A DNA stretch of 64,000 nt from Rhodopseudomonas pseudopalustris (GTDB lineage: Bacteria; Pseudomonadota; Alphaproteobacteria; Rhizobiales; Xanthobacteraceae): NCBI RefSeq assembly GCF_900110435.1, contig NZ_FODT01000004.1, positions 186,001 through 250,000 of the forward strand, written 5' to 3'. The translations under genes were made by a program, and so were the position numbers. The notes beneath the pieces were generated by a model, which saw nothing but the letters and a program-made list of their open reading frames with translations, ran no database searches and had not been told where the DNA came from. Positions 1 through 64,000 of this stretch are shown piece after piece (the stretch's first letter is position 1; each line of letters starts with the position of its first letter).

Positions 1-458
1 GGATCGAACATCTGCACCGTGCCGATCGACAGCGGTGGAATACGCGAAATGCCGTCGTTGCGGCCGAGGAAATCCAGCTTGCTGAACAGATAATACAGCG
101 AGATGCCCCAGGCGATCGTGCCGAGCGGCAGATAGTGCCCCGACAGTCGCACCGTCATCAGCCCGAGCAGCACCGCGGCGGCGCCGGCGACGAGGAGCGA
201 GAGCGGCAGTGTCAGCCAGGGCGAGACGCCGTAGACCGTGGTCAGATAGCCGGTGGTGTAGGCTCCGAAGCCGCAGAACGCGGCCTGGCCGAAAGACGTG
301 AGGCCGCCGACGCCGGTCAGCAGCACGAGCCCCATCGCCACCAAAGCGGCGAGCCCGATATTGTCGAGCAGCACGATCCAGAACGGCGGAATGCCGGGGA
401 TCAGCGGCAGCGCCGCCATTACGGCGGCGAACCATGCGATCGGAAGCCACCTCGGCAT
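1..458 (-). CDS. livM: Branched-chain amino acid ABC transporter permease, LivM family (partial)
   Basis: The gene runs off the left edge, so only about 152 N-terminal residues are present. Reading leftward from an ATG at 458, the protein begins [10 protein letters not shown] and continues into hydrophobic segments, with a [10 protein letters not shown] stretch and then a [15 protein letters not shown] stretch. Both are typical of LivM inner-membrane permeases of the HAAT family. The start lies 5 bp after the stop of the upstream permease gene, so the two are one operon and presumably form the heterodimeric membrane channel. The substrate could be a branched-chain amino acid, but in this bacterial group such systems often carry aromatic acids or other organic acids, and sequence alone does not decide. 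Some LivM proteins are fused to the LivG ATPase; the truncation hides whether this one is. Confidence 0.85.
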
Positions 459-463
459 CGCGC

Positions 464-1504
464 TCAATCCTTCTCTTCTTCGACCGCGGGGGCGGCGAGC
501 GAGCGCAGCACCAGCACCGGCAGGATCAGCGTGAAGACGATAACCTCCTTGAAATTCGAGGCGTAGAACGATGAGAAAGCCTCGACGACGCCGACCACGA
601 TCGCCGCGACCGCGGTGAGCGGATAGCTGACCAGGCCGCCGATAATCGCGGCGACGAAGCCCTTCAGGCCGATCAGGAATCCGGTGTCGTAATAGAGCGT
701 TGTGATCGGGACGATCAGGATGCCGGAGATCGCGCCGATCACCGAAGCGAGCAGGAAGGCGAGTTGGCCCGACAGCGAGGTGCGAATGCCGACGAGGCGG
801 GCACCGAGTCGGTTGACCGCGGTGGCACGCAGCGCCTTGCCGGTGCGGGTGTAGCCGAAGAACAGCCACAGCGCCGCCATCAGCGCGATGGTGATGGCGT
901 AGACCGCGATGCTCTGGCCAGTGAAGCGCAACGGCCCGATCGTGACGGCAGCGTCGGACAGTGGCGGACCGCGAAGGCCCTCAGCGCCGAAAAACACCAG
1001 TCCGAAGCCCTGCAAGGCGAGATGGGTGCCGACGGAGGCGATCAGCAGTACCAGCACCGAGGTGTGCGCAAGCGGTTGAAACGCGATGCGATATAGAAAC
1101 AGCCCGATCGCGGCGACGATCGCCAGCGACAGTGCGATGTTGACGGCGACGCCGGGCCTGGTGCCGGGCAGCACCATCGCCAGACCGAGCACGACTGCCG
1201 GAAACACCAGATAGATCAGCGCGGTCCGCATCACCTTGCCGGCGTACAGCGACTTTCGCACCCTGAACAGTTCGAAGCAGAAGGCGACAATGCCCATCAC
1301 CATCGCAAGCTGAGCGGTGCCCGGAACGCCTCCGGCGGACAACGTCGCATAGGTCAATGCGCCGAAAGTGATGAATTCGCCCTGCGGAATGAGGATCACC
1401 CGCGTCACGGCGAACACCAGCACCAACGCCAGCCCGAGCAGCGCGTAGATTGCACCGTTGGTGATGCCGTCCTGCAGCAGGAACAGCAAGATGGTGGTGT
1501 TCAA
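464..1504 (-). CDS. livH: Branched-chain amino acid ABC transporter permease, LivH family
   Basis: This is an inner-membrane permease of about 346 residues with eight or so hydrophobic segments. The N-terminal stretch [16 protein letters not shown] and the VILIPQGEF motif are characteristic of LivH. The open frame extends back to 1621, but those extra 39 residues are polar, Cys/Trp-rich and unlike a LivH start. A TTG at 1504 preceded by a strong GAGGGGGAG ribosome site fits the family start ([13 protein letters not shown]), so I prefer it. It pairs with the livM gene 5 bp downstream and is divergent from a MarR regulator. The sequence between about residues 95 and 130 ([11 protein letters not shown] and a following hydrophobic helix) looks longer than in the shortest LivH proteins. 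Substrate is not predictable from sequence. Confidence 0.88.
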
Positions 1505-1594
1505 ACGGACGCTCCCCCTCACGTGCGAGACTGCGGCAGCGCCGCCGCACGCCCACCAGGCAGTTGAATTCTGCGCCGGCATTTTGATATGTTG

Positions 1595-1607
1595 AATAAC
1601 AATTATT
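1595..1607. promoter_or_regulatory. Inverted repeat between livH and marR, possible MarR operator
   Basis: The sequence AATAACAATTATT is a perfect 5-bp inverted repeat with a 3-nt spacer. It lies in the only clearly A+T-rich part of the 170-bp gap between the divergent livH and marR genes. MarR dimers commonly bind short A+T-rich palindromes in such gaps and repress both directions. The arms are short, so chance occurrence is possible. Confidence 0.35.
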
Positions 1608-1674
1608 AGGTATAAGCTCAAGGCCCGCGTGCAGGATCGGGCTGCCGCAATCGATCAGAACTTGAGCCAAGGCG

Positions 1675-2193
1675 ATGACCGTTCCCAAAGTCACCCCAAT
1701 CGCCAAGCCGCCCCGGGCCGCGCGTAAGGAAACGCTCGCCGAGCCTGCGTCCGTCGCCGGCGAGTTGATGATGGGTGAGCTCGCGCAGTTGCTCGGCTAC
1801 GCGTTGAAGCGGGCTCAGCTACGGGTGTTCGAAGACTTCCTGCAATGCGTCGCGCCGGTGCAGCTCACGCCCGCGCAGTTCTCGGTGTTGCTGCTGCTCG
1901 ACAACAATCCGGGCCGCAATCAGACCGAGATCGCCGCCACTCTCGGCATCCTGCGGCCGAACTTCGTAGCGATGCTTGATGCGCTGGAAAGTCGTGGCCT
2001 GTGCCAGCGCACGCGATCGTCGAACGATCGCCGTTCTCATATCCTGATGCTGACCGACCACGGCCGCGCCACATTGATGCGGGCCAAGAAACTGGTGGCG
2101 ACCCGCCACGAGGCGCGACTTAGTGAACTGCTCGGCGAGGACAATCGCGTTGCGCTATTGGCGATGCTCGCGAAGATTGCGCGCGAGTTCTAA
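1675..2193 (+). CDS. MarR family transcriptional regulator
   Basis: This is a 172-residue winged-helix DNA-binding protein. The MarR core runs from about residue 35 to the end: a dimerisation helix, then the HTH (QTEIAATLGILRPNFVAMLDALESRG), and the wing with the family signature NDRRSHILMLTDHG. The first 30 residues are a basic, Ala/Pro-rich extension of unknown role. The gene is divergent from livH-livM, the usual arrangement for a ligand-responsive repressor of a transporter. I infer that it controls the adjacent ABC system, perhaps in response to an aromatic or CoA-linked ligand as for other MarR proteins of this bacterial group. No effector can be read from sequence. The start at 1675 is the first ATG; a later in-frame ATG at residue 32 or 33 is an alternative. 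Confidence 0.88.
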   Translation: MTVPKVTPIAKPPRAARKETLAEPASVAGELMMGELAQLLGYALKRAQLRVFEDFLQCVAPVQLTPAQFSVLLLLDNNPGRNQTEIAATLGILRPNFVAMLDALESRGLCQRTRSSNDRRSHILMLTDHGRATLMRAKKLVATRHEARLSELLGEDNRVALLAMLAKIAREF

Positions 2194-2366
2194 GGCCTCT
2201 CGGCGGTAGCTATATTCCAGATTTCGTAAGTTATATGGGCGTGTTTCGGGTTCCGCTTCACGACGTGGTAACGCTATGCATGACGACTCGCAATGGTGCC
2301 GGGGTGCGTTAAGTGATGCGTAGTCCATCGACGGTAGCTCGGTTGGTGGAAGGTGGCGGAATTGAT

Positions 2367-4772
2367 ATGCTCAGAGTATGGAATTGTCTCGAAACACAGC
2401 ATGACTGGCGACTGCTTCTGGTCGCCGGGCTCGTCGGCTTTCTCACCAGCCTCGCTGCCGTCAATCTGTATCAGCGCGCACGCGGCGATACCGAACGGCC
2501 GAACCTGTCCTGGCTGCTCACCGCCGGCGTAGTCACCGGCGTCGGCATCTGGTCGACCCACTTCATCGCGATGCTGGCCTATCTGCCGGGGTTCGACTTC
2601 GATTTCGATTTCAGTCTGACGATCGCTTCGCTGATCGTCGCCGCCGTGATGGCTACGCTCGGTCTGTCGGTTGCGGCCTACGGGGAAGCGCGTTGGACGA
2701 CGGTCGTCGGCGGTGGATTGGTCGGCGCTGGCATTGCCGCGATGCACTTCATGGGCGTGACGTCGCTCAATTTCGCGACCCTGTGGGATTGGGACCTCGT
2801 CGCCGTCGCGCTTCTGTTCGGACTGTCGCTGTCGGTCGGCGCGGTCGCCCTCGCGCAGCGTGGCGAGACGCTGCGGTCTTTGGCCGGCGCTGCTGGGCTA
2901 CTGGCGCTTGCGATCGGCTCACATCACTTCATCGCCATGGGCGCGATGGACGTTCTGCGCCCGATCCAGATCTACGACGCCACCGGTCGAATCTCGCCGC
3001 TGACGCTGTGTCTGACGATCGCTGTCGTGACCGGCGCAATCGCCGTTGCCGCTCTGCTCGTCGCTCTGGTCGATCGTCGGAGCAATCGGCGGGTCGCGGA
3101 GCGTAGTATGCAACTCGACGTCGCCCTCAACAATATGGGCCGAGGCCTGTGCATGTTCGATGTCGGTGGTCGGGTGCAGCTGTTCAACTCGCAGTATCTG
3201 GAGATGTACAATCTGCGCGCAAGCGATATCAGGAGCGGCGACGATCTCGATCGTCTGCTGCATCTGAAGACGGCGGTGGGGACGAGCCCCAGCGATGTCG
3301 ACGCGCATTGTGGGCATCTGTCGGCGGCGATCGCCGAGCGGATTCCGGCGGACTGGATGACCGCGCTTCCGGATGGCCGCAAGATTCACGTCACCTATCA
3401 GCCGATCGCCAATGGCGGATGGGTCATCACGCATGAGGACTGTACCGAGCGGGTGCAGAACCGCGCCCGGATCGACTTTCTGGCGCATCACGACGCCCTG
3501 ACGCAATTGCCAAACCGAATCGCCTTCGACAGGCACCTCGAAGAAGCAATCCTTCGCGCCAAGGCGACGCGGTCGAGTTTTGCGGCGATCTGTGTCGATC
3601 TCGACCGCTTCAAGGAGATCAACGACGTCTATGGGCACGGCGCCGGCGACGCGTTTCTTCGCGACGTCGCGCGGCGGCTGACCGCGGCGGGCGATGGCGC
3701 ATTTGTCGCCCGGATCGGCGGAGACGAATTTGTGATCGTGGTAGAAAAGGGCGTCCAGCCGAGAGCCGCGGAAGAGCTGTGCGGGCGGATCGTCCGAGCG
3801 TTCGATTTGGATTTCCAGTTGAAAGGTGGCGCCGTCAAGGGAGGGTGCTCGATCGGCGTCGCGATCTATCCGGACAACGGCAGCAGCGCGGAAGAGTTGA
3901 TCGCGAACGCCGATGCTGCTCTTTATCGGGTGAAGGCCGACCAGCGGGGCTCGTTCCGGTTCTTCGAAACGACGCTCGACGCCAGCCTTCGCGAGAAGCG
4001 TATGCTGCACAAGGAACTGATCGAGGCGGTCGAGGCCGAACAGTTTGAGCCGTTTTTCCAGCCGCAGGTGACGGCGTCGGGGGAGGTCGTCGGCTTTGAA
4101 GTGCTGGGGCGCTGGCGTCATCCGAACCGCGGTCTGGTGATGCCGGCGCGTTTCATCGCGCTCGCGGAAGAGACCGGGCTGATCAGCGGAATCGACGAGC
4201 AGATCCTGCGTGCGGCCTGCCGAGAGGCGGCGTCGTGGGACAGGCCGCTGTCGATCGCTGTCAATCTGTCGCCGATCGATTTCCGACGCGGCGACGTGGC
4301 GTCGATGATCCTGTCGATCTTGTTCGAGACCGGGCTGAGTCCGGGCCGCCTGAACGTCGAGATCACCGAGGGCGTCCTAATGCAGGACGACGGCCGCGCG
4401 ATGAGCCAATTGCGCCGCATCAGGGATCTCGGCGCGCATCTGGCGATGGACGATTTCGGCAGCGGCTACTCTTCATTGTCATATCTGCAGGCGTTTCCGT
4501 TCGACAAGATCAAGATCGACGGAACTTTCGTGGCGCAGCTCGGCAGCAATCCGCAGTCGCGGGCGATCGTCAGGGCGATCATCGGGCTCGGGCACAGCCT
4601 CGGCCTGTCTGTCATCGCCGAGGGCGTTGAGACGAACGCGCAATTCGAACTCCTGGTCGCTCTGGGGTGTGACGAATTCCAGGGCTATCTGATCGGCCAT
4701 CCTGCGCCGGCCGCGGCATATCGCGATTTGACCAGTGCTGAGAGCGCGACGCCTGCGTCGATCGCGGTCTGA
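2367..4772 (+). CDS. MHYT-PAS-GGDEF-EAL membrane cyclic-di-GMP enzyme
   Basis: This is an 801-residue predicted inner-membrane sensor with both cyclic-di-GMP synthesis and hydrolysis domains. Order: an MHYT-type sensor of about seven helices (residues 10-240) carrying degenerate MHYT motifs (STHFIAML, AAMHFMGV, HHFIAMGAM), a PAS-like segment (NNMGRGLCMFD), GGDEF with an intact RIGGDEF near residue 451, then EAL beginning EVLGRW near 578. The EAL catalytic elements appear intact: EITEG, DDFGSGYSS, KIDGTF and IAEGVET. The MHYT domain is proposed to bind metal and sense a gas such as O2, CO or NO. ATG 2367 is preceded by GGAAGG, better than the upstream in-frame codon at 2313. The gene stands alone and converges on the antiporter gene. 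Net activity (cyclase or phosphodiesterase) cannot be decided. Confidence 0.92.
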   Translation: MLRVWNCLETQHDWRLLLVAGLVGFLTSLAAVNLYQRARGDTERPNLSWLLTAGVVTGVGIWSTHFIAMLAYLPGFDFDFDFSLTIASLIVAAVMATLGLSVAAYGEARWTTVVGGGLVGAGIAAMHFMGVTSLNFATLWDWDLVAVALLFGLSLSVGAVALAQRGETLRSLAGAAGLLALAIGSHHFIAMGAMDVLRPIQIYDATGRISPLTLCLTIAVVTGAIAVAALLVALVDRRSNRRVAERSMQLDVALNNMGRGLCMFDVGGRVQLFNSQYLEMYNLRASDIRSGDDLDRLLHLKTAVGTSPSDVDAHCGHLSAAIAERIPADWMTALPDGRKIHVTYQPIANGGWVITHEDCTERVQNRARIDFLAHHDALTQLPNRIAFDRHLEEAILRAKATRSSFAAICVDLDRFKEINDVYGHGAGDAFLRDVARRLTAAGDGAFVARIGGDEFVIVVEKGVQPRAAEELCGRIVRAFDLDFQLKGGAVKGGCSIGVAIYPDNGSSAEELIANADAALYRVKADQRGSFRFFETTLDASLREKRMLHKELIEAVEAEQFEPFFQPQVTASGEVVGFEVLGRWRHPNRGLVMPARFIALAEETGLISGIDEQILRAACREAASWDRPLSIAVNLSPIDFRRGDVASMILSILFETGLSPGRLNVEITEGVLMQDDGRAMSQLRRIRDLGAHLAMDDFGSGYSSLSYLQAFPFDKIKIDGTFVAQLGSNPQSRAIVRAIIGLGHSLGLSVIAEGVETNAQFELLVALGCDEFQGYLIGHPAPAAAYRDLTSAESATPASIAV

Positions 4773-4793
4773 TCGACCGCCCGGCGGTCGGCG

Positions 4794-6518
4794 CTACGGC
4801 AAAACTTCGCGCCGTTCGGCGAGGCGGGCGTCGAACGCGGCTCGCTTGTCGTCGAGCAGGCCGTTATCGGCGGCCTCGATCGCGCTGAACAATTCGTTTG
4901 CGTCGCTGATCCGGGTCACCGTGACGTAATTCGCGCCGGCCGCGTATAGCGTAGCGACATCCGCCAGAAGATCCGCGGTTGCGATGATCCGCGCGTTCGG
5001 ATTGAGCGCCCGGACGTGGCGCACCAGCCGCTCGTTGGTCGCGCCTTTCAAGAGCGAATCCGGCACGCTGAGGATGATGATCTCGGCCTTTCCGACGCCG
5101 GCGTGCAGCAACGTGTCGGCACTGCTGATGTCGCCGTAGATGACGTGCATGCCGCGCGCGACGAGGGTGCGATAGACGTTTGGATTGAAGTCGATCACGC
5201 TGATCTGCTTCAACAGCTCCTCGTTCTGGCGCTCAATCTCGCTGATCAGCGCGCTGGCGGCGCGGAAGAAGCCGAGGATCACGATCCGACGCACCGCGCC
5301 GTGGCTGGCCTCGTCCTCGGGATCGGCCGCTCTGTGGTCGAGATCGCGCAGGCCGAGCGCCTTCAGCAAGCGGATCGCGCGGCGGGTGATCGGATCACTG
5401 CGCACCATGACGAAGGTCGACAGCACCGCCAGCAACACGAAGGCGAACGACGCGGCGCTCGCGGTCTCGGTGCGGATGTGGCCGGCGGCGATGCCGGTCT
5501 GGATCACCACCAGCGAGAACTCGCTGATCTGCGCCAGGTTCAGCGCCGGCAGCAGGCTGGCGCGCAGGCCTTGGCGCATCAGATACAGCGGCAGGAAGGT
5601 GGTCGCCACGCGGCTCACCACCGTGAACGCGGCGATCGCCAGCGCCAGCATGATCACCGACCCGTTCGGGATCGGGATCGTCATGCCGACCGCGACGAAG
5701 AACAGCGTGATGAAGAAGTCCCGCAGTGTCGTCACCTTGGCGGTGACGTCGAGCGCATAGGGGAAGGTCGACAGCGACACGCCGGCGACCAGCGATCCCA
5801 TCTCGCGCGACAGATGCAGCCGCTCGGCGATCTCGCCGATCAGGAAGCACCACGCCAGCGCGCCGAGCAGCACAAGCTCCGGCGTGCGCGCGATGCGGTG
5901 GAACAGCCAGGGCAGCACGTAGCGGCTCAGCACGAGAGCCGTGGCCACCAGCACGGCGACGCGGCCGATCGACAGCAGCAGCACGCTGACCTGCAGATCG
6001 GCGAGGCTCGGCTGCACCGCCAGGAACAGGATCGCGAAGATGTCCTGCAGCACCAGCACGCCGAGCGTGAGCCGGCCGGGCAGGGTGTCGAGCTCGCGCT
6101 TTTCGTACAGCACCTTGACGATGATGACGGTGGAGGACAGCGCGCAGGCGACGGTGAGATAGACCGCGTCGAACTGTCCGCCGCCGATCGACAGGCCGAT
6201 GCCGACGAAGAACGCGAGGCCGAGCAGGCATCCGCCGATCAACTGTCCGCCGGCGGCGACCAGAATCACGCTGCCGGCGCGGACGACCTTCTTCAGGTCG
6301 ATCTCGAGTCCGATCATGAACAGCATGAAGATCAAACCGAGCTCGGAGATCACCGAGATCGAGTCCTGCGATCGCACCAGACCGAGGCCGAATGGACCGA
6401 TCGCAAAGCCGGCGATAAGGTAGGCGAGGATCAGTGGCTGACGGAAAAAATGCGCCGACAGCCCGAGCATCCAGGCGAACAGGATGCACAGCGTGATGTC
6501 GCGAATCAGTTCGTGCAT
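4794..6518 (-). CDS. CPA2 family monovalent cation/proton antiporter (Kef/YbaL type)
   Basis: A 574-residue protein with about twelve transmembrane helices (residues 1-390) and a C-terminal cytoplasmic RCK-type domain (about 420-560). The helices carry CPA2 landmarks such as AYLIAGFAIGPFGLGL and ELGLIFMLFMIGLEIDL. The role is probably K+ or Na+ efflux in exchange for protons. The Rossmann glycine motif of the RCK domain, normally GxGxxG, reads GFFRAA, so nucleotide binding may be altered; the following VIDFNPNVY and GDISSADTL segments are RCK-like. An upstream GTG at 6551 is also open. ATG 6518 gives a family-like N-terminus (MHELIRDITLCILFAWMLGL) but has only a close GAGG. The gene is divergent from a DUF3124 gene across less than 50 bp. 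Confidence 0.88.
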   Translation of the reverse strand: MHELIRDITLCILFAWMLGLSAHFFRQPLILAYLIAGFAIGPFGLGLVRSQDSISVISELGLIFMLFMIGLEIDLKKVVRAGSVILVAAGGQLIGGCLLGLAFFVGIGLSIGGGQFDAVYLTVACALSSTVIIVKVLYEKRELDTLPGRLTLGVLVLQDIFAILFLAVQPSLADLQVSVLLLSIGRVAVLVATALVLSRYVLPWLFHRIARTPELVLLGALAWCFLIGEIAERLHLSREMGSLVAGVSLSTFPYALDVTAKVTTLRDFFITLFFVAVGMTIPIPNGSVIMLALAIAAFTVVSRVATTFLPLYLMRQGLRASLLPALNLAQISEFSLVVIQTGIAAGHIRTETASAASFAFVLLAVLSTFVMVRSDPITRRAIRLLKALGLRDLDHRAADPEDEASHGAVRRIVILGFFRAASALISEIERQNEELLKQISVIDFNPNVYRTLVARGMHVIYGDISSADTLLHAGVGKAEIIILSVPDSLLKGATNERLVRHVRALNPNARIIATADLLADVATLYAAGANYVTVTRISDANELFSAIEAADNGLLDDKRAAFDARLAERREVLP

Positions 6519-6566
6519 ACCCTCGGCCGCCGTTGAAGTGCCGGGCGGCACAATAGAGGTAATGAC

Positions 6567-7151
6567 ATGGCTCTGAAAGACATAAGTCGAAACCTTTGCT
6601 CGATCAGCCGGATTGGTGTCGGCGGGCGAGTCGCCGCAGTCATGGTTGGCCTGTTTCTGGTGTCGGCCGATCAGGGCTGGGCGCAGGGGCGCGGCGCCGG
6701 GCCTGGGATCGAGCAGGCCTTCGCGGGGGCGCTGACCACAGCGCCGGAGCCGCTGAACGTGGCCGGCTCATTTTATGTGCCGGCCTATTCCAGCGTGTCG
6801 CTCAGCCAGGGCAAGGCGCGCGCGGACTTTTCGGTGACGCTCAGCATCCACAACGCCTCCGAGACCAAGCCGCTCGTGATCCGACGCGTCGCCTATTTCG
6901 ACGGCTCCGGCAAGATGGTCGAAAGCTATCTCAAGGCGCCGGTGGCATTGAAGCCGTTCGCCACGATCGAGGCGTTCGTCCCCAACCTCGACGTCCGCGG
7001 CGGCACCGGCGCAAATTTCGTTGTCGACTGGGCAGCGTCCGGCGAGATCGCCGAGCCGGTGATGGAAGCGCTGATGCTCGGCAGCTTCGCCAGCGGTCAC
7101 TACGCTTTCATCTCCCAGGGCCGCCCGATCCGGATCACCGGCAAGGATTGA
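6567..7151 (+). CDS. DUF3124 family secreted protein
   Basis: A 194-residue protein with a signal peptide: a positively charged start, a hydrophobic core near residues 22-35, and a likely cut after QGWAQG. The mature part has the DUF3124 pattern: SFYVPAYSSVSL, then a beta-rich segment (VTLSIHNASETKPLVIRRV, AYFDGSG), ending near GHYAFISQGRPI. DUF3124 proteins have no established biochemical function; they are small periplasmic or envelope proteins. GAGG lies 7 nt before the ATG. The close divergent spacing with the cation antiporter gene suggests shared promoter DNA, and it is inference that the two are functionally linked. Confidence 0.8.
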   Translation: MALKDISRNLCSISRIGVGGRVAAVMVGLFLVSADQGWAQGRGAGPGIEQAFAGALTTAPEPLNVAGSFYVPAYSSVSLSQGKARADFSVTLSIHNASETKPLVIRRVAYFDGSGKMVESYLKAPVALKPFATIEAFVPNLDVRGGTGANFVVDWAASGEIAEPVMEALMLGSFASGHYAFISQGRPIRITGKD

Positions 7152-7308
7152 GTCCTCAGAGCGCGTCTTCCTGCGGCCGATAGCCCGTTGCGGCGTTTGT
7201 CCCCGATGGTGAGGAGGCGTTACGCTGGCGCGTGCTGTGATGCCAGGCGGCCCGCGTCGAGATATCGATCTCTGGCTGTAGCTGCTTCTCATCGCCCGCC
7301 GGCAGCAG

Positions 7309-8589
7309 CTAAACCAAGATCACCCGGATATCGTTGACGTTGGTCAGCGTCGGGCCGGTGACGAGCAGGTCGCCGGTGGCTTCGAAGAAGGCGGTGGCGT
7401 CGTTGTCGGCGAGCGCGGCGGCGGGATCGAGCTTCAGACTATCCATCCTCGCAAAGGTCTGCGCGTCGATCAGCGCGCCGGCGGGATCGGTGGCGTTGCC
7501 GGCGCCGCCGTCGGCGCCGTCGGTGTCGGCGGCGAGCGCGGCGACGTCCGGCAGATCTTTGAGATGCATCGCCAGCGCCAATGCGTATTCCTGGTTCGGG
7601 CCGCCGCGACCTAGGCCGCGCACCGTCACCGTCAATTCGCCGCCAGACAGGATCGCCAGCCGCTTGCCTGCCGCTCGGGCGTCGCGCGCAAGCTTCGCGT
7701 GAGCCGCCGCGACGTCGCGGGCTTCGCCTTCGAGATCGGCGCCGAGATCGACGATTGCGTAGCCGGCCTCGCGCGCAACCTGGATCGCAGCGTCGAGCGA
7801 TTGCCGCGGGCGCGCGATGATGTCGAAGCGCGCTCGGGCGAAGGCGGGGTCGCCCGGCTTGCAGCTTTCATTGCGCGGGTCATGAAGCGCGGCGCGCACC
7901 GCATCGTCGATATCGAGGGCATAGCGCGCCACCAGCGCGCGGGCGTCGGCCAGCGTTGTCGGATCGGGAACCGTCGGCCCGGAGGCAATGGCGGAGGGTT
8001 CGTCGCGCGGGACGTCGGAGATCGCCAGCGTCACGATCCCGGCGGCGCGGGCGCCAGCGCGGGCGAGGCGGCCGCCCTTGATCCGCGACAGATGCTTGCG
8101 GACGGTGTTGACCTCGCCGATCGGCGCGCCGGAGCGCAGCAGTGCCCGCGTGGTCTGCTGCTTCTGCGCCAGCGTGATGTCTTCGGCCGGAAGGATCCAG
8201 TTCGCCGATCCGCCGCCCGACAGCAACACCAGCAACAGATCGTCTGCGGTCGCGCTTTCAGCCAGTCGGAGGCTCGCTTCGGCGCCGCGCAAGCCTTCCG
8301 CATCGGGCATCGGATGGCCGGCCTCGATCACCTCGATGGCGCGTGTCGGCACGCGATGGCCATGGCGGGTCGTGGCGATGCCGATCAGCCGCGACGATGC
8401 GAGGCCGAGCGCGTCGAGATAGTGCCGTTCGGCGGCGGCAGCCATCGCGGCTGCGCCCTTGCCGGCGGCAAGGCAGATGATCCGGCCGGGCGGCAGCGGC
8501 GGCAGATGCGCGGCGAGAATGCTGTCCGGATGCGCGGCCGCGACGGCGGCGTCGAACATCGCGCGGAGCAGGGGGCGTTGGTCGGTCAT
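7309..8589 (-). CDS. Glycerate 2-kinase (DUF4147/MOFRL family)
   Basis: A 426-residue protein of the GckA/TtuD family, which phosphorylates D-glycerate to 2-phosphoglycerate. It is often mis-annotated as hydroxypyruvate reductase. The N-terminal DUF4147 domain starts with the typical LRAMFDAAVAAAHP and PPGRIICLAAGKGA. The substrate region has LLVLLSGGGSANW. The C-terminal MOFRL domain carries ILSGGELTVTVRG, GRGGPNQEYALA and DTDGADG. The enzyme feeds glycerate from glyoxylate, tartrate or serine-cycle routes into glycolysis. It is convergent with the DUF3124 gene. An 8-bp inverted repeat (7279-7286 with 7304-7311) overlaps its stop and might help terminate transcription. Upstream lie two dispersed repeats and then livK, so co-transcription with livK is possible but interrupted. 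Confidence 0.9.
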   Translation of the reverse strand: MTDQRPLLRAMFDAAVAAAHPDSILAAHLPPLPPGRIICLAAGKGAAAMAAAAERHYLDALGLASSRLIGIATTRHGHRVPTRAIEVIEAGHPMPDAEGLRGAEASLRLAESATADDLLLVLLSGGGSANWILPAEDITLAQKQQTTRALLRSGAPIGEVNTVRKHLSRIKGGRLARAGARAAGIVTLAISDVPRDEPSAIASGPTVPDPTTLADARALVARYALDIDDAVRAALHDPRNESCKPGDPAFARARFDIIARPRQSLDAAIQVAREAGYAIVDLGADLEGEARDVAAAHAKLARDARAAGKRLAILSGGELTVTVRGLGRGGPNQEYALALAMHLKDLPDVAALAADTDGADGGAGNATDPAGALIDAQTFARMDSLKLDPAAALADNDATAFFEATGDLLVTGPTLTNVNDIRVILV

Positions 8590-8629
8590 GGCCCGTTGTG
8601 GCAGGCGGGCCGCGGCGCGGCAAGACGTC

Positions 8630-8731
8630 CGTCATTCCGGGGCGGGCGCTTGCGCCCGAACCCGGAATCTCTGGCGGTCGACAACTTCGGGATTCCGGGT
8701 TCGCGAGCTGCGCTCGCGCCCCGGAATGACG
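8630..8731. repeat. Long palindromic repeat, family C copy 1
   Basis: The ends CGTCATTCCGGGGCG and CGCCCCGGAATGACG form a 15-bp perfect inverted repeat. Smaller internal hairpins lie between them (GGGCGCTTGCGCCC, and CCCGGAAT paired with ATTCCGGG). A shortened copy occurs near 54472-54510, and a weak relative near 18920-18950. It resembles dispersed REP/BIME-like elements of this bacterial group. It lies between livK and the glycerate kinase gene, next to a family A element, and may act on transcription or mRNA ends. Confidence 0.75.
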
Positions 8732-8753
8732 AGGCTGTTAGAGAAGGCGTGAC

Positions 8754-8859
8754 TAGAGCGTTTTCGAGCGAAGTGGAAACCGGTTCGCGTGAAGAAAACG
8801 CGTCAGAACAAAAAGTGAGAGCTCCGGTTCTGATTCTATCAGAACCGGAAAAGCTCTAG
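8754..8859 (+). repeat. Dispersed repeat, family A copy 1
   Basis: An element of about 105 bp beginning TAGAGCGTTTTCGAGCG and ending AAAAGCTCTAG. The inner part contains a perfect hairpin (CCGGTTCTGAT with ATCAGAACCGG). Close copies lie at 26579-26682 and 62551-62651, an inverted diverged copy at 63755-63859 and a partial inverted copy at 62101-62156. The last bases of this copy supply the TAG stop codon of livK on the other strand. Confidence 0.85.
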
Positions 8860-10091
8860 CCGCCGGTCGGTGCGGCGACTTCGCCTTCGATCACGTCGCC
8901 GAACAGCTTCCAGTTCTCGCCCTCGAACCGCATCAGTTGCAGCTGTTCGATCGGTGAGAAATCGGTTGCGCTGGTGTTGAGCTTGATGCCCGGCAGCAGC
9001 CCGCCGAGCTGAATGTCCTTCAGGTTGGCGGCCTGTTTCATCACGTTCTCGCGGGTGAGATCGTCGCCGCACTGCTTGATCAGGATCGCGACGGTTTCGG
9101 CGATGTTGTAGCCGGTGGTGAACGACGAATCGGCGCGGCTGGCCTGCGGCGCGTGCTTCGCCAGGAAGTCGTAGTATTCCTTCATGCCGGGGTCGTTTTC
9201 CCACTGCTTGTCGGTGGCGTCCTTGGCGTAGGAGGCGGAGACGATGCCCTGGGCATTCTCGAAGCCGGCGGGTTTCATCACGCTGCCGGTCGAGGCCGAG
9301 ACGTTCGGCACGATCATCATCGGCTTCCAGGCAAGTTCAGCGACCTTCTTGATGGTCTGCGCGGCGAATTTCGGCGTGGCGAAGATCACCAGCACGTCGG
9401 GCGCCGCTGCCTTGATCTTGACGATGTGGGAATCGACGGTCGGCTCGGTCAGTTCGTAGCTGTCTTCGACCACGATCGAGGACGCCTTGTCGCCGAGACC
9501 ATCCCTCAGGCCCTTGAGATAGTCCTTGCCGAAATCGTCGCCCTGATACAGCACGGCGATCTTCGCGCCCGGCTTTTCCTTCAGCAGATATTTGGCGTAG
9601 ATCCGGCCTTCGCTCTGGTAGCTCGGCAGCCAGCCCATCGTCCACGGAAAGTGCTTCGGGTCGTTCCATTTGGTGGCGCCCGACGCCAGGAACAGATGCG
9701 GCACCTTCTTGACGTTGAGGTATTTCTGGATCGCCGTGTTGGACGGCGTGCCGAGCGGGCTGAACATGAACAGCACTTCGTCGCTCTCGACCAGCTTGCG
9801 GGTCTGCTCGACCGACTTCGGCGGCGAATAGGCGTCGTCGTAGGAGATGTAGACGATCTTGCGGCCGTTGATGCCGCCCTTGTCGTTGATCATCTTGAAA
9901 TAGGCTTCTTGTGCCCGGCCGACGCTGCCATAGGCCGAAGCCGGGCCGCTATAGGGCACGATGTTGCCGATCTTGACTTCGGTGTCGCTGGCGCCGGGGC
10001 CGTATTTTTTCTGCGCTATCGCTTGGCCGCCAGCGGCGGACAGAAGGGCAGCGGTTGCCAGAGTCGCGATTGATCGGGAGAGTGCCGACAT
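8856..10091 (-). CDS. Branched-chain amino acid ABC transporter substrate-binding protein, LivK type
   Basis: A 411-residue periplasmic binding protein of the Leu/Ile/Val-binding (PBP type 1, Peripla_BP_6) family. It has a signal peptide (MSALSRSIATLATAALLSA, cut near AIAQ). The mature start has the family signature VKIGNIVPYSGPASAYG, followed by NGRKIVYISYDDAYSPPKSV. It lies alone, without permease or ATPase genes, about 7 kb from livH-livM. It could serve that transporter or an unlinked one; this cannot be decided. Its natural stop codon is inside a dispersed repeat, which suggests the repeat inserted at or reshaped the gene end. The 172 bp upstream should hold its promoter. Confidence 0.9.
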   Translation of the reverse strand: MSALSRSIATLATAALLSAAGGQAIAQKKYGPGASDTEVKIGNIVPYSGPASAYGSVGRAQEAYFKMINDKGGINGRKIVYISYDDAYSPPKSVEQTRKLVESDEVLFMFSPLGTPSNTAIQKYLNVKKVPHLFLASGATKWNDPKHFPWTMGWLPSYQSEGRIYAKYLLKEKPGAKIAVLYQGDDFGKDYLKGLRDGLGDKASSIVVEDSYELTEPTVDSHIVKIKAAAPDVLVIFATPKFAAQTIKKVAELAWKPMMIVPNVSASTGSVMKPAGFENAQGIVSASYAKDATDKQWENDPGMKEYYDFLAKHAPQASRADSSFTTGYNIAETVAILIKQCGDDLTRENVMKQAANLKDIQLGGLLPGIKLNTSATDFSPIEQLQLMRFEGENWKLFGDVIEGEVAAPTGG

Positions 10092-10263
10092 CAGAGTTTC
10101 CTCGCTTGTTGTTGGTCCCGGTGCGCTTGCCGCGCGACAGCGTAGCAGGCGTGGTGAGGGTTAGCCCGTTCGGCGCCGTTGCTCAACCCGCAAGGATCGC
10201 GGACAGTTTCCGAAGTTCATGCGCTTTGCGTTGAACGGCAAGTCTCGCTGCCTTGTGCGGTTC

Positions 10264-11706
10264 CTAGGCCGCCCCAGCCTTCAGATACGCGGCGGCGATC
10301 TTCAGGTCGTCGACGAACCGTGCGTATTCGCGGGCCTTTGCGTCGTCGTCGGGCAGCCGGAGCAGATAGGATGGGTGCACCGTGACCAGCACCTGCGGGC
10401 CGCCGTTGTGATCGATCAGATGGCCACGGTTCTTGTTGATCGGTGTGGCCCTGCCGAGGACGCTCTGCGCCGCGGTCGCGCCCATCGCCACCACGAGCTG
10501 CGGGCGCACCGCGGCGAGCTCGCGCTCGTACCAAGGCCGGCACGCCTTGATTTCCGGCATCGCCGGCTTCTGGTGCAGGCGGATCTTGCCGCGCGGCACG
10601 AATTTGAAATGCTTCACCGCGTTGGTGACGTAGGTCTCGGCGCGATCGATCCCGGCTTCCGCCAGCGCGCGGTCGAGCATCTGGCCAGCCGGGCCGACGA
10701 ACGGGTGGCCGGCGAGGTCTTCCTTGTCGCCGGGCTGCTCGCCGACCAGCATCACGCTTGCATGCGGGGGACCTTCGCCGAACACGGTCTGCGTCGCGTC
10801 CTTCCACAGATCGCAGGCGCGGCAGTCGCGCGCCTGTTCGCGCAAGGTTTCGAGCCTATCGCCTTCGTGTCCGGCTCGGCTCATCGGCTGTTCCTGCCGT
10901 TGTGGTTTCTTCGGCGCGGTCGCCTCTGCCGCGATCATCGCGTGCGCGGCGCGCTCGGCATGCTCGATCAGCGGCTTGATCAACGCTGCTTCCGGCAGAT
11001 TGCGCCAGTATTTCTTCGGCATCTCCGCCTGCATCGCTTTGGTCTTCAGCCGCGCCGGATTGAAGATGCTGGCGTAGTAGGTCAGCCAGGTTTCTTCCAA
11101 TCGATCCTCGGATGGGGCCATCGCCTTGGCGACGCCCGGCGTGACCGCAATGGCGTGGCCATCCCAATGCGCGCAGACGTCCGGCGTCAGGATCGACCAC
11201 GCCATGTCGGCGAAACGCCGAGCGAAGAACGGCGCCGCCGCTTCGACGATATGGTGCTCCGGCTCGAACCAGGCGACGTAGCGCGACTTCGGCTCGCGGC
11301 CGATCTCGCGAAAGCGGACGAAGGCGTGCATCTTGTGTTCATCGCGGCGCACCGCCTTCACCATCGCCTGCAGTCGCGCAACGTCCGGATCGGTCGCGAC
11401 CTGCAACAGCTCCGGGTTGGCGCGCAGCCGCCACAGCGCTTGATACAGCCAGGCGAAGCGCTGCGGATCGCGGTGCAGGATCGCGATCGCCGCAAGCTCG
11501 ACGAAGCGGGCGGGAACGTTGAAGGTGCCGGACGACGGCGCACTCGGGGAGGGCGCAGGCGGCGCTAGCGCATCGAACAATTCGGGCTCGTCGCCTGCCA
11601 CCGTCCAACTGATATCAGCCGGCGCGACCTCCGCCAGCACAAGCTCCCGCGCCGCCTTGCGCCAGCCATGGAAATCGGTGTCGCTGTCGAGCCGGATGGA
11701 ATGCAT
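10264..11706 (-). CDS. udgX: DUF4130-UdgX fusion: uracil-DNA-binding glycosylase-like protein
   Basis: A 480-residue two-domain protein. Residues about 90-285 match the DUF4130 (TIGR03915) type, with HRDPQRFAWLYQALWRL, MHAFVRFRE and MPKKYWRNLPEA. Residues about 300-475 are a family 4-like uracil-DNA glycosylase of the UdgX type, with GEQPGDKEDLAGHPFVGPAG, TNAVKHFKF, GKIRLHQKP and VTVHPSYLLR. In characterised UdgX a histidine in this loop bonds covalently to the uracil site; here it would be His378. Iron-sulfur ligands would include CRAC near residue 300 and a cysteine near 389. The gene lies 96 bp downstream of a radical SAM gene in the same direction, and that gene's promoter side carries an SOS box. 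I infer a damage-inducible role in uracil or modified-base repair. Confidence 0.88.
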   Translation of the reverse strand: MHSIRLDSDTDFHGWRKAARELVLAEVAPADISWTVAGDEPELFDALAPPAPSPSAPSSGTFNVPARFVELAAIAILHRDPQRFAWLYQALWRLRANPELLQVATDPDVARLQAMVKAVRRDEHKMHAFVRFREIGREPKSRYVAWFEPEHHIVEAAAPFFARRFADMAWSILTPDVCAHWDGHAIAVTPGVAKAMAPSEDRLEETWLTYYASIFNPARLKTKAMQAEMPKKYWRNLPEAALIKPLIEHAERAAHAMIAAEATAPKKPQRQEQPMSRAGHEGDRLETLREQARDCRACDLWKDATQTVFGEGPPHASVMLVGEQPGDKEDLAGHPFVGPAGQMLDRALAEAGIDRAETYVTNAVKHFKFVPRGKIRLHQKPAMPEIKACRPWYERELAAVRPQLVVAMGATAAQSVLGRATPINKNRGHLIDHNGGPQVLVTVHPSYLLRLPDDDAKAREYARFVDDLKIAAAYLKAGAA

Positions 11707-11744
11707 GGTGGTGATTCTGTTATCTCCCTTAAATCTGTTAGTTC

Positions 11745-11790
11745 GTCACCCTGAGGCGCCGTCGCGCAGCGACGGCCTCGAAGGATGACG
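11745..11790. repeat. Palindromic repeat, family D copy 1
   Basis: The segment contains a hairpin around GCCGTCGCGCAGCGACGGC, flanked by CCTGAGG on one side and CCTCGAAGGATGACGA on the other. Related sequence lies at 21710-21855. It fills most of the 96-bp gap between the radical SAM gene and the UdgX fusion gene. It could act as an mRNA processing or attenuation element within that operon. Confidence 0.6.
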
Positions 11791-11802
11791 ACCTCGTTTG
11801 TA

Positions 11803-13041
11803 TTAGAATCCAAATCCAAGTTGCTGCGCCTTCGGCCGGAACCGTTCCGCCAGCCGCGCGCTGTCGAGGAGATGCGGCGTCGGGCGGTGGTCGGAGAGAA
11901 CGATGAACGGCAGCGCCTTGTTCCGCGGGATGTGCAGGCGCGCGAGATCCATGCTGCGGATCGCGCTGTGTCGCCGCGTTGCGATGATGCGCTCGACGGC
12001 TTTGCGGCCGAAGCCCGGAACCCGAAGCAGATCCTCGCGGCTGGCGCGGTTGACGTCGAGCGGGAAGCGCTCGCGATGCCGCAGCGCCCAGGCGAGCTTC
12101 GGGTCGATCTCCAGCGACAGCATACCTGCGGACGGGTCAATGATTTCGCCGGCGTCGAAGCCGTAGAACCGCATCAGCCAGTCGGCCTGATACAGCCGGT
12201 GCTCGCGGATCAGCGGCGGAGCCTGCAGCGGCAGGGCGCGGCTGGAATCCGGGATCGGGCTGAACGCCGAGTAGTACACCCGCTTGAGATTGTAGGAACC
12301 GTAGAGATTGGCGCTGGTGTCGAGGATGGTCTGGTCGGTGGCGGCGTCGGCGCCGACGATCATCTGTGTGCTCTGGCCGGCCGGGGCGAAGCGCGGCGGC
12401 TTGGCGCGGCTCGGCGCGGTGCGCGCCTCCTTGGCCTCGTCGAGCTTCAGCCGCAGCCGCCCCATGGTGCGGCGGATGGCGCGGACGTTCTTCTCCGGCG
12501 CCAGCGCGGCGAGGCTTTGCTCCTCAGGCACTTCAATATTGATGCTGAGGCGATCGGCATAGCGGCCGGCTTTGCTGATCAGCGCGTCGTCGGCCTCCGG
12601 GATTGTCTTGAGATGGATGTAGCCGCGGAAATGGTGCTCCTCCCGCAAGCGCCGCGCCACCTCGACGATCTGCTCCATGGTGTAGTCGGCGCTGCGGATG
12701 ATGCCCGACGACAGGAACAGCCCCTCGATGTAGTTGCGGCGATAGAAGTCGAGCGTGAGCTGCACCACCTCGTCGACGGTGAAGCGCGCGCGCGGCACGT
12801 TCGACGAAGCACGGTTGACGCAATACAGGCAGTCATAGTTGCAGGCGTTGGTGAGCAGTACCTTCAACAGTGAGATGCAGCGGCCGTCCGGCGCATAGGA
12901 ATGGCAGATCCCCATGCCGGGCGCGGTCGAGCCCAGCCCCTTGCCGTCGCGGCTGTCGCGTTTCTCCGTCCCGCTCGAGGCGCAGGAGGCGTCGTATTTC
13001 GCCGCATCCGCCAGAATGGCCAGCTTGCGCTGCACGTCCAT
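11803..13041 (-). CDS. Putative DNA modification/repair radical SAM protein (TIGR03916 type)
   Basis: A 412-residue radical S-adenosylmethionine protein. The [4Fe-4S] motif CNYDCLYC (Cys67, Cys71, Cys74) is intact. The radical SAM barrel extends to about residue 270, and a helix-hairpin-helix DNA-binding element lies near residues 340-360 (LLRVPGFGRKAVERII). In many bacteria this family sits next to DUF4130 proteins, and here the partner is the downstream DUF4130-UdgX fusion. The reaction is unknown; DNA modification or repair is the family hypothesis. AAGGAGA precedes the ATG at 13041. The start is 94 bp from a consensus SOS box shared with the divergent imuA-imuB-dnaE2 operon, so SOS control is likely but needs testing for this direction. 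Confidence 0.88.
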   Translation of the reverse strand: MDVQRKLAILADAAKYDASCASSGTEKRDSRDGKGLGSTAPGMGICHSYAPDGRCISLLKVLLTNACNYDCLYCVNRASSNVPRARFTVDEVVQLTLDFYRRNYIEGLFLSSGIIRSADYTMEQIVEVARRLREEHHFRGYIHLKTIPEADDALISKAGRYADRLSINIEVPEEQSLAALAPEKNVRAIRRTMGRLRLKLDEAKEARTAPSRAKPPRFAPAGQSTQMIVGADAATDQTILDTSANLYGSYNLKRVYYSAFSPIPDSSRALPLQAPPLIREHRLYQADWLMRFYGFDAGEIIDPSAGMLSLEIDPKLAWALRHRERFPLDVNRASREDLLRVPGFGRKAVERIIATRRHSAIRSMDLARLHIPRNKALPFIVLSDHRPTPHLLDSARLAERFRPKAQQLGFGF

Positions 13042-13134
13042 GCTTGGAATCTCCTTGATTCAACTCGCGAAAAAAAATGGCGCAGGACCTCGGTGCGATC
13101 CCGATTGACTCCCCACCACGCTAGGGCTTTATTA

Positions 13135-13149
13135 GAACATATCATGAAC
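13135..13149. promoter_or_regulatory. Alphaproteobacterial SOS (LexA) box
   Basis: GAAC-N7-GAAC (GAACATATCATGAAC) is a perfect match to the alphaproteobacterial LexA operator, written GTTC-N7-GTTC on the other strand. It sits 60 bp before imuA and 94 bp before the divergent radical SAM gene. LexA cleavage after DNA damage would release the imuA operon. The position suits control of both directions. Confidence 0.85.
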
Positions 13150-13208
13150 AAATGAGCCGGCAACGGGTTCAATTGAATCTCGAAACGGCAGTCAAAAAGG
13201 AGCGGCGC

Positions 13209-13994
13209 ATGAACGGCGCGCGCCAAGACACGCTTGCGCGCCTGCAAGGCGCCATCGACCGGCTCGAAAGCGGGACGGCCGAGATCGTCCGGCGCGCTCC
13301 GCTCGGTCACGCGGAAGCTGACGCAACGCTGCAGGGCGGCCTGGCGCTCGGCGCGTTGCACGAGGTGTTCGCAGACGGCGGCCGCCACAGCGCGGCGGCG
13401 ACGGGGTTCGTCGCGGGGCTGGCGCGTCGTCTGGCTGAGCAGCGTTTTCTGCTGTGGATCCGGCCGGATTTTTCCGCGCGCGAAAACGGCGATCTGGCGA
13501 TGGAAGGCTTCGCCGAACTCGGGCTTGATCCGCGGCGCATCGTGCTGGTGCGCGCGCCCGATGCCGACCGCGCGCTACGCGCCGCCGCCGACGCGCTCGC
13601 CTGCAACGGGCTCGGCGCGGTGGTCACCGAGCTATGGGGCGAGACCCGCGCCTTCGATCTCGTCGCGTCGCGCAAGCTGACGCTGGCGTCGATGCAGTCC
13701 GGCGTCACCGCGCTGATGCTGCGGATCTCCGCGATGCCGCAGGCCTCGACCGCCGAGACGCGCTGGGTGGTGCGCGCGGCGCATTCGCCGCCGGTGGAAG
13801 GGTGGGGCGCGCCGGTGCTCGAAACTTCGCTCATCCGCAATCGTCACGGCCCAACCGGCCGCTGGATCATGGAATGGAATTGTGATGCGTGCCGCTTCCG
13901 TGAACCGCAGACGCATCCTCGGCCTATGGCTGCCGCGGTTGTCGACCGATCGTATCGAACGGAGGTCGCCGCCCCCGAGCGCCTCGCCGGCTGA
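13209..13994 (+). CDS. imuA: ImuA, RecA-like mutasome accessory protein
   Basis: A 261-residue protein of the ImuA (SulA/RecA-like) family, partner of ImuB and DnaE2 in damage-induced mutagenesis. It has ARLQGAIDRLESG at the start, the family stretch LGALHEVFADGG near residue 50, and a RecA-like core (FLLWIRPDFSARENGD, LVRAPDADRALRAAADAL). An upstream in-frame ATG at 13152 overlaps the SOS box region; ATG 13209 has AAGGAG 7 nt before it and is preferred. The 3' end overlaps the imuB start by about 110 bp, so the two are translated from one mRNA in different frames. Confidence 0.88.
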   Translation: MNGARQDTLARLQGAIDRLESGTAEIVRRAPLGHAEADATLQGGLALGALHEVFADGGRHSAAATGFVAGLARRLAEQRFLLWIRPDFSARENGDLAMEGFAELGLDPRRIVLVRAPDADRALRAAADALACNGLGAVVTELWGETRAFDLVASRKLTLASMQSGVTALMLRISAMPQASTAETRWVVRAAHSPPVEGWGAPVLETSLIRNRHGPTGRWIMEWNCDACRFREPQTHPRPMAAAVVDRSYRTEVAAPERLAG

Positions 13995-15480
13995 GGGCGC
14001 GCGCGCGCCACGTGTGGTCGCCGCCAAGCGCGACAACGCGCTGGTGGTCGTCGCCTGCGATGCGTACGCGACGCAAGGCGGGCTGATGCCGGGGATGCCG
14101 CTTGCCACCGCACGCGCAATGCATCCGGCGCTGGAGGTGATCGATCACGATCCCTTTGCCGACGCCGCGCTGCTTGCGGCGGTCGCCGACTGGTGCGATC
14201 GCTTCACCCCGCTGGTCGCGCTCGACGGCGCGGACGGGCTGTTACTCGACATCACCGGTTGCGCGCATCTGTTCGGCGACGAGGCTGAACTGCTGGCGAT
14301 GTTGTCGGCTGCGCTGATGCGGCAAGGTTTTGCAGTGAGCGCGGCGATCGCCGGCACTGCGGTGGCGGCGCGGGCGCTGACACGCGGTGCGCCGGGCAAG
14401 ATTGTCGCGCCGGGTGAGGAGGCGGGCGCGGTGGCGCCGCTGCCGGTGGCGGCGCTCGGCGTCGATGAGGCGATCGTGCGCGGCCTGCGCCGCGCCGGCC
14501 TGACGACGATCGGCGACGCGCTCGCGCGGCAGCCGTCCGAACTCGCCGCCCGCTTCGGCGAAGCCTTCGTCGCAGTGCTGCGCCGCGCCAGCGGTGAAGA
14601 CGACGCGCCGATTTCGCCGCGCAAGCCGGCGCCGGACTACGTCGTCGACAAGCGCTTCCCTGAGCCGATCGCCACGATCGAGGTGATCATGCCGACGCTG
14701 GTGAAGCTGGCGCGGCTGTTGATCGGCGCGATGGAACGGGGCGGCAAAGGCGCGCGGCAGCTCACGGCGTCGTTCTTCCGCAGCGACGGCGCGGTGCGGT
14801 GCATCACAGTCGAGGCCGGGCAGCCGGTGACACGAGTCGAAGTGGTGGAACGGCTGTTCGCCGAAAAGCTCGACGCGCTGGCTGATCCGCTCGATCCCGG
14901 CTTCGGCTTCGACCTGATCCGGCTCGCGGCCAGTCACAGCGTGACGATCACCGAGGCGCAGCGCGGTTTCGACACCACCGCGCATCAGGCTGAAGATGTC
15001 GCCGCGCTCGCCGATACGCTGTCGGCGCGGCTCGGGGCGCGGCGGGTGATCCGGTATCTGCCGCAAGACACCCACATTCCCGAACGCGCCGCGCTCGCGG
15101 TGCCGGTGCAGCATTGCCCGCCCGATGGGGCCGATGCGCCGTGGCCGGCGCGCACCGATGAGCCGCCGCTGCGGCCGTTGCGATTGCTGCAGCAGCCGGA
15201 GCCGATCGAGGTGCTGGCCGGGGTTCCGGACGGTCCGCCGGCGCAATTCATCTGGCGGCGGGTCACCCATCGGGTGGCGCGCGCCGAAGGTCCGGAGCGG
15301 ATCGCGATGGAATGGTGGCGCGCCGCCTCGCCGGAGCTGACACGCGATTACTTTCGCGTCGAGGATGATGCAGGCTCACGATTCTGGCTGTTCCGGGATG
15401 GGCTCTACGGCCGCGAGATGATGCCGCAGACGGACGGCAGCGGTCATCCGCGCTGGTACATGCACGGTCTGTTCGCGTGA
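13885..15480 (+). CDS. imuB: ImuB, catalytically inactive Y-family polymerase homologue
   Basis: A protein of about 531 residues related to Y-family DNA polymerases (DinB). In the mutasome it acts as the hub that binds the beta clamp, ImuA and DnaE2. The N-terminus RRILGLWLPRLSTDRI replaces the metal-binding DMDAFF of active polymerases, and the second acidic motif is replaced by DITGCAHLFGDEAEL, as known for ImuB. The C-terminal half (PLRPLRLLQQPEPIEVLAG, then FRVEDDAGSRFWLFRDG) is typical of the family. Starts at 13882 (GTG), 13885 (ATG) and 13900 (GTG) are all possible; GGAATGGAA precedes the ATG. The gene overlaps imuA by about 110 bp and ends 13 bp before dnaE2. Confidence 0.9.
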   Translation: MRAASVNRRRILGLWLPRLSTDRIERRSPPPSASPAEGARAPRVVAAKRDNALVVVACDAYATQGGLMPGMPLATARAMHPALEVIDHDPFADAALLAAVADWCDRFTPLVALDGADGLLLDITGCAHLFGDEAELLAMLSAALMRQGFAVSAAIAGTAVAARALTRGAPGKIVAPGEEAGAVAPLPVAALGVDEAIVRGLRRAGLTTIGDALARQPSELAARFGEAFVAVLRRASGEDDAPISPRKPAPDYVVDKRFPEPIATIEVIMPTLVKLARLLIGAMERGGKGARQLTASFFRSDGAVRCITVEAGQPVTRVEVVERLFAEKLDALADPLDPGFGFDLIRLAASHSVTITEAQRGFDTTAHQAEDVAALADTLSARLGARRVIRYLPQDTHIPERAALAVPVQHCPPDGADAPWPARTDEPPLRPLRLLQQPEPIEVLAGVPDGPPAQFIWRRVTHRVARAEGPERIAMEWWRAASPELTRDYFRVEDDAGSRFWLFRDGLYGREMMPQTDGSGHPRWYMHGLFA

Positions 15481-15493
15481 AAAGGCCGGTCGC

Positions 15494-18400
15494 ATGAAGG
15501 TCCCGGCCTATGCCGAGATCGGCGTCACCACCAATTTCTCGTTCCTCGAAGGCGGCTCGCATCCGCAGGACTATGTTCACGAGGCGAGCCGGCTCGGGCT
15601 GGAGGCGATCGGCATCGCCGACCGCAACACGCTGGCCGGCGTGGTGCGGGCCTATAGCGAACTCGGCAATGAGGACCTCATCCATAAGCCGAGGCTGCTG
15701 ATCGGCGCGCGGCTGGTGTTCGCCGACGGCACGCCGGACGTGCTCGCTTATCCGGTCGATCGGGCCGCCTATGGGCGGCTGTGCCGTTTGCTCAGCGTCG
15801 GCAAGCTGCGCGGTGCGAAGGGCGAATGCCATCTCGCCGTCGCCGATCTCGAAGCGTTCAGTCAGGGCCTGTCGCTGGTGCTGATGCCGCCTTATCGTTT
15901 CCAGGCCAGCGCCATCGCCGCCGCGTTGCAGCGTCTGACCGCGCTCGAATCCGGCGGAGTCTGGCTCGGGCTGACGCCGTATTATCGCGGCGACGACAAG
16001 CGGCGGCTGGCGCGGCTGAAGCGCGTGGCGTGGGCCGCCCGGGTGCCGGGCATCGCCACCAACGACGTGCTGTATCACCACCCCGAGCGCCGCGCGCTGC
16101 AGGATGTACTGAGCTGCGTGCGCGAGAAGACCACGATCGACAAGATCGGGCGGCGGCTGGAGGCGAATGCCGAGCGGCATCTGAAACCCGCAGCCGAAAT
16201 GGCCCGGCTATTCCGCGCGGACCCGGACGCGATCGCCGAGACGTTGCGCTTTGCCGCCGGCATCTCTTTCACCCTGGACGAATTGAAATATCACTATCCC
16301 GACGAGCCGGTGCCGCCCGGCAAGACCGCGCAGCAGCATCTCGAGGATCTGACCTGGGAAGGCGTCGCCGAATATTTTCCAGCTGGCATCAGCGATAAGC
16401 TACACGCCACCATCGACAAGGAACTGGGGATCATCGCGCATCGCGGCTATGCGCAATACTTCCTCACCGTGCACGACATCGTTCGCTACGCGCGGTCGCA
16501 GGACATCCTGTGCCAGGGGCGCGGCTCGGCCGCCAATTCGGCGGTGTGCTACGTCCTCGGCATCACCTGCGTCGATCCGACAGAGATCGACTTGCTGTTC
16601 GAACGTTTCGTCTCCGAGGAGCGCGACGAGCCGCCGGACATCGACGTCGATTTCGAGCATTCGCGCCGCGAAGAGGTGATGCAATACATCTATCGCCGCT
16701 ATGGTCGCCACCGCGCTGCGATCGTCGCTACCGTGATCCACTATCGGCCGCGCTCGGCGATCCGCGACGTCGGCAAGGCGCTGGGCCTCAGCGAGGACGT
16801 CACCGCCGCGCTGGCCGATACGGTGTGGGGAAGCTGGGGCAAGGGCCTGAGCGAGATGCAGGTGAAGCAGGCCGGGCTCGATCCGCACAACCCGCTGATC
16901 GGGCGTGCGGTCGAACTCGCCACCGAGCTGATCGGCTTTCCGCGGCATCTGTCGCAGCATGTCGGCGGTTATGTGTTGACCCAGGACCGGCTCGACAGCT
17001 ACGTGCCGATCGGCAACGCGGCGATGGAGGGTCGTACCTTCATCGAATGGGACAAGGACGACATCGACGCCATCAAGATGATGAAGGTCGACGTGCTGGC
17101 GCTCGGCATGCTGACCTGCATCCGCAAAGGGTTCGACCTGATCGCGCAGCACAAGGGCGTGCGCTACGCGCTGTCCGACATCAAGTCGGAGGACGACAAC
17201 GCCGTCTACCAGATGCTCCAGCGCGGCGAGTCGATCGGCGTGTTTCAGGTCGAGAGCCGGGCGCAGATGAACATGCTGCCGCGTTTGAAGCCGAAATGTT
17301 TCTACGACCTCGTCATCGAGGTTGCGATCGTGCGGCCGGGCCCGATTCAGGGCGACATGGTGCATCCCTATCTGCGCCGTCGCAACAAGCAGGAGCCGGT
17401 GGTGTATCCCGCGCCGGCTGGTCACGCAGGCGACGCCAACGAACTCGAAGTTATTCTCGGCAAGACGCTCGGCGTGCCGTTGTTTCAGGAGCAGGCGATG
17501 CGGATCGCGATCGAGGCCGCGCATTTCACGCCGGACGAAGCCAATCAGTTGCGCCGGGCGATGGCGACGTTCCGCAATGTCGGCACCATCGGAAAGTTCG
17601 AGAGCAAGATGGTCGGCAATCTGGTGGCGCGCGGCTATGATCCGGTGTTCGCCAAGAACTGCTTCGAGCAGATCAAGGGGTTCGGCTCTTACGGCTTTCC
17701 CGAGAGCCATGCTGCGAGCTTCGCCAAGCTGGTCTATGTCTCGGCCTGGATGAAGTGCGAGCATCCCGACGCGTTCTGCTGCGCGCTGTTGAATTCGCAG
17801 CCGATGGGATTCTATGCGCCGGCGCAGATCGTCGGCGACGCGCGAGCCAACGAGGTCGAGGTGCGGCCGGTCGACGTGTCGTTCAGCGACGGCCAGTGCA
17901 CGCTGGAGGAACGTTGCGGCAAGCATCACGCGGTGCGGCTCGGCTTTCGCCAGATCGACGGTTTCGTCTGGGCCGACCCGGATGAGGAGCGGGTGCGGCG
18001 GGAGGCAGGACTTCTGCCCAGCGAGGATTGGGCGGCGCGGATTGTCGCGGCGCGTGCGCGGGGGCCGTTCAATTCGCTTGAGCGGTTCGCGCGCCTGACC
18101 GCATTGCCGAAGCGGGCGCTGATCCTGCTTGCGGATGCCGATGCGTTCCGCTCGCTCGGGCTCGATCGCCGCGCGGCGTTGTGGGCGGTGCGGCGACTGC
18201 CCGACGACGTGCCGCTGCCGCTGTTCGAGGCCGCCAGCGCATCCGAGCAACTCGATGAGAATGCAGCGCCGCTGCCGCAAATGCCGACGGCCGAGCACGT
18301 CGTCGCCGATTATCAAACCGTGCGGCTGTCGCTGAAGGGGCACCCGATGGAGTTTTTGCGCCCGCTGTTTGCGGCCGAGCGCGTCGTGACCTGCCGCTCG

Positions 18401-18826
18401 ATATCGGAGTCCCGCGTCAGCGGCCAGCGGATGCGCTGCGCCGGCGTGGTGCTGGTGCGGCAGCGGCCGGGCAGCGCCAAAGGCGTGGTGTTCATCACGC
18501 TGGAGGACGAAACCGGAATCGCCAACCTCGTGGTGTGGCCGGCGGTGATGGAGACGTTTCGCAAGGAGGTGATGGGTGCGCGGCTGCTGTGGGTCGAGGG
18601 CCGAATCCAGGCGAGTCCGGAAGGCGTGGTGCATCTGGTCGCCGAGCGCCTGAGCGACCGCAGCTTCGAGATGACGCGGCTGTCCGACAATCTCGCGGCG
18701 CCGCGGCTCGGCGAATTGCACGAGCCGCTCAACGATGACCGCCGCGAGCATCCCGACAACCCCGCCCAGCGCATCCGCCACCCCCGAGACGTCCGCATCC
18801 TGCCGCCGTCGCGGGATTTTCATTGA
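15494..18826 (+). CDS. dnaE2: DnaE2/ImuC, error-prone DNA polymerase III alpha subunit
   Basis: A C-family DNA polymerase of 1110 residues, the usual DnaE2 length. Domains: N-terminal PHP domain (YAEIGVTTNFSFLEGGSHP, GIADRNTLAG), polymerase core from about residue 270 with catalytic acids in PDIDVDFEHSRREEV near residue 380, an SRAQMNMLPRLKPKCFYDLV stretch in the thumb/finger region, and a C-terminal OB fold (GVVLVRQRPGSAKGVVFITL). It performs translesion synthesis across damage with ImuA and ImuB and is the main source of damage-induced mutation in organisms carrying this cassette. It starts 13 bp after imuB and shares the SOS-controlled promoter before imuA. Confidence 0.95.
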   Translation: MKVPAYAEIGVTTNFSFLEGGSHPQDYVHEASRLGLEAIGIADRNTLAGVVRAYSELGNEDLIHKPRLLIGARLVFADGTPDVLAYPVDRAAYGRLCRLLSVGKLRGAKGECHLAVADLEAFSQGLSLVLMPPYRFQASAIAAALQRLTALESGGVWLGLTPYYRGDDKRRLARLKRVAWAARVPGIATNDVLYHHPERRALQDVLSCVREKTTIDKIGRRLEANAERHLKPAAEMARLFRADPDAIAETLRFAAGISFTLDELKYHYPDEPVPPGKTAQQHLEDLTWEGVAEYFPAGISDKLHATIDKELGIIAHRGYAQYFLTVHDIVRYARSQDILCQGRGSAANSAVCYVLGITCVDPTEIDLLFERFVSEERDEPPDIDVDFEHSRREEVMQYIYRRYGRHRAAIVATVIHYRPRSAIRDVGKALGLSEDVTAALADTVWGSWGKGLSEMQVKQAGLDPHNPLIGRAVELATELIGFPRHLSQHVGGYVLTQDRLDSYVPIGNAAMEGRTFIEWDKDDIDAIKMMKVDVLALGMLTCIRKGFDLIAQHKGVRYALSDIKSEDDNAVYQMLQRGESIGVFQVESRAQMNMLPRLKPKCFYDLVIEVAIVRPGPIQGDMVHPYLRRRNKQEPVVYPAPAGHAGDANELEVILGKTLGVPLFQEQAMRIAIEAAHFTPDEANQLRRAMATFRNVGTIGKFESKMVGNLVARGYDPVFAKNCFEQIKGFGSYGFPESHAASFAKLVYVSAWMKCEHPDAFCCALLNSQPMGFYAPAQIVGDARANEVEVRPVDVSFSDGQCTLEERCGKHHAVRLGFRQIDGFVWADPDEERVRREAGLLPSEDWAARIVAARARGPFNSLERFARLTALPKRALILLADADAFRSLGLDRRAALWAVRRLPDDVPLPLFEAASASEQLDENAAPLPQMPTAEHVVADYQTVRLSLKGHPMEFLRPLFAAERVVTCRSISESRVSGQRMRCAGVVLVRQRPGSAKGVVFITLEDETGIANLVVWPAVMETFRKEVMGARLLWVEGRIQASPEGVVHLVAERLSDRSFEMTRLSDNLAAPRLGELHEPLNDDRREHPDNPAQRIRHPRDVRILPPSRDFH

Positions 18827-19014
18827 AGTAATCCCGGCGCAAGAATCGTCATTTCGATGTATATGCTCTTGTGTAAATGCACTTGCGCGCCTCGAACGAT
18901 GGATGACAAAACATCATGGGTGCGCGGGTCAGGCCCGGGAATGACGCCGAGGATGTGATAGTCGTCGCGCTCTGTCGGATCATGCGAATTCCACATGTCC
19001 AAGAAAGACTGCTG

Positions 19015-20412
19015 ATGCAAACGCCCCGCGAACTACTCGCCGGACTGTGGACCTCGGTCGGCGGCGATGGCGCTGCGCTCGATCGCGTGACGCTCACCGG
19101 TGACGAGCCGCAACTGCCGTCGTCGTTTCGGGGCGATGCCGCGGCGCAGGTGTCGATTGCCGCGAGCGGGCTTGCCGCGGCGGAGATCTGGCGGATGCGC
19201 AGCGGACGCGCGCAAACCGTCAGCGTCGACACCCGCCACGCTGCGATCGAGTGCCGCTCCGAGCGCTATCTACGCCGTGACGGCGAACCGCCGCCGCCGA
19301 TGTGGGACCCGATCGCCGGCGTCTACCAGGTCAGCGGAGGCCGCTACGTCCGGCTACACACCAATTTTCCGCATCATCGCGCGGCCGTTTGCGAGGTGCT
19401 CGGCTGCAAGTCCGAGCGCGAGGCCGTGCAGGTCGCGTTGTTGCATTGGGACGGCGAGGCGTTCGAGACCGCCGCGTATCGAGCGGGTGGCGTCGTCGCG
19501 CTGATGCGGTCGCGCGAGGAGTGGCAGGCGCTGCCGCAGGCCGCCGCGCTCGACGCGCTACCGCTTGTGGAAATCACGAAGATCGGCGACGCCGCGCCAA
19601 AACCGTGGCCGGCGGGCGAGCGGCCGCTCGCAGGTCTGCGCGTGCTCGACCTGTCGCGGGTGATCGCCGGGCCGGTCACCGGCCGCACACTCGCGGCCCA
19701 CGGCGCCGAGGTGATGCTGGTGTCGAGCGAGAGATTGCCGTCGATTCCGTGGCTGGTGATCGACACCGGCCGCGGCAAGCTGTCTAGCTTCGCCGATCTC
19801 ACCACGACGGAGGGCCACGCCGCGCTGCGCGATCTGCTTACCGACGCCGACATCTTCTCGCAGGGTTATCGCCCGCAATCGCTGGCGGCGCTCGGCTTCT
19901 CGCCGGAGGAGGCGGCAACACTCAATCCGGGTATCGTCTATGTGTCGCTGTCCGCTTATGGCCGCAGCGGTCCGTGGGCGACGCGACGCGGCTTCGACTC
20001 GCTGGTGCAATGCGCCACCGGCTTCAACCATGCCGAGGGGCAGGCGGCTGGCGTCGCGGGGCCGAAGGAACTGCCGATGCAGGTCCTCGACCATGCCACC
20101 GGCTATCTGATGGCGTTCGGCGCGATGATCGCCAAGGCGCGACAGGCGCGGGAGGGCGGTAGTTGGCATGTCCAGGTCTCGCTCGCCCGCACCGGCAAAT
20201 GGCTTTGGGAGATGGGACGGCTGGCAGAAGGGCTCGCCGCTCCGGACATTGCGCAAGTAGCAGCGGTCCCGTTTCTCGATCAGGCATTGTCCGGTTTCGG
20301 ACAGCTGACAGCGGTGCGCCACGCGGCGATGCTGTCGGAGACGCGGGCGTATTGGGCGCGGCCTGCCGTGCCGCTCGGCACCGACCCGCCGCGTTGGCCG
20401 GCGCAGGGCTAG
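19015..20412 (+). CDS. CoA-transferase family III (CaiB/BaiF) protein
   Basis: A 465-residue family III CoA-transferase-like protein. The recognisable CaiB/BaiF fold begins near residue 205 with GLRVLDLSRVIAGPVTGR, and the nucleophilic aspartate is probably Asp359 in VLDHATGYL. These enzymes move CoA between carboxylic acids through an aspartyl-CoA intermediate. The first 200 residues are a diverged second copy of part of the fold (PMWDPIAGVYQVSGGRYVRLH), giving a longer, two-lobed protein than formyl-CoA transferase types. ATG 19015 is preferred over the upstream open frame from 18916, which crosses low-complexity repeat-like sequence. No partner gene adjoins it, so the substrate cannot be proposed. 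Confidence 0.82.
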   Translation: MQTPRELLAGLWTSVGGDGAALDRVTLTGDEPQLPSSFRGDAAAQVSIAASGLAAAEIWRMRSGRAQTVSVDTRHAAIECRSERYLRRDGEPPPPMWDPIAGVYQVSGGRYVRLHTNFPHHRAAVCEVLGCKSEREAVQVALLHWDGEAFETAAYRAGGVVALMRSREEWQALPQAAALDALPLVEITKIGDAAPKPWPAGERPLAGLRVLDLSRVIAGPVTGRTLAAHGAEVMLVSSERLPSIPWLVIDTGRGKLSSFADLTTTEGHAALRDLLTDADIFSQGYRPQSLAALGFSPEEAATLNPGIVYVSLSAYGRSGPWATRRGFDSLVQCATGFNHAEGQAAGVAGPKELPMQVLDHATGYLMAFGAMIAKARQAREGGSWHVQVSLARTGKWLWEMGRLAEGLAAPDIAQVAAVPFLDQALSGFGQLTAVRHAAMLSETRAYWARPAVPLGTDPPRWPAQG

Positions 20413-21262
20413 CAAGAGGGGCATCCAGCACTGCCGGCACGGCGGTTTGTTGTGCGACTCTGGGACGTAGCCGAAATCGATTGGCCAGTTCACGGTTTGA
20501 GTAAGCAGTCGTGCACTTAAAGCAGGAGGACTTATCGACGAGTCGTCATCCCCCTCTAGGTTCTTGTTTGAACGAAACGGGGGTATTTTTCGGGATCATG
20601 CACTTAGTACAGAAGTTCGATTCGGCTAATCCACCATTCAGGTTCCGCCCGTTAGCACGCCGATCTGGTCCGGCCGTGGTTGCCAAGGTGGTGCGTTGCA
20701 ACATTGATGCGAGTTCAGGTTGATCTCGCTTTTTGTGGGATGTCGTCGGCGCGATTGATTCGGCCTGATCGTCGACGGCTACCGTGATCATGGTGGAGGC
20801 GATCTTCCGCCGATTGTCGCATACCACCGCATTGTCGGCGGAGAAGCGCAGCCACATCTCCGCAGAGACCGTCATGGGCATGAAGCATCATGCCCTTCTC
20901 AGCGCCGCTGCCGACGCATCACGCCGATTTTTTTGCTGCCGCGATCATCATTTGCGGCGTTTCTGCCGCTGTTCAGGCTGTCCGGCGTCGCGGGCAACAT
21001 CCTCAGCCCGTGCGTAATTCTCATCACCCTGCCGGTGTTGATTTCGCACTTCTCGCGTCGTCGGCTCGGATGATTACTTAGCTGGCTCGTAGTTGCGCGG
21101 GGGCTCGCGAGTAGCTCGTTGCCGAAAACGCCGTAAAATCAGCAGAATTGCTCTGTTGCGGTGCGATAACTTGATGATGTCGGGATTGTGACGTCAGTTC
21201 GGTGCACGCCGCGATTGATTTGGGTCAATCGGCGCACGTGAACGGCGTGGCACTATGCAGTC
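20413..21262. other. Gene-poor stretch after the CoA-transferase gene
   Basis: No open frame here has convincing codon use, a ribosome site or a recognisable domain. Short frames of 60-110 codons on both strands overlap one another. Around 20925-21080 one forward frame reads as a hydrophobic stretch (SPCVILITLPVLISHF) after a run of seven T, which might be a decayed membrane-protein gene. I could not link it to a family. It may be the remains of deleted genes. Confidence 0.4.
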
Positions 21263-21583
21263 ATGGCTAGGCAATTGGTGTACCGATGTCCTCAAAATGG
21301 TCTGATGACACAGACCTGGCTCGCCGATGAAGTCGTGGGCGGAGATCGGCTGACCTATGAGCTGGTTTTTTGTCTCGCCTGTTCTCAGCAGCATTTCATC
21401 TGCGTGGAGACCGGACGGGCGCTCGGCGATCGTGTCGAGGCGACGACGACGACGCATGGCCCCACCTTTCCGCCGGATCAAATCAGGGGAAGCGGTGATC
21501 GCATCGGTGTGCAGCGCGATGCCGATGCGTACAGCCCACGACCCGTTGCGGCACTGGCCGGCGACCACGCCAAGGCGCACTGA
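21263..21583 (+). CDS. Small Cys-containing hypothetical protein, zinc-ribbon-like
   Basis: The first 60 residues look like a real small protein: YRCPQNGLMTQTW, then VFCLACSQQHFICVETGRALG. A single early Cys-Pro and a later CxxC before HF resemble a family of short uncharacterised proteins I associate with Bradyrhizobium and relatives, possibly a zinc ribbon. The remaining 45 residues are low-complexity and Thr/Asp-rich. They could be read past a decayed family end, since such proteins are usually about 60-75 residues. There is no strong ribosome site. Function unknown. Confidence 0.45.
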   Translation: MARQLVYRCPQNGLMTQTWLADEVVGGDRLTYELVFCLACSQQHFICVETGRALGDRVEATTTTHGPTFPPDQIRGSGDRIGVQRDADAYSPRPVAALAGDHAKAH

Positions 21584-21709
21584 ACTCATATCGATCGAGA
21601 TCACGCTGGCAGCAGCGCGTGCAGAATGCTGCAGCGCGGCGGCTTTGCTGCGGTCGCAGGATGCTCTTTGTGATTATACCAAAGGCCCTAAATCTCGACC
21701 TGCTCAGCG

Positions 21710-21855
21710 TTATCCTGAGGTGTCCGGTACGCTGCGCTCTTGCGCGACATGCCGGACCTCGAAGGATGAGCCACATTGCCTGTCGCCCGCATCCTTCGAG
21801 GCTCGCTACGCTCGCACCCCGGATCAAGTCAGGGGCAGGCTCTCAGGACGACCGC
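21710..21855. repeat. Palindromic repeat, family D copy 2 (compound)
   Basis: Two adjacent units are seen. The first has TCCGG and GCCGGA arms around a hairpin, bounded by CCTGAGG and CCTCGAAGGATGAG. The second begins CATCCTTCGAGGCTCGC in inverted sense and continues to GGGGCAGGCTCTCAGGA. The first is related to the element at 11745-11790. The cluster lies immediately beyond the 3' end of the TolC-like gene and may influence its transcript end. Confidence 0.6.
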
Positions 21856-21887
21856 GAGAGAAGGTCACGGTGCAAGGCAAATTGGTA

Positions 21888-23306
21888 TTAGTCACCGGAC
21901 GGCGTGCGCAGGCCATGCCAAGCGTCACGAACCTGGTGATAGTGTACATCCGGCAGATAGTCCGGCGTGTTCAGCCCGAGCGTCTTGACGTCGAGTCGGC
22001 CGATTGCGCTGAGCAGGGTGTAGGAGGCGATCACGCGATCGCGCTGGGCGCCGATCAGACGCGCCCGCGCCTGTGTCAGATCCTGCTGTGAGTTCAGCAC
22101 ATCGACGGTGGTCCGCTGACCGCCCTGGGCCTCGCGGCTGACGCCCTTCAACGCGATTTCGGCGGCGCGAACTTCCGATTCCGAGGCGCTGACAGCAATC
22201 TTGGAGCCCTCATTGCTCACCCAGGCGCCGATCGCAGCCGTACGCGATTGGTTGCGGATCTGATCGAGCACAAGCCGGCTTTGCGATGCGATTTCCTTGG
22301 ACTGCCGGGTTTGCGCCGCGGCAAATCCGCCGTCGTAGATCGGCGCGGCGATCTGGCCGACGACCGAGGCTTGGTCAACGCCCTGGCTGCCGAGAGTCGA
22401 ATCGGTGGCGCGGCTTCGGCTGGCGCTCCCCTGCAAGGTGATGGACGGCAATAAGCTGCCTTCGGCGACCTTGATCGTCGTGGTCGCGACGTCGACGTCG
22501 AAGCTCGCCGCCAGCACCGCGGGATTACCCTGCATCGCCAACGAAACTGCGTCTTCGCGGCTCCGCGGCAGCAGCCGGTCGACCGGCGATGCGGGGCTGA
22601 GCCGTGACGGCGCGTTACCGACCACCTGCGCATAGGTTGCCTCGCTGACCGCGAGGTTCACTTCGGCGGCGTTGAGATCGGCGCGGCCGCGATTCAGCCG
22701 CGCTTCGGCCTGCGCAGTATCGGTCGGGGTGACGTCGCCGGCATTCAGCCGCTTGTTGGTGATGTCGAGCGTCTGGCCGAGAAAGTCGACGTTGGACTTC
22801 TGCGCCGCCACCAGCGCCTGATTGGCGAGCACGTTAGTGTAGGCGGTCACCGCGTCGAGCAGCACGCCCTGGCCGACATTGCGCAGCGCCTCGCGGCCGG
22901 ATTTCACCTGCAGCTCGGCGACCCGCACACTGTTGGCGGTTCTGAAGCCGTTGAACAGCGTCTGCGTCACGGTGACGCCGATGGTCCACGGCTTCAGCGT
23001 CGCGGTCTGAATGGTGTTGTCGGGCAGCAGATTGCGAACCGCCTGCAACCCGGTGCCGAGGCTGGCGACGATCTGCGGTCGGTAGCCGGATAGCGCCGCC
23101 GGCACGTTCTCGTCAGTCGCGCGCTGCCGGGCGCGTTCGGCATTGAGCTGCGGATTGAACTGATAGGCCTTGGCAAGTGCGTCGGGGAGCCCCTCGGCAG
23201 ATACCGGTCCTGTCAGCGCGACACCGATCGCCGCGGCACAAAGTCCCGCGGACGAACGACGTGCAGCGCTTCCCGCGTTGCTGATAATTCCAGTCCACCA
23301 ATCCAT
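21888..23306 (-). CDS. TolC family outer-membrane efflux/secretion channel protein
   Basis: A protein of about 472 residues with a signal peptide (hydrophobic segment AGLCAAAIGVALTGPVSA) followed by the repeated TolC fold: two similar halves of long helices and outer-membrane strands. Landmarks are ALAKAYQFNPQLNAERARQRA near the mature N-terminus, WTIGVTVTQTLFNGFRT, TPTDTAQAEARLNRGRADL, APIYDGGFAAAQTRQSKE and TVDVLNSQQDLTQARARLIG. Trimers would form the outer-membrane exit of a type I secretion or RND efflux system, but no inner-membrane partner lies nearby. The open frame extends to 23348; ATG 23306 gives a more normal signal peptide. Family D repeats adjoin the stop. Confidence 0.9.
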   Translation of the reverse strand: MDWWTGIISNAGSAARRSSAGLCAAAIGVALTGPVSAEGLPDALAKAYQFNPQLNAERARQRATDENVPAALSGYRPQIVASLGTGLQAVRNLLPDNTIQTATLKPWTIGVTVTQTLFNGFRTANSVRVAELQVKSGREALRNVGQGVLLDAVTAYTNVLANQALVAAQKSNVDFLGQTLDITNKRLNAGDVTPTDTAQAEARLNRGRADLNAAEVNLAVSEATYAQVVGNAPSRLSPASPVDRLLPRSREDAVSLAMQGNPAVLAASFDVDVATTTIKVAEGSLLPSITLQGSASRSRATDSTLGSQGVDQASVVGQIAAPIYDGGFAAAQTRQSKEIASQSRLVLDQIRNQSRTAAIGAWVSNEGSKIAVSASESEVRAAEIALKGVSREAQGGQRTTVDVLNSQQDLTQARARLIGAQRDRVIASYTLLSAIGRLDVKTLGLNTPDYLPDVHYHQVRDAWHGLRTPSGD

Positions 23307-23508
23307 GCGGTCCCGCAGCAATCCTTGGACATCCGCCCCCGCCGACATCTACGCTTGTTTAGAACGCGCTGCAGTGTGACGCAAACCGTCCGGGGGTGGT
23401 GGCCGCCTTTGCACGCTGCACTGTGGTGATGCAGCAACGCTGCGACGATCGGGCGCGTGTCATCACACGGCTTTGAAGCCGTCGCGACCCGCGCCCGTCA
23501 GGTCGCTG

Positions 23509-24288
23509 TCAGCGGTTCTTGTTGTTCGGTTTGCGCTTTTCGATGAACGCGGCCATGCCTTCGGAGCGATCTTCCAGTGCGAAGGTCGAGCGGAAGAGAT
23601 CGCGTTCGATCGCGAGGCCCTCGGCCAGCGTGGTTTCCAGCGCACGGTTCACGGCGCTTTTCGCCATCGCAGCTGTGGGGCGCGACATCGATGCGATTTT
23701 CTCGGCGGCGGCGAGCGCCTCTTCCATCAGCTTGTCGGCCGGCACGAGACGGCTGACGAGGCCGGCGCGTTCGGCTTCCTGCGCGTCCATCATTCGACCG
23801 GTGAGGCAAAGATCCATCGCCTTCGACTTGCCGATCGCACGGGTGAGTCGCTGAGTACCTCCGATACCCGGAATCGTTCCCAGGGTGATTTCAGGCTGGC
23901 CGAACTTCGCGTTGTCGGCCGCAATGATGATGTCGCACATCATCGCGAGTTCGCAGCCGCCGCCGAGCGCGTAACCTGCGACCGCGGCGATGGTCGGCTT
24001 GCGGCAACGGGCCAAACGGTCGCCGCCGATCGAGGTGAAGTCCTCGTTGAACATGTCAATGAAGCCTTTCGGCTGCATCTCCTTGATGTCGGCGCCGGCG
24101 GCGAACGCCTTCTCGCTGCCGGTGATCAGGATGCATCCGATCGCATCGTCGGCTTCGAGGTCCTCGACCGCCGCGCCGATCTCGCCGAACACGCCGAACG
24201 ACAGCGCGTTGAGCATCTTCGGACGGTTAAGCTTGATGATGCCGACTGCGTTCTGGCGCTCGACGATGATGAATTCAAAATTGCTCAT
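23509..24288 (-). CDS. Enoyl-CoA hydratase (crotonase family)
   Basis: A 259-residue crotonase close to the EchA/FadB-like short-chain hydratases that hydrate trans-2-enoyl-CoA to 3-hydroxyacyl-CoA in beta-oxidation. Both catalytic glutamates are visible, Glu113 in GGGCELAM and Glu133 in FGQPEITLG. The oxyanion hole is formed by AAGADIKEM and the GGG turn. The final ...[12 protein letters not shown] is typical of short-chain members. It has its own start with no close upstream partner in the same direction; the next gene upstream ends 87 bp away. Fatty acid or amino acid breakdown is the likely role. Confidence 0.93.
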
Positions 24289-24375
24289 GATGCATTCCCG
24301 CTTGAGGGCCGGTCGCGGCCGCGGGCAATCTGCCCGCTGGCGGCACCGGCTTCAAGGGGATGCCGATGGCACGGC

Positions 24376-25071
24376 TCAGGCCATGAACATCCGCGCTGCC
24401 GAAGCGAGCGTCAGCAGGCCGCCGGCGGCGATGAAGATCTTGCCGATCAACGACGCCTTATCCCAGGCGCCATCGTTGCTGGTCGCCGAGGAGACCTGCG
24501 CTGCGCCGACGGTCGTCGGAGCCGGCGCAGCTATGGTTGGCTCGGTGGTCGATGCGGCCATCACGGCGGGCGGAGGCGTATCGCCGGCGGCGCGGTCGAG
24601 CTCGTTGACCTCGTCGGGCGCGACCACGTGGCGATCGTCGGCGGTTTGATGAGCGCGCGACGGATCGGGCGTCGCCTGCGAAACGATTGCGTCGCTCGAC
24701 GCAGCGTCGTGGGTGACCGGCGGAAATTGCGCATTGGCATTGGCTATAGAAGGGGCCAACGCGGCGGATGGGGGCGCAATTGCGGTTGGAGCCGTGGTCT
24801 CGATGGCGCCCTCCGGGGTTACCTCGGCGGGAGTCGTGGCCACGCTGTCCAACCTGCTGGCATCCTTGGTCTTTTCGGCGGTCGGTTTTGCTGGCGGTGG
24901 TTTCTGGGGGGTGTGAGCGTTCACGGTCTTCTTTTTCGCAGCAGGCGACGCGGCGTCCTGCGATGCGGCGGGCGCAGCTACGCCGGCTGCCGGCAGCATC
25001 GGTCCCGAAAAACACGCGCAGAGTGCTATTGCGAATATCAATGCCGAGCGCCCGCTGGCCTCGCGTTTCAT
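24376..25071 (-). CDS. Ala/Pro-rich hypothetical envelope protein
   Basis: An unrecognised protein of 231 residues. It starts at the ATG with GGGGAGA upstream (25071) and has a signal-like hydrophobic segment (SALIFAIALCACFSG). A long low-complexity Ala/Pro/Thr-rich region with a Lys-rich patch (PAAKKKTVNAH) occupies most of the length. The C-terminus has a hydrophobic helix (LIGKIFIAAGGLLTLASAARMFMA). The layout suggests an envelope protein with a disordered periplasmic spacer and a C-terminal anchor. The upstream open frame to 25179 is not used. No function can be offered. It is divergent from the SigF operon, with about 270 bp between. Confidence 0.7.
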   Translation of the reverse strand: MKREASGRSALIFAIALCACFSGPMLPAAGVAAPAASQDAASPAAKKKTVNAHTPQKPPPAKPTAEKTKDASRLDSVATTPAEVTPEGAIETTAPTAIAPPSAALAPSIANANAQFPPVTHDAASSDAIVSQATPDPSRAHQTADDRHVVAPDEVNELDRAAGDTPPPAVMAASTTEPTIAAPAPTTVGAAQVSSATSNDGAWDKASLIGKIFIAAGGLLTLASAARMFMA

Positions 25072-25297
25072 GGCAATCTCCCCAATTTCCAACCCGGCGG
25101 CAGAATGCCTCTGCGGCAATGGCGTCACCGCGGCCAAAAAATGGGGAATCGTCGCGGACCCGGGGCAATATCTTGGCAACCAATGGGGCCGCCTGCCTTA
25201 ATGTGAAGCCCGCCGCTCGTGCCGCCAAGGAAGATCGCGCGAGGTTGGAACTTGCAGCCAGATTGTCTTCACGCTGCCGTGATCATTCGGCCTGGCG

Positions 25298-25323
25298 CGT
25301 AACAAATTCAGTTTGACGCCGAA
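25298..25323 (+). promoter_or_regulatory. Candidate SigF-type promoter before the sigF-nrsF pair
   Basis: CGTAAC is followed 16 nt later by CGAA. This resembles the Caulobacter SigF promoter pattern I recall, TGTAACC-N16-CGTCGAA. The site would place transcription start near 25330, just before the proposed GTG at 25343, consistent with autoregulation of sigF. The -10 match is partial (CGCCGAA instead of CGTCGAA). Confidence 0.35.
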
Positions 25324-25342
25324 TTGGCTTGTGGGAGCGTGT

Positions 25343-25888
25343 GTGCGCGGACGTGACGACGAGTGGACCGACCTGATGCGGTCGGCCAATGCCGGCGACG
25401 GCGTCGCGTATCGGCGGCTGCTTATGGCCGTCGCGCCTGTTCTGCGGGCGGGCGCGCGCCGCGGTCTGGTGCGGGCCGGGCAGCCGGTCGATCAAGCCGA
25501 GGACATCGTGCAGGATATTCTGTTGGCCGTGCATCTGAAGCGACACACCTGGGATCCGAGTGCGCCGTTCGCGCCTTGGCTGTTCGCGATCGCGCGCAAC
25601 AAGCTGATCGACGCGCTGCGCCGCCGCGGAAGGCGTGTGTTCGTCAATATCGACGATTTCGCCGAGACGATCCCGAGCGAACAGGCGCAGGAGACGCTGC
25701 CGGCCGGCGAAGTGACGCGCCACCTCGAGGCGCTGCCGCAGCGCCAACGCGAGGTGCTGCAATCGATCGCGGTCGACAGCGTCTCGATCAAGGACACCGC
25801 AAGGAAGCTGTCGATGAGCGAGGGCGCGGTGCGGGTGGCGCTGCATCGCGGCTTGTCGGCGCTCGCAGCCAAGATGAGATCGGTCTGA
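25343..25888 (+). CDS. sigF: ECF sigma factor, SigF type
   Basis: A 181-residue extracytoplasmic-function sigma factor. Region 2 has LMRSANAGDGVAYRRLL and DIVQDILLAVHLKRHTWDP, then PWLFAIARNKLIDALRRRGR; region 4 has LEALPQRQREVLQSIAV and the HTH ARKLSMSEGAVRVALHRGL. The next gene, 2 bp downstream, is a DUF1109 NrsF anti-sigma protein. This identifies the pair as the SigF/NrsF system described in Caulobacter, where it responds to heavy metals such as chromium and cadmium. The open frame begins at a TTG at 25313; GTG 25343 with GGGAG before it gives the family-like start VRGRDDEWTDLM. Confidence 0.85.
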   Translation: MRGRDDEWTDLMRSANAGDGVAYRRLLMAVAPVLRAGARRGLVRAGQPVDQAEDIVQDILLAVHLKRHTWDPSAPFAPWLFAIARNKLIDALRRRGRRVFVNIDDFAETIPSEQAQETLPAGEVTRHLEALPQRQREVLQSIAVDSVSIKDTARKLSMSEGAVRVALHRGLSALAAKMRSV

Positions 25889-25890
25889 CG

Positions 25891-26529
25891 ATGGATACGG
25901 ATCAGTTCATCAACACCCTGGCGGTCGATGTCGGCCAGCGCGAACGTCCGGTCGGGCAGGCGCTCGCGGCGTCGCTGCTGGTCGCGCTCCCGGTATCGGC
26001 GGCGATGCTGCTATCGACGCTCGGCCTGCGGCCGGACATCGCGAACGCGGTCGCCAATCCGTTCTTCGATCTGAAATTCGTGGTGACGCTGGCGCTGGCA
26101 CTGTCTGCGATCATCGTCGCGTTACATCTGTCGCGGCCGGAGGCGACGGCAAGAGGTTGGCGTCTGCTATTGCTGGCGCCGCTGGCGATCCTCGGTCTTG
26201 CGATCGGAGGCGAGGCGATGTTGCCGCAGCGTAGTTCGATGATGACGCGGCTGGTCGGCCACAATTCGATGCTGTGCCTCGGCGCGATTCCCGTCTTGTC
26301 GCTGCCGTTGCTGATCGCCGCGCTGATCGGCCTGCGTCGCGGTGCGCCTTCCAACCCGACGTTGGCGGGGGCGCTCGCTGGAATGATCGCGGCCGGCTTT
26401 GCCGCCACGCTTTACGCGATGCATTGTGTCGACGATTCACCGTTGTTCGTCGCGACCTGGTACACGCTCGCCACTGCGGTGGTGGCGGCGATCGGCGCGC
26501 TCGCGGGTCGGCGGCTGTTGCGCTACTGA
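25891..26529 (+). CDS. nrsF: NrsF-like anti-sigma factor (DUF1109)
   Basis: A 212-residue polytopic membrane protein with about six helices, beginning MDTDQFINTLAVDVG, the usual DUF1109 start. In Caulobacter NrsF sequesters SigF at the membrane until metal stress, and two conserved cysteines are needed for sensing. Here Cys129 (NSMLCLGAIP) and Cys179 (YAMHCVDDSP) sit at the matching positions. These are the only cysteines, which supports conserved function. The gene starts 2 bp after sigF, so both are made from one mRNA. Targets of the sigma factor are not obvious in this window. Confidence 0.85.
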   Translation: MDTDQFINTLAVDVGQRERPVGQALAASLLVALPVSAAMLLSTLGLRPDIANAVANPFFDLKFVVTLALALSAIIVALHLSRPEATARGWRLLLLAPLAILGLAIGGEAMLPQRSSMMTRLVGHNSMLCLGAIPVLSLPLLIAALIGLRRGAPSNPTLAGALAGMIAAGFAATLYAMHCVDDSPLFVATWYTLATAVVAAIGALAGRRLLRY

Positions 26530-26578
26530 GACGGACCAGCCACAGCGGGCAACTTTCGAGTCGCGAGCGAGGATGATT

Positions 26579-26682
26579 TGAGCGTTTTCGAGCGAAGTGG
26601 AAACCGGTTCGCGTGAAGAAAACGCGTCAGAACAAAAAGTTAGAGCTCCGGTTCTGATTCTATCAGACCGGAAAAGCTCTAG
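26579..26682 (+). repeat. Dispersed repeat, family A copy 2
   Basis: Nearly identical to the element at 8754-8859 over its whole length (GAGCGTTTTCGAGCGAAGTG, an internal hairpin with TCCGGTTCTGATTCTATCAG, and the end AAAAGCTCTAG). It differs by single-base changes such as loss of one AA in the hairpin arm. It lies between nrsF and a small ORF. Confidence 0.85.
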
Positions 26683-26703
26683 CCGGCCGGCCATGCTACA
26701 AGA

Positions 26704-26874
26704 ATGGCCGAGGATGCGGCTGTGAATGAACATTCACGACGGCGAGTGATTGCACCGATGGCGGATTGGGCGGCCGCCTACGCGCTCCTGCTCAACGTGA
26801 TCCCCGCCAGTGCGCTACTCGCCGCGCAATCGCCGGTCCAACTCGACCTCACCAGAAAGCGCGGCTGCCGGTAA
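26704..26874 (+). CDS. Small ORF, hypothetical (56 aa)
   Basis: A 56-codon frame starts 21 bp after a family A repeat. It has a hydrophobic central segment (WAAAYALLLNVIPASALLAA) flanked by a charged N-terminus and a basic C-terminus (LTRKRGCR). It could encode a one-helix membrane peptide or be the 5' remnant of a longer gene. There is no strong ribosome site, and I do not recognise a family. Confidence 0.3.
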   Translation: MAEDAAVNEHSRRRVIAPMADWAAAYALLLNVIPASALLAAQSPVQLDLTRKRGCR

Positions 26875-26926
26875 CGTCGCGTTCGCTCAGCCGCGCAATA
26901 TCGGCACCCTCTGGTGAGCGGTCTGC

Positions 26927-28042
26927 TCAGGCGGCCGGCGGCTTTGCGGTCGCGGTCGATTGCTGCATACGGTGGAAGCGCAGCACCTGCTGCGCAGTCG
27001 AATTGCGCAACCGATCATAGGTGAGGCGACATTCCTCGAGATCGCCCGATCTGGTCCCGGTCAGTTCGTCGCGCATATGAATGATCGCGTTCACCGTGGA
27101 CCAGGAGAAGTTGCAGACCTTGGCGAGAATCAGCAGGCCTTCGTCGCGGGACTCGACCATCATTGATTCGACGGTTTCCACTGATGTCCCTGCGAGGCAG
27201 GCGATCGCTTGGTTGATCTCGTCGAACTTCTGTTCGTTGGCGAAGAGGAATATCTGGTCTTCGTTGATGCGGCCGTCCTCGAACAGGGCACGTACCAAGC
27301 CATGGGCGATGTTGGTTTGCCGGCTCACCGTCGAGTGAGCAGAGCGCGCCAGCGAAGTCGCTTTCTTCACCGCACTCGACACCTCGGAGGCGGCGGTCGG
27401 ATTCGCCGCCTTGAGCTTCGTCCGCACCGAGGCCGACGCGATGGCGATCAGCTTGAGATATTGTGCGCGCGGGATTGCGCGCTTGCCGAGTTCGGTGGCG
27501 AGGTCGTCGTCCTGCTCGGCTCGTCTGGCGAGCATCGAATAGCCGTTGTCGGAGAATTCGGCGCCGGGATTCTTGACGGTGCTCTGCACCACCTGCTGAT
27601 TACCGATCTCGACGAGCACGTCGGTTACCGCGCCACTTAGCGATTTGCGGTTCGAGATCGCCATCATATGGCCCTGTCCCTTGGTGCGGGCATTGGCGAT
27701 CAGCGTTGCGTCGTCGAGCTGTTCGGACTGCGTGAGCACCGGCGCCGCGATCTCGATCATGTCCTCGAAGGCGAGATGATGGATGATCCGCGGCGGCGCG
27801 TTCACCGGGGCGAGCCGCTGGGCCAGCAGGACCTTTGCGTTGGTTTCGATGTTCCGAACCAGGCAGTTGAAGACATCGTCGAATACCGAGATCTGATCCT
27901 CGGTGTAGTCGACCTCGCCGTCGAGATACAGATCGGTGACCCGGCGCAATGTTTCGACGCGCCGGGCGACCGTGCCGTGCGCGAGCGTGGATTGCAGTTC
28001 ATCGAGAAGATTGGCGGCGGATAGTGCCGATTTTGAACTCAT
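26927..28042 (-). CDS. DUF2336 family protein
   Basis: A 371-residue cytoplasmic, largely helical protein of the DUF2336 family, common in alphaproteobacteria and without established biochemistry. Typical segments are ETLRRVTDLYLDGEVDYTEDQISVFDDVF, the LAPVNAPPRIIHHLAFED segment that follows, and the C-terminal region SRDEGLLILAKVCNFSWSTVNAIIHMR. The ATG at 28042 has AGGACAGAG upstream and follows an in-frame GTG. The end has a short Thr/Ala/Pro-rich tail. It is followed upstream in the same orientation by a diguanylate cyclase gene 37 bp away, suggesting an operon and perhaps a shared regulatory role. A second DUF2336 protein lies at 62648-63619. Confidence 0.85.
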   Translation of the reverse strand: MSSKSALSAANLLDELQSTLAHGTVARRVETLRRVTDLYLDGEVDYTEDQISVFDDVFNCLVRNIETNAKVLLAQRLAPVNAPPRIIHHLAFEDMIEIAAPVLTQSEQLDDATLIANARTKGQGHMMAISNRKSLSGAVTDVLVEIGNQQVVQSTVKNPGAEFSDNGYSMLARRAEQDDDLATELGKRAIPRAQYLKLIAIASASVRTKLKAANPTAASEVSSAVKKATSLARSAHSTVSRQTNIAHGLVRALFEDGRINEDQIFLFANEQKFDEINQAIACLAGTSVETVESMMVESRDEGLLILAKVCNFSWSTVNAIIHMRDELTGTRSGDLEECRLTYDRLRNSTAQQVLRFHRMQQSTATAKPPAA

Positions 28043-28079
28043 CACTCTGTCCTAGAGTCACGATAGGAACCTGAGTCCT

Positions 28080-29225
28080 TCAGGTTGTCGCGATCTTGTT
28101 TCGTCCATCTTCCTTGGCGGCGTAGAGCGCGCGGTCGGCGCGGGCAAGCACGGCTTCGGCGGTTTCGTTCGGCGCCATCGCTGTGACGCCGGCCGACAGC
28201 GTCACCCGCATCCCCGGTGAGAATGCCGTCCAGTCGAGCTCCTCGACGATCTCACGCAGGCGGTCTAGCATCTTATGGGCCTCGTCGCGCGAGGTATTGG
28301 GCAGTAGCAGCAGGAATTCCTCGCCGCCGTAGCGGCCGAACCGGTCGAAGCTGCGGATGTTGGCGAAGATGGTGATCGCGAAGGTCCGCAGCACCTCGTC
28401 GCCGGTGGGATGGCCGAAGCTATCGTTGATCCGTTTGAACCAGTCGAGGTCGATCAGCGCCAGCGACAGCGGCGCCGCGCTGCGGTCGGCCCGGGCGATC
28501 TCGTCGTCGAGCATGCGCATGATGCAGCGCCGATTGTACGAACCGGTCAGCTCGTCTAGCTCGGCGAACTCTTCAATTCGCTGATACGCCTCGCGCAGCT
28601 GCAGGCCGCGCTTGTAGAGCGACTCCCGCAGCGCGCTGGAGTACATCCCGATATACATGCAGCGGCCGACGGTGAGGACCAGCACCAGCATGGTCGCGAG
28701 CCGCTCCAGCAGCGATCCGTGCGGCATCGCCAACGGCGTATCGGTGGAAATGAACAGCACCATCAGCATGCCGGTCATCGCAGTCCAGCAGATCACGCTT
28801 TGGCGTGCGGTCGCGCGCAGCGGGACGAAGCTGAAGATGATGAACAGCGAGCAAATGAACAGGAACGCGACCTGCGGCGCCCACAGGCTGAAGCCCATCA
28901 CCAGCGCCAGATTGAGCAAGGTGGTCGGCAAGACCAGATAGTGGTCCTTGAAACGATCGTGAAAACCGACTTCCGACAACGCGATGCTGGCGACGACGAT
29001 GGCGAAGCCGCAGCCGATATAAGCGGGGACCACGATCTGCGGAATCGTCTCGGCGAAGACGTAGATCTGCAGCAGCGCGGCGTCGGCCAGGTAGCTCGCC
29101 GCGATCAGATCAAACATGTAGCGGCGCTGCTTCATCCTGCGCGCACGGACCGCGAGCGTCCGAGCCTGTTCGGCTCCGTCCGCTTGGCTCGCTGGTATGC
29201 CTGAAATCGCGGCAGTTGATCCCAT
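28080..29225 (-). CDS. Membrane GGDEF diguanylate cyclase
   Basis: A protein of 381 residues with about six transmembrane helices (residues 40-200), then a linker helix and a C-terminal GGDEF domain. The active-site loop reads RYGGEEFLLLLP, an intact GGEEF, so cyclase activity is likely. LDELTGSYNRRCIMRML marks the domain start, and no EAL domain follows. The membrane region resembles the unnamed helical sensors common in rhizobial cyclases rather than MHYT or MASE1. I see no RxxD inhibitory site immediately before the GGEEF. ATG 29225 is preferred to the TTG at 29237. It is upstream of the DUF2336 gene in what looks like one operon. Confidence 0.9.
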   Translation of the reverse strand: MGSTAAISGIPASQADGAEQARTLAVRARRMKQRRYMFDLIAASYLADAALLQIYVFAETIPQIVVPAYIGCGFAIVVASIALSEVGFHDRFKDHYLVLPTTLLNLALVMGFSLWAPQVAFLFICSLFIIFSFVPLRATARQSVICWTAMTGMLMVLFISTDTPLAMPHGSLLERLATMLVLVLTVGRCMYIGMYSSALRESLYKRGLQLREAYQRIEEFAELDELTGSYNRRCIMRMLDDEIARADRSAAPLSLALIDLDWFKRINDSFGHPTGDEVLRTFAITIFANIRSFDRFGRYGGEEFLLLLPNTSRDEAHKMLDRLREIVEELDWTAFSPGMRVTLSAGVTAMAPNETAEAVLARADRALYAAKEDGRNKIATT

Positions 29226-29356
29226 CGTCCGCTTCAATGCCTTTGAGTTAAGGGAACTTACGGGGAAAAGCCTTTAGGTTTGGTATCCGGCCAGACTGTG
29301 CGCCTCCGGAGTTTCCCCCGCATAAGTCTATGATAATAGGGATTAAATTATGGATA

Positions 29357-29391
29357 AAGGTATCCAGTAACCAGTCGCTACTGGATACCTT
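29357..29391. promoter_or_regulatory. 13-bp perfect inverted repeat in a 400-bp intergenic gap
   Basis: AAGGTATCCAGTA (29357-29369) is repeated in perfect inverted orientation at 29379-29391 with a 9-nt loop. It lies within the gap 29226-29637 between the diguanylate cyclase and a second ECF sigma gene. No T-run follows on either strand, so a simple terminator is unlikely. A regulator operator, or an attachment or recombination site, is possible. Nothing else recognisable was seen in this gap. Confidence 0.5.
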
Positions 29392-29637
29392 CCGGCTCGA
29401 CGCGCCGATTGGTCGCGCAATTCTTCGGCGGCTGCTAAAGATTCGAGTCGGATCGCTTGTGGCCCCGGTCGGGATCGTGGACCAAGGTCCGAGCAGCTCG
29501 GGCTCGGAGTGACGCAGGGTTCATAGTTCTGTGCTCGACCTCACAGAAGCGCTATGGCACGTGGCTAAGATGATGAATTTGCCTTTGTCTGTCGAACCTT
29601 CCGCGGGTGTCAGCCGACATATTGTGCGAGACGGCCA

Positions 29638-30207
29638 GTGATTACCAAGCAGGCGACTGCGGACGAGGTTCTGATTACCCGCATTGCCTGTGGCGATCGC
29701 GCGGCGATGCAAGTCCTCTTTGGCAGGCATCATGTTCGGATTTTTCGCTTCGGGCTGCGGCTGGTGCGGAACGAACAGGTCGCGGAAGACCTTGTCAGCG
29801 AGGTGTTCCTCGACGTGTGGCGCCAAGCGGGAAAGTTCGAGGGTCGGTCTTCTGTTTCCACCTGGCTGCTGGCGATTACACGGTTCAAGGCGCTGTCTGC
29901 GCTGAGACGCCGCAAAGACGCCGAACTGGATGATGAGGCCGCCGCTGCGATCGAGGATCCGTCCGATGGTCCGGAACTGGCGGTACAGAAAAAGGACACG
30001 AGCGATGTGTTGCGAAAGTGCCTCGAGGGACTTTCGCCCGACCATCGGGAAATCGTCGATCTCGTCTACTACCATGAAAAATCGGTGGAGGAGGTCGCAA
30101 ATATCGTCGGAATTCCGGAGAATACTGTGAAGACCCGACTGTTCTATGCGCGCAAGAAACTGGCCGATCTGCTGCAGGCAGCCGGCGTGCAGCGAGGCTG
30201 GCCATGA
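29638..30207 (+). CDS. ECF RNA polymerase sigma factor
   Basis: A 189-residue ECF sigma factor starting at GTG 29638. Region 2 is clear (EDLVSEVFLDVWRQAGKFEG, STWLLAITRFKALSALRRRK), and region 4 is clear (LEGLSPDHREIVDLVYYHEKSVEEVANIVGIPENTVKTRLFYARKKL). The acidic linker DDEAAAAIEDPSDGPE is typical of ECF proteins with a coupled anti-sigma factor. The stop overlaps the next gene's start by 4 bp. The anti-sigma factor follows, and the downstream regulon is unknown. An inverted repeat 250 bp upstream might take part in control. Confidence 0.92.
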   Translation: MITKQATADEVLITRIACGDRAAMQVLFGRHHVRIFRFGLRLVRNEQVAEDLVSEVFLDVWRQAGKFEGRSSVSTWLLAITRFKALSALRRRKDAELDDEAAAAIEDPSDGPELAVQKKDTSDVLRKCLEGLSPDHREIVDLVYYHEKSVEEVANIVGIPENTVKTRLFYARKKLADLLQAAGVQRGWP

Positions 30208-31028
30208 TGGCGATGAGCAAATCGATGCGCGAGCATCAGGAGCCGGGCGACATCGAGGCGCTTCTGCCCTGGTATGCCGCGGGAACGCTGAACGTCCGCG
30301 ACAGCCGCCGGGTTGCCGAAGCGTTGGAGCGCGATCCGGAACTCGCGAAGCAATACGCTGTGGCGCTTGATGAATATGCCGCGACCATCGAGCTGAATGA
30401 GAGCCTCGGCGCGCCGTCGTCGAAGGCGATGCAGAAGCTGTTCGCAGCGATCGACGCAGAGCCGGCACGTCCGGCGCAGGCGGTGTCGCAGCAACCGGGG
30501 CAGGGGTTCGGCGCGCGTTTCACGGGCTTTTTTGAAGGCCTGTCGCCGAAGGTGCTGGCCTGGTCCGCCTCGGCTGCCAGTGTGGCGCTGGTGCTGCAGG
30601 CTGGGTTGATCGGGGCGATGGTGGCGTGGACGCCTGGCGGCATGTCGGAAACGGCGTCTTATCCGCCGGCGGGCGACGTTGCGCCTGCAGCGCGTGCCGA
30701 GACTGTCCGGCCGGCCGCGCCGCCTACGGTTCCGGCGCCCGCGCTTGTGGCTCCGCCGCCCGCTGCGGTGCAACGCTCCGCGCCGTTGACCCGCAGCCTC
30801 GGCGCGGAAAGCAGCCTGCGCGCCTTCGTCCGCTTCGTGCCGGATGCGCGCGCATCGGAGATTGCGGCGTTGCTGGACGCATATCAGGCCTCGGTCGTCG
30901 ACAGCGGCAAAGGCGGCGTGTTCCGGCTGCAGTTCGCCGCCGGACAGATTTCAAAACAGGATCATGACAGGTTGATCGCCCGCCTGCAGAATGAGGCGAT
31001 CGTGGGCACGGTGCTGCCAGCGCCGTAG
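30204..31028 (+). CDS. Anti-sigma factor with periplasmic protease-propeptide-like domain
   Basis: A 274-residue single-pass membrane protein. An N-terminal cytoplasmic segment (DIEALLPWYAAGTLNVRDSRRVAEALERDPELAKQY) has the anti-sigma arrangement, without an obvious zinc-binding HxxxCxxC. A membrane helix lies near residues 115-140. A Pro/Ala-rich spacer follows, then residues about 205-274 resemble the propeptide-like domain found in fervidolysin/subtilase precursors (SLRAFVRFVPDARASEIAALL, VDSGKGGVFRLQF). The gene overlaps the sigma gene by 4 bp, the standard coupling. The C-terminal domain could bind a protease or a peptide signal; that is inference. Confidence 0.75.
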   Translation: MMAMSKSMREHQEPGDIEALLPWYAAGTLNVRDSRRVAEALERDPELAKQYAVALDEYAATIELNESLGAPSSKAMQKLFAAIDAEPARPAQAVSQQPGQGFGARFTGFFEGLSPKVLAWSASAASVALVLQAGLIGAMVAWTPGGMSETASYPPAGDVAPAARAETVRPAAPPTVPAPALVAPPPAAVQRSAPLTRSLGAESSLRAFVRFVPDARASEIAALLDAYQASVVDSGKGGVFRLQFAAGQISKQDHDRLIARLQNEAIVGTVLPAP

Positions 31029-31219
31029 CAGGCTTGATAGGCGACGCGTTTCGCCCTGCGCCGCCACGCTGATCATTTCATTTGAACGGCGAACCTTCCC
31101 GCAGCGCGGCCATCTGTTGTCGGAATCGACGATTTGAACCTCTGCTCGGGGCACTTCTTCGCGCTGTGACGGGTTGCGGCACCGGCCGCAGAAAAGATCG
31201 CGAAAAATTCGCAACCGCG

Positions 31220-31370
31220 TTGAACGTTTGGCGTTGGCCCGCTGACAAATCGTTGTGGGAGCGGAAAGCCCCTCCCCAACGAGGCTGTATTCGGCGCGAG
31301 CGCCCATCCACCCCAGCGCCAATATGGCTTGACCCGCCCGGTTGTCCCCCCGGGCGGGTCATTTCGTTTT
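31220..31370 (+). ncRNA. Candidate small RNA with intrinsic terminator
   Basis: A stretch without a convincing ORF ends in a strong terminator-like hairpin at 31331-31360. The region upstream contains a TTGAAC box at 31220, several hairpins (such as GGCGCGAGCGCC and GGGAG with CTCCC) and an exposed C-rich CCCCTCCCC that could pair with ribosome sites. No protein gene ends at this terminator, so it may end an independent transcript. No known RNA family was identified. Confidence 0.3.
31331..31370 (+). terminator. Strong rho-independent terminator-like hairpin
   Basis: GACCCGCCCGG (31331-31341) and CCGGGCGGGTC (31350-31360) form a perfect 11-bp stem with an 8-nt loop, followed by ATTTCGTTTT. 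The nearest upstream gene, the anti-sigma gene, ends about 300 bp earlier. The terminator therefore serves either a long 3' UTR or a separate small transcript. Confidence 0.6.
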
Positions 31371-31515
31371 AGCGGCGCATCAATCCCGCCATCACGCAGT
31401 CCTTGCAGACCCGATGTCGGCGCTTGAAGCCGCGCGAGGGGCGCTGATTCGATTCCAATCGCAATTCCGACTTCGTGGCACTACGGGGGCACCGATCCGT
31501 CTGGACTTGGTAAAT

Positions 31516-31529
31516 TTTTGTTAACAAAA
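31516..31529. promoter_or_regulatory. 14-bp palindrome before the TIGR03809-like gene
   Basis: TTTTGTTAACAAAA is a perfect palindrome about 70 bp before the next gene start. In a high-GC genome such an A+T-rich palindrome in promoter DNA suggests an operator. The regulator is unknown. Confidence 0.35.
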
Positions 31530-31598
31530 TGTCTCCTATGCTTGCGTCGATTCGTGAGTTGCGTGCGTCCGTTTCCCCCATCATCTGGCGGATAGAAT

Positions 31599-32141
31599 AT
31601 GGAACTGACCGACGCATCGCGCGGCCGCGCGATTGTCGAGCGCTGGTGTGTGCTCGCCGAACAGCGGCTGGAATATCTCACCGAACTGTTCGAAACCGGC
31701 CGCTGGCGGCGTTTCTTCAGCGAGGTCGCTTTTCTGGAGAACATTCAGGAAGCCAAGGCCGCGGTCGAGACCTGGCGCGATCTTCTCGATCGCGAGGCCT
31801 CTGTCGGCAATCAGCCGGCCGACCTGTCCTGGCTCGGCCGCAACAAGAATCTGCCGCCTCGCCCGATCTTCTATCTCAGCGATGAGACCGCGGCTGATTT
31901 TGCCGAGACCCGTCGATTCGCATCGCCGTCGGCTGCACCGGCTTCGGCATGTGCATCAATCGAGATCGACGAAGAGCCGAGCCCGCCGCGTCTGAGCATC
32001 GTGGCGTCGGTCGAGCCAGACTTTGCGATCGATCCGGATGTCGTCGAACTGACCCAACCCGACGAGCCGCCGGCCTGGCAGCATGCACTCGACCTTGGGC
32101 AACTTGCAGAGCGCTATCCCTTGCTGCGCAAGGCGGGGTAG
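31599..32141 (+). CDS. TIGR03809-like hypothetical protein
   Basis: A 180-residue soluble protein. The N-terminal 80 residues are well organised (RGRAIVERWCVLAEQRLEYL, TELFETGRWRRFFSEVAFLE, NIQEAKAAVETWRDLLDRE), a helical block I associate with the TIGR03809 family of Bradyrhizobium and Rhodopseudomonas. The remainder is acidic and Pro/Ser/Ala-rich and probably disordered. TIGR03809 is named next to TIGR03808, and a TIGR03808-like beta-helix gene lies 4 kb away at 35828-37180. Function is unknown. The start follows an A+T-rich palindrome. Confidence 0.65.
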   Translation: MELTDASRGRAIVERWCVLAEQRLEYLTELFETGRWRRFFSEVAFLENIQEAKAAVETWRDLLDREASVGNQPADLSWLGRNKNLPPRPIFYLSDETAADFAETRRFASPSAAPASACASIEIDEEPSPPRLSIVASVEPDFAIDPDVVELTQPDEPPAWQHALDLGQLAERYPLLRKAG

Positions 32142-32710
32142 GCCGCGCGCGCAGGATCGGCCGTAGTGGTCTGCATCGGCCTGACAACTACAGCGAACAG
32201 GATTTTCAATTTTAGGAATGAGGCATCCGACGCGCGGAGGTCTCGATACGACGCATCGGCGAGCAGATTGTTCGATATGCGGCGACCTGTCGCTGCGACC
32301 AATCGAGTAGCTTCTAAAACTTTCGGCGAAAGGAAAACCATCCGCGTAGGAGTGAACAGACCGTGCGCGGTCGATCAAGAGAGGCGTGTGCTGTCAACAA
32401 GTACAACGGGAATAAGGCTTTGAGTTGCTCGTTTTGATTGGGATCAATCGCCCGGCGTTCGCCGCTGCTGCGTCGCGAATCCGACCAATCATTCAATTTG
32501 CGATTCATACCGCACGCCTCGTTAAACGTTTTATATGGAATTCGGCGCACTGCTCGCGTGCGGATGTCGCCTTCCGCTCAGAACATGCACGCCAGGGAGA
32601 TCTGCCGCGACGACTCAAACTGGGTACGCGTTGCGGTGGATCGGTGCTTGGCGTGACCCGAACGGTTGCCGACAAACCGCCGATTCCGCGCTCGCAGTGA
32701 AAGTCAGGTC
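32142..32710. other. Intergenic stretch of about 570 bp before the chemoreceptor gene
   Basis: No convincing ORF, repeat or terminator was found. Sequence is mixed, with A+T-rich patches near 32400-32545. It probably contains the chemoreceptor promoter, but I see no clear match to a known consensus. Confidence 0.5.
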
Positions 32711-34777
32711 ATGACCCGCACAACCCAGTCGATTGCCGCACCAGAGTCTTTCAGACTCCTCGCACTGTTTACCAATCTCAAGATCGGCACCAAGATTTCG
32801 ATCGGCTTCGCCGCCCTTCAGGTGCTGATGGCAGTGCTCGCCGTCATGAACTACTCCAGCTTCGGTACGATTGGGGCGGCGTTTACGTCGTTCGGTCAAC
32901 GCGTCGAGGTCGTCGACGTCGCTCACGGGATCGATCGCGGATTCGGCTCCTTCCGCAGCATCGTGCAAGAATACGGCCTGACCGGAGACGACGCCCTGCT
33001 CGGCGAAGCGGAGCAGCGCAAGCAACAGCTCGCCGACAGCATCGCGCAGGGCTCGCGGCATATCCAGAGTCCCGAGACCCAAGCTGTCATGGCCGATATC
33101 GGCCGACAGTTCGGCACTTACAGCATGCAGTTCGCTGAGGTCATCAAGCTGCGGCAGAGTCAGAACCAGCTGACGCTCGAGGTGCTCGGTCCGGTCGGCC
33201 AACGTATCATGACCAAGCTCGAGCAATTGCAGAGCACGACAATGGCCGGCGATGGCAATAGCGGCAACGCGCTGCTGGTCGGGCAGGCGTTGAAGCAGGT
33301 CCTGTTGATGCGGCTTGCCGTCGTCAAGGTGCTGGGGATCCGGATCGAGAAGGATGCGTCGACCGCTGCCGAGAAGGCGCTGTCGGAGCTGAAGATCACG
33401 ATGTCGGCGCTGAAGACGTCGCTCCGCACCGACGCGGAGCAGAAACAGATCGGCGCGATCGAGACCGATCTCGCGCTGTATTCCGACGGCTTCCGTCGGG
33501 CGTCGCGTGACGTCAGTGCGGTCGAGGCGAAGATCGGCGAGATGGCCCAGATCGCGCAGTCGCTGTCCGCTTCGGCCGTGCGAATCAATCAGACCGGCGT
33601 CGCCGAGCAGAAGCAGATCGGAGATGAGACCAGAGCGCTGGTCGCGGATACAAGGTACCAAACGCTGATCATCACCATCGCGGCTCAGTTGCTCGGCTTC
33701 GTGCTCGGCTGGCTGATCGGTCGGGCGGTGTCGCGCCCAATCGTGAAGATCTCCGACACGATGCGGGAGCTTGCGTCCGGCAATCTCGACGTCGCCGTCG
33801 CCGGTTCGGGGCGGCAGGACGAGATCGGCCTGATGGCCTGCACCGTCGAAGTGTTCAAGACCAATGCGCTCGACGTCCGGCGGTTGAAGGTCGAGCAGGA
33901 GGCGGCCGAGCAGCGCGTCGCCGAGGAGCACAAGGCGGAGATGCGACGGCTGGCCGATGATTTCGAAGGCGCAGTCGGCCAGATCATCCAGACCGTCACC
34001 TCGGCCTCGACCGAGCTGGAAGCCTCTGCCGGCACGCTGACGTCGACGGCTGATCGCTCGCAGGAGCTCGCGACCTCGGTTGCGGCGGCGTCCGAGCAGG
34101 CGTCGGCCAATGTGCAGTCGGTCGCCTCGGCAACCGAGCAGATGGCGTCGTCGATCTCCGAGATCAGCCGCCAGGTTCAGGAATCGGCGCGGATCGCCGG
34201 AGAAGCGGTGGATCAGGCGCGCAAGACCAACCAGCGGATCGGCCACCTCTCCGAGGCGGCGAACCGGATCGGCGATGTCGTCGACCTGATCAACACCATC
34301 GCGGGACAGACCAACCTGCTGGCGCTGAACGCCACAATCGAAGCGGCGCGCGCCGGCGACGCTGGTCGCGGCTTTGCGGTGGTCGCCTCTGAGGTCAAGG
34401 CGCTTGCCGAGCAAACTGCCAAGGCGACCGGAGAGATCAGCCAGCAGATCAGCGGCATGCAGGCGGCGACGCAGGACTCGGTCGGTGCCATCCGTGAAAT
34501 CGGCGGTACCATCGAGCGGATGTCGGAGATTGCTTCGACGATCGCTTCGGCGGTGGAGGAGCAGGGAGCTGCGACCCAGGAGATCTCCCGCAACGTGCAA
34601 CAAGCGGCGCAGGGCACCCACCTGGTCTCGACCAACATCACCGACGTGCAGCGCGGCGCCACCGAGACCGGTTCGGCTTCCTCTCAGGTCCTCGCCGCCG
34701 CGCAATCGTTGTCGCGCGACAGTGGCCTGCTGCGGCAGGAGGTCAGCCGCTTTGTCGAGACGGTGCGTGCGGCGTAG
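32711..34777 (+). CDS. Methyl-accepting chemotaxis protein
   Basis: A 688-residue chemoreceptor. Layout: cytoplasmic start, TM1 (about residues 27-50), a periplasmic helical sensor of about 260 residues, TM2 near 320-345, HAMP ([18 protein letters not shown]), then the coiled-coil signalling domain. The hairpin tip that binds CheA/CheW reads [21 protein letters not shown], followed by [19 protein letters not shown] 16-residue insertion-like Gln/Glu-rich helix ([18 protein letters not shown]) links HAMP and the hairpin. ATG 32711 is chosen over 32666. The stop codon is the first triplet of a dispersed repeat. It converges on a truncated relative at 34885-35673. Confidence 0.93.
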
Positions 34778-34867
34778 AGCATGATCCCGAAAGCGGACTC
34801 CGCTTTTCGGGATAGCTCGAACAACAAGCTGGAGCAGGATGACGACTCGAAGATGAGTCATCCTGCT
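34775..34867. terminator. Two consecutive hairpins between convergent chemoreceptor genes
   Basis: Hairpin 1 (34784-34813) pairs ATCCCGAAAGCGG with CCGCTTTTCGGGAT with one bulged A. Hairpin 2 (34833-34867) is a perfect 11-bp stem, AGCAGGATGAC with GTCATCCTGCT. They lie between the intact receptor and its convergent relative and could terminate in both directions. The segment starting TAGAGCATGATCCCGAAA looks like a dispersed element of this bacterial group and supplies the receptor's stop codon. Confidence 0.55.
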
Positions 34868-34884
34868 TCAGCCGGACCCATCGA

Positions 34885-35673
34885 TCAGGCTGCGCGAACC
34901 GTGGCCAGGAAATCGGAAACCTGCTTCTTCAATACGTTGCTGTTGCGCGACAGCGACTGCGCCGCCGCCAGCACCTGGTTCGACGCCGACGTGGTTTCGC
35001 TCGCGCCTCTCTGAACGTCGATGATATTGGCGCCGACATGCTTCGTTCCGGTGGCGGCCTGCAGCACGTTGCGCGAGATCTCCTGGGTCGCGGCTCCCTG
35101 CTCCTCGACCGCCGAGGCGATCGCCGCCGCGATCTCGGAGATGCGTTCGATCGTCGTCCCGATCTCGCGGATTGCGCTTGCCGAAATCTCGGTCGCGCTC
35201 CGGATGCTCGTCACCTGCTGGCCGATTTCACCAGTCGCCTTGGCGGTCTGCTCGGCGAGCGTCTTGACCTCGGAGGCGACGACCGCGAAGCCGCGTCCGG
35301 CGTCGCCAGCGCGCGCTGCCTCGATCGTGGCGTCGAGGGCCAGCAGGTTGGTTTGTCCGGCGATGGTGTTGATCAGTTCGACGACGTCGCCGATGCGGCC
35401 GGCTGCGCCGGTCAGTTCGCCGACCCGATCGTTGGCCATCCGCGCTTGCTCGACTGCGATGCTGGCGATCCGTCCCGACTCCTGAACCTGGCGACTGATC
35501 TCCGCGATCGACGACAATTGCTCGCTCGCAGACGCGACCGACTCGACGTTGGCGCAAGCCTGTTCGGAAGCCGAAGCGACGTTGTTGCTGACCTGCTGGG
35601 TTCTCTCCGCGGTGTTTGTCAGAGCGGAGGCCGACGCTTCGAGTTCGGTGGAGGCCGCGGTCGATTGCGATTG
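34885..35673 (-). pseudogene. 5'-truncated methyl-accepting chemotaxis protein gene
   Basis: The open frame covers only the C-terminal signalling domain of a chemoreceptor: [19 protein letters not shown] through the [20 protein letters not shown] tip to the end [13 protein letters not shown] at 35674-35676 lies immediately before the first homologous residue, so the sensor, both membrane segments and HAMP are absent. Compared with the intact receptor next to it, alignment starts after HAMP. There is no good start codon near the 5' end, though a TTG at 35517 is open. It is either a pseudogene left by deletion or a very short soluble receptor; I favour the first. Confidence 0.75.
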
Positions 35674-35827
35674 TTAAAGATTTTCGCAGGCGCCTGACGC
35701 GCCGGTCTCGATCAGTTTCGCGAGCCGTCGTGACGGGGTGCGATCAATCAAGCGTCTCTTTGGGCCGCAAAGCGGCAGCGCCAATCCCTGGCGGGCTCGG
35801 CCCCGGGTGCTTCCGAGGTGCGCGTCG

Positions 35828-37180
35828 TCACCGTACCGAATTGCTGCCGAGCGCGATCTGGGCGAACCGCGCTGCCCCGGGCGCGGTCAGGTCCGGCGTC
35901 ACCGGCCGCGCGTGATCGAGCCCGACGACTGCGCCGCGCGGCGCCTCGGCGATGACGTTGCCATTGATCGTAGCGGTGCCGGCGCCATCGGCGACGGACA
36001 CGCCGATGCCGACGAACGCCCTGCGCACGACGTTGCCGGTGATTGCGACGTCGCGCAGATATCGCCCCCAGCCGGCGACGATGCCGAACGACGGCGCGTT
36101 CTCGATCACATTACCGGTCACGGCGGTGTCGGCCTCGACATAGATGCCGATCCCGGCGTCGTCGTCCGGCGCGGTGCCGATCGGCCGCTTCGGCAACAAA
36201 TTGCGGATGATGTTGCCCTGCACGACGCTGAGCCGTCCGCCCTCGTTGAAGTTGCAGACCGAGACGCCGAGCGCGGCTCCGTCGACGGTGTTACCCGAGA
36301 TCACCGCGCCCTCGAAGGCGAATTCGGAGTACAGCGCGACCTCGCGCACGTCGCTGACGCTGTTGTCGGTGATGTGGATGTTCGACGCCGAATTGCCTCG
36401 TACGGCGGAGTAATCGCAGTTCTTGATCCGGTTGCCGCTGACGATGACGTTGCCGGCGCGAAACGCGTTGATGGCGTTGCCGTACTGGCCCGAGCCGCCG
36501 GGGCCGGCCTTGATGTTCTCGATTCTGTTGCCGGTGACGATGCTGCCGTCGTCGCCGATCGAGGTGCGCAGGATCTCGATGCCGTTGTTGTTGGCTCCGA
36601 TGACGACGTTGCGTGAGACGCTCAGGCCCTTGGCGTCGAACGACACCACGCCGGTCACCGCGATCGCGGTCAGCAGGTTGTCGGTGATCGCGCCGGAGGT
36701 GGTTTCGAGCCAGACGCCGCTGCCGCCGCTGGCGGTGATCTCGCAATCCGTGATGCGCAGGTTGCGTGCGCCGACGACATGTACGAGGCCGCGCCGCGCC
36801 GGCAGCGGGATCGCGCCGCCGTCGAGCACGAGGCCGTTCAGCGTCGGCGTCTCGGCGCCGGCGCTGTCGAACAGCGACGGTCCACCGGTGAAGATCAAGC
36901 GCGTTGCGCCACGGACGCCGCTGAGCTGTGCGCCTGACGGCAATCGGAGGGTACCGGTGCGATAATTGCCGGGCGGCAGCGCCAGCGGGACGCGGGCGCG
37001 TGCGGCATTGTCGATTGCGCGTTGCAGCGCCGCGGTCTGGTCGTCAGAGCTGTCGGGACGAACACCGAGCTGCGCAGCGTCGCGGCCGCGTTGCGAGGTC
37101 GGGGCCGCACGTAGAGGCGTTGCCGATAGCGTCAGCGCTGCGGCTGCTAATCCGATCAGTCGACGCCGGTCGAGAGCCAT
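35828..37180 (-). CDS. Tat-exported right-handed beta-helix repeat protein (TIGR03808-like)
   Basis: A 450-residue protein with a twin-arginine signal (ALDRRRLIGLAAAALTLSA). The mature part begins with a pectate lyase-like N-cap (AAQLGVRPDSSDDQTAALQRAIDNA, LALPPGNY) and then a long series of NosD/beta-helix turns with repeated GN, GVV and ITxN patterns. Examples are LSVSRNVVIGANNNGIEIL and DVAITGNVVRRAFVGIGVS. This matches the TIGR03808 description (twin-Arg-translocated repeat protein). Tat export implies folding, or cofactor insertion, before export. Ligand and function are unknown; a carbohydrate-binding or modifying role is typical of the fold. ATG 37180 has GAAAGGA upstream. Confidence 0.85.
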   Translation of the reverse strand: MALDRRRLIGLAAAALTLSATPLRAAPTSQRGRDAAQLGVRPDSSDDQTAALQRAIDNAARARVPLALPPGNYRTGTLRLPSGAQLSGVRGATRLIFTGGPSLFDSAGAETPTLNGLVLDGGAIPLPARRGLVHVVGARNLRITDCEITASGGSGVWLETTSGAITDNLLTAIAVTGVVSFDAKGLSVSRNVVIGANNNGIEILRTSIGDDGSIVTGNRIENIKAGPGGSGQYGNAINAFRAGNVIVSGNRIKNCDYSAVRGNSASNIHITDNSVSDVREVALYSEFAFEGAVISGNTVDGAALGVSVCNFNEGGRLSVVQGNIIRNLLPKRPIGTAPDDDAGIGIYVEADTAVTGNVIENAPSFGIVAGWGRYLRDVAITGNVVRRAFVGIGVSVADGAGTATINGNVIAEAPRGAVVGLDHARPVTPDLTAPGAARFAQIALGSNSVR

Positions 37181-37294
37181 GTCCGCGTCCTTTCGGTGAG
37201 CGAATTCACTCCCAGAATTAACGTAGAATCCTCCGCGACACGGGTTGCGGCGCTGTCGCATGACGACGATGTTTGGCGGTAGGGTTAACCTGGA

Positions 37295-37942
37295 TCAGGC
37301 TGGACGGCACTTGCCTTGCCGCGCGAGCTTCATCAACTCTAAAAGTATCGCCTCGCCGGCATCGACGAGGTGCTCGGCGGTGATCGTGCTGCCGGGCCAT
37401 GCGCACCCATCGCGCGCTGTCAACGGCACGTGGACGAAGGCGGCGAGCCGCGGTCCGTCTGAGGTCTGCGTCGCCTCGATCGCGCGCCAGCTGAGATAGT
37501 TGCACAGGTAGCGCCCGGCATCGCGCGAAGCCCGGGCGTCGATCCCGGTCAGCTGCGCGGCGCGGGTGAGCCTCGCGCAATGCGGGCCGAACAGCCGCGC
37601 GCTTGCGCCGGGCGCGATCGATGTTGTGCGCAGTTTGATCCGGTCGGCGTCGGGCCAGAGCGTGGTGACGGCATTGCGGGCGCGGGTTTCGATCCGCAGA
37701 TGCCGCGTGCGCGCAGCGAGCCCGAACATCAGCAACGCATCGGGGCGATGCGCCGCGAGAAGGTCCGGCAACTCGCGATCCACCGCGCGATAGCTCACCG
37801 GAAAGACGTGGCCGATGCGTTCGATCGTGTCGAAGGCCGGGCGCCGCAATTCGACGAGGCGTTCGACCAGCGCAGGGGTCGGATTGTAGGGCGCACCGGG
37901 AAACGGCCCGAAGCCCGTCATCAGGATGCGCAGCGCGCTCAC
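37295..37942 (-). CDS. Peptidase C15 (pyroglutamyl-peptidase I-like)
   Basis: A 215-residue cysteine peptidase of the C15 family that removes N-terminal pyroglutamate. It begins at GTG 37942 ([16 protein letters not shown]). The catalytic triad residues are visible: Glu85 in RIETRARN, Cys147 in [10 protein letters not shown] and His171 in FVHVPL. The central region around AARTRHL differs from the canonical LAGGR, so substrate preference may differ. Its GTG start overlaps the TGA of meaB (GTGA), so it is translationally coupled to that GTPase gene. A link between pyroglutamate removal and methylmalonyl-CoA mutase is not established. Confidence 0.82.
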
Positions 37943-38931
37943 GCCAAAAGCTCCGCGATCTGATCGGCGCCGATCGCCGGCGTGATGCGGCCCTCGGCGA
38001 CTGCCGCCTCGGTGTGCTTCACCTTGGTGCGGATTGCCGGATCGCTCTTCAGCCGCGCCTTCCAGCGATCCTCGAGCATTGTCCACATCCACTTCACCTG
38101 CTGCTCGCGCCGCCGCGCGTCGAACTCGCCGGGCGCCTGCGTGGCGTTGCGATGGTCGAGGATGCTTTGCCACAATCCGGCGATGCCATTGCCGGTCACC
38201 GCCGAATAGGTCGCCACCGGCGGCTGCCAATGCGGCGAGCGCGGGGTGAGAATGTGCAGCGCGGCGCGATACTCGCCGGCGGCGAGATTGGCGCGGGCGA
38301 TGTTGTCGCCGTCCGCCTTGTTGATCGCGATCATGTCGGCGAGCTCGACCAGGCCCTTCTTGATGCCCTGAAGCTCGTCGCCGGCCCCCGGCAGCATCAG
38401 CGCGAGGAAGAAGTCAGTCATGTCGCAGACCGCGGTCTCGGACTGGCCGATGCCGACGGTTTCGACCAGCACCACGTCGAAGCCGGCGGCCTCGCACAGC
38501 AGCATCGCCTCCCGCGTCTTCGCCGCGACACCGCCGAGCGTGCCGGAGGAGGGCGAGGGGCGGATGAAGGCGTGCGGCTCGGCCGACAGCCGCGCCATCC
38601 GGGTCTTGTCGCCGAGGATTGAGCCGCCGGTGCGCGCCGATGACGGATCGACCGCGAGCACCGCGACCTTGTGGCCCTGTTCGATCAGGTACATGCCGAG
38701 CGCGTCGATGGTGGTCGACTTGCCGACGCCGGGCGAGCCGGTGATGCCGACGCGGATGGCGCGGCCGGTTGCCGGCAACAGCTCCTGCACCAGCGCCCGC
38801 GCAGCGGCCTGATGATCGGCGCGGCGGCTTTCGATCAGCGTGATCGCGCGCGCCAGCGCGGCGCGGTTGCCGGCACGGATTTCCTTGGCGCGCGCTGCAA
38901 TGTCGGGGGGAGTCGGCGTCTTATGAATCAT
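37939..38931 (-). CDS. meaB: MeaB/ArgK-type GTPase, methylmalonyl-CoA mutase chaperone
   Basis: A 330-residue G3E-family GTPase. Walker A is GSPGVGKST (residues 65-73), the switch segment is [14 protein letters not shown], and the specificity motif is INKADGD. MeaB proteins guard adenosylcobalamin-dependent methylmalonyl-CoA mutase, gating cofactor loading and removing inactivated cobalamin. The substrate mutase subunits lie 2-7 kb away (mutB 41082-43241, mutA 43937-45808), on the same strand and upstream in the transcriptional sense. ATG 38931 ([10 protein letters not shown]) is chosen, since the upstream frame to 39006 has no family features. The end overlaps the start of the peptidase C15 gene by 4 bp. 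Confidence 0.93.
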
Positions 38932-39111
38932 GCCCTGCTTTACAACGGTCCAGCCGGACAGGCGAGGGCCTGTGGAGGTGTGGGAGATCAAGTGCCGCAG
39001 TCGCACGGAGCAGGGCGCGCCGCCGGTCTGCGGTCGGAAATCGGGTGGGTGGTGGATGCGGTTGACGCCATATCGCGTGCTCGACCGTCAGCCAATGTCC
39101 GGAGTCCGAAC

Positions 39112-39591
39112 ATGACCAAAGCCTATTACAGCGCCGTCCTCGATCATCCGCTGGCGACCGTGTGGTCGCTGGTCCGCGATTTCAACAACTACCCGGCCTA
39201 TATCGAAGGCGTGACCGAGAGCGTGATCGAGGACGACAAGCGCGGCGACGAGGTCGGCGCGGTCCGGCGGTTCTGCTATCTGCACAACTGGGTCCGTCAG
39301 CGTCTCGTCGCGCACTCCGACGACGACCATTCGCTGACCTATTCAGGTCTTGAGCCGCTGTCGTTTCCCGAAGCTGAGGGCGGTGACGTCCCGGCGCCGA
39401 CCGACTACAAGGGAACCATTCAGCTGATGCCGGTGGTCGACGGCAATCGGACCTTCATCGCCTGGTGGGTGGAGCTGGAAACAGCACCGGCCGACGCCGA
39501 TCGATGGCACGCGCAGTTCGAATCCTGGATACCCGACTGGTGCGGCTCTCTGACCAGGGCCTTGGCGCGGCAATCAGCTAATCAGCTGTAA
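39112..39591 (+). CDS. SRPBCC (START-like) domain protein
   Basis: A 159-residue single-domain protein of the polyketide cyclase/Bet v1 SRPBCC superfamily. It has the usual N-terminal helix-strand start (YSAVLDHPLATVWSLVRDFNNYPAYIEGV), a strand region (GAVRRFCYLHNWVRQRL) and a long C-terminal helix (WCGSLTRALARQS). The fold forms a hydrophobic pocket that binds lipids, aromatic compounds or intermediates. The Trp-rich IAWWVELETA is notable. It is divergent from meaB with about 180 bp between. No ligand can be named. Confidence 0.82.
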   Translation: MTKAYYSAVLDHPLATVWSLVRDFNNYPAYIEGVTESVIEDDKRGDEVGAVRRFCYLHNWVRQRLVAHSDDDHSLTYSGLEPLSFPEAEGGDVPAPTDYKGTIQLMPVVDGNRTFIAWWVELETAPADADRWHAQFESWIPDWCGSLTRALARQSANQL

Positions 39592-39597
39592 AGGCGT

Positions 39598-40389
39598 CTA
39601 CTGCCCGCCGTTCTCGTCGCCCTTCGGCCGCTCGCCGGCGAAGATCGTGGAGCCTTCCGCCGACAGATACGGCTTCAATGTCTGCCACGGCACGAAGGCG
39701 GTGTATCCGCCTTCGGCATAGGCGCCGACCGCGTAGGGCGGGTAGTGGAAGGTGAGGCCGGCGCTCTTGCCGGCTTCGGTCGACGGCGTGAGAGTCACTG
39801 CGCCGATCTTCAAGAGGCTCGGCTCGATGCTCTTGACGTAGTCGGTGTCGCTGTCGTCGATGTCGCGCGCTTTTTTCTCGGCCTTCAAGGAGGCGAGCAC
39901 GCCCGCCACCATCGCCTTCATCGCCGGGCCGCCATCGGCGGTCTCGGTGAAGAACGGCCGGATGCTGATACGTTTGGCCTGGGTCTTGTCCCACAGAATG
40001 GTGTTGGTGTCGGTGTTGGGATGTGCGCCGCCGGTGTAGCTGTAGTCGGTGCGCAGGATGCTGAGATAGCGGTTCGCGACCAGAGACGAGGTCGCGTAGC
40101 TGCGCTCATAGGTCCACGCGCCGTTGCGGAACAGTTCCGGATCGCTCTTGAATTCCTGCTCGGCCTCGGCGCGGTTTTCGGCGATCCATTTCTTGCCTTC
40201 GGCGAGGCAGTTCTCGGCGAGTTTCGGATCGGCCTTGATTTGCGCGTCCAGCGTGACGCTGGCGTCGATCGCTTTGGTCTTCACCGCGAAATCGGGCTTG
40301 GGCTTCGCAGGTTCGGCGACGGCGGGGGAGAACAGCAGAGAAGCGAAAGTGAAAGTCAGGGCGCTTCGCCTGAGGGTCAAAAGGTTCAA
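39598..40389 (-). CDS. Secreted DUF3298 (PdaC-like) protein
   Basis: A 263-residue exported protein with a signal peptide (NLLTLRRSALTFTFASLLFS, cut near AVAEP). The mature N-terminal part resembles DUF4163/PdaC (FAVKTKAIDASVTLDAQI, YSYTGGAHPNTDTNTILWD). The C-terminal half is DUF3298 (LTFHYPPYAVGAYAEGGYTAFVPWQTLKPYL). The family is associated with peptidoglycan or anti-sigma contexts, but function is unsettled. The probable start is the TTG at 40389, overlapping the TGA of hepT in a TTGA arrangement. It is thus coupled to the MntA-HepT toxin-antitoxin genes, an unusual link. Upstream starts to 40461 are less likely. Confidence 0.75.
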   Translation of the reverse strand: MNLLTLRRSALTFTFASLLFSPAVAEPAKPKPDFAVKTKAIDASVTLDAQIKADPKLAENCLAEGKKWIAENRAEAEQEFKSDPELFRNGAWTYERSYATSSLVANRYLSILRTDYSYTGGAHPNTDTNTILWDKTQAKRISIRPFFTETADGGPAMKAMVAGVLASLKAEKKARDIDDSDTDYVKSIEPSLLKIGAVTLTPSTEAGKSAGLTFHYPPYAVGAYAEGGYTAFVPWQTLKPYLSAEGSTIFAGERPKGDENGGQ

Positions 40390-40730
40390 CGGTCGGATTC
40401 CTTGCTCACGCGCGTGATGAACTGCTGAAGCGGCTCGAGATCGCGCTGGATCATGTCCCACAACAAGCCTGCGTCTGTCGCGTGGTACGCGTGACGAAGC
40501 CAGTTACCGAGGTCGGCGAGCCTGCGCCAATTGATCGATGGATCACTCGCCTTCAAATCGTCGGGAATATGCCGCGACGCTTCGCTGATCTTTTCCAGGA
40601 AACGCTCGATCGCGGCAAGCCGCAGCGGATCCGACTGGAAACCGGCGAAATCGCGGTCGGCCAGGGCATCGCGGATGTCGTGGATCGCTGCCGCGATGTG
40701 ATTCAGTCGATCTCCGAGGCGGGGAGGCAC
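40386..40730 (-). CDS. hepT: HepT-type HEPN ribonuclease toxin (DUF86)
   Basis: A 114-residue HEPN/DUF86 protein, toxin of the MntA-HepT type VII toxin-antitoxin system. The RX4-6H region reads DLGNWLRHAYHATD. The histidine and tyrosine of RxxxxHxY are present, but the arginine before the asparagine is a glycine (GNWLRHAY), a variant also found in other members. In characterised systems HepT is an RNase or tRNA-targeting toxin neutralised by polyadenylation by MntA. The start is GTG 40730, 1 bp after the MntA stop. It is translationally close to the antitoxin and to the downstream DUF3298 gene. Confidence 0.8.
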   Translation of the reverse strand: MPPRLGDRLNHIAAAIHDIRDALADRDFAGFQSDPLRLAAIERFLEKISEASRHIPDDLKASDPSINWRRLADLGNWLRHAYHATDAGLLWDMIQRDLEPLQQFITRVSKESDR

Positions 40731-40731
40731 G

Positions 40732-41046
40732 TCAAAAGACCTCGACGATATTGTCCGCGATTCGCTCGGCGAACGCCGTTGGAATCGAGCGGCGCATCGT
40801 CGCTTGGGCATTCAGGCCGGTGGCGTCCTCGATGATGTGCTCAACGCCGATCAGATCGAGCAACGAAAAGCGGGCATCCGGCGCGACTTCCACCAGAACA
40901 TCGAGGTCGCTGTCCGGCCGGGCGTCGCCGCGGGCGCGGGAGCCGAACAGGTAGAGCTTCGCGACGCCCTCGCGCTGGAGCGCATCAGATCGCTCGCGAA
41001 GCTTCGCGAGGATCGTCTCCAGTGGCATGTCGGCGACGGTCGTCAT
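40732..41046 (-). CDS. mntA: MntA-type nucleotidyltransferase antitoxin
   Basis: A 104-residue minimal nucleotidyltransferase. The GSX10DXD catalytic motif is complete: GSRARGDARPDSDLD near residues 35-49. In the MntA-HepT system this enzyme adds AMP residues to the toxin and silences it. It precedes hepT with 1 bp between, in the order antitoxin then toxin. It lies 35 bp downstream of mutB in the same orientation, so its transcription may read through from the mutase gene. The third acidic residue of the nucleotidyltransferase site is not obvious to me in the remaining sequence. Confidence 0.83.
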   Translation of the reverse strand: MTTVADMPLETILAKLRERSDALQREGVAKLYLFGSRARGDARPDSDLDVLVEVAPDARFSLLDLIGVEHIIEDATGLNAQATMRRSIPTAFAERIADNIVEVF

Positions 41047-41081
41047 GCGCCGATGCTAGCACATCGCCGACCGTCCCGCAG

Positions 41082-43237
<2,156 letters not shown>

Positions 43238-43241
<4 letters not shown>

Positions 43242-43387
43242 TCTTTTTTCTCAAATTCTCGATGTCGTTCGATCAAGCCGCTAACATTCTTCTTGTAGGC
43301 GGGGTCGTTTCGATAGTCCCTCGACAGGTTCGACGTCCACCTGTCCCAGAACCACCATGTGATCAGATCCCAGATCACACCGATCAT
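43238..43387 (-). CDS. 49-aa small protein overlapping the mutB start
   Basis: An ORF begins at ATG 43387 with GAGG about 6 nt before it, and its TGA overlaps the ATG of mutB in an ATGA arrangement. The product begins [17 protein letters not shown], a very Trp-rich amphipathic or membrane-contacting stretch, followed by a charged helix ending FEKKE. The overlap implies translational coupling to mutB. It could be a regulatory leader peptide, a small partner of the mutase, or a membrane anchor. I recognise no family. Frame quality and the exact overlap argue for a real gene. Confidence 0.6.
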
Positions 43388-43475
43388 GATGACCTCGGTA
43401 GATCGCAATCTCTTCAACTCGACCGGCCGCTGATGCGTTTATAGCACGGCCGGCTAAGCGCGTCATTTGTCGGCC

Positions 43476-43940
43476 TCAGTCATGGTCCGGCTGCTGATAG
43501 CTGAACACTTGGGACAGCTTCTCGGCTCCGTAAATCTGCAACGTCGTCTTGCTCGGTAGGTTCGCGATCGCGCCGACCCAGCCCAGCCGAGACTCGGCGC
43601 CGAGTTGCACGGTCGGAACCACGCGGTCGGGGCGGTCGAACGTTCCGGTCATGATCTCGATGCTCGTGCCGTCATTCTGACGATAGCTCAGCGGCGTGCC
43701 ACAGGCCTTGCAGAAGTCGCGCTCGGCCAGCGACGAGGATTTGAACGATGCCGGCTTGCCGTGGGTCCAGGCGAAGTGCTCGCGGGCGACTTCGGCCATC
43801 GACGCGAACGGGGCGCCGGTCGCTTTCTGGCACATCCGGCAGTGGCACAGCGTGACCCGTAGCGGCGGCGCGCTGAGTGCATAGCGGATCACGCCGCACT
43901 GGCAGCCGCCGGTGAGCACCGGTTTGCCGGTCGCGGTCAT
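43476..43940 (-). CDS. GFA (glutathione-dependent formaldehyde-activating) family protein
   Basis: A 154-residue zinc protein of the GFA/CENP-V fold. Metal ligands are visible: CQCG (Cys13, Cys15), CHCRMC (Cys32, Cys34, Cys37) and CKACG near residue 82. The founding member was thought to condense glutathione and formaldehyde, but most family members have unknown activity. Its ATG overlaps the mutA stop in an ATGA arrangement, so it is coupled to mutA and splits the mutase operon before mutB. A role in the mutase pathway is suggested only by this position. Confidence 0.87.
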   Translation of the reverse strand: MTATGKPVLTGGCQCGVIRYALSAPPLRVTLCHCRMCQKATGAPFASMAEVAREHFAWTHGKPASFKSSSLAERDFCKACGTPLSYRQNDGTSIEIMTGTFDRPDRVVPTVQLGAESRLGWVGAIANLPSKTTLQIYGAEKLSQVFSYQQPDHD

Positions 43941-45808
43941 GCCGCCTCGATTCGCTGCCAGGCGTCGTTCAGCATCGCCAGCGCTTCGCTGCCGGCGAAG
44001 ATGAAGTCCTGCACGCCGGCATCGCGCAAGCTTGCTTCCTGCTCGCCTGGACGGCCTGCGAGATAGATCCGCGCGCAGCCCGCGTCGCGCAGCGCCTGCG
44101 CGGCCGGAGCGGCATGGACGGCATAGGCCTTGTCCGAGGAGCACAGGCACGCAAATGATGCGCCGGAAGCCTTGAAGGCCTCCGCCAGCGCCTGCGGATC
44201 GGTGAAGCCGTCGTTGTCGATCGCCTCGATGCCGCCGGTCTCGAAGAAGCTCTTCGCGAAAGTGGCGCGCGCGGTGAAATCCGCCGCGCTGCCGAGATTG
44301 GCAAGGAACACTTTTGGCCGCGCTGACTTGGCGGCGAGGCGGGCGTCGGACTTGTCGCGCAGGGTCTCGAATGGCTTCGCGATCCGGATCGGCGCGAGCG
44401 CCTCGAAATGGATCTTGGCCTCGCTGTCGGACGGCGCTGCGACCGGCTTGGCGTCGAGCACGGTCGCCCGCGCCTCGTGCAGATTCGGAAATTCGCTGGC
44501 GCCGGTCAGGACGTCGCGGCGCTTGCCAATGTTCTTGTCGCGCGCGGCGCGTGTCGCCGCCACCTTGGGCTGGATCGCATTGCCGCTGAGCGCCGCGAAC
44601 GCGCCGCCGGCATTCTCGATCTCTTGAAACTGCAGCCACGCCGCGTCGCACAGCTCGCGGGTCAAGGCCTCGATGCCGCCGGAGCCGGCGGCGGGGTCGG
44701 CGACCTTGTCGAGGTTGGACTCTTCGCGCAGGATCAATTGAGTGTTGCGGGCGACGCGGCGCGCAAACGCATCGGGAAGACCGATCGCCAGCGTGTGCGG
44801 CAGCACCAGAACCGAATTGGCGCCGCCGAGCGCGGCCGAGAAGGTCGCGACCGTCGCGCGCAGCATGTTCACCGACGGATCGCGCTGGGTCAGCATTCGC
44901 CACGCGGTTTCCGCCGCGACGAACAGCGGCTTCGGCGCGAGGCCGCAGCTCTGCTCGATCCGCGCCCACAACAGCCGCAGGGCGCGGAATTTCGCGAGCG
45001 TCAGGAACTGATCGGCATCCGCCGCGAGCCGCGCATAGATCATGCTGCGTGCCTGATCGAGCGGCACGCCCGCGCTGTCCAGTGCGCGCAGATAGGCGAC
45101 GCCGGCCGCGAGCACGTAAGCCAGCTCCTGCGCTTCCGAGCCGCCGGCGTCGTGGATCACGCGGCCGTCGGCAGCCAGGAAGGGCGCCTTGAAGCCGGTG
45201 CCTGCGAGGCCAGTGGCGACCTCGGAGACGCCACGCGCGATCTCGCTCCAATCGGTCGGGCTCGATCCCTGCATGGCGCGCGCGCCCAGCGGGTCGATGC
45301 CGAAGCGGATGTCACATGCGGCCGGATCGGTGCCGCGGCTCTTGATCAGGTCGACGAGATGGCGAACCACGTCGCAGGATTGCGGCGGGAACTGCAACTC
45401 GATCGCGATGCCGGCGTCGAGGTGGATGCCCTCCAGGGCCTTGGCGACGGCGTCTTTGGTGCCCGGCAACCCGAAGCCGCGCGCGCCGACGCTGCCGGCG
45501 AACACCAGCGTCAGCCCGGTTGCGCCATTCTCGAGGTCCTGCAGCGCCTGTGCATTGGCCTGCGCGGCGTCCGGATGATCGATCCGCTGCATGATCTGCC
45601 ACGGCTCCGCGGGACCACGGCCGGCCACCGGCGCCGCGTCGCGCGCCCGCGGATAGATCGGGTCGATCTTGACGCCGTCATAGGTCTTGCCGACCAGTTT
45701 CTCGAACGACGCGCCTTTCAGCACGCCGTCGACCAGCTTGCGCCAGTCGTCATAGCCGGCCGGAGCGAAATCGGCGGCGAGCGGCAGCTCCTTGCTTGCA
45801 GAAGACAT
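43937..45808 (-). CDS. mutA: Methylmalonyl-CoA mutase, small (beta) subunit
   Basis: A 623-residue subunit homologous to the large one but not catalytic. It begins PLAADFAPAGYDDWRKLVDGVL and has YDGVKIDPIYPR and QRIDHPDAAQANAQALQDL. The substrate channel region and C-terminal domain fold are retained. The cobalamin DxHxxG is missing from the C-terminal domain, which instead reads FLANLGSAADFTARATF, as normal for MutA. It stabilises the heterodimer with MutB. It is the first gene of the group, upstream of GFA and mutB, and the 123-bp gap before it probably carries the promoter. No cobalamin riboswitch was recognised there. Confidence 0.95.
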   Translation of the reverse strand: MSSASKELPLAADFAPAGYDDWRKLVDGVLKGASFEKLVGKTYDGVKIDPIYPRARDAAPVAGRGPAEPWQIMQRIDHPDAAQANAQALQDLENGATGLTLVFAGSVGARGFGLPGTKDAVAKALEGIHLDAGIAIELQFPPQSCDVVRHLVDLIKSRGTDPAACDIRFGIDPLGARAMQGSSPTDWSEIARGVSEVATGLAGTGFKAPFLAADGRVIHDAGGSEAQELAYVLAAGVAYLRALDSAGVPLDQARSMIYARLAADADQFLTLAKFRALRLLWARIEQSCGLAPKPLFVAAETAWRMLTQRDPSVNMLRATVATFSAALGGANSVLVLPHTLAIGLPDAFARRVARNTQLILREESNLDKVADPAAGSGGIEALTRELCDAAWLQFQEIENAGGAFAALSGNAIQPKVAATRAARDKNIGKRRDVLTGASEFPNLHEARATVLDAKPVAAPSDSEAKIHFEALAPIRIAKPFETLRDKSDARLAAKSARPKVFLANLGSAADFTARATFAKSFFETGGIEAIDNDGFTDPQALAEAFKASGASFACLCSSDKAYAVHAAPAAQALRDAGCARIYLAGRPGEQEASLRDAGVQDFIFAGSEALAMLNDAWQRIEAA

Positions 45809-45931
45809 CGTGGAAATCGGGCTCCCGAGAATGACAATTCGATTTGGCCGGAAAATGCCACGCCCAGCCCGCTATGCCAAACAGTTGTTTCAGGCCGATA
45901 GGCGCAGGACGCGGTTGCTTGTGCGCTGCGC

Positions 45932-46423
45932 TCAGCCGCGCGGCGGCAGACGCTCGATTCCGTCGGTGGAAAGCGCCGCCAGAGCCAGTTTCAACGATTT
46001 TCCAGCGACCATTCCGTCCGGCCGAATTTCGACCAGCGGCGCCAGCACGAAGGCGCGCTCGAACAATCGCGGATGCGGCAGCGTCAGGTCGGGGCGCTCG
46101 ATCGCCGCGTCGGCGTAGGCGAGCAGGTCGAGATCGAGCGTGCGCGGCCCCCAGCGCCGCTCGTGGGCGCGGTCGCGGCCGAACCGCTTCTCGATCTTGT
46201 GCAGGGTGTACAGCAGCGCCATCGGATCGAGCGCGGTGTCGATCGCGATGCAGGCGTTGACGAAGCGGTCCTGTTGCTCGTCGCCCCAGGGCGGGGTCGC
46301 ATAGTCCGAGGAGCGCGCCAGCAACTCGCCTTGGGTCATGCCGCAGATGTTGGCAATCGCCTTTTCGAAGGTCGCGCGAACATCACCGACATTGCCGCCG
46401 AGTGCGATCAGCGCCTCAGCCAT
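45932..46423 (-). CDS. folK: 2-amino-4-hydroxy-6-hydroxymethyldihydropteridine pyrophosphokinase
   Basis: A 163-residue HPPK that transfers pyrophosphate from ATP to 6-hydroxymethyl-7,8-dihydropterin in folate synthesis. Family landmarks: ALIALGGNVGD at the start, the FVNACIAIDT strand, and the signature RRWGPRTLDLDLL carrying the metal-binding aspartates, followed by LPHPRLFERAFVLAPL. It is last in the folP-folB-folK operon, and its start overlaps the folB stop by 8 bp. It is separated from mutA by 123 bp. Confidence 0.95.
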   Translation of the reverse strand: MAEALIALGGNVGDVRATFEKAIANICGMTQGELLARSSDYATPPWGDEQQDRFVNACIAIDTALDPMALLYTLHKIEKRFGRDRAHERRWGPRTLDLDLLAYADAAIERPDLTLPHPRLFERAFVLAPLVEIRPDGMVAGKSLKLALAALSTDGIERLPPRG

Positions 46424-46793
46424 GCGAAGGCTGCCGCTGCCGCGTGATGATCACGCCGACGTCGTCGAAGATCGCCGCGATCGGCGCGTGCGGCTTGTGC
46501 ACGGTGATCTTCACCGCGGTGATCTTGTCGAACGCCGACAGGATCGCGTCGGCGACCGCACCGGCGGCGCGTTCGAGTAGTTTGTAGTTGGTGTCCTTGA
46601 AGGCCGCGGTGGCGCAGGCCACCACGTTGGAATAGGACACGGTGTCGGACAGGCGATCGGTGCGCGAGGATTCGGTGAGGTCGGCGGTCAGCGCGAGGTC
46701 GATCACGAAGCGCTGGCCGACTTCGGTCTCGTGATCCATCACGCCGTGCCGCGCATGCAGCACCAGGCCGGTGATGAAGATGGTGTCGTTCAT
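46416..46793 (-). CDS. folB: Dihydroneopterin aldolase
   Basis: A 125-residue protein of the tunnelling FolB fold that cleaves dihydroneopterin to hydroxymethyl-dihydropterin and glycolaldehyde. It has NDTIFITGLVLHARHGVMDHE at the start, with the pterin-binding and catalytic residues in the HARHGVMDHE region (Glu22 at its end), and VKITVHKPHAPI near the C-terminus (Lys of the active site). The ATG overlaps the folP stop by 4 bp, and the stop overlaps folK by 8 bp, so all three are a tight operon producing successive folate enzymes. Confidence 0.94.
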   Translation of the reverse strand: MNDTIFITGLVLHARHGVMDHETEVGQRFVIDLALTADLTESSRTDRLSDTVSYSNVVACATAAFKDTNYKLLERAAGAVADAILSAFDKITAVKITVHKPHAPIAAIFDDVGVIITRQRQPSHG

Positions 46794-47659
46794 CGGTTGT
46801 CCTCGATGCTGGTCGTGATGGCGTGGGCGACTTGCAGCGCCTGCGCGGTTTCGGCGACGTCGTGGGCGCGGATGATCCGCGCGCCGTTGTGCACGGCGAT
46901 CAGATGCGCGGCGATCGAACCGCCGATTCTTTCTTTGGGCTCGGACGGCGACACCGTGCTGATGAAGCGCTTTCGTGAAGCGCCGACCAGAACAGGCAGC
47001 CCGAAATGCGCGAAGGCGTCGAGCCGCGCCAGCGTGATCATGCTCTGCTGCGGCGTCTTGCCGAAGCCGATGCCGGGATCGAGCAGGATGTTGGCCTCGG
47101 CGATGCCGGCGCGGGCGGCGATCGCCAGCGAGCGCTCGAAGAAGGCGTTGATATCAGCGACGATGTCGATCGCAGGATCCGCGTCGTCGCGATTATGCAT
47201 CACGATCACCGGCGCGCCGCGCGCGGCGACGACATCGGCCATCCCGGGATCGCGCTGCAGGCCCCAGACGTCGTTGGCGATCGACGCACCATTGTCGAGC
47301 GCCCACGCCGCCACCTCGGCCTTCATGCTGTCGATCGACACCGGCGTGCCGAGCGCCGCGACCGCCGCCAGCACCGGACGGAGGCGCTGCAATTCCTGCG
47401 CGGCCGACACCGGCGTCGAGCCGTAGGGCCGGGTGGATTCCGCGCCGATATCGATGATGTCGGCGCCGTCCGCGATCATCCGCGCCGCATGCTCGCGCGC
47501 CCGCTCCGGGCTGAGAAAGTCGCCGCCGTCGGAGAAGGAATCAGGGGTGACGTTGAGAATGCCCATCACCGCCGGCACCGGGCGCGCGAGCAACGCCCGC
47601 AACGCGGCGGCGCCGCCGGTCGCGGTGGGAGGCGCTGGAGTTTGCTGCGCTGCGCTCAT
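46790..47659 (-). CDS. folP: Dihydropteroate synthase
   Basis: A 289-residue TIM barrel joining p-aminobenzoate to hydroxymethyl-dihydropterin pyrophosphate. Sulfonamides target this step. Signatures: MGILNVTPDSFSDGG (pterin/pyrophosphate loop), ADIIDIGAESTRPY, NILLDPGIGFGKT and GASRKRFI. A Pro/Ala-rich N-terminal extension (QQTPAPPTATGGAAAL) precedes the barrel. ATG 47659 is preferred; the frame remains open to 47968 but without family features. It is the first gene of folP-folB-folK. Confidence 0.94.
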   Translation of the reverse strand: MSAAQQTPAPPTATGGAAALRALLARPVPAVMGILNVTPDSFSDGGDFLSPERAREHAARMIADGADIIDIGAESTRPYGSTPVSAAQELQRLRPVLAAVAALGTPVSIDSMKAEVAAWALDNGASIANDVWGLQRDPGMADVVAARGAPVIVMHNRDDADPAIDIVADINAFFERSLAIAARAGIAEANILLDPGIGFGKTPQQSMITLARLDAFAHFGLPVLVGASRKRFISTVSPSEPKERIGGSIAAHLIAVHNGARIIRAHDVAETAQALQVAHAITTSIEDNR

Positions 47660-48165
47660 GGCAAGCGCTTTGCGCGGGAAGCGGCGGGCTGTCAAGCGGG
47701 GGTGGGGAGGAAGGCTGTGGTCGAGGCAATTCGTGTTGGAACTATCGCGGCCAGCGTTGGGCTCACGAAGCGCTCTAGTCTGTTGAGGCTTGATAGCTGA
47801 CGCGTCATTGCAGGGGATGGCGCCACTTTGGGGCAGGAGGACGCTACTAGGTGGAATGGCGCATGGTCTATCATCGGATGCGATGGAAGCATGGCTTGTG
47901 CGGCGCGCCATTTTCCCCTTTGCCGCGATGAATTTGTCGGTGTTGACGCTCGCGATTCCCCGGGCCACGATAGCTCCCGCCTCTGATGGTCGAAATGGTG
48001 CGCTCCGAGTTTTTGGCGGCCTTACTAATCATCAGTAAGAGGGCGAATAAATTGACGTTTGACCAGCGCCAAGATTCAATAGCTGGCTGTTTTCATGCAG
48101 GTTGATCTGCAATCGTGCTTGAGCCTTGATCTATACGTACGGTTTTTGATGAGAAAGAGATTGCC
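47660..48165. other. 506-bp intergenic region at the edge of an A+T-rich island
   Basis: The base composition shifts here from high GC to visibly A+T-richer sequence, which continues to about 50150. No repeats, tRNA or integrase remnant were found. The right part, with AAAGAGATTGCC just before the next ATG, contains a plausible ribosome site for the 48166 gene. Confidence 0.5.
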
Positions 48166-48588
48166 ATGCGTCCGAGTATTGATGCGCTTCGCTTCGCTGT
48201 TGCAACGCCGATCATCGCGGCTCATCTTCTTTCCTTTTATCTAATACTGAGTTCCTCAAATGTGGCAACTCTTCAAGAGAGGGTCGATGTGTCGCTCATC
48301 ATCGGGCCAATATTCGCTGTCTACGTGGCTGCTATTGTCCGAAAAATCAGCTCACTGATGACACAGAATTGGGATGCAACGCCTGTGCATCCTTTGTTTG
48401 CAGTCCTCGCGATCGTGGTTGCAACCATATTCGCAGTATCTGTTCCAGCGACGCTATTGAGCTTTATTCATCAAGGCATAGCTACGACTCAGGATTTGAA
48501 GACGACGTTGGGCATACTCGAGACGGCTCTCGGTCTGTATACTGGAAGCTTAATCGAAAGCCTGTTTGGTTCTCACCCGAAGGACTAA
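48166..48588 (+). CDS. Small polytopic membrane protein, unrecognised
   Basis: A 140-residue protein with three or four hydrophobic helices: AVATPIIAAHLLSFYLIL, SLIIGPIFAVYVAAIV, FAVLAIVVATIFAVSVPA, and a weaker C-terminal helix (TLGILETALGLYTGSLI). A loop contains SSLMTQNWDATPVHPL. Codon use and base composition are A+T-richer than neighbouring genes, which suggests acquisition by transfer. It ends 4 bp before a second unrecognised gene, so the two probably form an operon. I do not recognise a family. Confidence 0.65.
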   Translation: MRPSIDALRFAVATPIIAAHLLSFYLILSSSNVATLQERVDVSLIIGPIFAVYVAAIVRKISSLMTQNWDATPVHPLFAVLAIVVATIFAVSVPATLLSFIHQGIATTQDLKTTLGILETALGLYTGSLIESLFGSHPKD

Positions 48589-48592
48589 GCAA

Positions 48593-49954
48593 ATGATGTT
48601 GTCCAGTGGATGTTTTTTCCGAGGCGGCGTGCGCGGATATCTTATTCTATTCGTTGTCGTGATTGCTGACTTGATGTCCGGTCTGCTGCCGGCTTGGTCG
48701 TTGGAGGTCTCCTATTTCCGAACCGACATCTCTTCATCTGTGCACCCGCTGGAAGGTGAATTGTGGCGCGGCTACGCGCGTTTGCAGTTTTCAAGTTCCG
48801 GTGAGATTGTCGAGGGGCATCTGTGTCTCAAAGGGAGGCGGCAGCCTTTGGTAATAGCCGGCCATAAGGGCCTGGGCGGAAGTATTTACATGCGATTGAA
48901 TGGCCTCGAAGATCTCGGCGTCGGAGCTGGGCTGCTTGAATTCAAAAAGACCTCCGATGTTGCAACCGAGTTTGATTCGACTCACTGGAGTTTTTCTCCG
49001 CCGGAACGAAAGGAAGATAATGATGGCGCATCAAAGCAGCCGTCACCCGAGGTTTATTCAATAGACCTTTCAGAGATTCCAGCAGCGGAAGCGGAAAAAG
49101 TTGCTAAAACAACGAGGCGTCAAAGAAGGCTTGCAGCTATGTCTCTCGCCCACGCCTTCCGCGAGGAACTGAGGCGTCCCACGCGATCTGGTGGAGATGG
49201 CGGTATTGATCCCGGTAAAGTCAAGGTGCGCGTCAATTCATCGAAAGTCAGCGACCTCAATAGATTCCTGCGAATCATTAGTGCGAGACCAGTGCTAGAC
49301 GACATCGCGGCTAATCGCTGCGGAGTCCCAATTCTCGACGAAGAAATTGATGTCGTGCCGTTGCTCGAGAGCTGGTCAGCAGCGAAGATTGCGTCAAGCG
49401 GCCTGGTCATATCCGCTGATGTCGTCGTACTTCCTGCTGGTCCCGGCGCGCTTGCACTCACGACGAGCTCAAAGAATTTCATGCAGGTGGTTTCTCACGA
49501 TAGGCGGAGCGTCGACGTTCGCGACGCCCAGCTATCGCGTGAATTTCAGAGGCTGATGCTCTCTTTCGCAGGGCGTCGGCGGCCGAATTTCGAAGCGTCG
49601 GGCAGCGTTCAAAGGCTGATCGATAATACGCCATTCTTCTACCGCTTCGAAATCAAAGGCCTCGCACTAGCGCGCTGTGATCCAAATCGCTGGGAAAAAA
49701 TAGTTATGCAATTTCTCCTGCACAGGAGTCTGACTAGCGATGATGCCGTCGGCATCGTGCTGCAAATTCAGGAGGGTTTCTTCGCAATGAGTCCGCCTAG
49801 CCAACCTCCCGCAGATACTCGCTACCTCGAAAATCGCATTCCTGACGGCGATCTGGAAAATTTGCAGCAAAGGATGGCCGGATACTTAATCGATCGTGGT
49901 TTTTCTGACGAGTCCCCCGGAGTTGCTTCCCAAGGCAATCCAGCATGCAAATGA
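48593..49954 (+). CDS. Unrecognised secreted or membrane-anchored protein
   Basis: A 453-residue protein with an N-terminal hydrophobic segment (GYLILFVVVIADLMSGLL) that may be a signal peptide or anchor, cut near AWSLE. The mature start reads EVSYFRTDISSSVHPLEGELWRGYARL, predicted beta-rich. The middle is acidic to mixed and includes RRQRRLAAMSLAHAFREELRR. The last third contains a helix-rich segment with FEIKGLALARCDPNRWEKI. No motif was recognised. It is A+T-rich with atypical codon use and is coupled to the small membrane gene before it. ATG 48593 is favoured over the in-frame upstream codon at 48566, which overlaps the previous gene. Confidence 0.65.
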   Translation: MMLSSGCFFRGGVRGYLILFVVVIADLMSGLLPAWSLEVSYFRTDISSSVHPLEGELWRGYARLQFSSSGEIVEGHLCLKGRRQPLVIAGHKGLGGSIYMRLNGLEDLGVGAGLLEFKKTSDVATEFDSTHWSFSPPERKEDNDGASKQPSPEVYSIDLSEIPAAEAEKVAKTTRRQRRLAAMSLAHAFREELRRPTRSGGDGGIDPGKVKVRVNSSKVSDLNRFLRIISARPVLDDIAANRCGVPILDEEIDVVPLLESWSAAKIASSGLVISADVVVLPAGPGALALTTSSKNFMQVVSHDRRSVDVRDAQLSREFQRLMLSFAGRRRPNFEASGSVQRLIDNTPFFYRFEIKGLALARCDPNRWEKIVMQFLLHRSLTSDDAVGIVLQIQEGFFAMSPPSQPPADTRYLENRIPDGDLENLQQRMAGYLIDRGFSDESPGVASQGNPACK

Positions 49955-50215
49955 ACAGACATTCTCGACGCAGAGTAGGTGTTCGATTCATAGAGCAGAG
50001 GCTTTGACAATGTTGAGTGGAAACCAGGCGGCGTCGAAACGGTCGGTGCTTGCAATTCGGGTGTTGGTGGTCAAGGTCGCTAATCAGCAATAAATGACAC
50101 TGTGTCTTGCTTCATTCCGCTCCGCGAGTCTTGAAAGAGGCGCATGTGGGCTTCGTTAACCGCGCCCCCCAAACGGGCGATGATCGCAGGACGTCAAGCC
50201 TCACGCCGTCCCCCC

Positions 50216-50623
50216 TCAATAACTAATCTTCAGCGGCAGCTTCCGCGCCTCCTCAATGAGCTGCCCGACTTCCTTTTCGGACGGCAGCGCGCGGACGAGT
50301 TTGCGCTTGAGGTTGGCTTCTTTCATGTTCTGCGCCAGCCGCGCCGGGTTGCGGTGGGTGAATTCGCGCAGGGTGGAGACGCCGGCGGCGCGCAGCAGTT
50401 CGGTCTTGGCCTTGCCCATGCCGGGGATGCGCATGCAGTCGGCGATGTTGGCCCATTCCAGCAGCTGCTGTTCGGTGAGGCCGGTCTTGGTGGCGAGCGC
50501 CTTGCGGCCGCGCATGGTGCGGGCGGCTTCGAGCAGGGCTTCGGTGGTGCGGATGCCGATGGATTTCAGTTTGGCGGCTGCCGCTGCGGTCATGCCGTCA
50601 ATCTGGGAGATGGGGTATGTCAT
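50216..50623 (-). CDS. DUF4332 helix-hairpin-helix protein
   Basis: A 135-residue protein with two tandem helix-hairpin-helix-like units of the DUF4332 type: ISQIDGMTAAAAAKLKSIGI, then ADCMRIPGMGKAKTELLRAAGV. Such units usually contact DNA or mediate protein contacts in a sequence-independent manner. The C-terminal basic tail (NLKRKLVRALPSEKEVGQL) is consistent with nucleic acid binding. The start is 19 bp after the stop of the next gene upstream, so the two share an operon. Function is not established. Confidence 0.82.
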   Translation of the reverse strand: MTYPISQIDGMTAAAAAKLKSIGIRTTEALLEAARTMRGRKALATKTGLTEQQLLEWANIADCMRIPGMGKAKTELLRAAGVSTLREFTHRNPARLAQNMKEANLKRKLVRALPSEKEVGQLIEEARKLPLKISY

Positions 50624-50642
50624 TTTACTCAGAACTGAAGTG

Positions 50643-51026
50643 TCACGTGAATTGGCGAAGGCCCGGCGTCTCGGCGATGATCGTCTTCATCCGATCCGGG
50701 CCGATCTTTTCGCGGCCGATGTGGAACAGCTCGTGCGCGAGCTTCTGGATGTCGGCCATACCGAGGCCGAGCCCCATCAGCCGTGCGCCCATCGCCATCA
50801 CGCCGCCGCCCATCAGACTCGAGCCCATCAGCCGGCTGAGCCCGCCGCGCGATTCATTTGCGGATTCGATCGCGGCTTCGGCGCCCGGGATGGTGTCGAT
50901 CAGGGCCTGAACGGGTTCTTGCGGACCCTCGTTGCGGAGAAAGCCGAGGATGATGCCGACGCTTTTGCCAGCAACGGCTTTGTCCAGGCCGGCCTTGTCG
51001 GCCAGCCGTTCAATCAACTCGTCCAT
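50643..51026 (-). CDS. DUF2267/DUF2780-like small helical protein
   Basis: A 127-residue protein. It begins MDELIERLADKAGLDKAVAGKSV, a helical repeat pattern shared by small proteins assigned to DUF2267 or DUF2780. A Gly/Met-rich middle (SSLMGGGVMAMGARLMGLGLGM) may be membrane-active or flexible. It ends with an amphipathic helix region (RMKTIIAETPGLRQF). The ATG at 51026 is chosen, as the open frame to 51164 has no family features; a G-rich site precedes it. Function is unknown. It is followed by the DUF4332 gene in the same direction. Confidence 0.72.
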   Translation of the reverse strand: MDELIERLADKAGLDKAVAGKSVGIILGFLRNEGPQEPVQALIDTIPGAEAAIESANESRGGLSRLMGSSLMGGGVMAMGARLMGLGLGMADIQKLAHELFHIGREKIGPDRMKTIIAETPGLRQFT

Positions 51027-51340
51027 TACGCCCCCACCGCCGGTTGTCTGCCGGATTGTACTTGTCTCATTATCCTGATCTTCCACGTTCCGAAACACAA
51101 GCAACGCGCGCACGCGAAGCCGCTGTTCCGCCAGATTCGATTCGCGAGTGTTGCAACATTGCAAGAGCGTTCTGGCCCGGGCAGCTCTACCAAGAGATTA
51201 AGACGGCGAATTTCGCGCCGCCGATACGTCGGATTGCGGCGGCGCCGAATGATCGTTGAACAGTTTTCATCGATATGCAGGATATGCGAAGCAGGAGCCG
51301 CTGACGGCTCGATTGTTTCTGCGCGCGGGGAAACGGCACG
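51027..51340. other. 314-bp divergent promoter region
   Basis: The region separates the DUF2267-like gene (leftward) from the HerA-like ATPase (rightward). It should contain both promoters. I found no strong palindrome, repeat or consensus box. Confidence 0.5.
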
Positions 51341-52951
51341 ATGACGGCGAGCGAAACCGGCCACGACGATATCGATGGCAAGATCTTCATCGGCAAGGGC
51401 GAGCAGCCGGCATGGCTCACGCTCGGCCTCGCCAATCGCCACGGCCTCGTCACCGGCGCCACCGGCACCGGCAAGACAGTGTCGCTGCAGGTGATGGCCG
51501 AAGGCTTTGCGCGCGCCGGCGTGCCGGTGTTCGCCGCCGACATCAAGGGTGATCTCTCGGGCATCGCCGAAACCGGCGAGGCGAAAGATTTCATCCTCAA
51601 GCGCGCGAAGGAGATGGGTCTGGCTTTTCAGCCTGATCAGTTCAGCACAGTGTTCTGGGACGTGTTCGGCGAGCAGGGCCATCCGGTGCGGGCCACTGTC
51701 TCGGAGATGGGACCGCTGCTGCTGTCGCGAATGCTCGATCTCAACGACGTGCAGGAAGGCGTGCTCAACGTCGCGTTCCGTGTCGCCGACGACATGGGCT
51801 TGCCGCTGGTGGATATGAAAGATCTGCGCGCGATGCTCGATGCGATCGCGCCGATCGCCGCGAAGGTCGCCGAGAACGGCGACGTCAACGCCGACATCAG
51901 GCAGGCGGCGCAGGCGCTCGGCAACGTCACCAAGCAGACCGTCGGCACCATTCAGCGTCAGTTGCTCGTGCTGGAGAATCAGGGCGGCGAAAGTTTCTTC
52001 GGCGAGCCCGCATTGCAGTTGAAGGATTTCATCCGCACCGACAATCAGGGCCGCGGTCTCGTCAACATCCTGGTCGCAGACAAGTTGATGACCAATCCCA
52101 GGTTGTATGCGACCTTCCTGCTGTGGATGTTGGCGGAGCTGTTCGAGGAGTTGCCCGAAGTCGGCGATCCGGACAAGCCGAAGCTGGTGTTCTTTTTCGA
52201 CGAGGCGCATCTGTTGTTCAACGATGCTCCGAAGCCGTTGATGGACAAGATCGAGCAGGTGGTGCGGCTGATCCGCTCCAAGGGCGTCGGCGTCTACTTC
52301 GTCACGCAGAACCCGATCGACGTGCCGGATCGCGTGCTGGCGCAACTCGGCAACCGGGTGCAGCACGCGTTGCGCGCATTCACCCCGCGCGACCAGAAGG
52401 CGGTCGCGGCGGCGGCGACCACGTTCCGACCCAATCCCAAGCTCGACACCACCAAGGCGATCACCGAACTCGGCAAGGGCGAGGCGCTCGTATCGTTCCT
52501 CGAAGGCAACGGCACGCCGGCGATGGTCGAGCGCGTGATGATCCGACCGCCTGCGGCCCGTATCGGGCCGATCACGCCGGAGGAGCGCAAGGCGATCATC
52601 GCCGCGAGCCCGGTGAGGGGAAAGTACGACACCGCAATCGATTCCGAATCCGCCTATGAGAAGTTGCGCGATCGCATTGAGAACAAGAATGCGGGCGCCG
52701 AAGGCGCGCCGGCCGAAGGCGGCATTCTCGGCCAGCTCGGCAGCATCGTCTCGACCGTGTTCGGCACCAGCGCGCCGCGCGGCAAGCTCACCACCGGGCA
52801 GGTGGTGGCGCGCAATGTCGCGCGCAGCGTCACCAACACGGTGATCGGCGGCATCGCCGCCGATCTCGGCAAGCGCGTCGGCGGTTCGCTCGGCGGATCG
52901 GTCGGGCGCTCGATCGTCCGCGGTACGCTCGGCAGTCTGCTGCGCCGCTGA
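51341..52951 (+). CDS. HerA-like ATPase (DUF853, YjgR family)
   Basis: A 536-residue P-loop ATPase of the HerA/FtsK superfamily, DUF853 branch. Walker A is GATGTGKT (residues 39-46), Walker B is [13 protein letters not shown], and the sensor motif is [13 protein letters not shown] with a following arginine ([20 protein letters not shown]). E. coli YjgR is the best known relative, and its function is not established. The C-terminus is a Gly/Ala-rich glycine zipper ([20 protein letters not shown]), which could associate with a membrane or oligomerise. It precedes the M20 peptidase gene by 22 bp in the same direction. Confidence 0.9.
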
Positions 52952-52973
52952 TCTCATTCACAAGGAAACTGCA

Positions 52974-54380
52974 ATGCCCGCCACTTCGCAGCTACAAGCG
53001 GTGCTCGATCGCGCCGACGCCGATTTTGATCACGCGCTGGAGCGGCTGTTCGCGCTGCTGCGGATCAAGTCGATCTCCGCCGATCCGGCGTTCGCCGCCG
53101 ACTGCAAGGCGGCCGCTACGCATCTGGCTGCCGACCTCGCCTCGATCGGCTTCGACGCCGAAGTGAAGCCGACCGCGGGCCATCCGGCGATCGTCGCCAA
53201 GGCCAAGGGCAATACCGGGAAGCGGCCACATGCGTTGTTCTACGGCCACTACGACGTGCAGCCGGTCGATCCGCTCGCGCTGTGGCATCGTCCGCCGTTC
53301 GAGCCGGTGGTGACCGATCACGCCGACGGTCGCAAGATCATCGTCGCGCGCGGCGCGCAGGACGACAAAGGCCAGCTTTCCACCTTCGTCGAGGCCTGCC
53401 GGGCGTGGAAGAGCGTCACCGGCGAACTGCCGATCGACCTCACCATCGTCATCGAAGGCGAGGAGGAGGTCGGCTCGAAGAACTTCGTGCCGTTCCTCGA
53501 GACCAACAAGCAGGACCTCGCCGCCGACTTCGCGCTGGTGTGCGACACCGGCATGTGGGACCCGTCGACGCCGGCGATCACCACCTCGCTGCGCGGGCTC
53601 GTCTACGAGGAAGTGAAGATCAAAGCCGCCAACCGCGATCTGCACTCCGGCGTCTATGGTGGCGGCGCGCAAAATCCGATCCGCGTGCTGACGCGGATTC
53701 TCGGCGGGTTGCATGATGAGCACGGCCGCATCACCATTCCCGGCTTCTACGACGGCGTAAAGGATCTGCCCCCGGATATTCTGGCGCAGTGGAAGGGCCT
53801 CAACCTCACCGCCGAGAGCTTCCTGAAGCCGATCGGCCTGTCGCTTCCGGCGGGCGAGGACGATCGGCTGTTGATCGAACAGATTTCATCGCGACCGACC
53901 TGCGATATCAACGGCATCGTCGGCGGCTACACCGGCGAAGGCTCGAAGACGGTGATCGCGGCGGAGGCCTCCGCAAAGGTGTCGTTCCGGATCGTCGAGG
54001 GCCAGGACCCGAAGAAGATCCGCGACGCCTTCCGCGCGTTCGTCACGGCGCGGCTGCCGGGCGACTGCCGCGCCGAGTTTCTCGATCACTCCAACGCCCC
54101 CGCGATCGCGCTCGACTGGAATATGAAGCCGCTGGCGGCGGCAAAGCGCGCGCTGACGGAGGAGTGGGGTAAGGACGCGCTGCTGATCGGCTCCGGCGCC
54201 TCGATTCCGATCGTCGCCGATTTCAAGCGCACGCTCGGCATCGACAGCGTATTGATCGGCTTCGGCCTCGACGACGACAACATCCATTCGCCGAACGAGA
54301 AGTACGACCTGCGCAGCTTCCAGAAGGGCATCCGTTCCTGGGTGCGGATTCTGGCGGCGCTGGCGGAGAGGGCGAAGTAG
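52974..54380 (+). CDS. M20 family dipeptidase/carboxypeptidase
   Basis: A 468-residue di-zinc peptidase of the M20 family. Metal ligand motifs: FYGHYDVQPVDP (His/Asp), ARGAQDDKGQ (Asp), and IEGEEEVGSKN (catalytic Glu and metal Glu). The DTGMWDPSTPAI and DLHSGVYGG segments continue the pattern, and IHSPNEKYDLRSF supplies the last His. The nearest relatives act on dipeptides or on N-acyl amino acids; the substrate is not predictable. The gene is 22 bp after the HerA-like gene. Confidence 0.92.
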   Translation: MPATSQLQAVLDRADADFDHALERLFALLRIKSISADPAFAADCKAAATHLAADLASIGFDAEVKPTAGHPAIVAKAKGNTGKRPHALFYGHYDVQPVDPLALWHRPPFEPVVTDHADGRKIIVARGAQDDKGQLSTFVEACRAWKSVTGELPIDLTIVIEGEEEVGSKNFVPFLETNKQDLAADFALVCDTGMWDPSTPAITTSLRGLVYEEVKIKAANRDLHSGVYGGGAQNPIRVLTRILGGLHDEHGRITIPGFYDGVKDLPPDILAQWKGLNLTAESFLKPIGLSLPAGEDDRLLIEQISSRPTCDINGIVGGYTGEGSKTVIAAEASAKVSFRIVEGQDPKKIRDAFRAFVTARLPGDCRAEFLDHSNAPAIALDWNMKPLAAAKRALTEEWGKDALLIGSGASIPIVADFKRTLGIDSVLIGFGLDDDNIHSPNEKYDLRSFQKGIRSWVRILAALAERAK

Positions 54381-54471
54381 CAGGATAACGGTCCAGCAAA
54401 GCGAGGCGGGAGCGAAGTAATAAGTTTTGTCCTGCACTGACACCATTCTCGCCGCTGACTTCGGTGGTTAT

Positions 54472-54510
54472 GGATTCCGGGTTCGCGCTTCGCGCGCCCC
54501 GGAATGACGA
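54472..54510. repeat. Palindromic repeat, family C copy 2 (short)
   Basis: GGATTCCGGGTTCGCGCTTC followed by GCGCGCCCCGGAATGACGA matches the right half of the 8630-8731 element. It appears to be a truncated copy, and it lies in the gap between the M20 peptidase and aldolase genes. Confidence 0.6.
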
Positions 54511-54584
54511 ACGAGAGGGCGTTGTCGCCGCAGCGCCCCGAACTGAGCGCCGAAGAACGGCGACCCACGCATCGCCCCACGCAA

Positions 54585-54612
54585 AAACGCCGCCCGGAAT
54601 TGGGCGGCGTTT
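54585..54612 (-). terminator. Intrinsic terminator for the class II aldolase gene
   Basis: AAACGCCGCCC (54585-54595) and GGGCGGCGTTT (54602-54612) form a perfect 11-bp stem with a 6-nt loop. On the minus strand the stem is followed by a T-run (TTTTT), typical of a rho-independent terminator. It sits about 57 bp after the end of the class II aldolase gene. Confidence 0.75.
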
Positions 54613-54669
54613 GGATTCAGATCGCGTAGAGGGTGTGTGGCTGAAGACTACATCAATTCCGTCGCGGTT

Positions 54670-55449
54670 TCAATTGCGGTAGCTCGGATCCATCCGGTCG
54701 AGCTTGCGCAGCAGCGGCGGCCAGACCAGTTTGGTGGAACGCAGTTCCATCGCGTCCTGGTTGGCGATCAGCGTGTGGTTTTTGTCGATCACCACGTTCT
54801 CGATCGGGTAGGCGGTCGGGCCGAGCATCTTCGTACGAACCTGCATCGTGCAGGAACGCTCCAGATGATACATCCGCTCGAAGGCGGAGGCGACCGAACG
54901 GCCCACCGTCAGCGTGCCATGATTGCGCAGCAGCATGTGGTTCTTGTTGCCGAGATCGCGCTGCAGCCGCGGCCGCTCGTCGTGATCCAGCGCGACGCCC
55001 TCATAGTCGTGATAGGCGAGGTCGCCGGTGACGAAATGCGCGGTCTGGTTCGTCGGCAGCAGGCCTTCCATGCAACTCGCCACCGCGGTGCCGTCGGGCG
55101 TGTGCAGATGCATGACGCAGCCGGCGTCCTCGCGGACCTCGTGGATCGCCGAGTGGATGGTGAAGCCGGCCGGGTTGATCTTGTACTGGCTCTGGGTGAG
55201 CTGATTGCCGTCGAGGTCGACCTTGACCAGGCTGGACGCGGTGATCTCGTCGAACATCAGGCCGTAGGGATTGATCAGGAAGTGATGCTCAGGCCCGGGC
55301 ACGCGTGCCGAAATGTGAGTGTCGACCAGATCGTCCCAGCCGTAATAGGCGACCAGGCGATAGCAGGCGGCAAGGTTGACCCGCTGCTCCCACTCGGCCT
55401 CCGTCATATCCGAGGGCGCATCTCTCAGGCGTGCTTCGGCTGGCGACAT
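54670..55449 (-). CDS. Class II aldolase/adducin family protein
   Basis: A 259-residue class II aldolase/adducin domain protein. Zinc-binding histidines are recognisable: HLHT in VMHLHTPDGTAVA, and RNHG in MLLRNHGTLTVGR. The N-terminal part has YRLVAYYGWDDLVDTHISARVPG, typical of members without sugar specificity. These proteins cleave or isomerise small sugar phosphates in some branches, but many have unknown substrates. The gene has its own terminator and stands alone. Tetramer formation is the family norm. Confidence 0.88.
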   Translation of the reverse strand: MSPAEARLRDAPSDMTEAEWEQRVNLAACYRLVAYYGWDDLVDTHISARVPGPEHHFLINPYGLMFDEITASSLVKVDLDGNQLTQSQYKINPAGFTIHSAIHEVREDAGCVMHLHTPDGTAVASCMEGLLPTNQTAHFVTGDLAYHDYEGVALDHDERPRLQRDLGNKNHMLLRNHGTLTVGRSVASAFERMYHLERSCTMQVRTKMLGPTAYPIENVVIDKNHTLIANQDAMELRSTKLVWPPLLRKLDRMDPSYRN

Positions 55450-55757
55450 GGCCGTTTCCTCTTGGGGGTTGGTTAGTGCTTGCCGCCGAGGTTAGTCCTG
55501 CGAATGTTTTGCAGCAAGCCGCCGCGCGCGCGGCAGCCATGATTCCCGGTCGGCGATTGCCACGCGGGGCGCCGGGAGCCTGGCGGCGCGGGGCGGGGAC
55601 GCCCGCTCGGTGATCGGCGGCCGCCGGCGTCGGCAAAACTCCCAAAACCGCGCCCAACAAGTTGTTTGCAAAGCGGAACGGCGATTGCCGATGCCGATCA
55701 TATGACGTTATCGTGGCGCGGACGACCGCCGCGCGCAGCGGCGGACTGGAGTTTGGG
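55450..55757. other. 308-bp divergent promoter region
   Basis: It lies between the aldolase gene and the hypothetical membrane protein gene at 55758. Very GC-rich at first, then TGTTTGCAAAGCGG and an A+T-richer part near 55690-55715. No clear consensus element was recognised. Confidence 0.45.
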
Positions 55758-56666
55758 ATGGTTTTTCTGCTGGTGGCTGGGATTGGCTTCCTGTTGGCCG
55801 GGCTGGCGTCGATTATATTCGGCGTCCCGGTGAAGGAATTCAGCTTCGGCAATACCTTGATTCTTTCGGGTGTCGCGGGTGGGTGCACCGGCGCGATCCT
55901 GCTTGGCCTGCACGTCGTCGTCCGCGAGATTCGGGCAATGGCCGCGGTGGCCAGCGCCGCGACGCAGCAACCTCCTGCCAAGCCTCGGCCGGTGTTTCCG
56001 CCGCCGGCGTCTGCGGGCGAGGCCGACAGCAAGGACGGCCAGCTGTTCCCAGGCGATCGTTCTGAGCCCGATCTGGATGCGCCATCCGCCGGGTCTGCGG
56101 CTGCGGGGCCCGGCTCCTCGCCGCCGTGGCAGGACGAGGCAGCCACGCGCGACCGCCTCCGCCCGCGTGGCTCCGAGGCTGCTGTTCTGCCGCCTCCGCC
56201 TGCCGAATCGAACACCAAGAAGCGCAATCTTCTGTTTTCGTCCTCGTCACGGAAGGAGCGCGAGCGCGCCGCCGCCAAATCGGGCGACCCGATCGAGCCC
56301 GAGGGGACCGCACCCGAGCCTGCTTCTTCCGCACCGGCGATCCCGCCGCGCACTTTCGAGGAAGCCTGGCCGGAATCCGATCGGCCGCGTGGCGATTCCG
56401 GCGCGCGCCGTGGTCGATCGCTGTTCGGCGGCGGTGACGCGCGTGAGCCCGCACCCGCGGAGCCGGAGCGTCCCAAGTCGCCGGAGCGCACGCCCGCGCC
56501 GCGCAGCGAGGAGACGACCGAGGTGACGGTGCTGAAGTCCGGCGTCGTCGACGGGATGGCGTATTCGCTGTATTCCGACGGCTCGATCGAGGCGCAGATG
56601 CCCGAAGGCATGATGCGGTTCGCGTCGATCGACGAGCTGCGCGACCACCTCGACCAGCGCACTTAA
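55758..56666 (+). CDS. Hypothetical membrane protein with long disordered middle
   Basis: A 302-residue protein. Two N-terminal hydrophobic helices (MVFLLVAGIGFLLAGLASII and TLILSGVAGGCTGAILLGLHVV) anchor a long Pro/Ala/Glu-rich, Arg-rich region of about 180 residues. A short conserved-looking C-terminal segment follows (VLKSGVVDGMAYSLYSDGSIEAQM, then MRFASIDELRDHLDQR). That segment occurs in Bradyrhizobium-type hypothetical proteins. ATG 55758 is preferred over 55662. Function is unknown; the structure suggests an envelope-anchored scaffold with a small C-terminal domain. Confidence 0.7.
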   Translation: MVFLLVAGIGFLLAGLASIIFGVPVKEFSFGNTLILSGVAGGCTGAILLGLHVVVREIRAMAAVASAATQQPPAKPRPVFPPPASAGEADSKDGQLFPGDRSEPDLDAPSAGSAAAGPGSSPPWQDEAATRDRLRPRGSEAAVLPPPPAESNTKKRNLLFSSSSRKERERAAAKSGDPIEPEGTAPEPASSAPAIPPRTFEEAWPESDRPRGDSGARRGRSLFGGGDAREPAPAEPERPKSPERTPAPRSEETTEVTVLKSGVVDGMAYSLYSDGSIEAQMPEGMMRFASIDELRDHLDQRT

Positions 56667-56837
56667 GCTCTTGGTCTACCTTGCGTCGACTGAAGGGCGC
56701 GAAATACAGTCTTGTATTGGCGAGGTCTTTGTTGCGTTTCGGGCGCGGCCTGCCGATCATCGAGCAACCGACAAGATTCGACCGGCGCGGCGCGCGGACT
56801 ATCCGCAGCCGGCCCTGATCCGATTGGACGATCCTTC

Positions 56838-57254
56838 ATGAGCGACCCCGCGGGCAAGAGCTTCATCGAACTGACCGCGACCATCGTCTCCGCTTATGTC
56901 AGCAACAATCCGACGCCGGCGGGCGAGATTCCCGGCCTGATCGGGCAGGTGCACGCCGCTTTGCAGCGGCTGTCGAGCGGCCGCCCCGAGACTCCGGCGC
57001 TGGAGCCGGCGAAGCCCGCGGTTCCGCTGAAGAAGTCGATGACGCCGGAATATTTGATCTGCCTGGAGGACGGCAAACGCTTCAAATCGCTGAAGCGGCA
57101 TTTGCGCACGCAGTACAAGATGACCCCGGAGCAATACCGCGAGAAATGGGGACTGCCGGCCGACTACCCGATGGTCGCGCCGAACTACGCCGTGGAGCGC
57201 TCGCAGCTCGCCAAGAAGATGGGGCTCGGGCAGCAGCGCCGGCGGCGAAAATAG
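56838..57254 (+). CDS. mucR: MucR/Ros family transcriptional regulator
   Basis: A 138-residue protein of the Ros/MucR family, a prokaryotic zinc-finger-like DNA-binding protein controlling exopolysaccharide, motility and cell-cycle genes in alphaproteobacteria. The finger segment reads YLICLEDGKRFKSLKRHL, followed by KMTPEQYREKWGLPADYPM and NYAVERSQLAKKMGLG. The second His position of the Ros finger looks to be Gln (RTQY), a variation that occurs in the family. ATG 56838 gives the family-like start SDPAGKSFIELTA. It is followed by a basic C-terminal tail. MucR proteins bind A+T-rich promoter DNA and oligomerise through the N-terminus. Confidence 0.92.
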   Translation: MSDPAGKSFIELTATIVSAYVSNNPTPAGEIPGLIGQVHAALQRLSSGRPETPALEPAKPAVPLKKSMTPEYLICLEDGKRFKSLKRHLRTQYKMTPEQYREKWGLPADYPMVAPNYAVERSQLAKKMGLGQQRRRRK

Positions 57255-57485
57255 CCTTTGCGTCCGACCGGCTGACCCCGTCGAGGAAAAAAATCCGCAA
57301 GTAGGCCGTCGAGGGGCTCGCAGGGCGATCAATATTCTGAGAAAATTTTCCTATCAGGAATTTTCTTGGAGTGCTCGTCCGATGTTGCAGATCGCTTGGT
57401 CCTTCCCAGTTTCGAACGCCTCTCGGCAATCGCGCTTTCGAGCAGGCCTGTTGCGGCCGTTGCCGGCCGGTGCGGAGGCCGTGCA

Positions 57486-58088
57486 ATGAAACGGCGCGAT
57501 CGCAATCCGACCACTCGCGCAGCCGGCAAGGCCGAGATCGACTCGTTCCGCGCCCAGCATTTGACGTTGGCGGAGCGGCAGATCATGACCGCGGAAGGCA
57601 TCGCCAGCGTCACGATCGATGACGGGGAAAGCCCGCTGGCGTGGCTCGCACGCCGCAAGGGCCGCGATGGACGCAGCCTGATCAGCAGCCACCAGTTCGT
57701 CGCCGGCGAGCGATTGCGCGCGGACTTCACGCGCGGAAACCTGTCGCCGCGGGTGACCTCGAACTGGGGCGCGCCGACCGGCCGGGCAGGCAGCCGCGGG
57801 GCCGGCGAGATGACCGATCTGGTCGTGGCCTCGCGTCAGCGCGTGCAGCACGCGATCACCGCATGCGGGCCGGAATTCTCCGGCATCCTACTGGATGTTT
57901 GCTGCTTCCTGCACGGGCTTGAGGACGTCGAGCGCGAGCGTGGCTGGCCGTCGCGTTCGGCCAAGGTCGTGCTGCAACTGGCGCTCGACCGCCTGGCGCG
58001 GCACTACGGCCTTGCGCCGCGGTCCAGCGACGCGAAACCGAAAATGCGGAGTTGGCTCGCCGAGGATGCCGAATTCGTGGTGACCTGA
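57486..58088 (+). CDS. DUF6456 domain protein
   Basis: A 200-residue protein of the DUF6456 family found in alphaproteobacteria. Landmarks: SPLAWLARRKGRDGRSLISSHQFVAGERLRADFTRGNLSPRVTSNW in the centre and GWPSRSAKVVLQLALDRLARHYG near the C-terminus. A basic N-terminal extension suggests nucleic-acid contact. In some relatives DUF6456 is linked to helix-turn-helix regulators. Function is unknown. It lies 231 bp after mucR and converges on sufE (22 bp). Confidence 0.8.
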   Translation: MKRRDRNPTTRAAGKAEIDSFRAQHLTLAERQIMTAEGIASVTIDDGESPLAWLARRKGRDGRSLISSHQFVAGERLRADFTRGNLSPRVTSNWGAPTGRAGSRGAGEMTDLVVASRQRVQHAITACGPEFSGILLDVCCFLHGLEDVERERGWPSRSAKVVLQLALDRLARHYGLAPRSSDAKPKMRSWLAEDAEFVVT

Positions 58089-58110
58089 TTTCCTCGGATC
58101 GACGTCGCCT

Positions 58111-58539
58111 TCAGCTCGACGCGGCGAGTGTTTCGTGCGCGTCGAGCTTGATCCGTTCGATCATCGAGCGCAGGCCGTTGGAGCGCTGCGGCGTGAGATG
58201 TTCCCGAAAGCCGAGTTCGTCGAACACCTTGATCGGCTCCGCTGCAAGGATCTCTGTCGGCGTGCGGCCGGACACCATCGACAGCAGGATCGCGATCAGG
58301 CCGCGGACGATGTGCGCGTCACTGTCGCCGAGATAGTTCAGCACCGGCTCATCGTCGGCGCTCCGCGTCAGCTTGCGCGACAGCCAGACCTGGCTGGCGC
58401 AACCATTGACCTTGTTGGCGGACGAGTGCTGCTCCTCGGGCATCGGATCGAGCGTGCGGCCGAGCTCGATCACGTAACGATAGCGATCGTCCCAATCGTC
58501 CAGCAGTGCGAAATTGTCCCTGATTTCGTCGATCGTCAT
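58111..58539 (-). CDS. sufE: SufE cysteine desulfuration protein
   Basis: A 142-residue SufE, the sulfur shuttle that accepts persulfide from the cysteine desulfurase SufS during iron-sulfur cluster assembly. The active-site Cys47 lies in NKVNGCASQVWL. The start MTIDEIRDNFALLDDWDDRYRYVIELG and the C-terminal ILAAEPIKVFDELGFREHLTPQRSNGL are characteristic. ATG 58539 is chosen; the frame is open to 58605. The other suf genes are not in this window, so it is an orphan here. Confidence 0.94.
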   Translation of the reverse strand: MTIDEIRDNFALLDDWDDRYRYVIELGRTLDPMPEEQHSSANKVNGCASQVWLSRKLTRSADDEPVLNYLGDSDAHIVRGLIAILLSMVSGRTPTEILAAEPIKVFDELGFREHLTPQRSNGLRSMIERIKLDAHETLAASS

Positions 58540-58650
58540 CATGATCCGTATCTGCCTGCCGCGGTCCCCTACGGAACCCGATGCCTCACAGATATATTGG
58601 ATCACGTTCGCTCGAAAGCGATATCCGCCTCTTTCGACTGAAAGTCGATG

Positions 58651-59055
58651 TCAGTTGGCGGCGGTTTCGGAACCCCGCAGGCGCCATTCGACCTTGACGT
58701 CGTCGGGGTTCAGCGTGTCGCGCGGCGCGTAGCCGATCAGTTGCTCGTCGACACCTTCGACGCCATCGATCGAACCGGTCTGATCGCTGCTGCGCTTGTC
58801 GATGATGATCTTGTAGATCTTACGCGCGCCCTCCTGGGCGCGATGCCCGATCACGGTGGCGGCATGTTCCCCGATCTCGCAGGCCGAGGGCTGGCGCTTG
58901 CAGAACTGGCTGAAATCGGAGACGGCTGCGCTCGCGGCAGACACCGCTTCGGACGCGCCGATCTGCGGGAGCTTTTCGGAATCCGGCGTCTTCTCCCGGG
59001 GCAACAACACCAGGACGAGACCGAGCCAAAACGTCAACCGAAGCAGAAAGAACAT
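58651..59055 (-). CDS. DUF5330 protein
   Basis: A 134-residue protein with an N-terminal hydrophobic segment (FFLLRLTFWLGLVLVLL) and a small soluble part with FSQFCKRQPSACEIGEHAATVIG, containing two cysteines that could form a disulfide in the periplasm. This fits DUF5330, a short alphaproteobacterial family of unknown function. The C-terminal part (LNPDDVKVEWRLRG) is conserved-looking. It stands alone upstream of sufE with about 110 bp between. Confidence 0.8.
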   Translation of the reverse strand: MFFLLRLTFWLGLVLVLLPREKTPDSEKLPQIGASEAVSAASAAVSDFSQFCKRQPSACEIGEHAATVIGHRAQEGARKIYKIIIDKRSSDQTGSIDGVEGVDEQLIGYAPRDTLNPDDVKVEWRLRGSETAAN

Positions 59056-59364
59056 CGCGCGACCCCGTCGTCCAAATCCCGTTGCGATTGACCTCGCAAT
59101 CCAAGCCTTCCTTAGCTATCGGCAATGAATTCGGAGTGTTCTGGTTACTTACAATTCGAGGAAAATCCTTAAAAACAAAACGTCGAAGCGATTCGGCGTA
59201 AACATTCGATTGACGCGTCACGGTATTTCGTTTCGTGCGAATTGCGCGTCCACCATTTCGAAACCATACCGCCGCGAATTTCGAAACCATGCATTCACCA
59301 TCCGTGCCGAATGCGACCGTGATCGCAGCACAAATCCGGTGGCGTCGCGCGGTGATCGGATGCC

Positions 59365-59379
59365 TTAGCGTTCGTTTAA
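59365..59379. promoter_or_regulatory. CtrA-like box upstream of the DivJ-like kinase
   Basis: TTAG-N7-TTAA matches the alphaproteobacterial CtrA consensus TTAA-N7-TTAA with one mismatch. It lies 78 bp before the GTG start of the kinase. The kinase family acts upstream of CtrA, so feedback control is plausible. Confidence 0.45.
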
Positions 59380-59408
59380 GGTCGCTCTGACACGTTGGGC
59401 CAACCAAA

Positions 59409-59430
59409 GACGGGAGCGCTACCTCCCGTC
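59409..59430 (+). promoter_or_regulatory. Hairpin in the 5' region of the DivJ-like kinase gene
   Basis: GACGGGAG and CTCCCGTC pair perfectly around a 6-nt loop, 27 nt before the GTG start. It could influence initiation of translation or mark an operator. Nothing further supports a specific role. Confidence 0.3.
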
Positions 59431-59456
59431 ACACGGCGACAGCGAGCGCGGACAGC

Positions 59457-61280
59457 GTGGCAGTATCCAACATCATCAGCGAGTGCCTCGACGCATTGCT
59501 GCATCCGTCGGCGCGATACGACGCGCTGGCGAGCGCGCGTCATCGCGCGTTCATTGCGCCTCGCCTGCTCGGCAGCCTCGTCGCCTTCGCTGCGTTCCCG
59601 ATCTACCTCGTGCTCCGGGGCGCGCCGAGTGCGCTCGAAGCGCTGGCGTTCGCATGGCTGATCGCGCCGATTCTGCTGTCGTGGTTTCTGTCACGCACCG
59701 GCCGTTATCGTAGTGCCCATGTGCTGTCCTCGCTGTCGCTGGCGAGCCTGATCGTGATCGTCGCGGCGCAGACCGGCGGAATTTCATCTTTCGCCGCGAT
59801 CTGGCTGGTGCTGGTGCCGCTCGAGGCCGCGCTGTCGGCGTCGCGCCGTGTCGTGAGCTTCGCCGCAGCGCTCGCGCTGGGTTGCGCCGCGGCGCTGATC
59901 GCGACCGGTCAGTTCGGCTGGCTTCCGACGCCCACCGGCGCCGACGTGTCGCACGGCACGCTGATGGCGTTCAGTGTCGCATCCGCGACGCTGTACGCGG
60001 CCGGACTCGCGTTCGGCGCGGAATCGCTGGCGCGCACCAGCGACACGCTGCTCAGCGTCGAGGAGGAGCGCTACCGGCTGCTCGCCCTTCACATGAGCGA
60101 TGTGATCTCGCGCCACAGCCGCAACGGCGCGGTGCAGTTCATTTCACCGGCCGTCGAAACCCTGCTCGGTCTGCCTGCGGCTCGGCTCGCGGGGCACGGC
60201 CTGTTCGATCGGGTCCACGTCGCCGATCGGCCAGCCTATCTCAAGGCGCTGTCGGACGCAGGCCTTGGCGGCGAGGGACGCAGCGTCGAGTTCCGCGTTC
60301 GCCGCGAGGTTGCGCGCGATGATCGCGGCCGGCCGACGGCACCGGAATTCATCTGGCTTGAAATGCGCTGCCGCCCGTTTGCACCCGGCACTCAATCGTC
60401 GGCCGCCTGCGAGACCGGCGTGGTCGCGGTGATGCGCGACGTCACCGATCGCAAGCTGCAGGAACAGGCCCTGGAACAGGCGCGCGCCGAGGCGAGCCGC
60501 GCCGACGCCAGCAAGAGCCGCTTCCTTGCCACCATGAGCCACGAGCTGCGCACGCCGCTGAATGCGATCATCGGCTTCTCCGACATGATCCTGCACGAAG
60601 ACGAGCTGATGCTCGCGCCGGAGCGGCGCAAGGAATATGCGCAGCTCATCAACGATTCCGGTCAGCACCTGTTGTCGGTCGTCAACGGCATTCTCGACAT
60701 GTCGAAGATGGAATCGGGAAATTTCGAGATCGTTCCGGAGCCGTTCGCGCCGCGACCGGCGCTGCTGAATTGCTGCAATCTGCTGGCGCTGAAGGCCCGC
60801 GAGAATGGCATCGAGCTGGTGACGCGCGCGCCTGAAGATCTTCCGGAGATCGTCGGCGATGCGCGCGCGTTCAAGCAGATCCTGCTCAATCTGGTGTCGA
60901 ACGCGATCAAGTTCACAGAGCGCGGCGGCACCGTCTCCGTCGAAGCCGCCGTTGAAGCGGCGCGGCTGGTGCTGCGGGTCCGCGACAACGGCGTCGGCAT
61001 TGCGGCGGAAGACCTGAAACGGATCGGCGATCCGTTCTTCCAGGCCGGAAAGACGTATCAGCGCCGCCATGAGGGCACCGGGCTCGGCCTTTCGATCGTG
61101 AAGAGCCTGGTCGGTCTTCACGGCGGCAAGATCGACGTGACGAGCGAGGTTGATCGGGGCACGATCGTGACGATATCGCTGCCGTTGGCGCCTTCGGCGC
61201 CGTGCAACGTCACGACGCTGCAGCCGCCACAGCCGGCCGAGCCTCAATTGCAAGACTATCAGGTGAAGAAGAGTGCCTAA
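59457..61280 (+). CDS. divJ: DivJ-like PAS sensor histidine kinase
   Basis: A 607-residue membrane histidine kinase. About six N-terminal helices (residues 30-185) follow a start with LLHPSARYDALASARHRAFIAPRL, the signature I associate with DivJ. A PAS domain spans about residues 205-330 (MSDVISRHSRNGAVQFISPAVETLLG). The dimerisation domain has the phospho-acceptor His362 in MSHELRTPLNAIIGFSDM. The catalytic ATPase domain shows NLVSNAIKFT, DNGVGI and GTGLGLSIVKSLV. DivJ phosphorylates DivK in cell-polarity control in alphaproteobacteria, which bears on CtrA. A CtrA-like box lies upstream. The start is GTG 59457. It overlaps the next gene by 8 bp. DivJ assignment is probable, not certain. Confidence 0.85.
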   Translation: MAVSNIISECLDALLHPSARYDALASARHRAFIAPRLLGSLVAFAAFPIYLVLRGAPSALEALAFAWLIAPILLSWFLSRTGRYRSAHVLSSLSLASLIVIVAAQTGGISSFAAIWLVLVPLEAALSASRRVVSFAAALALGCAAALIATGQFGWLPTPTGADVSHGTLMAFSVASATLYAAGLAFGAESLARTSDTLLSVEEERYRLLALHMSDVISRHSRNGAVQFISPAVETLLGLPAARLAGHGLFDRVHVADRPAYLKALSDAGLGGEGRSVEFRVRREVARDDRGRPTAPEFIWLEMRCRPFAPGTQSSAACETGVVAVMRDVTDRKLQEQALEQARAEASRADASKSRFLATMSHELRTPLNAIIGFSDMILHEDELMLAPERRKEYAQLINDSGQHLLSVVNGILDMSKMESGNFEIVPEPFAPRPALLNCCNLLALKARENGIELVTRAPEDLPEIVGDARAFKQILLNLVSNAIKFTERGGTVSVEAAVEAARLVLRVRDNGVGIAAEDLKRIGDPFFQAGKTYQRRHEGTGLGLSIVKSLVGLHGGKIDVTSEVDRGTIVTISLPLAPSAPCNVTTLQPPQPAEPQLQDYQVKKSA

Positions 61281-62073
61281 GACGAGAAACGACGATGACG
61301 CGCCGCGGCGGCGTCGCGGCGCCGGTGCAGTGGTCGTCGCGGACGGCGACGAGCGCGGTCTGGCGATGCGGCTTCTGACGCGGAGCCCGAAGGACGTGAT
61401 CGCCGCGATGTTTGCATCCGCTGCGGTCATCGCCATCGTCAGCAATGCGATGTTGATGCAGGCGGGCCAGCATCCGTCGCCGATGTTCGGCCGCAGCGCG
61501 GCTTCGTCCTCGGTGTCCGTGGTGACGCTGCCGCGTCCGCGCCCGGCCGACCCGCGCGTTGACACCAAAGCGTTCGATCAGAAGCTGCTCGAACCGAGCG
61601 TGACCGAGCTGAAGGCCGCCGAACAGAAGCCGGTCGAGGCCAGGCCGGTCGAGCCGAAGCACATCGACATCAGGCCTGCCGAAACCAAGCGTGCCGATCC
61701 GCATCCGCGGGTTCGCACCGCCGATGCCGATCCGAATGATCCGCTCGGCAATCTCGTCCGCAACACTTCGCCGTCACGCGCGCCCGCGCCGGCGCCAGCC
61801 GCATCTGGCGTTCCGCGTCCTCCGGGGTCGATCCCGACCGCGGCGCGAGATTCGCTCGGCGACACGATCACATCGTCGCGGCGCGTCGCCTCCGTGCAGC
61901 GCGCGCTAACTGACTACGGCTACGGCCAGCTCAAGCCGACAGGTACGGTCGGCTCCGATACACAAGCCGCGATCCAGCGCTTCGAGCGCTCACGCCGGAT
62001 GCCGGTCACGGGGCAGATGTCGGACCGGCTGGTGCGTGAACTCGCCGTGGTGACGGGTCGCCCGATCGACTAA
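61273..62073 (+). CDS. Membrane-anchored peptidoglycan-binding domain protein
   Basis: A 266-residue bitopic protein with a basic cytoplasmic start (RRRRGAGAVV), one helix near residues 40-62 (VIAAMFASAAVIAIVSNAML), a Pro/Glu/Lys-rich periplasmic spacer and a C-terminal peptidoglycan-binding type 1 domain (RVASVQRALTDYGYGQLKPTG, SDTQAAIQRFERSRRMPVTG). It begins at GTG 61273, 8 bp inside the DivJ-like kinase gene, so the two are coupled. This suggests a role linking the kinase to the cell wall or septum, perhaps as a polar anchor or sensor of wall state. That is inference. Confidence 0.82.
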   Translation: MPKTRNDDDAPRRRRGAGAVVVADGDERGLAMRLLTRSPKDVIAAMFASAAVIAIVSNAMLMQAGQHPSPMFGRSAASSSVSVVTLPRPRPADPRVDTKAFDQKLLEPSVTELKAAEQKPVEARPVEPKHIDIRPAETKRADPHPRVRTADADPNDPLGNLVRNTSPSRAPAPAPAASGVPRPPGSIPTAARDSLGDTITSSRRVASVQRALTDYGYGQLKPTGTVGSDTQAAIQRFERSRRMPVTGQMSDRLVRELAVVTGRPID

Positions 62074-62100
62074 CTCTCCGCGGCCTGCTCTGGATTGTTG

Positions 62101-62156
62101 CTCTGGCACGCTTTTCTTTACGCGAAGCTGTATCCAACTCGCTCGAAAACGCTGTA
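62101..62156 (-). repeat. Dispersed repeat, family A partial copy
   Basis: Read on the minus strand this segment starts with ACAGCGTTTTCGAGCG and continues GGATAC and CGCGT, matching the first half of the family A element with several changes. It lacks the hairpin half. It is 12 bp before the DUF1491 gene. Confidence 0.55.
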
Positions 62157-62167
62157 AGCCTCGCTCC

Positions 62168-62515
62168 ATGAGACTGAAGAGTTCAATTTGGGTGTCGGCC
62201 TATCTGCGCCGGTGCCAGTCCGAGGGCGTATTCGGCGCGGTGAGCCGGCGTGGCGCCGAGGAAGCGGGCGCGGTGTTCGTCAAGGTCGTGCTGCCCGACC
62301 GCACCGCTATGCTTTACGTACCTGCGCCGCAGACCGCTTACGACGACAGCCGGCCGTTCGAGCGCGTTTTCGTGCCGGTGTCGCCGCAGCCGCAGGCCGA
62401 AGCCGCGGTGGACGAGCGTCTCGCCAAGGAAATCCGGTTCGATCCGGATGTCTGGATCGTCGAGACCGAGGACCGCGCCGGACGGCACTTCCTCGATCTC
62501 GCCAAGCAGAGCTAG
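62168..62515 (+). CDS. DUF1491 protein
   Basis: A 115-residue protein. The family pattern is visible: WVSAYLRRCQSEGVFGAVSRRGAEEAGAVFVKV, then a central acidic patch and the ending RFDPDVWIVETEDRAGRHFLDL. DUF1491 proteins are short, alphaproteobacterial and of unknown function. Family A repeats lie on both sides (partial at 62101-62156, full at 62551-62651). No operon partner is evident. Confidence 0.85.
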   Translation: MRLKSSIWVSAYLRRCQSEGVFGAVSRRGAEEAGAVFVKVVLPDRTAMLYVPAPQTAYDDSRPFERVFVPVSPQPQAEAAVDERLAKEIRFDPDVWIVETEDRAGRHFLDLAKQS

Positions 62516-62550
62516 GGCGGCTCCGAGCGAACTGAGAAATCTGGCGTCTA

Positions 62551-62651
62551 TAGCGTTTTCGAGCGAAGTGGATACCGGTACGCGTCAAGAAAACGCGTCA
62601 GAATAAAGAGTAGCTCAGGTTCTGATTCTATCAGAACCGGAGAAGCTCTAG
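62551..62651 (+). repeat. Dispersed repeat, family A copy 3
   Basis: TAGCGTTTTCGAGCGAAGTG is followed by a hairpin half (GGTTCTGATTCTATCAGAACC) and the end GAAGCTCTAG. It matches the 8754-8859 element with scattered changes. Its last bases provide the stop codon of the DUF2336 gene on the minus strand, the same relation as at livK. Confidence 0.85.
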
Positions 62652-63619
62652 CGATCGGTGCCGGTGCGTGTCGGCATCGCCGATCCCGGCTGCACCGCTG
62701 GGCGGCCGCTTTGCGGCGTCGCGGCGCGGGCGCGATGGCGTTCGTCGTCATACAGCGCGGAGCGATACTTCGCGCGCGCTGTCGCGACGGTGGCGCCGCG
62801 CCAGGCCGCCAACATGATCAGTGCGGTGCGTTCGCCGAGACGATCGTACAGCCGCGACAGACGATAGACCCGGTCGACCGACGCGCCGAGTTCCGGGTCG
62901 AGGAACATCAGCACCTGCTCGAATACCGGACCCGGCATGTCGAGCGCCTTCATCGCGCACGCCAGCGGTTCGCCGCTGCTATCGGCCACCACTCGCTCGG
63001 CGGTGTTGGTCGACAGGATCAGCGCATCGCCGAGTTCGCGGGTGAAGTTCTCGGCGTCCGACGCATAAGCCGCCATGTGCAGCGTCTCGATCGCGCGCGC
63101 CGCCCGCGGCGCGTAGATCCGCGCTGCCGGACGCAGCGGCGCCTCGGCGAGATTGTGCAGGATCAGCGTGCGCTCCCGGGTGGACGCTGCGAAGAACATC
63201 TCGTTGAGCTGCGCGGCGTCTTCAGGCTGCATCTGCAGGCTCGCCGCGCGCTGCTCGGCGTCGGTCGGCGGACGCGCCGACCGGGCAGGTGGCTCGAAGG
63301 ATGCGACGTCGATCTTTGCGGCCTGCGGCACGCGCTGCTCGGCCGATGTCCGCAACGCCAGCCGCATCGCGATCGCGGGCGGCGTGTGCGGATAGATCGA
63401 CAGCCGCGCGCGCACCACCGCACGCGTCGCGTCGTCGACCTCGTCGATCAGCCGCGACGTCAGTTCGACGAATTGCTGCTCTTCTTCGCGGGTATGTGAG
63501 GCGCTCTGCACATACAGATCCGTCAGGACCCGCAGCAACGTCGGCCGAATGTCGACGCCCTCGCGATGCGAGAGCGCCATCAGACCGTCGAATCCGGGAA
63601 ATGGTGCAGGTGTGATCAT
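62648..63619 (-). CDS. DUF2336 family protein (second copy)
   Basis: A 323-residue DUF2336 protein. Family features are ALSHREGVDIRPTLLRVLTDLYVQSASH, the EEEQQFVELTSRLIDEVDD segment, and RLALRTSAEQRVP further on. The C-terminal part is a long helical stretch (FEQVLMFLDPELGASVDRVYRLSRLY, LIMLAAWRGATVATARAKYRSAL). It differs from the 26927-28042 copy in length and detail. A perfect CtrA box lies 46 bp before the start, suggesting cell-cycle control. Its stop codon lies inside a family A repeat, and the C-terminal tail (ATPQSGRPAVQPGSAM) is Pro/Ser-rich. Confidence 0.83.
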   Translation of the reverse strand: MITPAPFPGFDGLMALSHREGVDIRPTLLRVLTDLYVQSASHTREEEQQFVELTSRLIDEVDDATRAVVRARLSIYPHTPPAIAMRLALRTSAEQRVPQAAKIDVASFEPPARSARPPTDAEQRAASLQMQPEDAAQLNEMFFAASTRERTLILHNLAEAPLRPAARIYAPRAARAIETLHMAAYASDAENFTRELGDALILSTNTAERVVADSSGEPLACAMKALDMPGPVFEQVLMFLDPELGASVDRVYRLSRLYDRLGERTALIMLAAWRGATVATARAKYRSALYDDERHRARAATPQSGRPAVQPGSAMPTRTGTDR

Positions 63620-63664
63620 GGCGTCGCAAAGCAGGACAACTACGACAAACCTACCGCGCCGAGT

Positions 63665-63679
63665 TTAATGGCGCGTTAA
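63665..63679 (-). promoter_or_regulatory. Perfect CtrA box upstream of the DUF2336 gene
   Basis: TTAA-N7-TTAA is the exact alphaproteobacterial CtrA consensus. It lies 46 bp before the start of the leftward DUF2336 gene, and another TTAA follows near 63693. The spacing suits a -35 region position. No other gene is closer, since the rightmost gene runs leftward too and ends at 63870. Confidence 0.7.
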
Positions 63680-63754
63680 GTAAAATCCTTCGTTAAGGCG
63701 GATGACGCGCTCGAGGTCAGGCGTGCGGCGGAGCGCGACTGCTTCTGACGTCAC

Positions 63755-63859
63755 TAAAGCTATTTCGGTTCTGATTGAATCAGAACCGAAGCTCTAACTT
63801 GATGTTCCGACGCATTTTCCTGACGCGGGCCGGCATCCACTTCGCTCGAAAACGCTATA
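63755..63859 (-). repeat. Dispersed repeat, family A copy 4 (inverted, diverged)
   Basis: On the minus strand it starts TATAGCGTTTTCGAGCGAAG and ends with a hairpin GGTTCTGATT with AATCAGAACC, then AAATAGCTTTA. It is the most diverged full-length copy. It lies between the CtrA-boxed promoter and the 3' end of the last gene. Confidence 0.75.
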
Positions 63860-63869
63860 GATGTCGTGC

Positions 63870-64000
63870 TTACTTCGCGTTGCCGCCGACGGTGCGGATC
63901 ACGTTGCCGATCGGCCGCGCATTGCTGACGGCCGGCTGCGCAGGGGCGACCTGTGCGTCGTATTCCGGCAGCGTGTTCACTTTGTCCTTGGCGGTGATGA
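63870..64000 (-). CDS. C-terminal fragment of a protein running off the window
   Basis: The minus frame from 64000 reads ...KDKVNTLPEYDAQVAPAQPA and ends NVIRTVGGNAK at a TAA (63870-63872). Only 42 residues are visible, Ala/Pro-rich and without a motif. It is the 3' end of a gene whose body is to the right of the window. No function can be proposed. Confidence 0.55.
   Translation of the reverse strand, partial: ITAKDKVNTLPEYDAQVAPAQPAVSNARPIGNVIRTVGGNAK

Follow-up and report, generated by a model that had tools for sequence, protein, structure and literature searches.

A LexA box as the probable shared operator of a radical SAM/DUF4130-UdgX operon and the divergent imuA-imuB-dnaE2 mutasome in Rhodopseudomonas pseudopalustris

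Introduction

The closest described relative of the locus analyzed here is the COG1573-COG4277 “UDG base excision repair” operon. In the parts of the source available to us, SOS control of this operon is predicted in Bacteroidetes, and SOS control of such a UDG system in Verrucomicrobia and Alphaproteobacteria is cited (PMC8565304). DUF4130, radical SAM proteins, and UDGs are likewise tied to SOS gene neighborhoods in the accessible text of PMC3765255. The accessible part of PMC3323433 lists an SOS core conserved among alpha- and betaproteobacteria, and a radical SAM/UDG operon is not included. The alphaproteobacterial LexA motif is stated, in the portions at hand, to be GTTC-N7-GTTC (PMC8565304, PMC12907096).

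UdgX is defined by a motif A carrying Q53 and an R-loop carrying R107 and H109, and its activity has been reported for Bradyrhizobium diazoefficiens, which does not imply identity with the locus studied here; its physiological role is described as largely unknown, and the word “SOS” is absent from the main text, as far as that text was accessible (PMC10359453). Within a limited literature collection, no paper was found that treats UdgX together with LexA or SOS, or UdgX together with radical SAM enzymes, and PMC8565304 was the sole paper found for radical SAM with LexA, uracil-DNA glycosylase, and SOS. The SOS and UdgX literatures seem not yet to have been joined. Here we analyze a locus of Rhodopseudomonas pseudopalustris at which a UdgX operon and a mutasome diverge from one short gap. 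The window is the whole stretch of DNA analyzed, 64,000 nucleotides of contig NZ_FODT01000004.1, and all coordinates are positions within it.

Results

The leftward arm begins with a gene for a 412-aa radical SAM protein (rSAM; 11803..13041, minus strand) of family TIGR03916, rSAM_link_UDG (570.6 bits against a cut-off of 343.5), which we take to be the same as COG4277. The matches to its C-terminal helix-hairpin-helix region fall below the Pfam cut-off. On the same strand, 10264..11706 encodes a 480-aa protein in which DUF4130 (TIGR03915, over its curated cut-off) is fused to UdgX (TIGR03914); from gene order and strand, we infer that the two genes are co-transcribed. The rightward arm (plus strand) consists of imuA (13209..13994, 261 aa), imuB (13882..15480, Y-family polymerase-like, PF00817), and dnaE2, also called imuC, for an error-prone DNA polymerase (15494..18826; NF004225, 1578.8 bits against a cut-off of 939). 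ImuA reaches 42.6 bits against the cut-off of 150 for NCBIfam NF033429; its position and conservation fit imuA, and close homologs align from residue 1 or 2.

The UdgX domain shares 51% identity with Mycobacterium smegmatis UdgX over 193 aligned columns and keeps motif A GEQPG (Q53), the R-loop residues R107 and H109, the latter being the crosslinking histidine (GKIRLH, aligned to GKRRIH of M. smegmatis), and the HPS motif. Predicted models have a mean pLDDT of 89.1 for DUF4130-UdgX and 81.9 for the rSAM protein. In fold searches, the match lists of the former were filled by its UDG domain; the closest solved folds listed for the latter were lipoyl synthase (Z 17.1, 222 residues, 3.2 Å) and HydE (Z 16.4, 214 residues, 2.6 Å), effectively tied. 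A sequence search found no solved relative of the rSAM protein at E 0.01, and no SplB family occurs among its NCBIfam matches or among the fold matches listed. The CxxxCxxC cluster motif (C67, C71, C74) is invariant in 40 aligned sequences. So are C20, C46, and C55, which are kept in 10 of 11 wider sequences; this hints at a second iron-sulfur cluster, in a region (residues 20-57) where the model is poor. Our named-locus set comprises the best 80 of at least 587 rSAM loci (L and G numbers are our own labels). DUF4130 follows rSAM in 78 of the 80, the other two being contig ends, and a UdgX match is missing from ten of the 80 rSAM-DUF4130 loci, counted among those with enough flank. Thus, the constant unit appears to be rSAM-DUF4130, with UdgX as a common addition.

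The two arms are separated by a 167-bp gap (13042-13208) that runs from the rSAM ATG (13041, minus strand) to the imuA ATG (13209). The earlier note had reported a perfect GAAC-N7-GAAC between the leftward rSAM/DUF4130-UdgX unit and the rightward mutasome, and this is indeed what the gap contains: GAACATATCATGAAC, at 13135..13149 on the plus strand, is 93 bp away from the start of rSAM and 59 bp away from that of imuA, and the alphaproteobacterial direct repeat GTTC-N7-GTTC is thereby present. We predict that it is a LexA (SOS) box and a shared operator. A motif scan and a comparison of the gap across relatives had both been proposed in that note. By count, the bare pattern is unremarkable in the window, with two matches observed and 1.98 expected from shuffles, the second (60732-60746) lying within long open frames. 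For the 167-bp gap alone, the chance expectation is ∼0.005, and the whole genome holds 142 matches to the box pattern compared with 90 for a reversed-pattern control. In an alignment of 22 gaps, 19 of them from genomes of the family (the window's own and L030 among them) and three from Bradyrhizobium, neither the box core GAACATA...TGAAC nor a TTGACTC upstream of it varies. A 15-mer identical to the box also stands upstream of unlinked rSAM operons in other families, for example in Brevundimonas (L054) and Mesorhizobium (L110).

Boxes of the LexA type accompany rSAM far beyond this locus. An even draw of 299 Pseudomonadota genomes contained 53 carriers of TIGR03916, and the upstream regions of all 53 were read. 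The alphaproteobacterial box lies ∼100 bp or less upstream of rSAM in 36 of 36 alphaproteobacteria, and 15 of the 17 other carriers have CTGTN8ACAG (12) or CTGTN8CCAG (three), the last two showing a GTCTCN7GAGAC palindrome and none of these patterns, respectively. These boxes are mostly not beside a mutasome. Swapping the motifs gave CTGTN8ACAG in 0/36 alphaproteobacteria and the alphaproteobacterial box in 0/17 others; the looser CTGN10CAG is present in 2/36 alphaproteobacteria. Within the window's own family, 29 of 119 genomes have a real rSAM match (split between frames in L029, and with an in-frame TAG in L022), the other listed matches being weak except for a scar in L030. Where rSAM diverges from imuA, the gap holds a box at all 18 loci; where no imuA match lies within 1.5 kb, a box stands 11–32 bp upstream of rSAM at all 11.

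The best 80 of at least 587 loci gave a similar picture. The alphaproteobacterial box occurs within 110 bp at 59 of 63 alphaproteobacterial loci (0.0037 expected per 110-bp stretch at the same loci), and CTGTN8NCAG occurs at eight of nine betaproteobacterial loci, five of them perfect (for a pattern of similar looseness, the expectation per stretch is ∼0.012). GTTCN4GAAC was found at two of four verrucomicrobial loci. The four gammaproteobacterial loci, read by eye, comprise one with CTGTN8CCAG (L055) and three xanthomonads in which no known box was seen. The expected box was missing from alphaproteobacterial loci L037, L046, L102, and L104 (the last two being one mismatch off), from betaproteobacterial L068, from verrucomicrobial L070 and L086, and from L111. 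Xanthomonad-type rSAM loci (L048, L049, L080, L133) showed no recognized LexA box; they carry the GTCTCN7GAGAC palindrome, read by eye in the first three. Among distant plasmid copies, also read by eye, the alphaproteobacterial box is present in L180 (Phaeobacter), L178 (Clostridia) nearly matches GAACN4GTTC, and no recognized box was seen in L175 and L176 (Bacteroidota), L177 (Acinetobacter), or L179 (Gemmatirosa).

In the window's genome, a single LexA (178 bits) passes the family cut-off and three weaker matches fall short of it; a GAACN7GAAC box lies 118 bp upstream of the LexA match. LexA was present in all 30 of the 80 listed rSAM genomes in which it was sought. The class of box found upstream of lexA matches that of the rSAM box in 18 of 18 alphaproteobacterial genomes as well as the window's own, in three of three Verrucomicrobia, and also in Spongiibacter and Aquabacterium. 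A perfect CTGTN8ACAG was absent upstream of four of five betaproteobacterial lexA genes (L146–L149), where only near matches were seen by eye. TTAGN6TACTA lies upstream of lexA in Stenotrophomonas and Pseudoxanthomonas (L154, L162), and none of the box patterns matched at the single Xanthomonas lexA examined (L163).

On the imuA side, our footprint reading makes TTGACT (13105..13110, plus strand) the likely −35 element of the imuA promoter, with the −10 element presumably within 13128-13134; given such a −35, transcription would start at or in the box. The 119 family genomes yielded 103 imuA matches, of which the best 30 were compared, 16 with rSAM beside them and 14 without. TTGAC lies 29–32 bp before the box at all 27 loci whose box fell in the scanned part; that is, TTGAC and the box occur at equal spacing at 16/16 rSAM-linked loci and at 11/14 rSAM-less ones, the remaining three comprising two with the box outside the scanned part and one whose contig begins too near imuA. 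A gap element specific to the left arm was sought by this comparison with rSAM-less relatives, and none was found; TTGACTC and the box are retained there. The box interior ATATCAT occurs at 14 of 18 linked loci compared with 4 of 13 rSAM-less ones (p 0.013, kinship ignored; L245 excluded because its contig begins too near imuA), and this excess is given no weight in our argument.

On the rSAM side, a strict consensus promoter scan of the gap found none in either direction. A weak, tentative leftward promoter may be read at 13136..13163 (minus strand), with TTGCCG (13163-13158), a 16-nt spacer, and TATGTT (13141-13136) in the box; it has 8/12 consensus matches, under the scan threshold, and its −35 is not kept in Bradyrhizobium. 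When 76 distinct regions upstream of rSAM, all with the box in GAAC orientation, were combined, a weak ttg.c at −18 and GAACATATaatGAAC made up the consensus, so that the two LexA half-sites may enclose the rSAM −10 element. The GAAC orientation of the box points toward the imu genes at 13 of 15 other alphaproteobacterial loci, as it does here (the 15 are 18 stretches minus one without a box and two without detectable imuA or imuB, and five of the 13 showed imuB alone), and the rSAM operons' own box likewise points toward rSAM at 50 of the 59 alphaproteobacterial loci that have one. Thus, the shared box has imuA's orientation. Its 93-bp distance from the rSAM start contrasts with the mostly 2–50 bp of unlinked loci. 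Since no leftward promoter was found and rSAM-less relatives keep the same elements, nothing in the gap marks left-arm control. In L030, of the same genus, UdgX and most of rSAM have been lost and the imuA side has been kept. The simplest history would be that an rSAM operon already under LexA control came to adjoin imuA's operator.

Linkage between rSAM and the mutasome takes several forms. In the Bradyrhizobium family, rSAM is divergent to imuA with one box; Henriciella (L059) and Methylopila (L038) have divergent layouts with two and three boxes, respectively; and in sphingomonads (L095, L099), rSAM is embedded between imuB and dnaE2 in the order imuA-imuB-box-rSAM-UdgX-dnaE2. In a quick tree of 92 rSAM rows, 75 were scored for linkage; the 17 linked ones fall in no fewer than three separate places, and at least five changes are required, with many forks weakly supported and gain indistinguishable from loss. 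DnaE2 scored over the cut-off in 114 of the 299 drawn genomes and in 45 of the 53 rSAM carriers, the eight exceptions being G138, G390, G163, G171 (a split gene), G191, G199, G304, and G374. At least 9 of the 45 genomes with both genes have them within 10 kb, a lower bound because contig ends may hide more; the window's family supplies five, all divergent, and one other family (f12) supplies four, in which dnaE2 lies downstream on the same strand.

Discussion

The earlier note had treated co-control of the left arm as an inference. Our comparison lends it strong support, since unlinked rSAM-DUF4130-(UdgX) operons carry a LexA-type box specific to their lineage. As rSAM has its own lineage's box even where it lies away from imuA, the left operon appears to be a LexA target in its own right, which makes control in both directions likely. 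We therefore consider it probable, with some confidence, that LexA at 13135-13149 acts as a shared operator from which damage would release both operons together. LexA binding and repression in both directions are what we infer from comparison of genomes. To the right, LexA on the box would cover the transcription start of imuA-imuB-dnaE2, downstream of TTGACT and the −10 region. On the left, LexA so bound would also block RNA polymerase at a divergent promoter of the rSAM/DUF4130-UdgX operon, on or beside the box. DNA damage would activate RecA, LexA would cleave itself, and both operons would be released simultaneously. The outcome would be an error-prone polymerase complex and a uracil-DNA binding or base-repair pair made at the same time. 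The likeliest role of the pair would be the capture of uracil, of related bases, or of the abasic sites to which these give rise, in DNA that is damaged or has been copied in an error-prone manner; the radical SAM enzyme may act on the captured lesion.

The link between the two arms could go further than regulation, in that the products of rSAM-DUF4130-UdgX might also act with ImuB-DnaE2 at the same lesions. The earlier note had held that joint control implies such joint chemistry with mutagenic bypass. This does not follow, since, in 36 of the 45 genomes that have both genes, the two do not lie within 10 kb of each other on the contigs examined, and 8 of the 53 rSAM carriers lack an intact DnaE2. 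Joint chemistry is nevertheless plausible because mutasome linkage occurs in at least three lineages and in differing layouts, a point to which the nine or more close pairs add. DnaE2 is also present in 34 of 36 alphaproteobacterial carriers compared with 37 of 50 alphaproteobacterial noncarriers, but this association is modest (p 0.02, kinship ignored), and the adjacency of two LexA-controlled units may reflect shared regulation only. On balance, we regard functional coupling, as an addition to the shared operator, as a serious possibility with the balance tipped somewhat against it.

Several observations run counter to a shared operator: the leftward promoter that was not found, a box distance and orientation atypical for rSAM, and the retention of the gap elements by rSAM-less relatives. 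Others come from outside the family, where xanthomonad rSAM loci have no recognized LexA box and a perfect CTGTN8ACAG upstream of lexA is missing at four of the five betaproteobacterial loci.

The box might instead serve imuA only, with the adjoining rSAM operon being constitutive or under another signal in the window's family. Its orientation and spacing do match imuA's, the same elements persist in relatives without rSAM, and the promoter scan detected nothing leftward. However, loss of LexA control beside a LexA box would be odd, given the boxes at rSAM in 36 of 36 alphaproteobacteria and 15 of 17 other carriers, and in L018, of the same family, the box lies just 47 bp from the rSAM start, which leaves scant room for a separate promoter. 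We thus judge this arrangement to be quite unlikely. That the match at 13135-13149 arose by chance we reject as extremely improbable, because, even though about two such matches are expected per window, the core is invariant in 22/22 gaps, the identical 15-mer precedes unlinked rSAM operons, and boxes recur at rSAM loci across the 299-genome draw.

The preferred reading remains that of one LexA operator for both operons. LexA control of the pair is not in itself new, since it has already been reported for other groups, judging from the available portions of PMC8565304. What is new is the proposal of one operator for both operons, the near-universality of the box, and the link with UdgX, together with a mutasome linkage that appears in at least three lineages and once inside imuA-imuB-dnaE2. 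That almost every rSAM locus examined has a LexA-type box suggests that the SOS response is when these enzymes are needed, and the shared box means that the Bradyrhizobium family probably makes rSAM and UdgX together with a mutagenic polymerase. A bolder view, which we offer as speculation and think rather unlikely, is that rSAM-DUF4130, often with UdgX, constitutes an overlooked core arm of the SOS response: a DNA-acting radical SAM enzyme, with a second iron-sulfur cluster at C20, C46, and C55, which precede CxxxCxxC, would work on lesions to which UdgX has bound covalently, alongside ImuB-DnaE2 where present, by a chemistry new to DNA repair. If so, capture and bypass would increase in step under the shared operator.

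It is useful to compare this locus with the systems described before. The COG1573-COG4277 operon very probably contains the same pair, a UDG-family protein and a helix-hairpin-helix protein, under the SOS repressor. In the available text, it is described as its own two-gene unit, whereas here the operator would be shared with imuA-imuB-dnaE2, and UdgX, covalent capture, and the radical SAM nature of COG4277 are not named in the portions of that account at hand (PMC8565304). Neighborhoods of SplB-like radical SAM, DUF4130, and UDG genes represent the same association, as far as the accessible text goes (PMC3765255). Among the fold matches listed for our rSAM protein, lipoyl synthases and HydE are the nearest and spore photoproduct lyase (SplB) does not appear, although a kinship with SplB may still exist. 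The UdgX of M. smegmatis has the key motifs in common with the protein in the window, but the latter is fused to DUF4130 and encoded beside a radical SAM gene. Finally, the imuA-imuB-dnaE2 cassette of Caulobacter and others has the same gene order and an upstream LexA box, whereas the cassette in the window probably shares its operator with a divergent operon.

In the radical SAM protein of the window (11803-13041, minus strand), three cysteines, C20, C46 and C55, are invariant and lie N-terminal to the CxxxCxxC motif. These residues suggest that members of this family carry a second iron-sulphur cluster.

The surroundings of the gene vary among the loci compared. In a locus from the same genus (L030, 1501-1681), the radical SAM gene is mostly gone and UdgX is wholly gone from this site, yet the predicted LexA box and the imuA operon are retained. 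Six loci (L044, L045, L051, L055, L071 and L109) have radical SAM and DUF4130 genes with no UdgX match; four of them retain a perfect LexA-type box, and the other two carry CTGTN8CCAG. In the sphingomonad loci L095 and L099, the order is imuB, radical SAM-UdgX, dnaE2, and the radical SAM-UdgX pair has its own predicted box. Upstream of the radical SAM gene in xanthomonad-type loci (L048, L049, L080 and L133), a conserved palindrome, GTCTCN7GAGAC, replaces the LexA box.

The gene also occurs on two contigs from the viral collection (L222 and L223), one copy being cut by the contig end; these contigs are possibly host DNA or prophage. Among plasmid records with a radical SAM match, 58 of 158 are from Phaeobacter, and on one Phaeobacter plasmid (L180) ∼5 kb separates the operon from a gene for a ligase whose annotation is cisplatin damage response.
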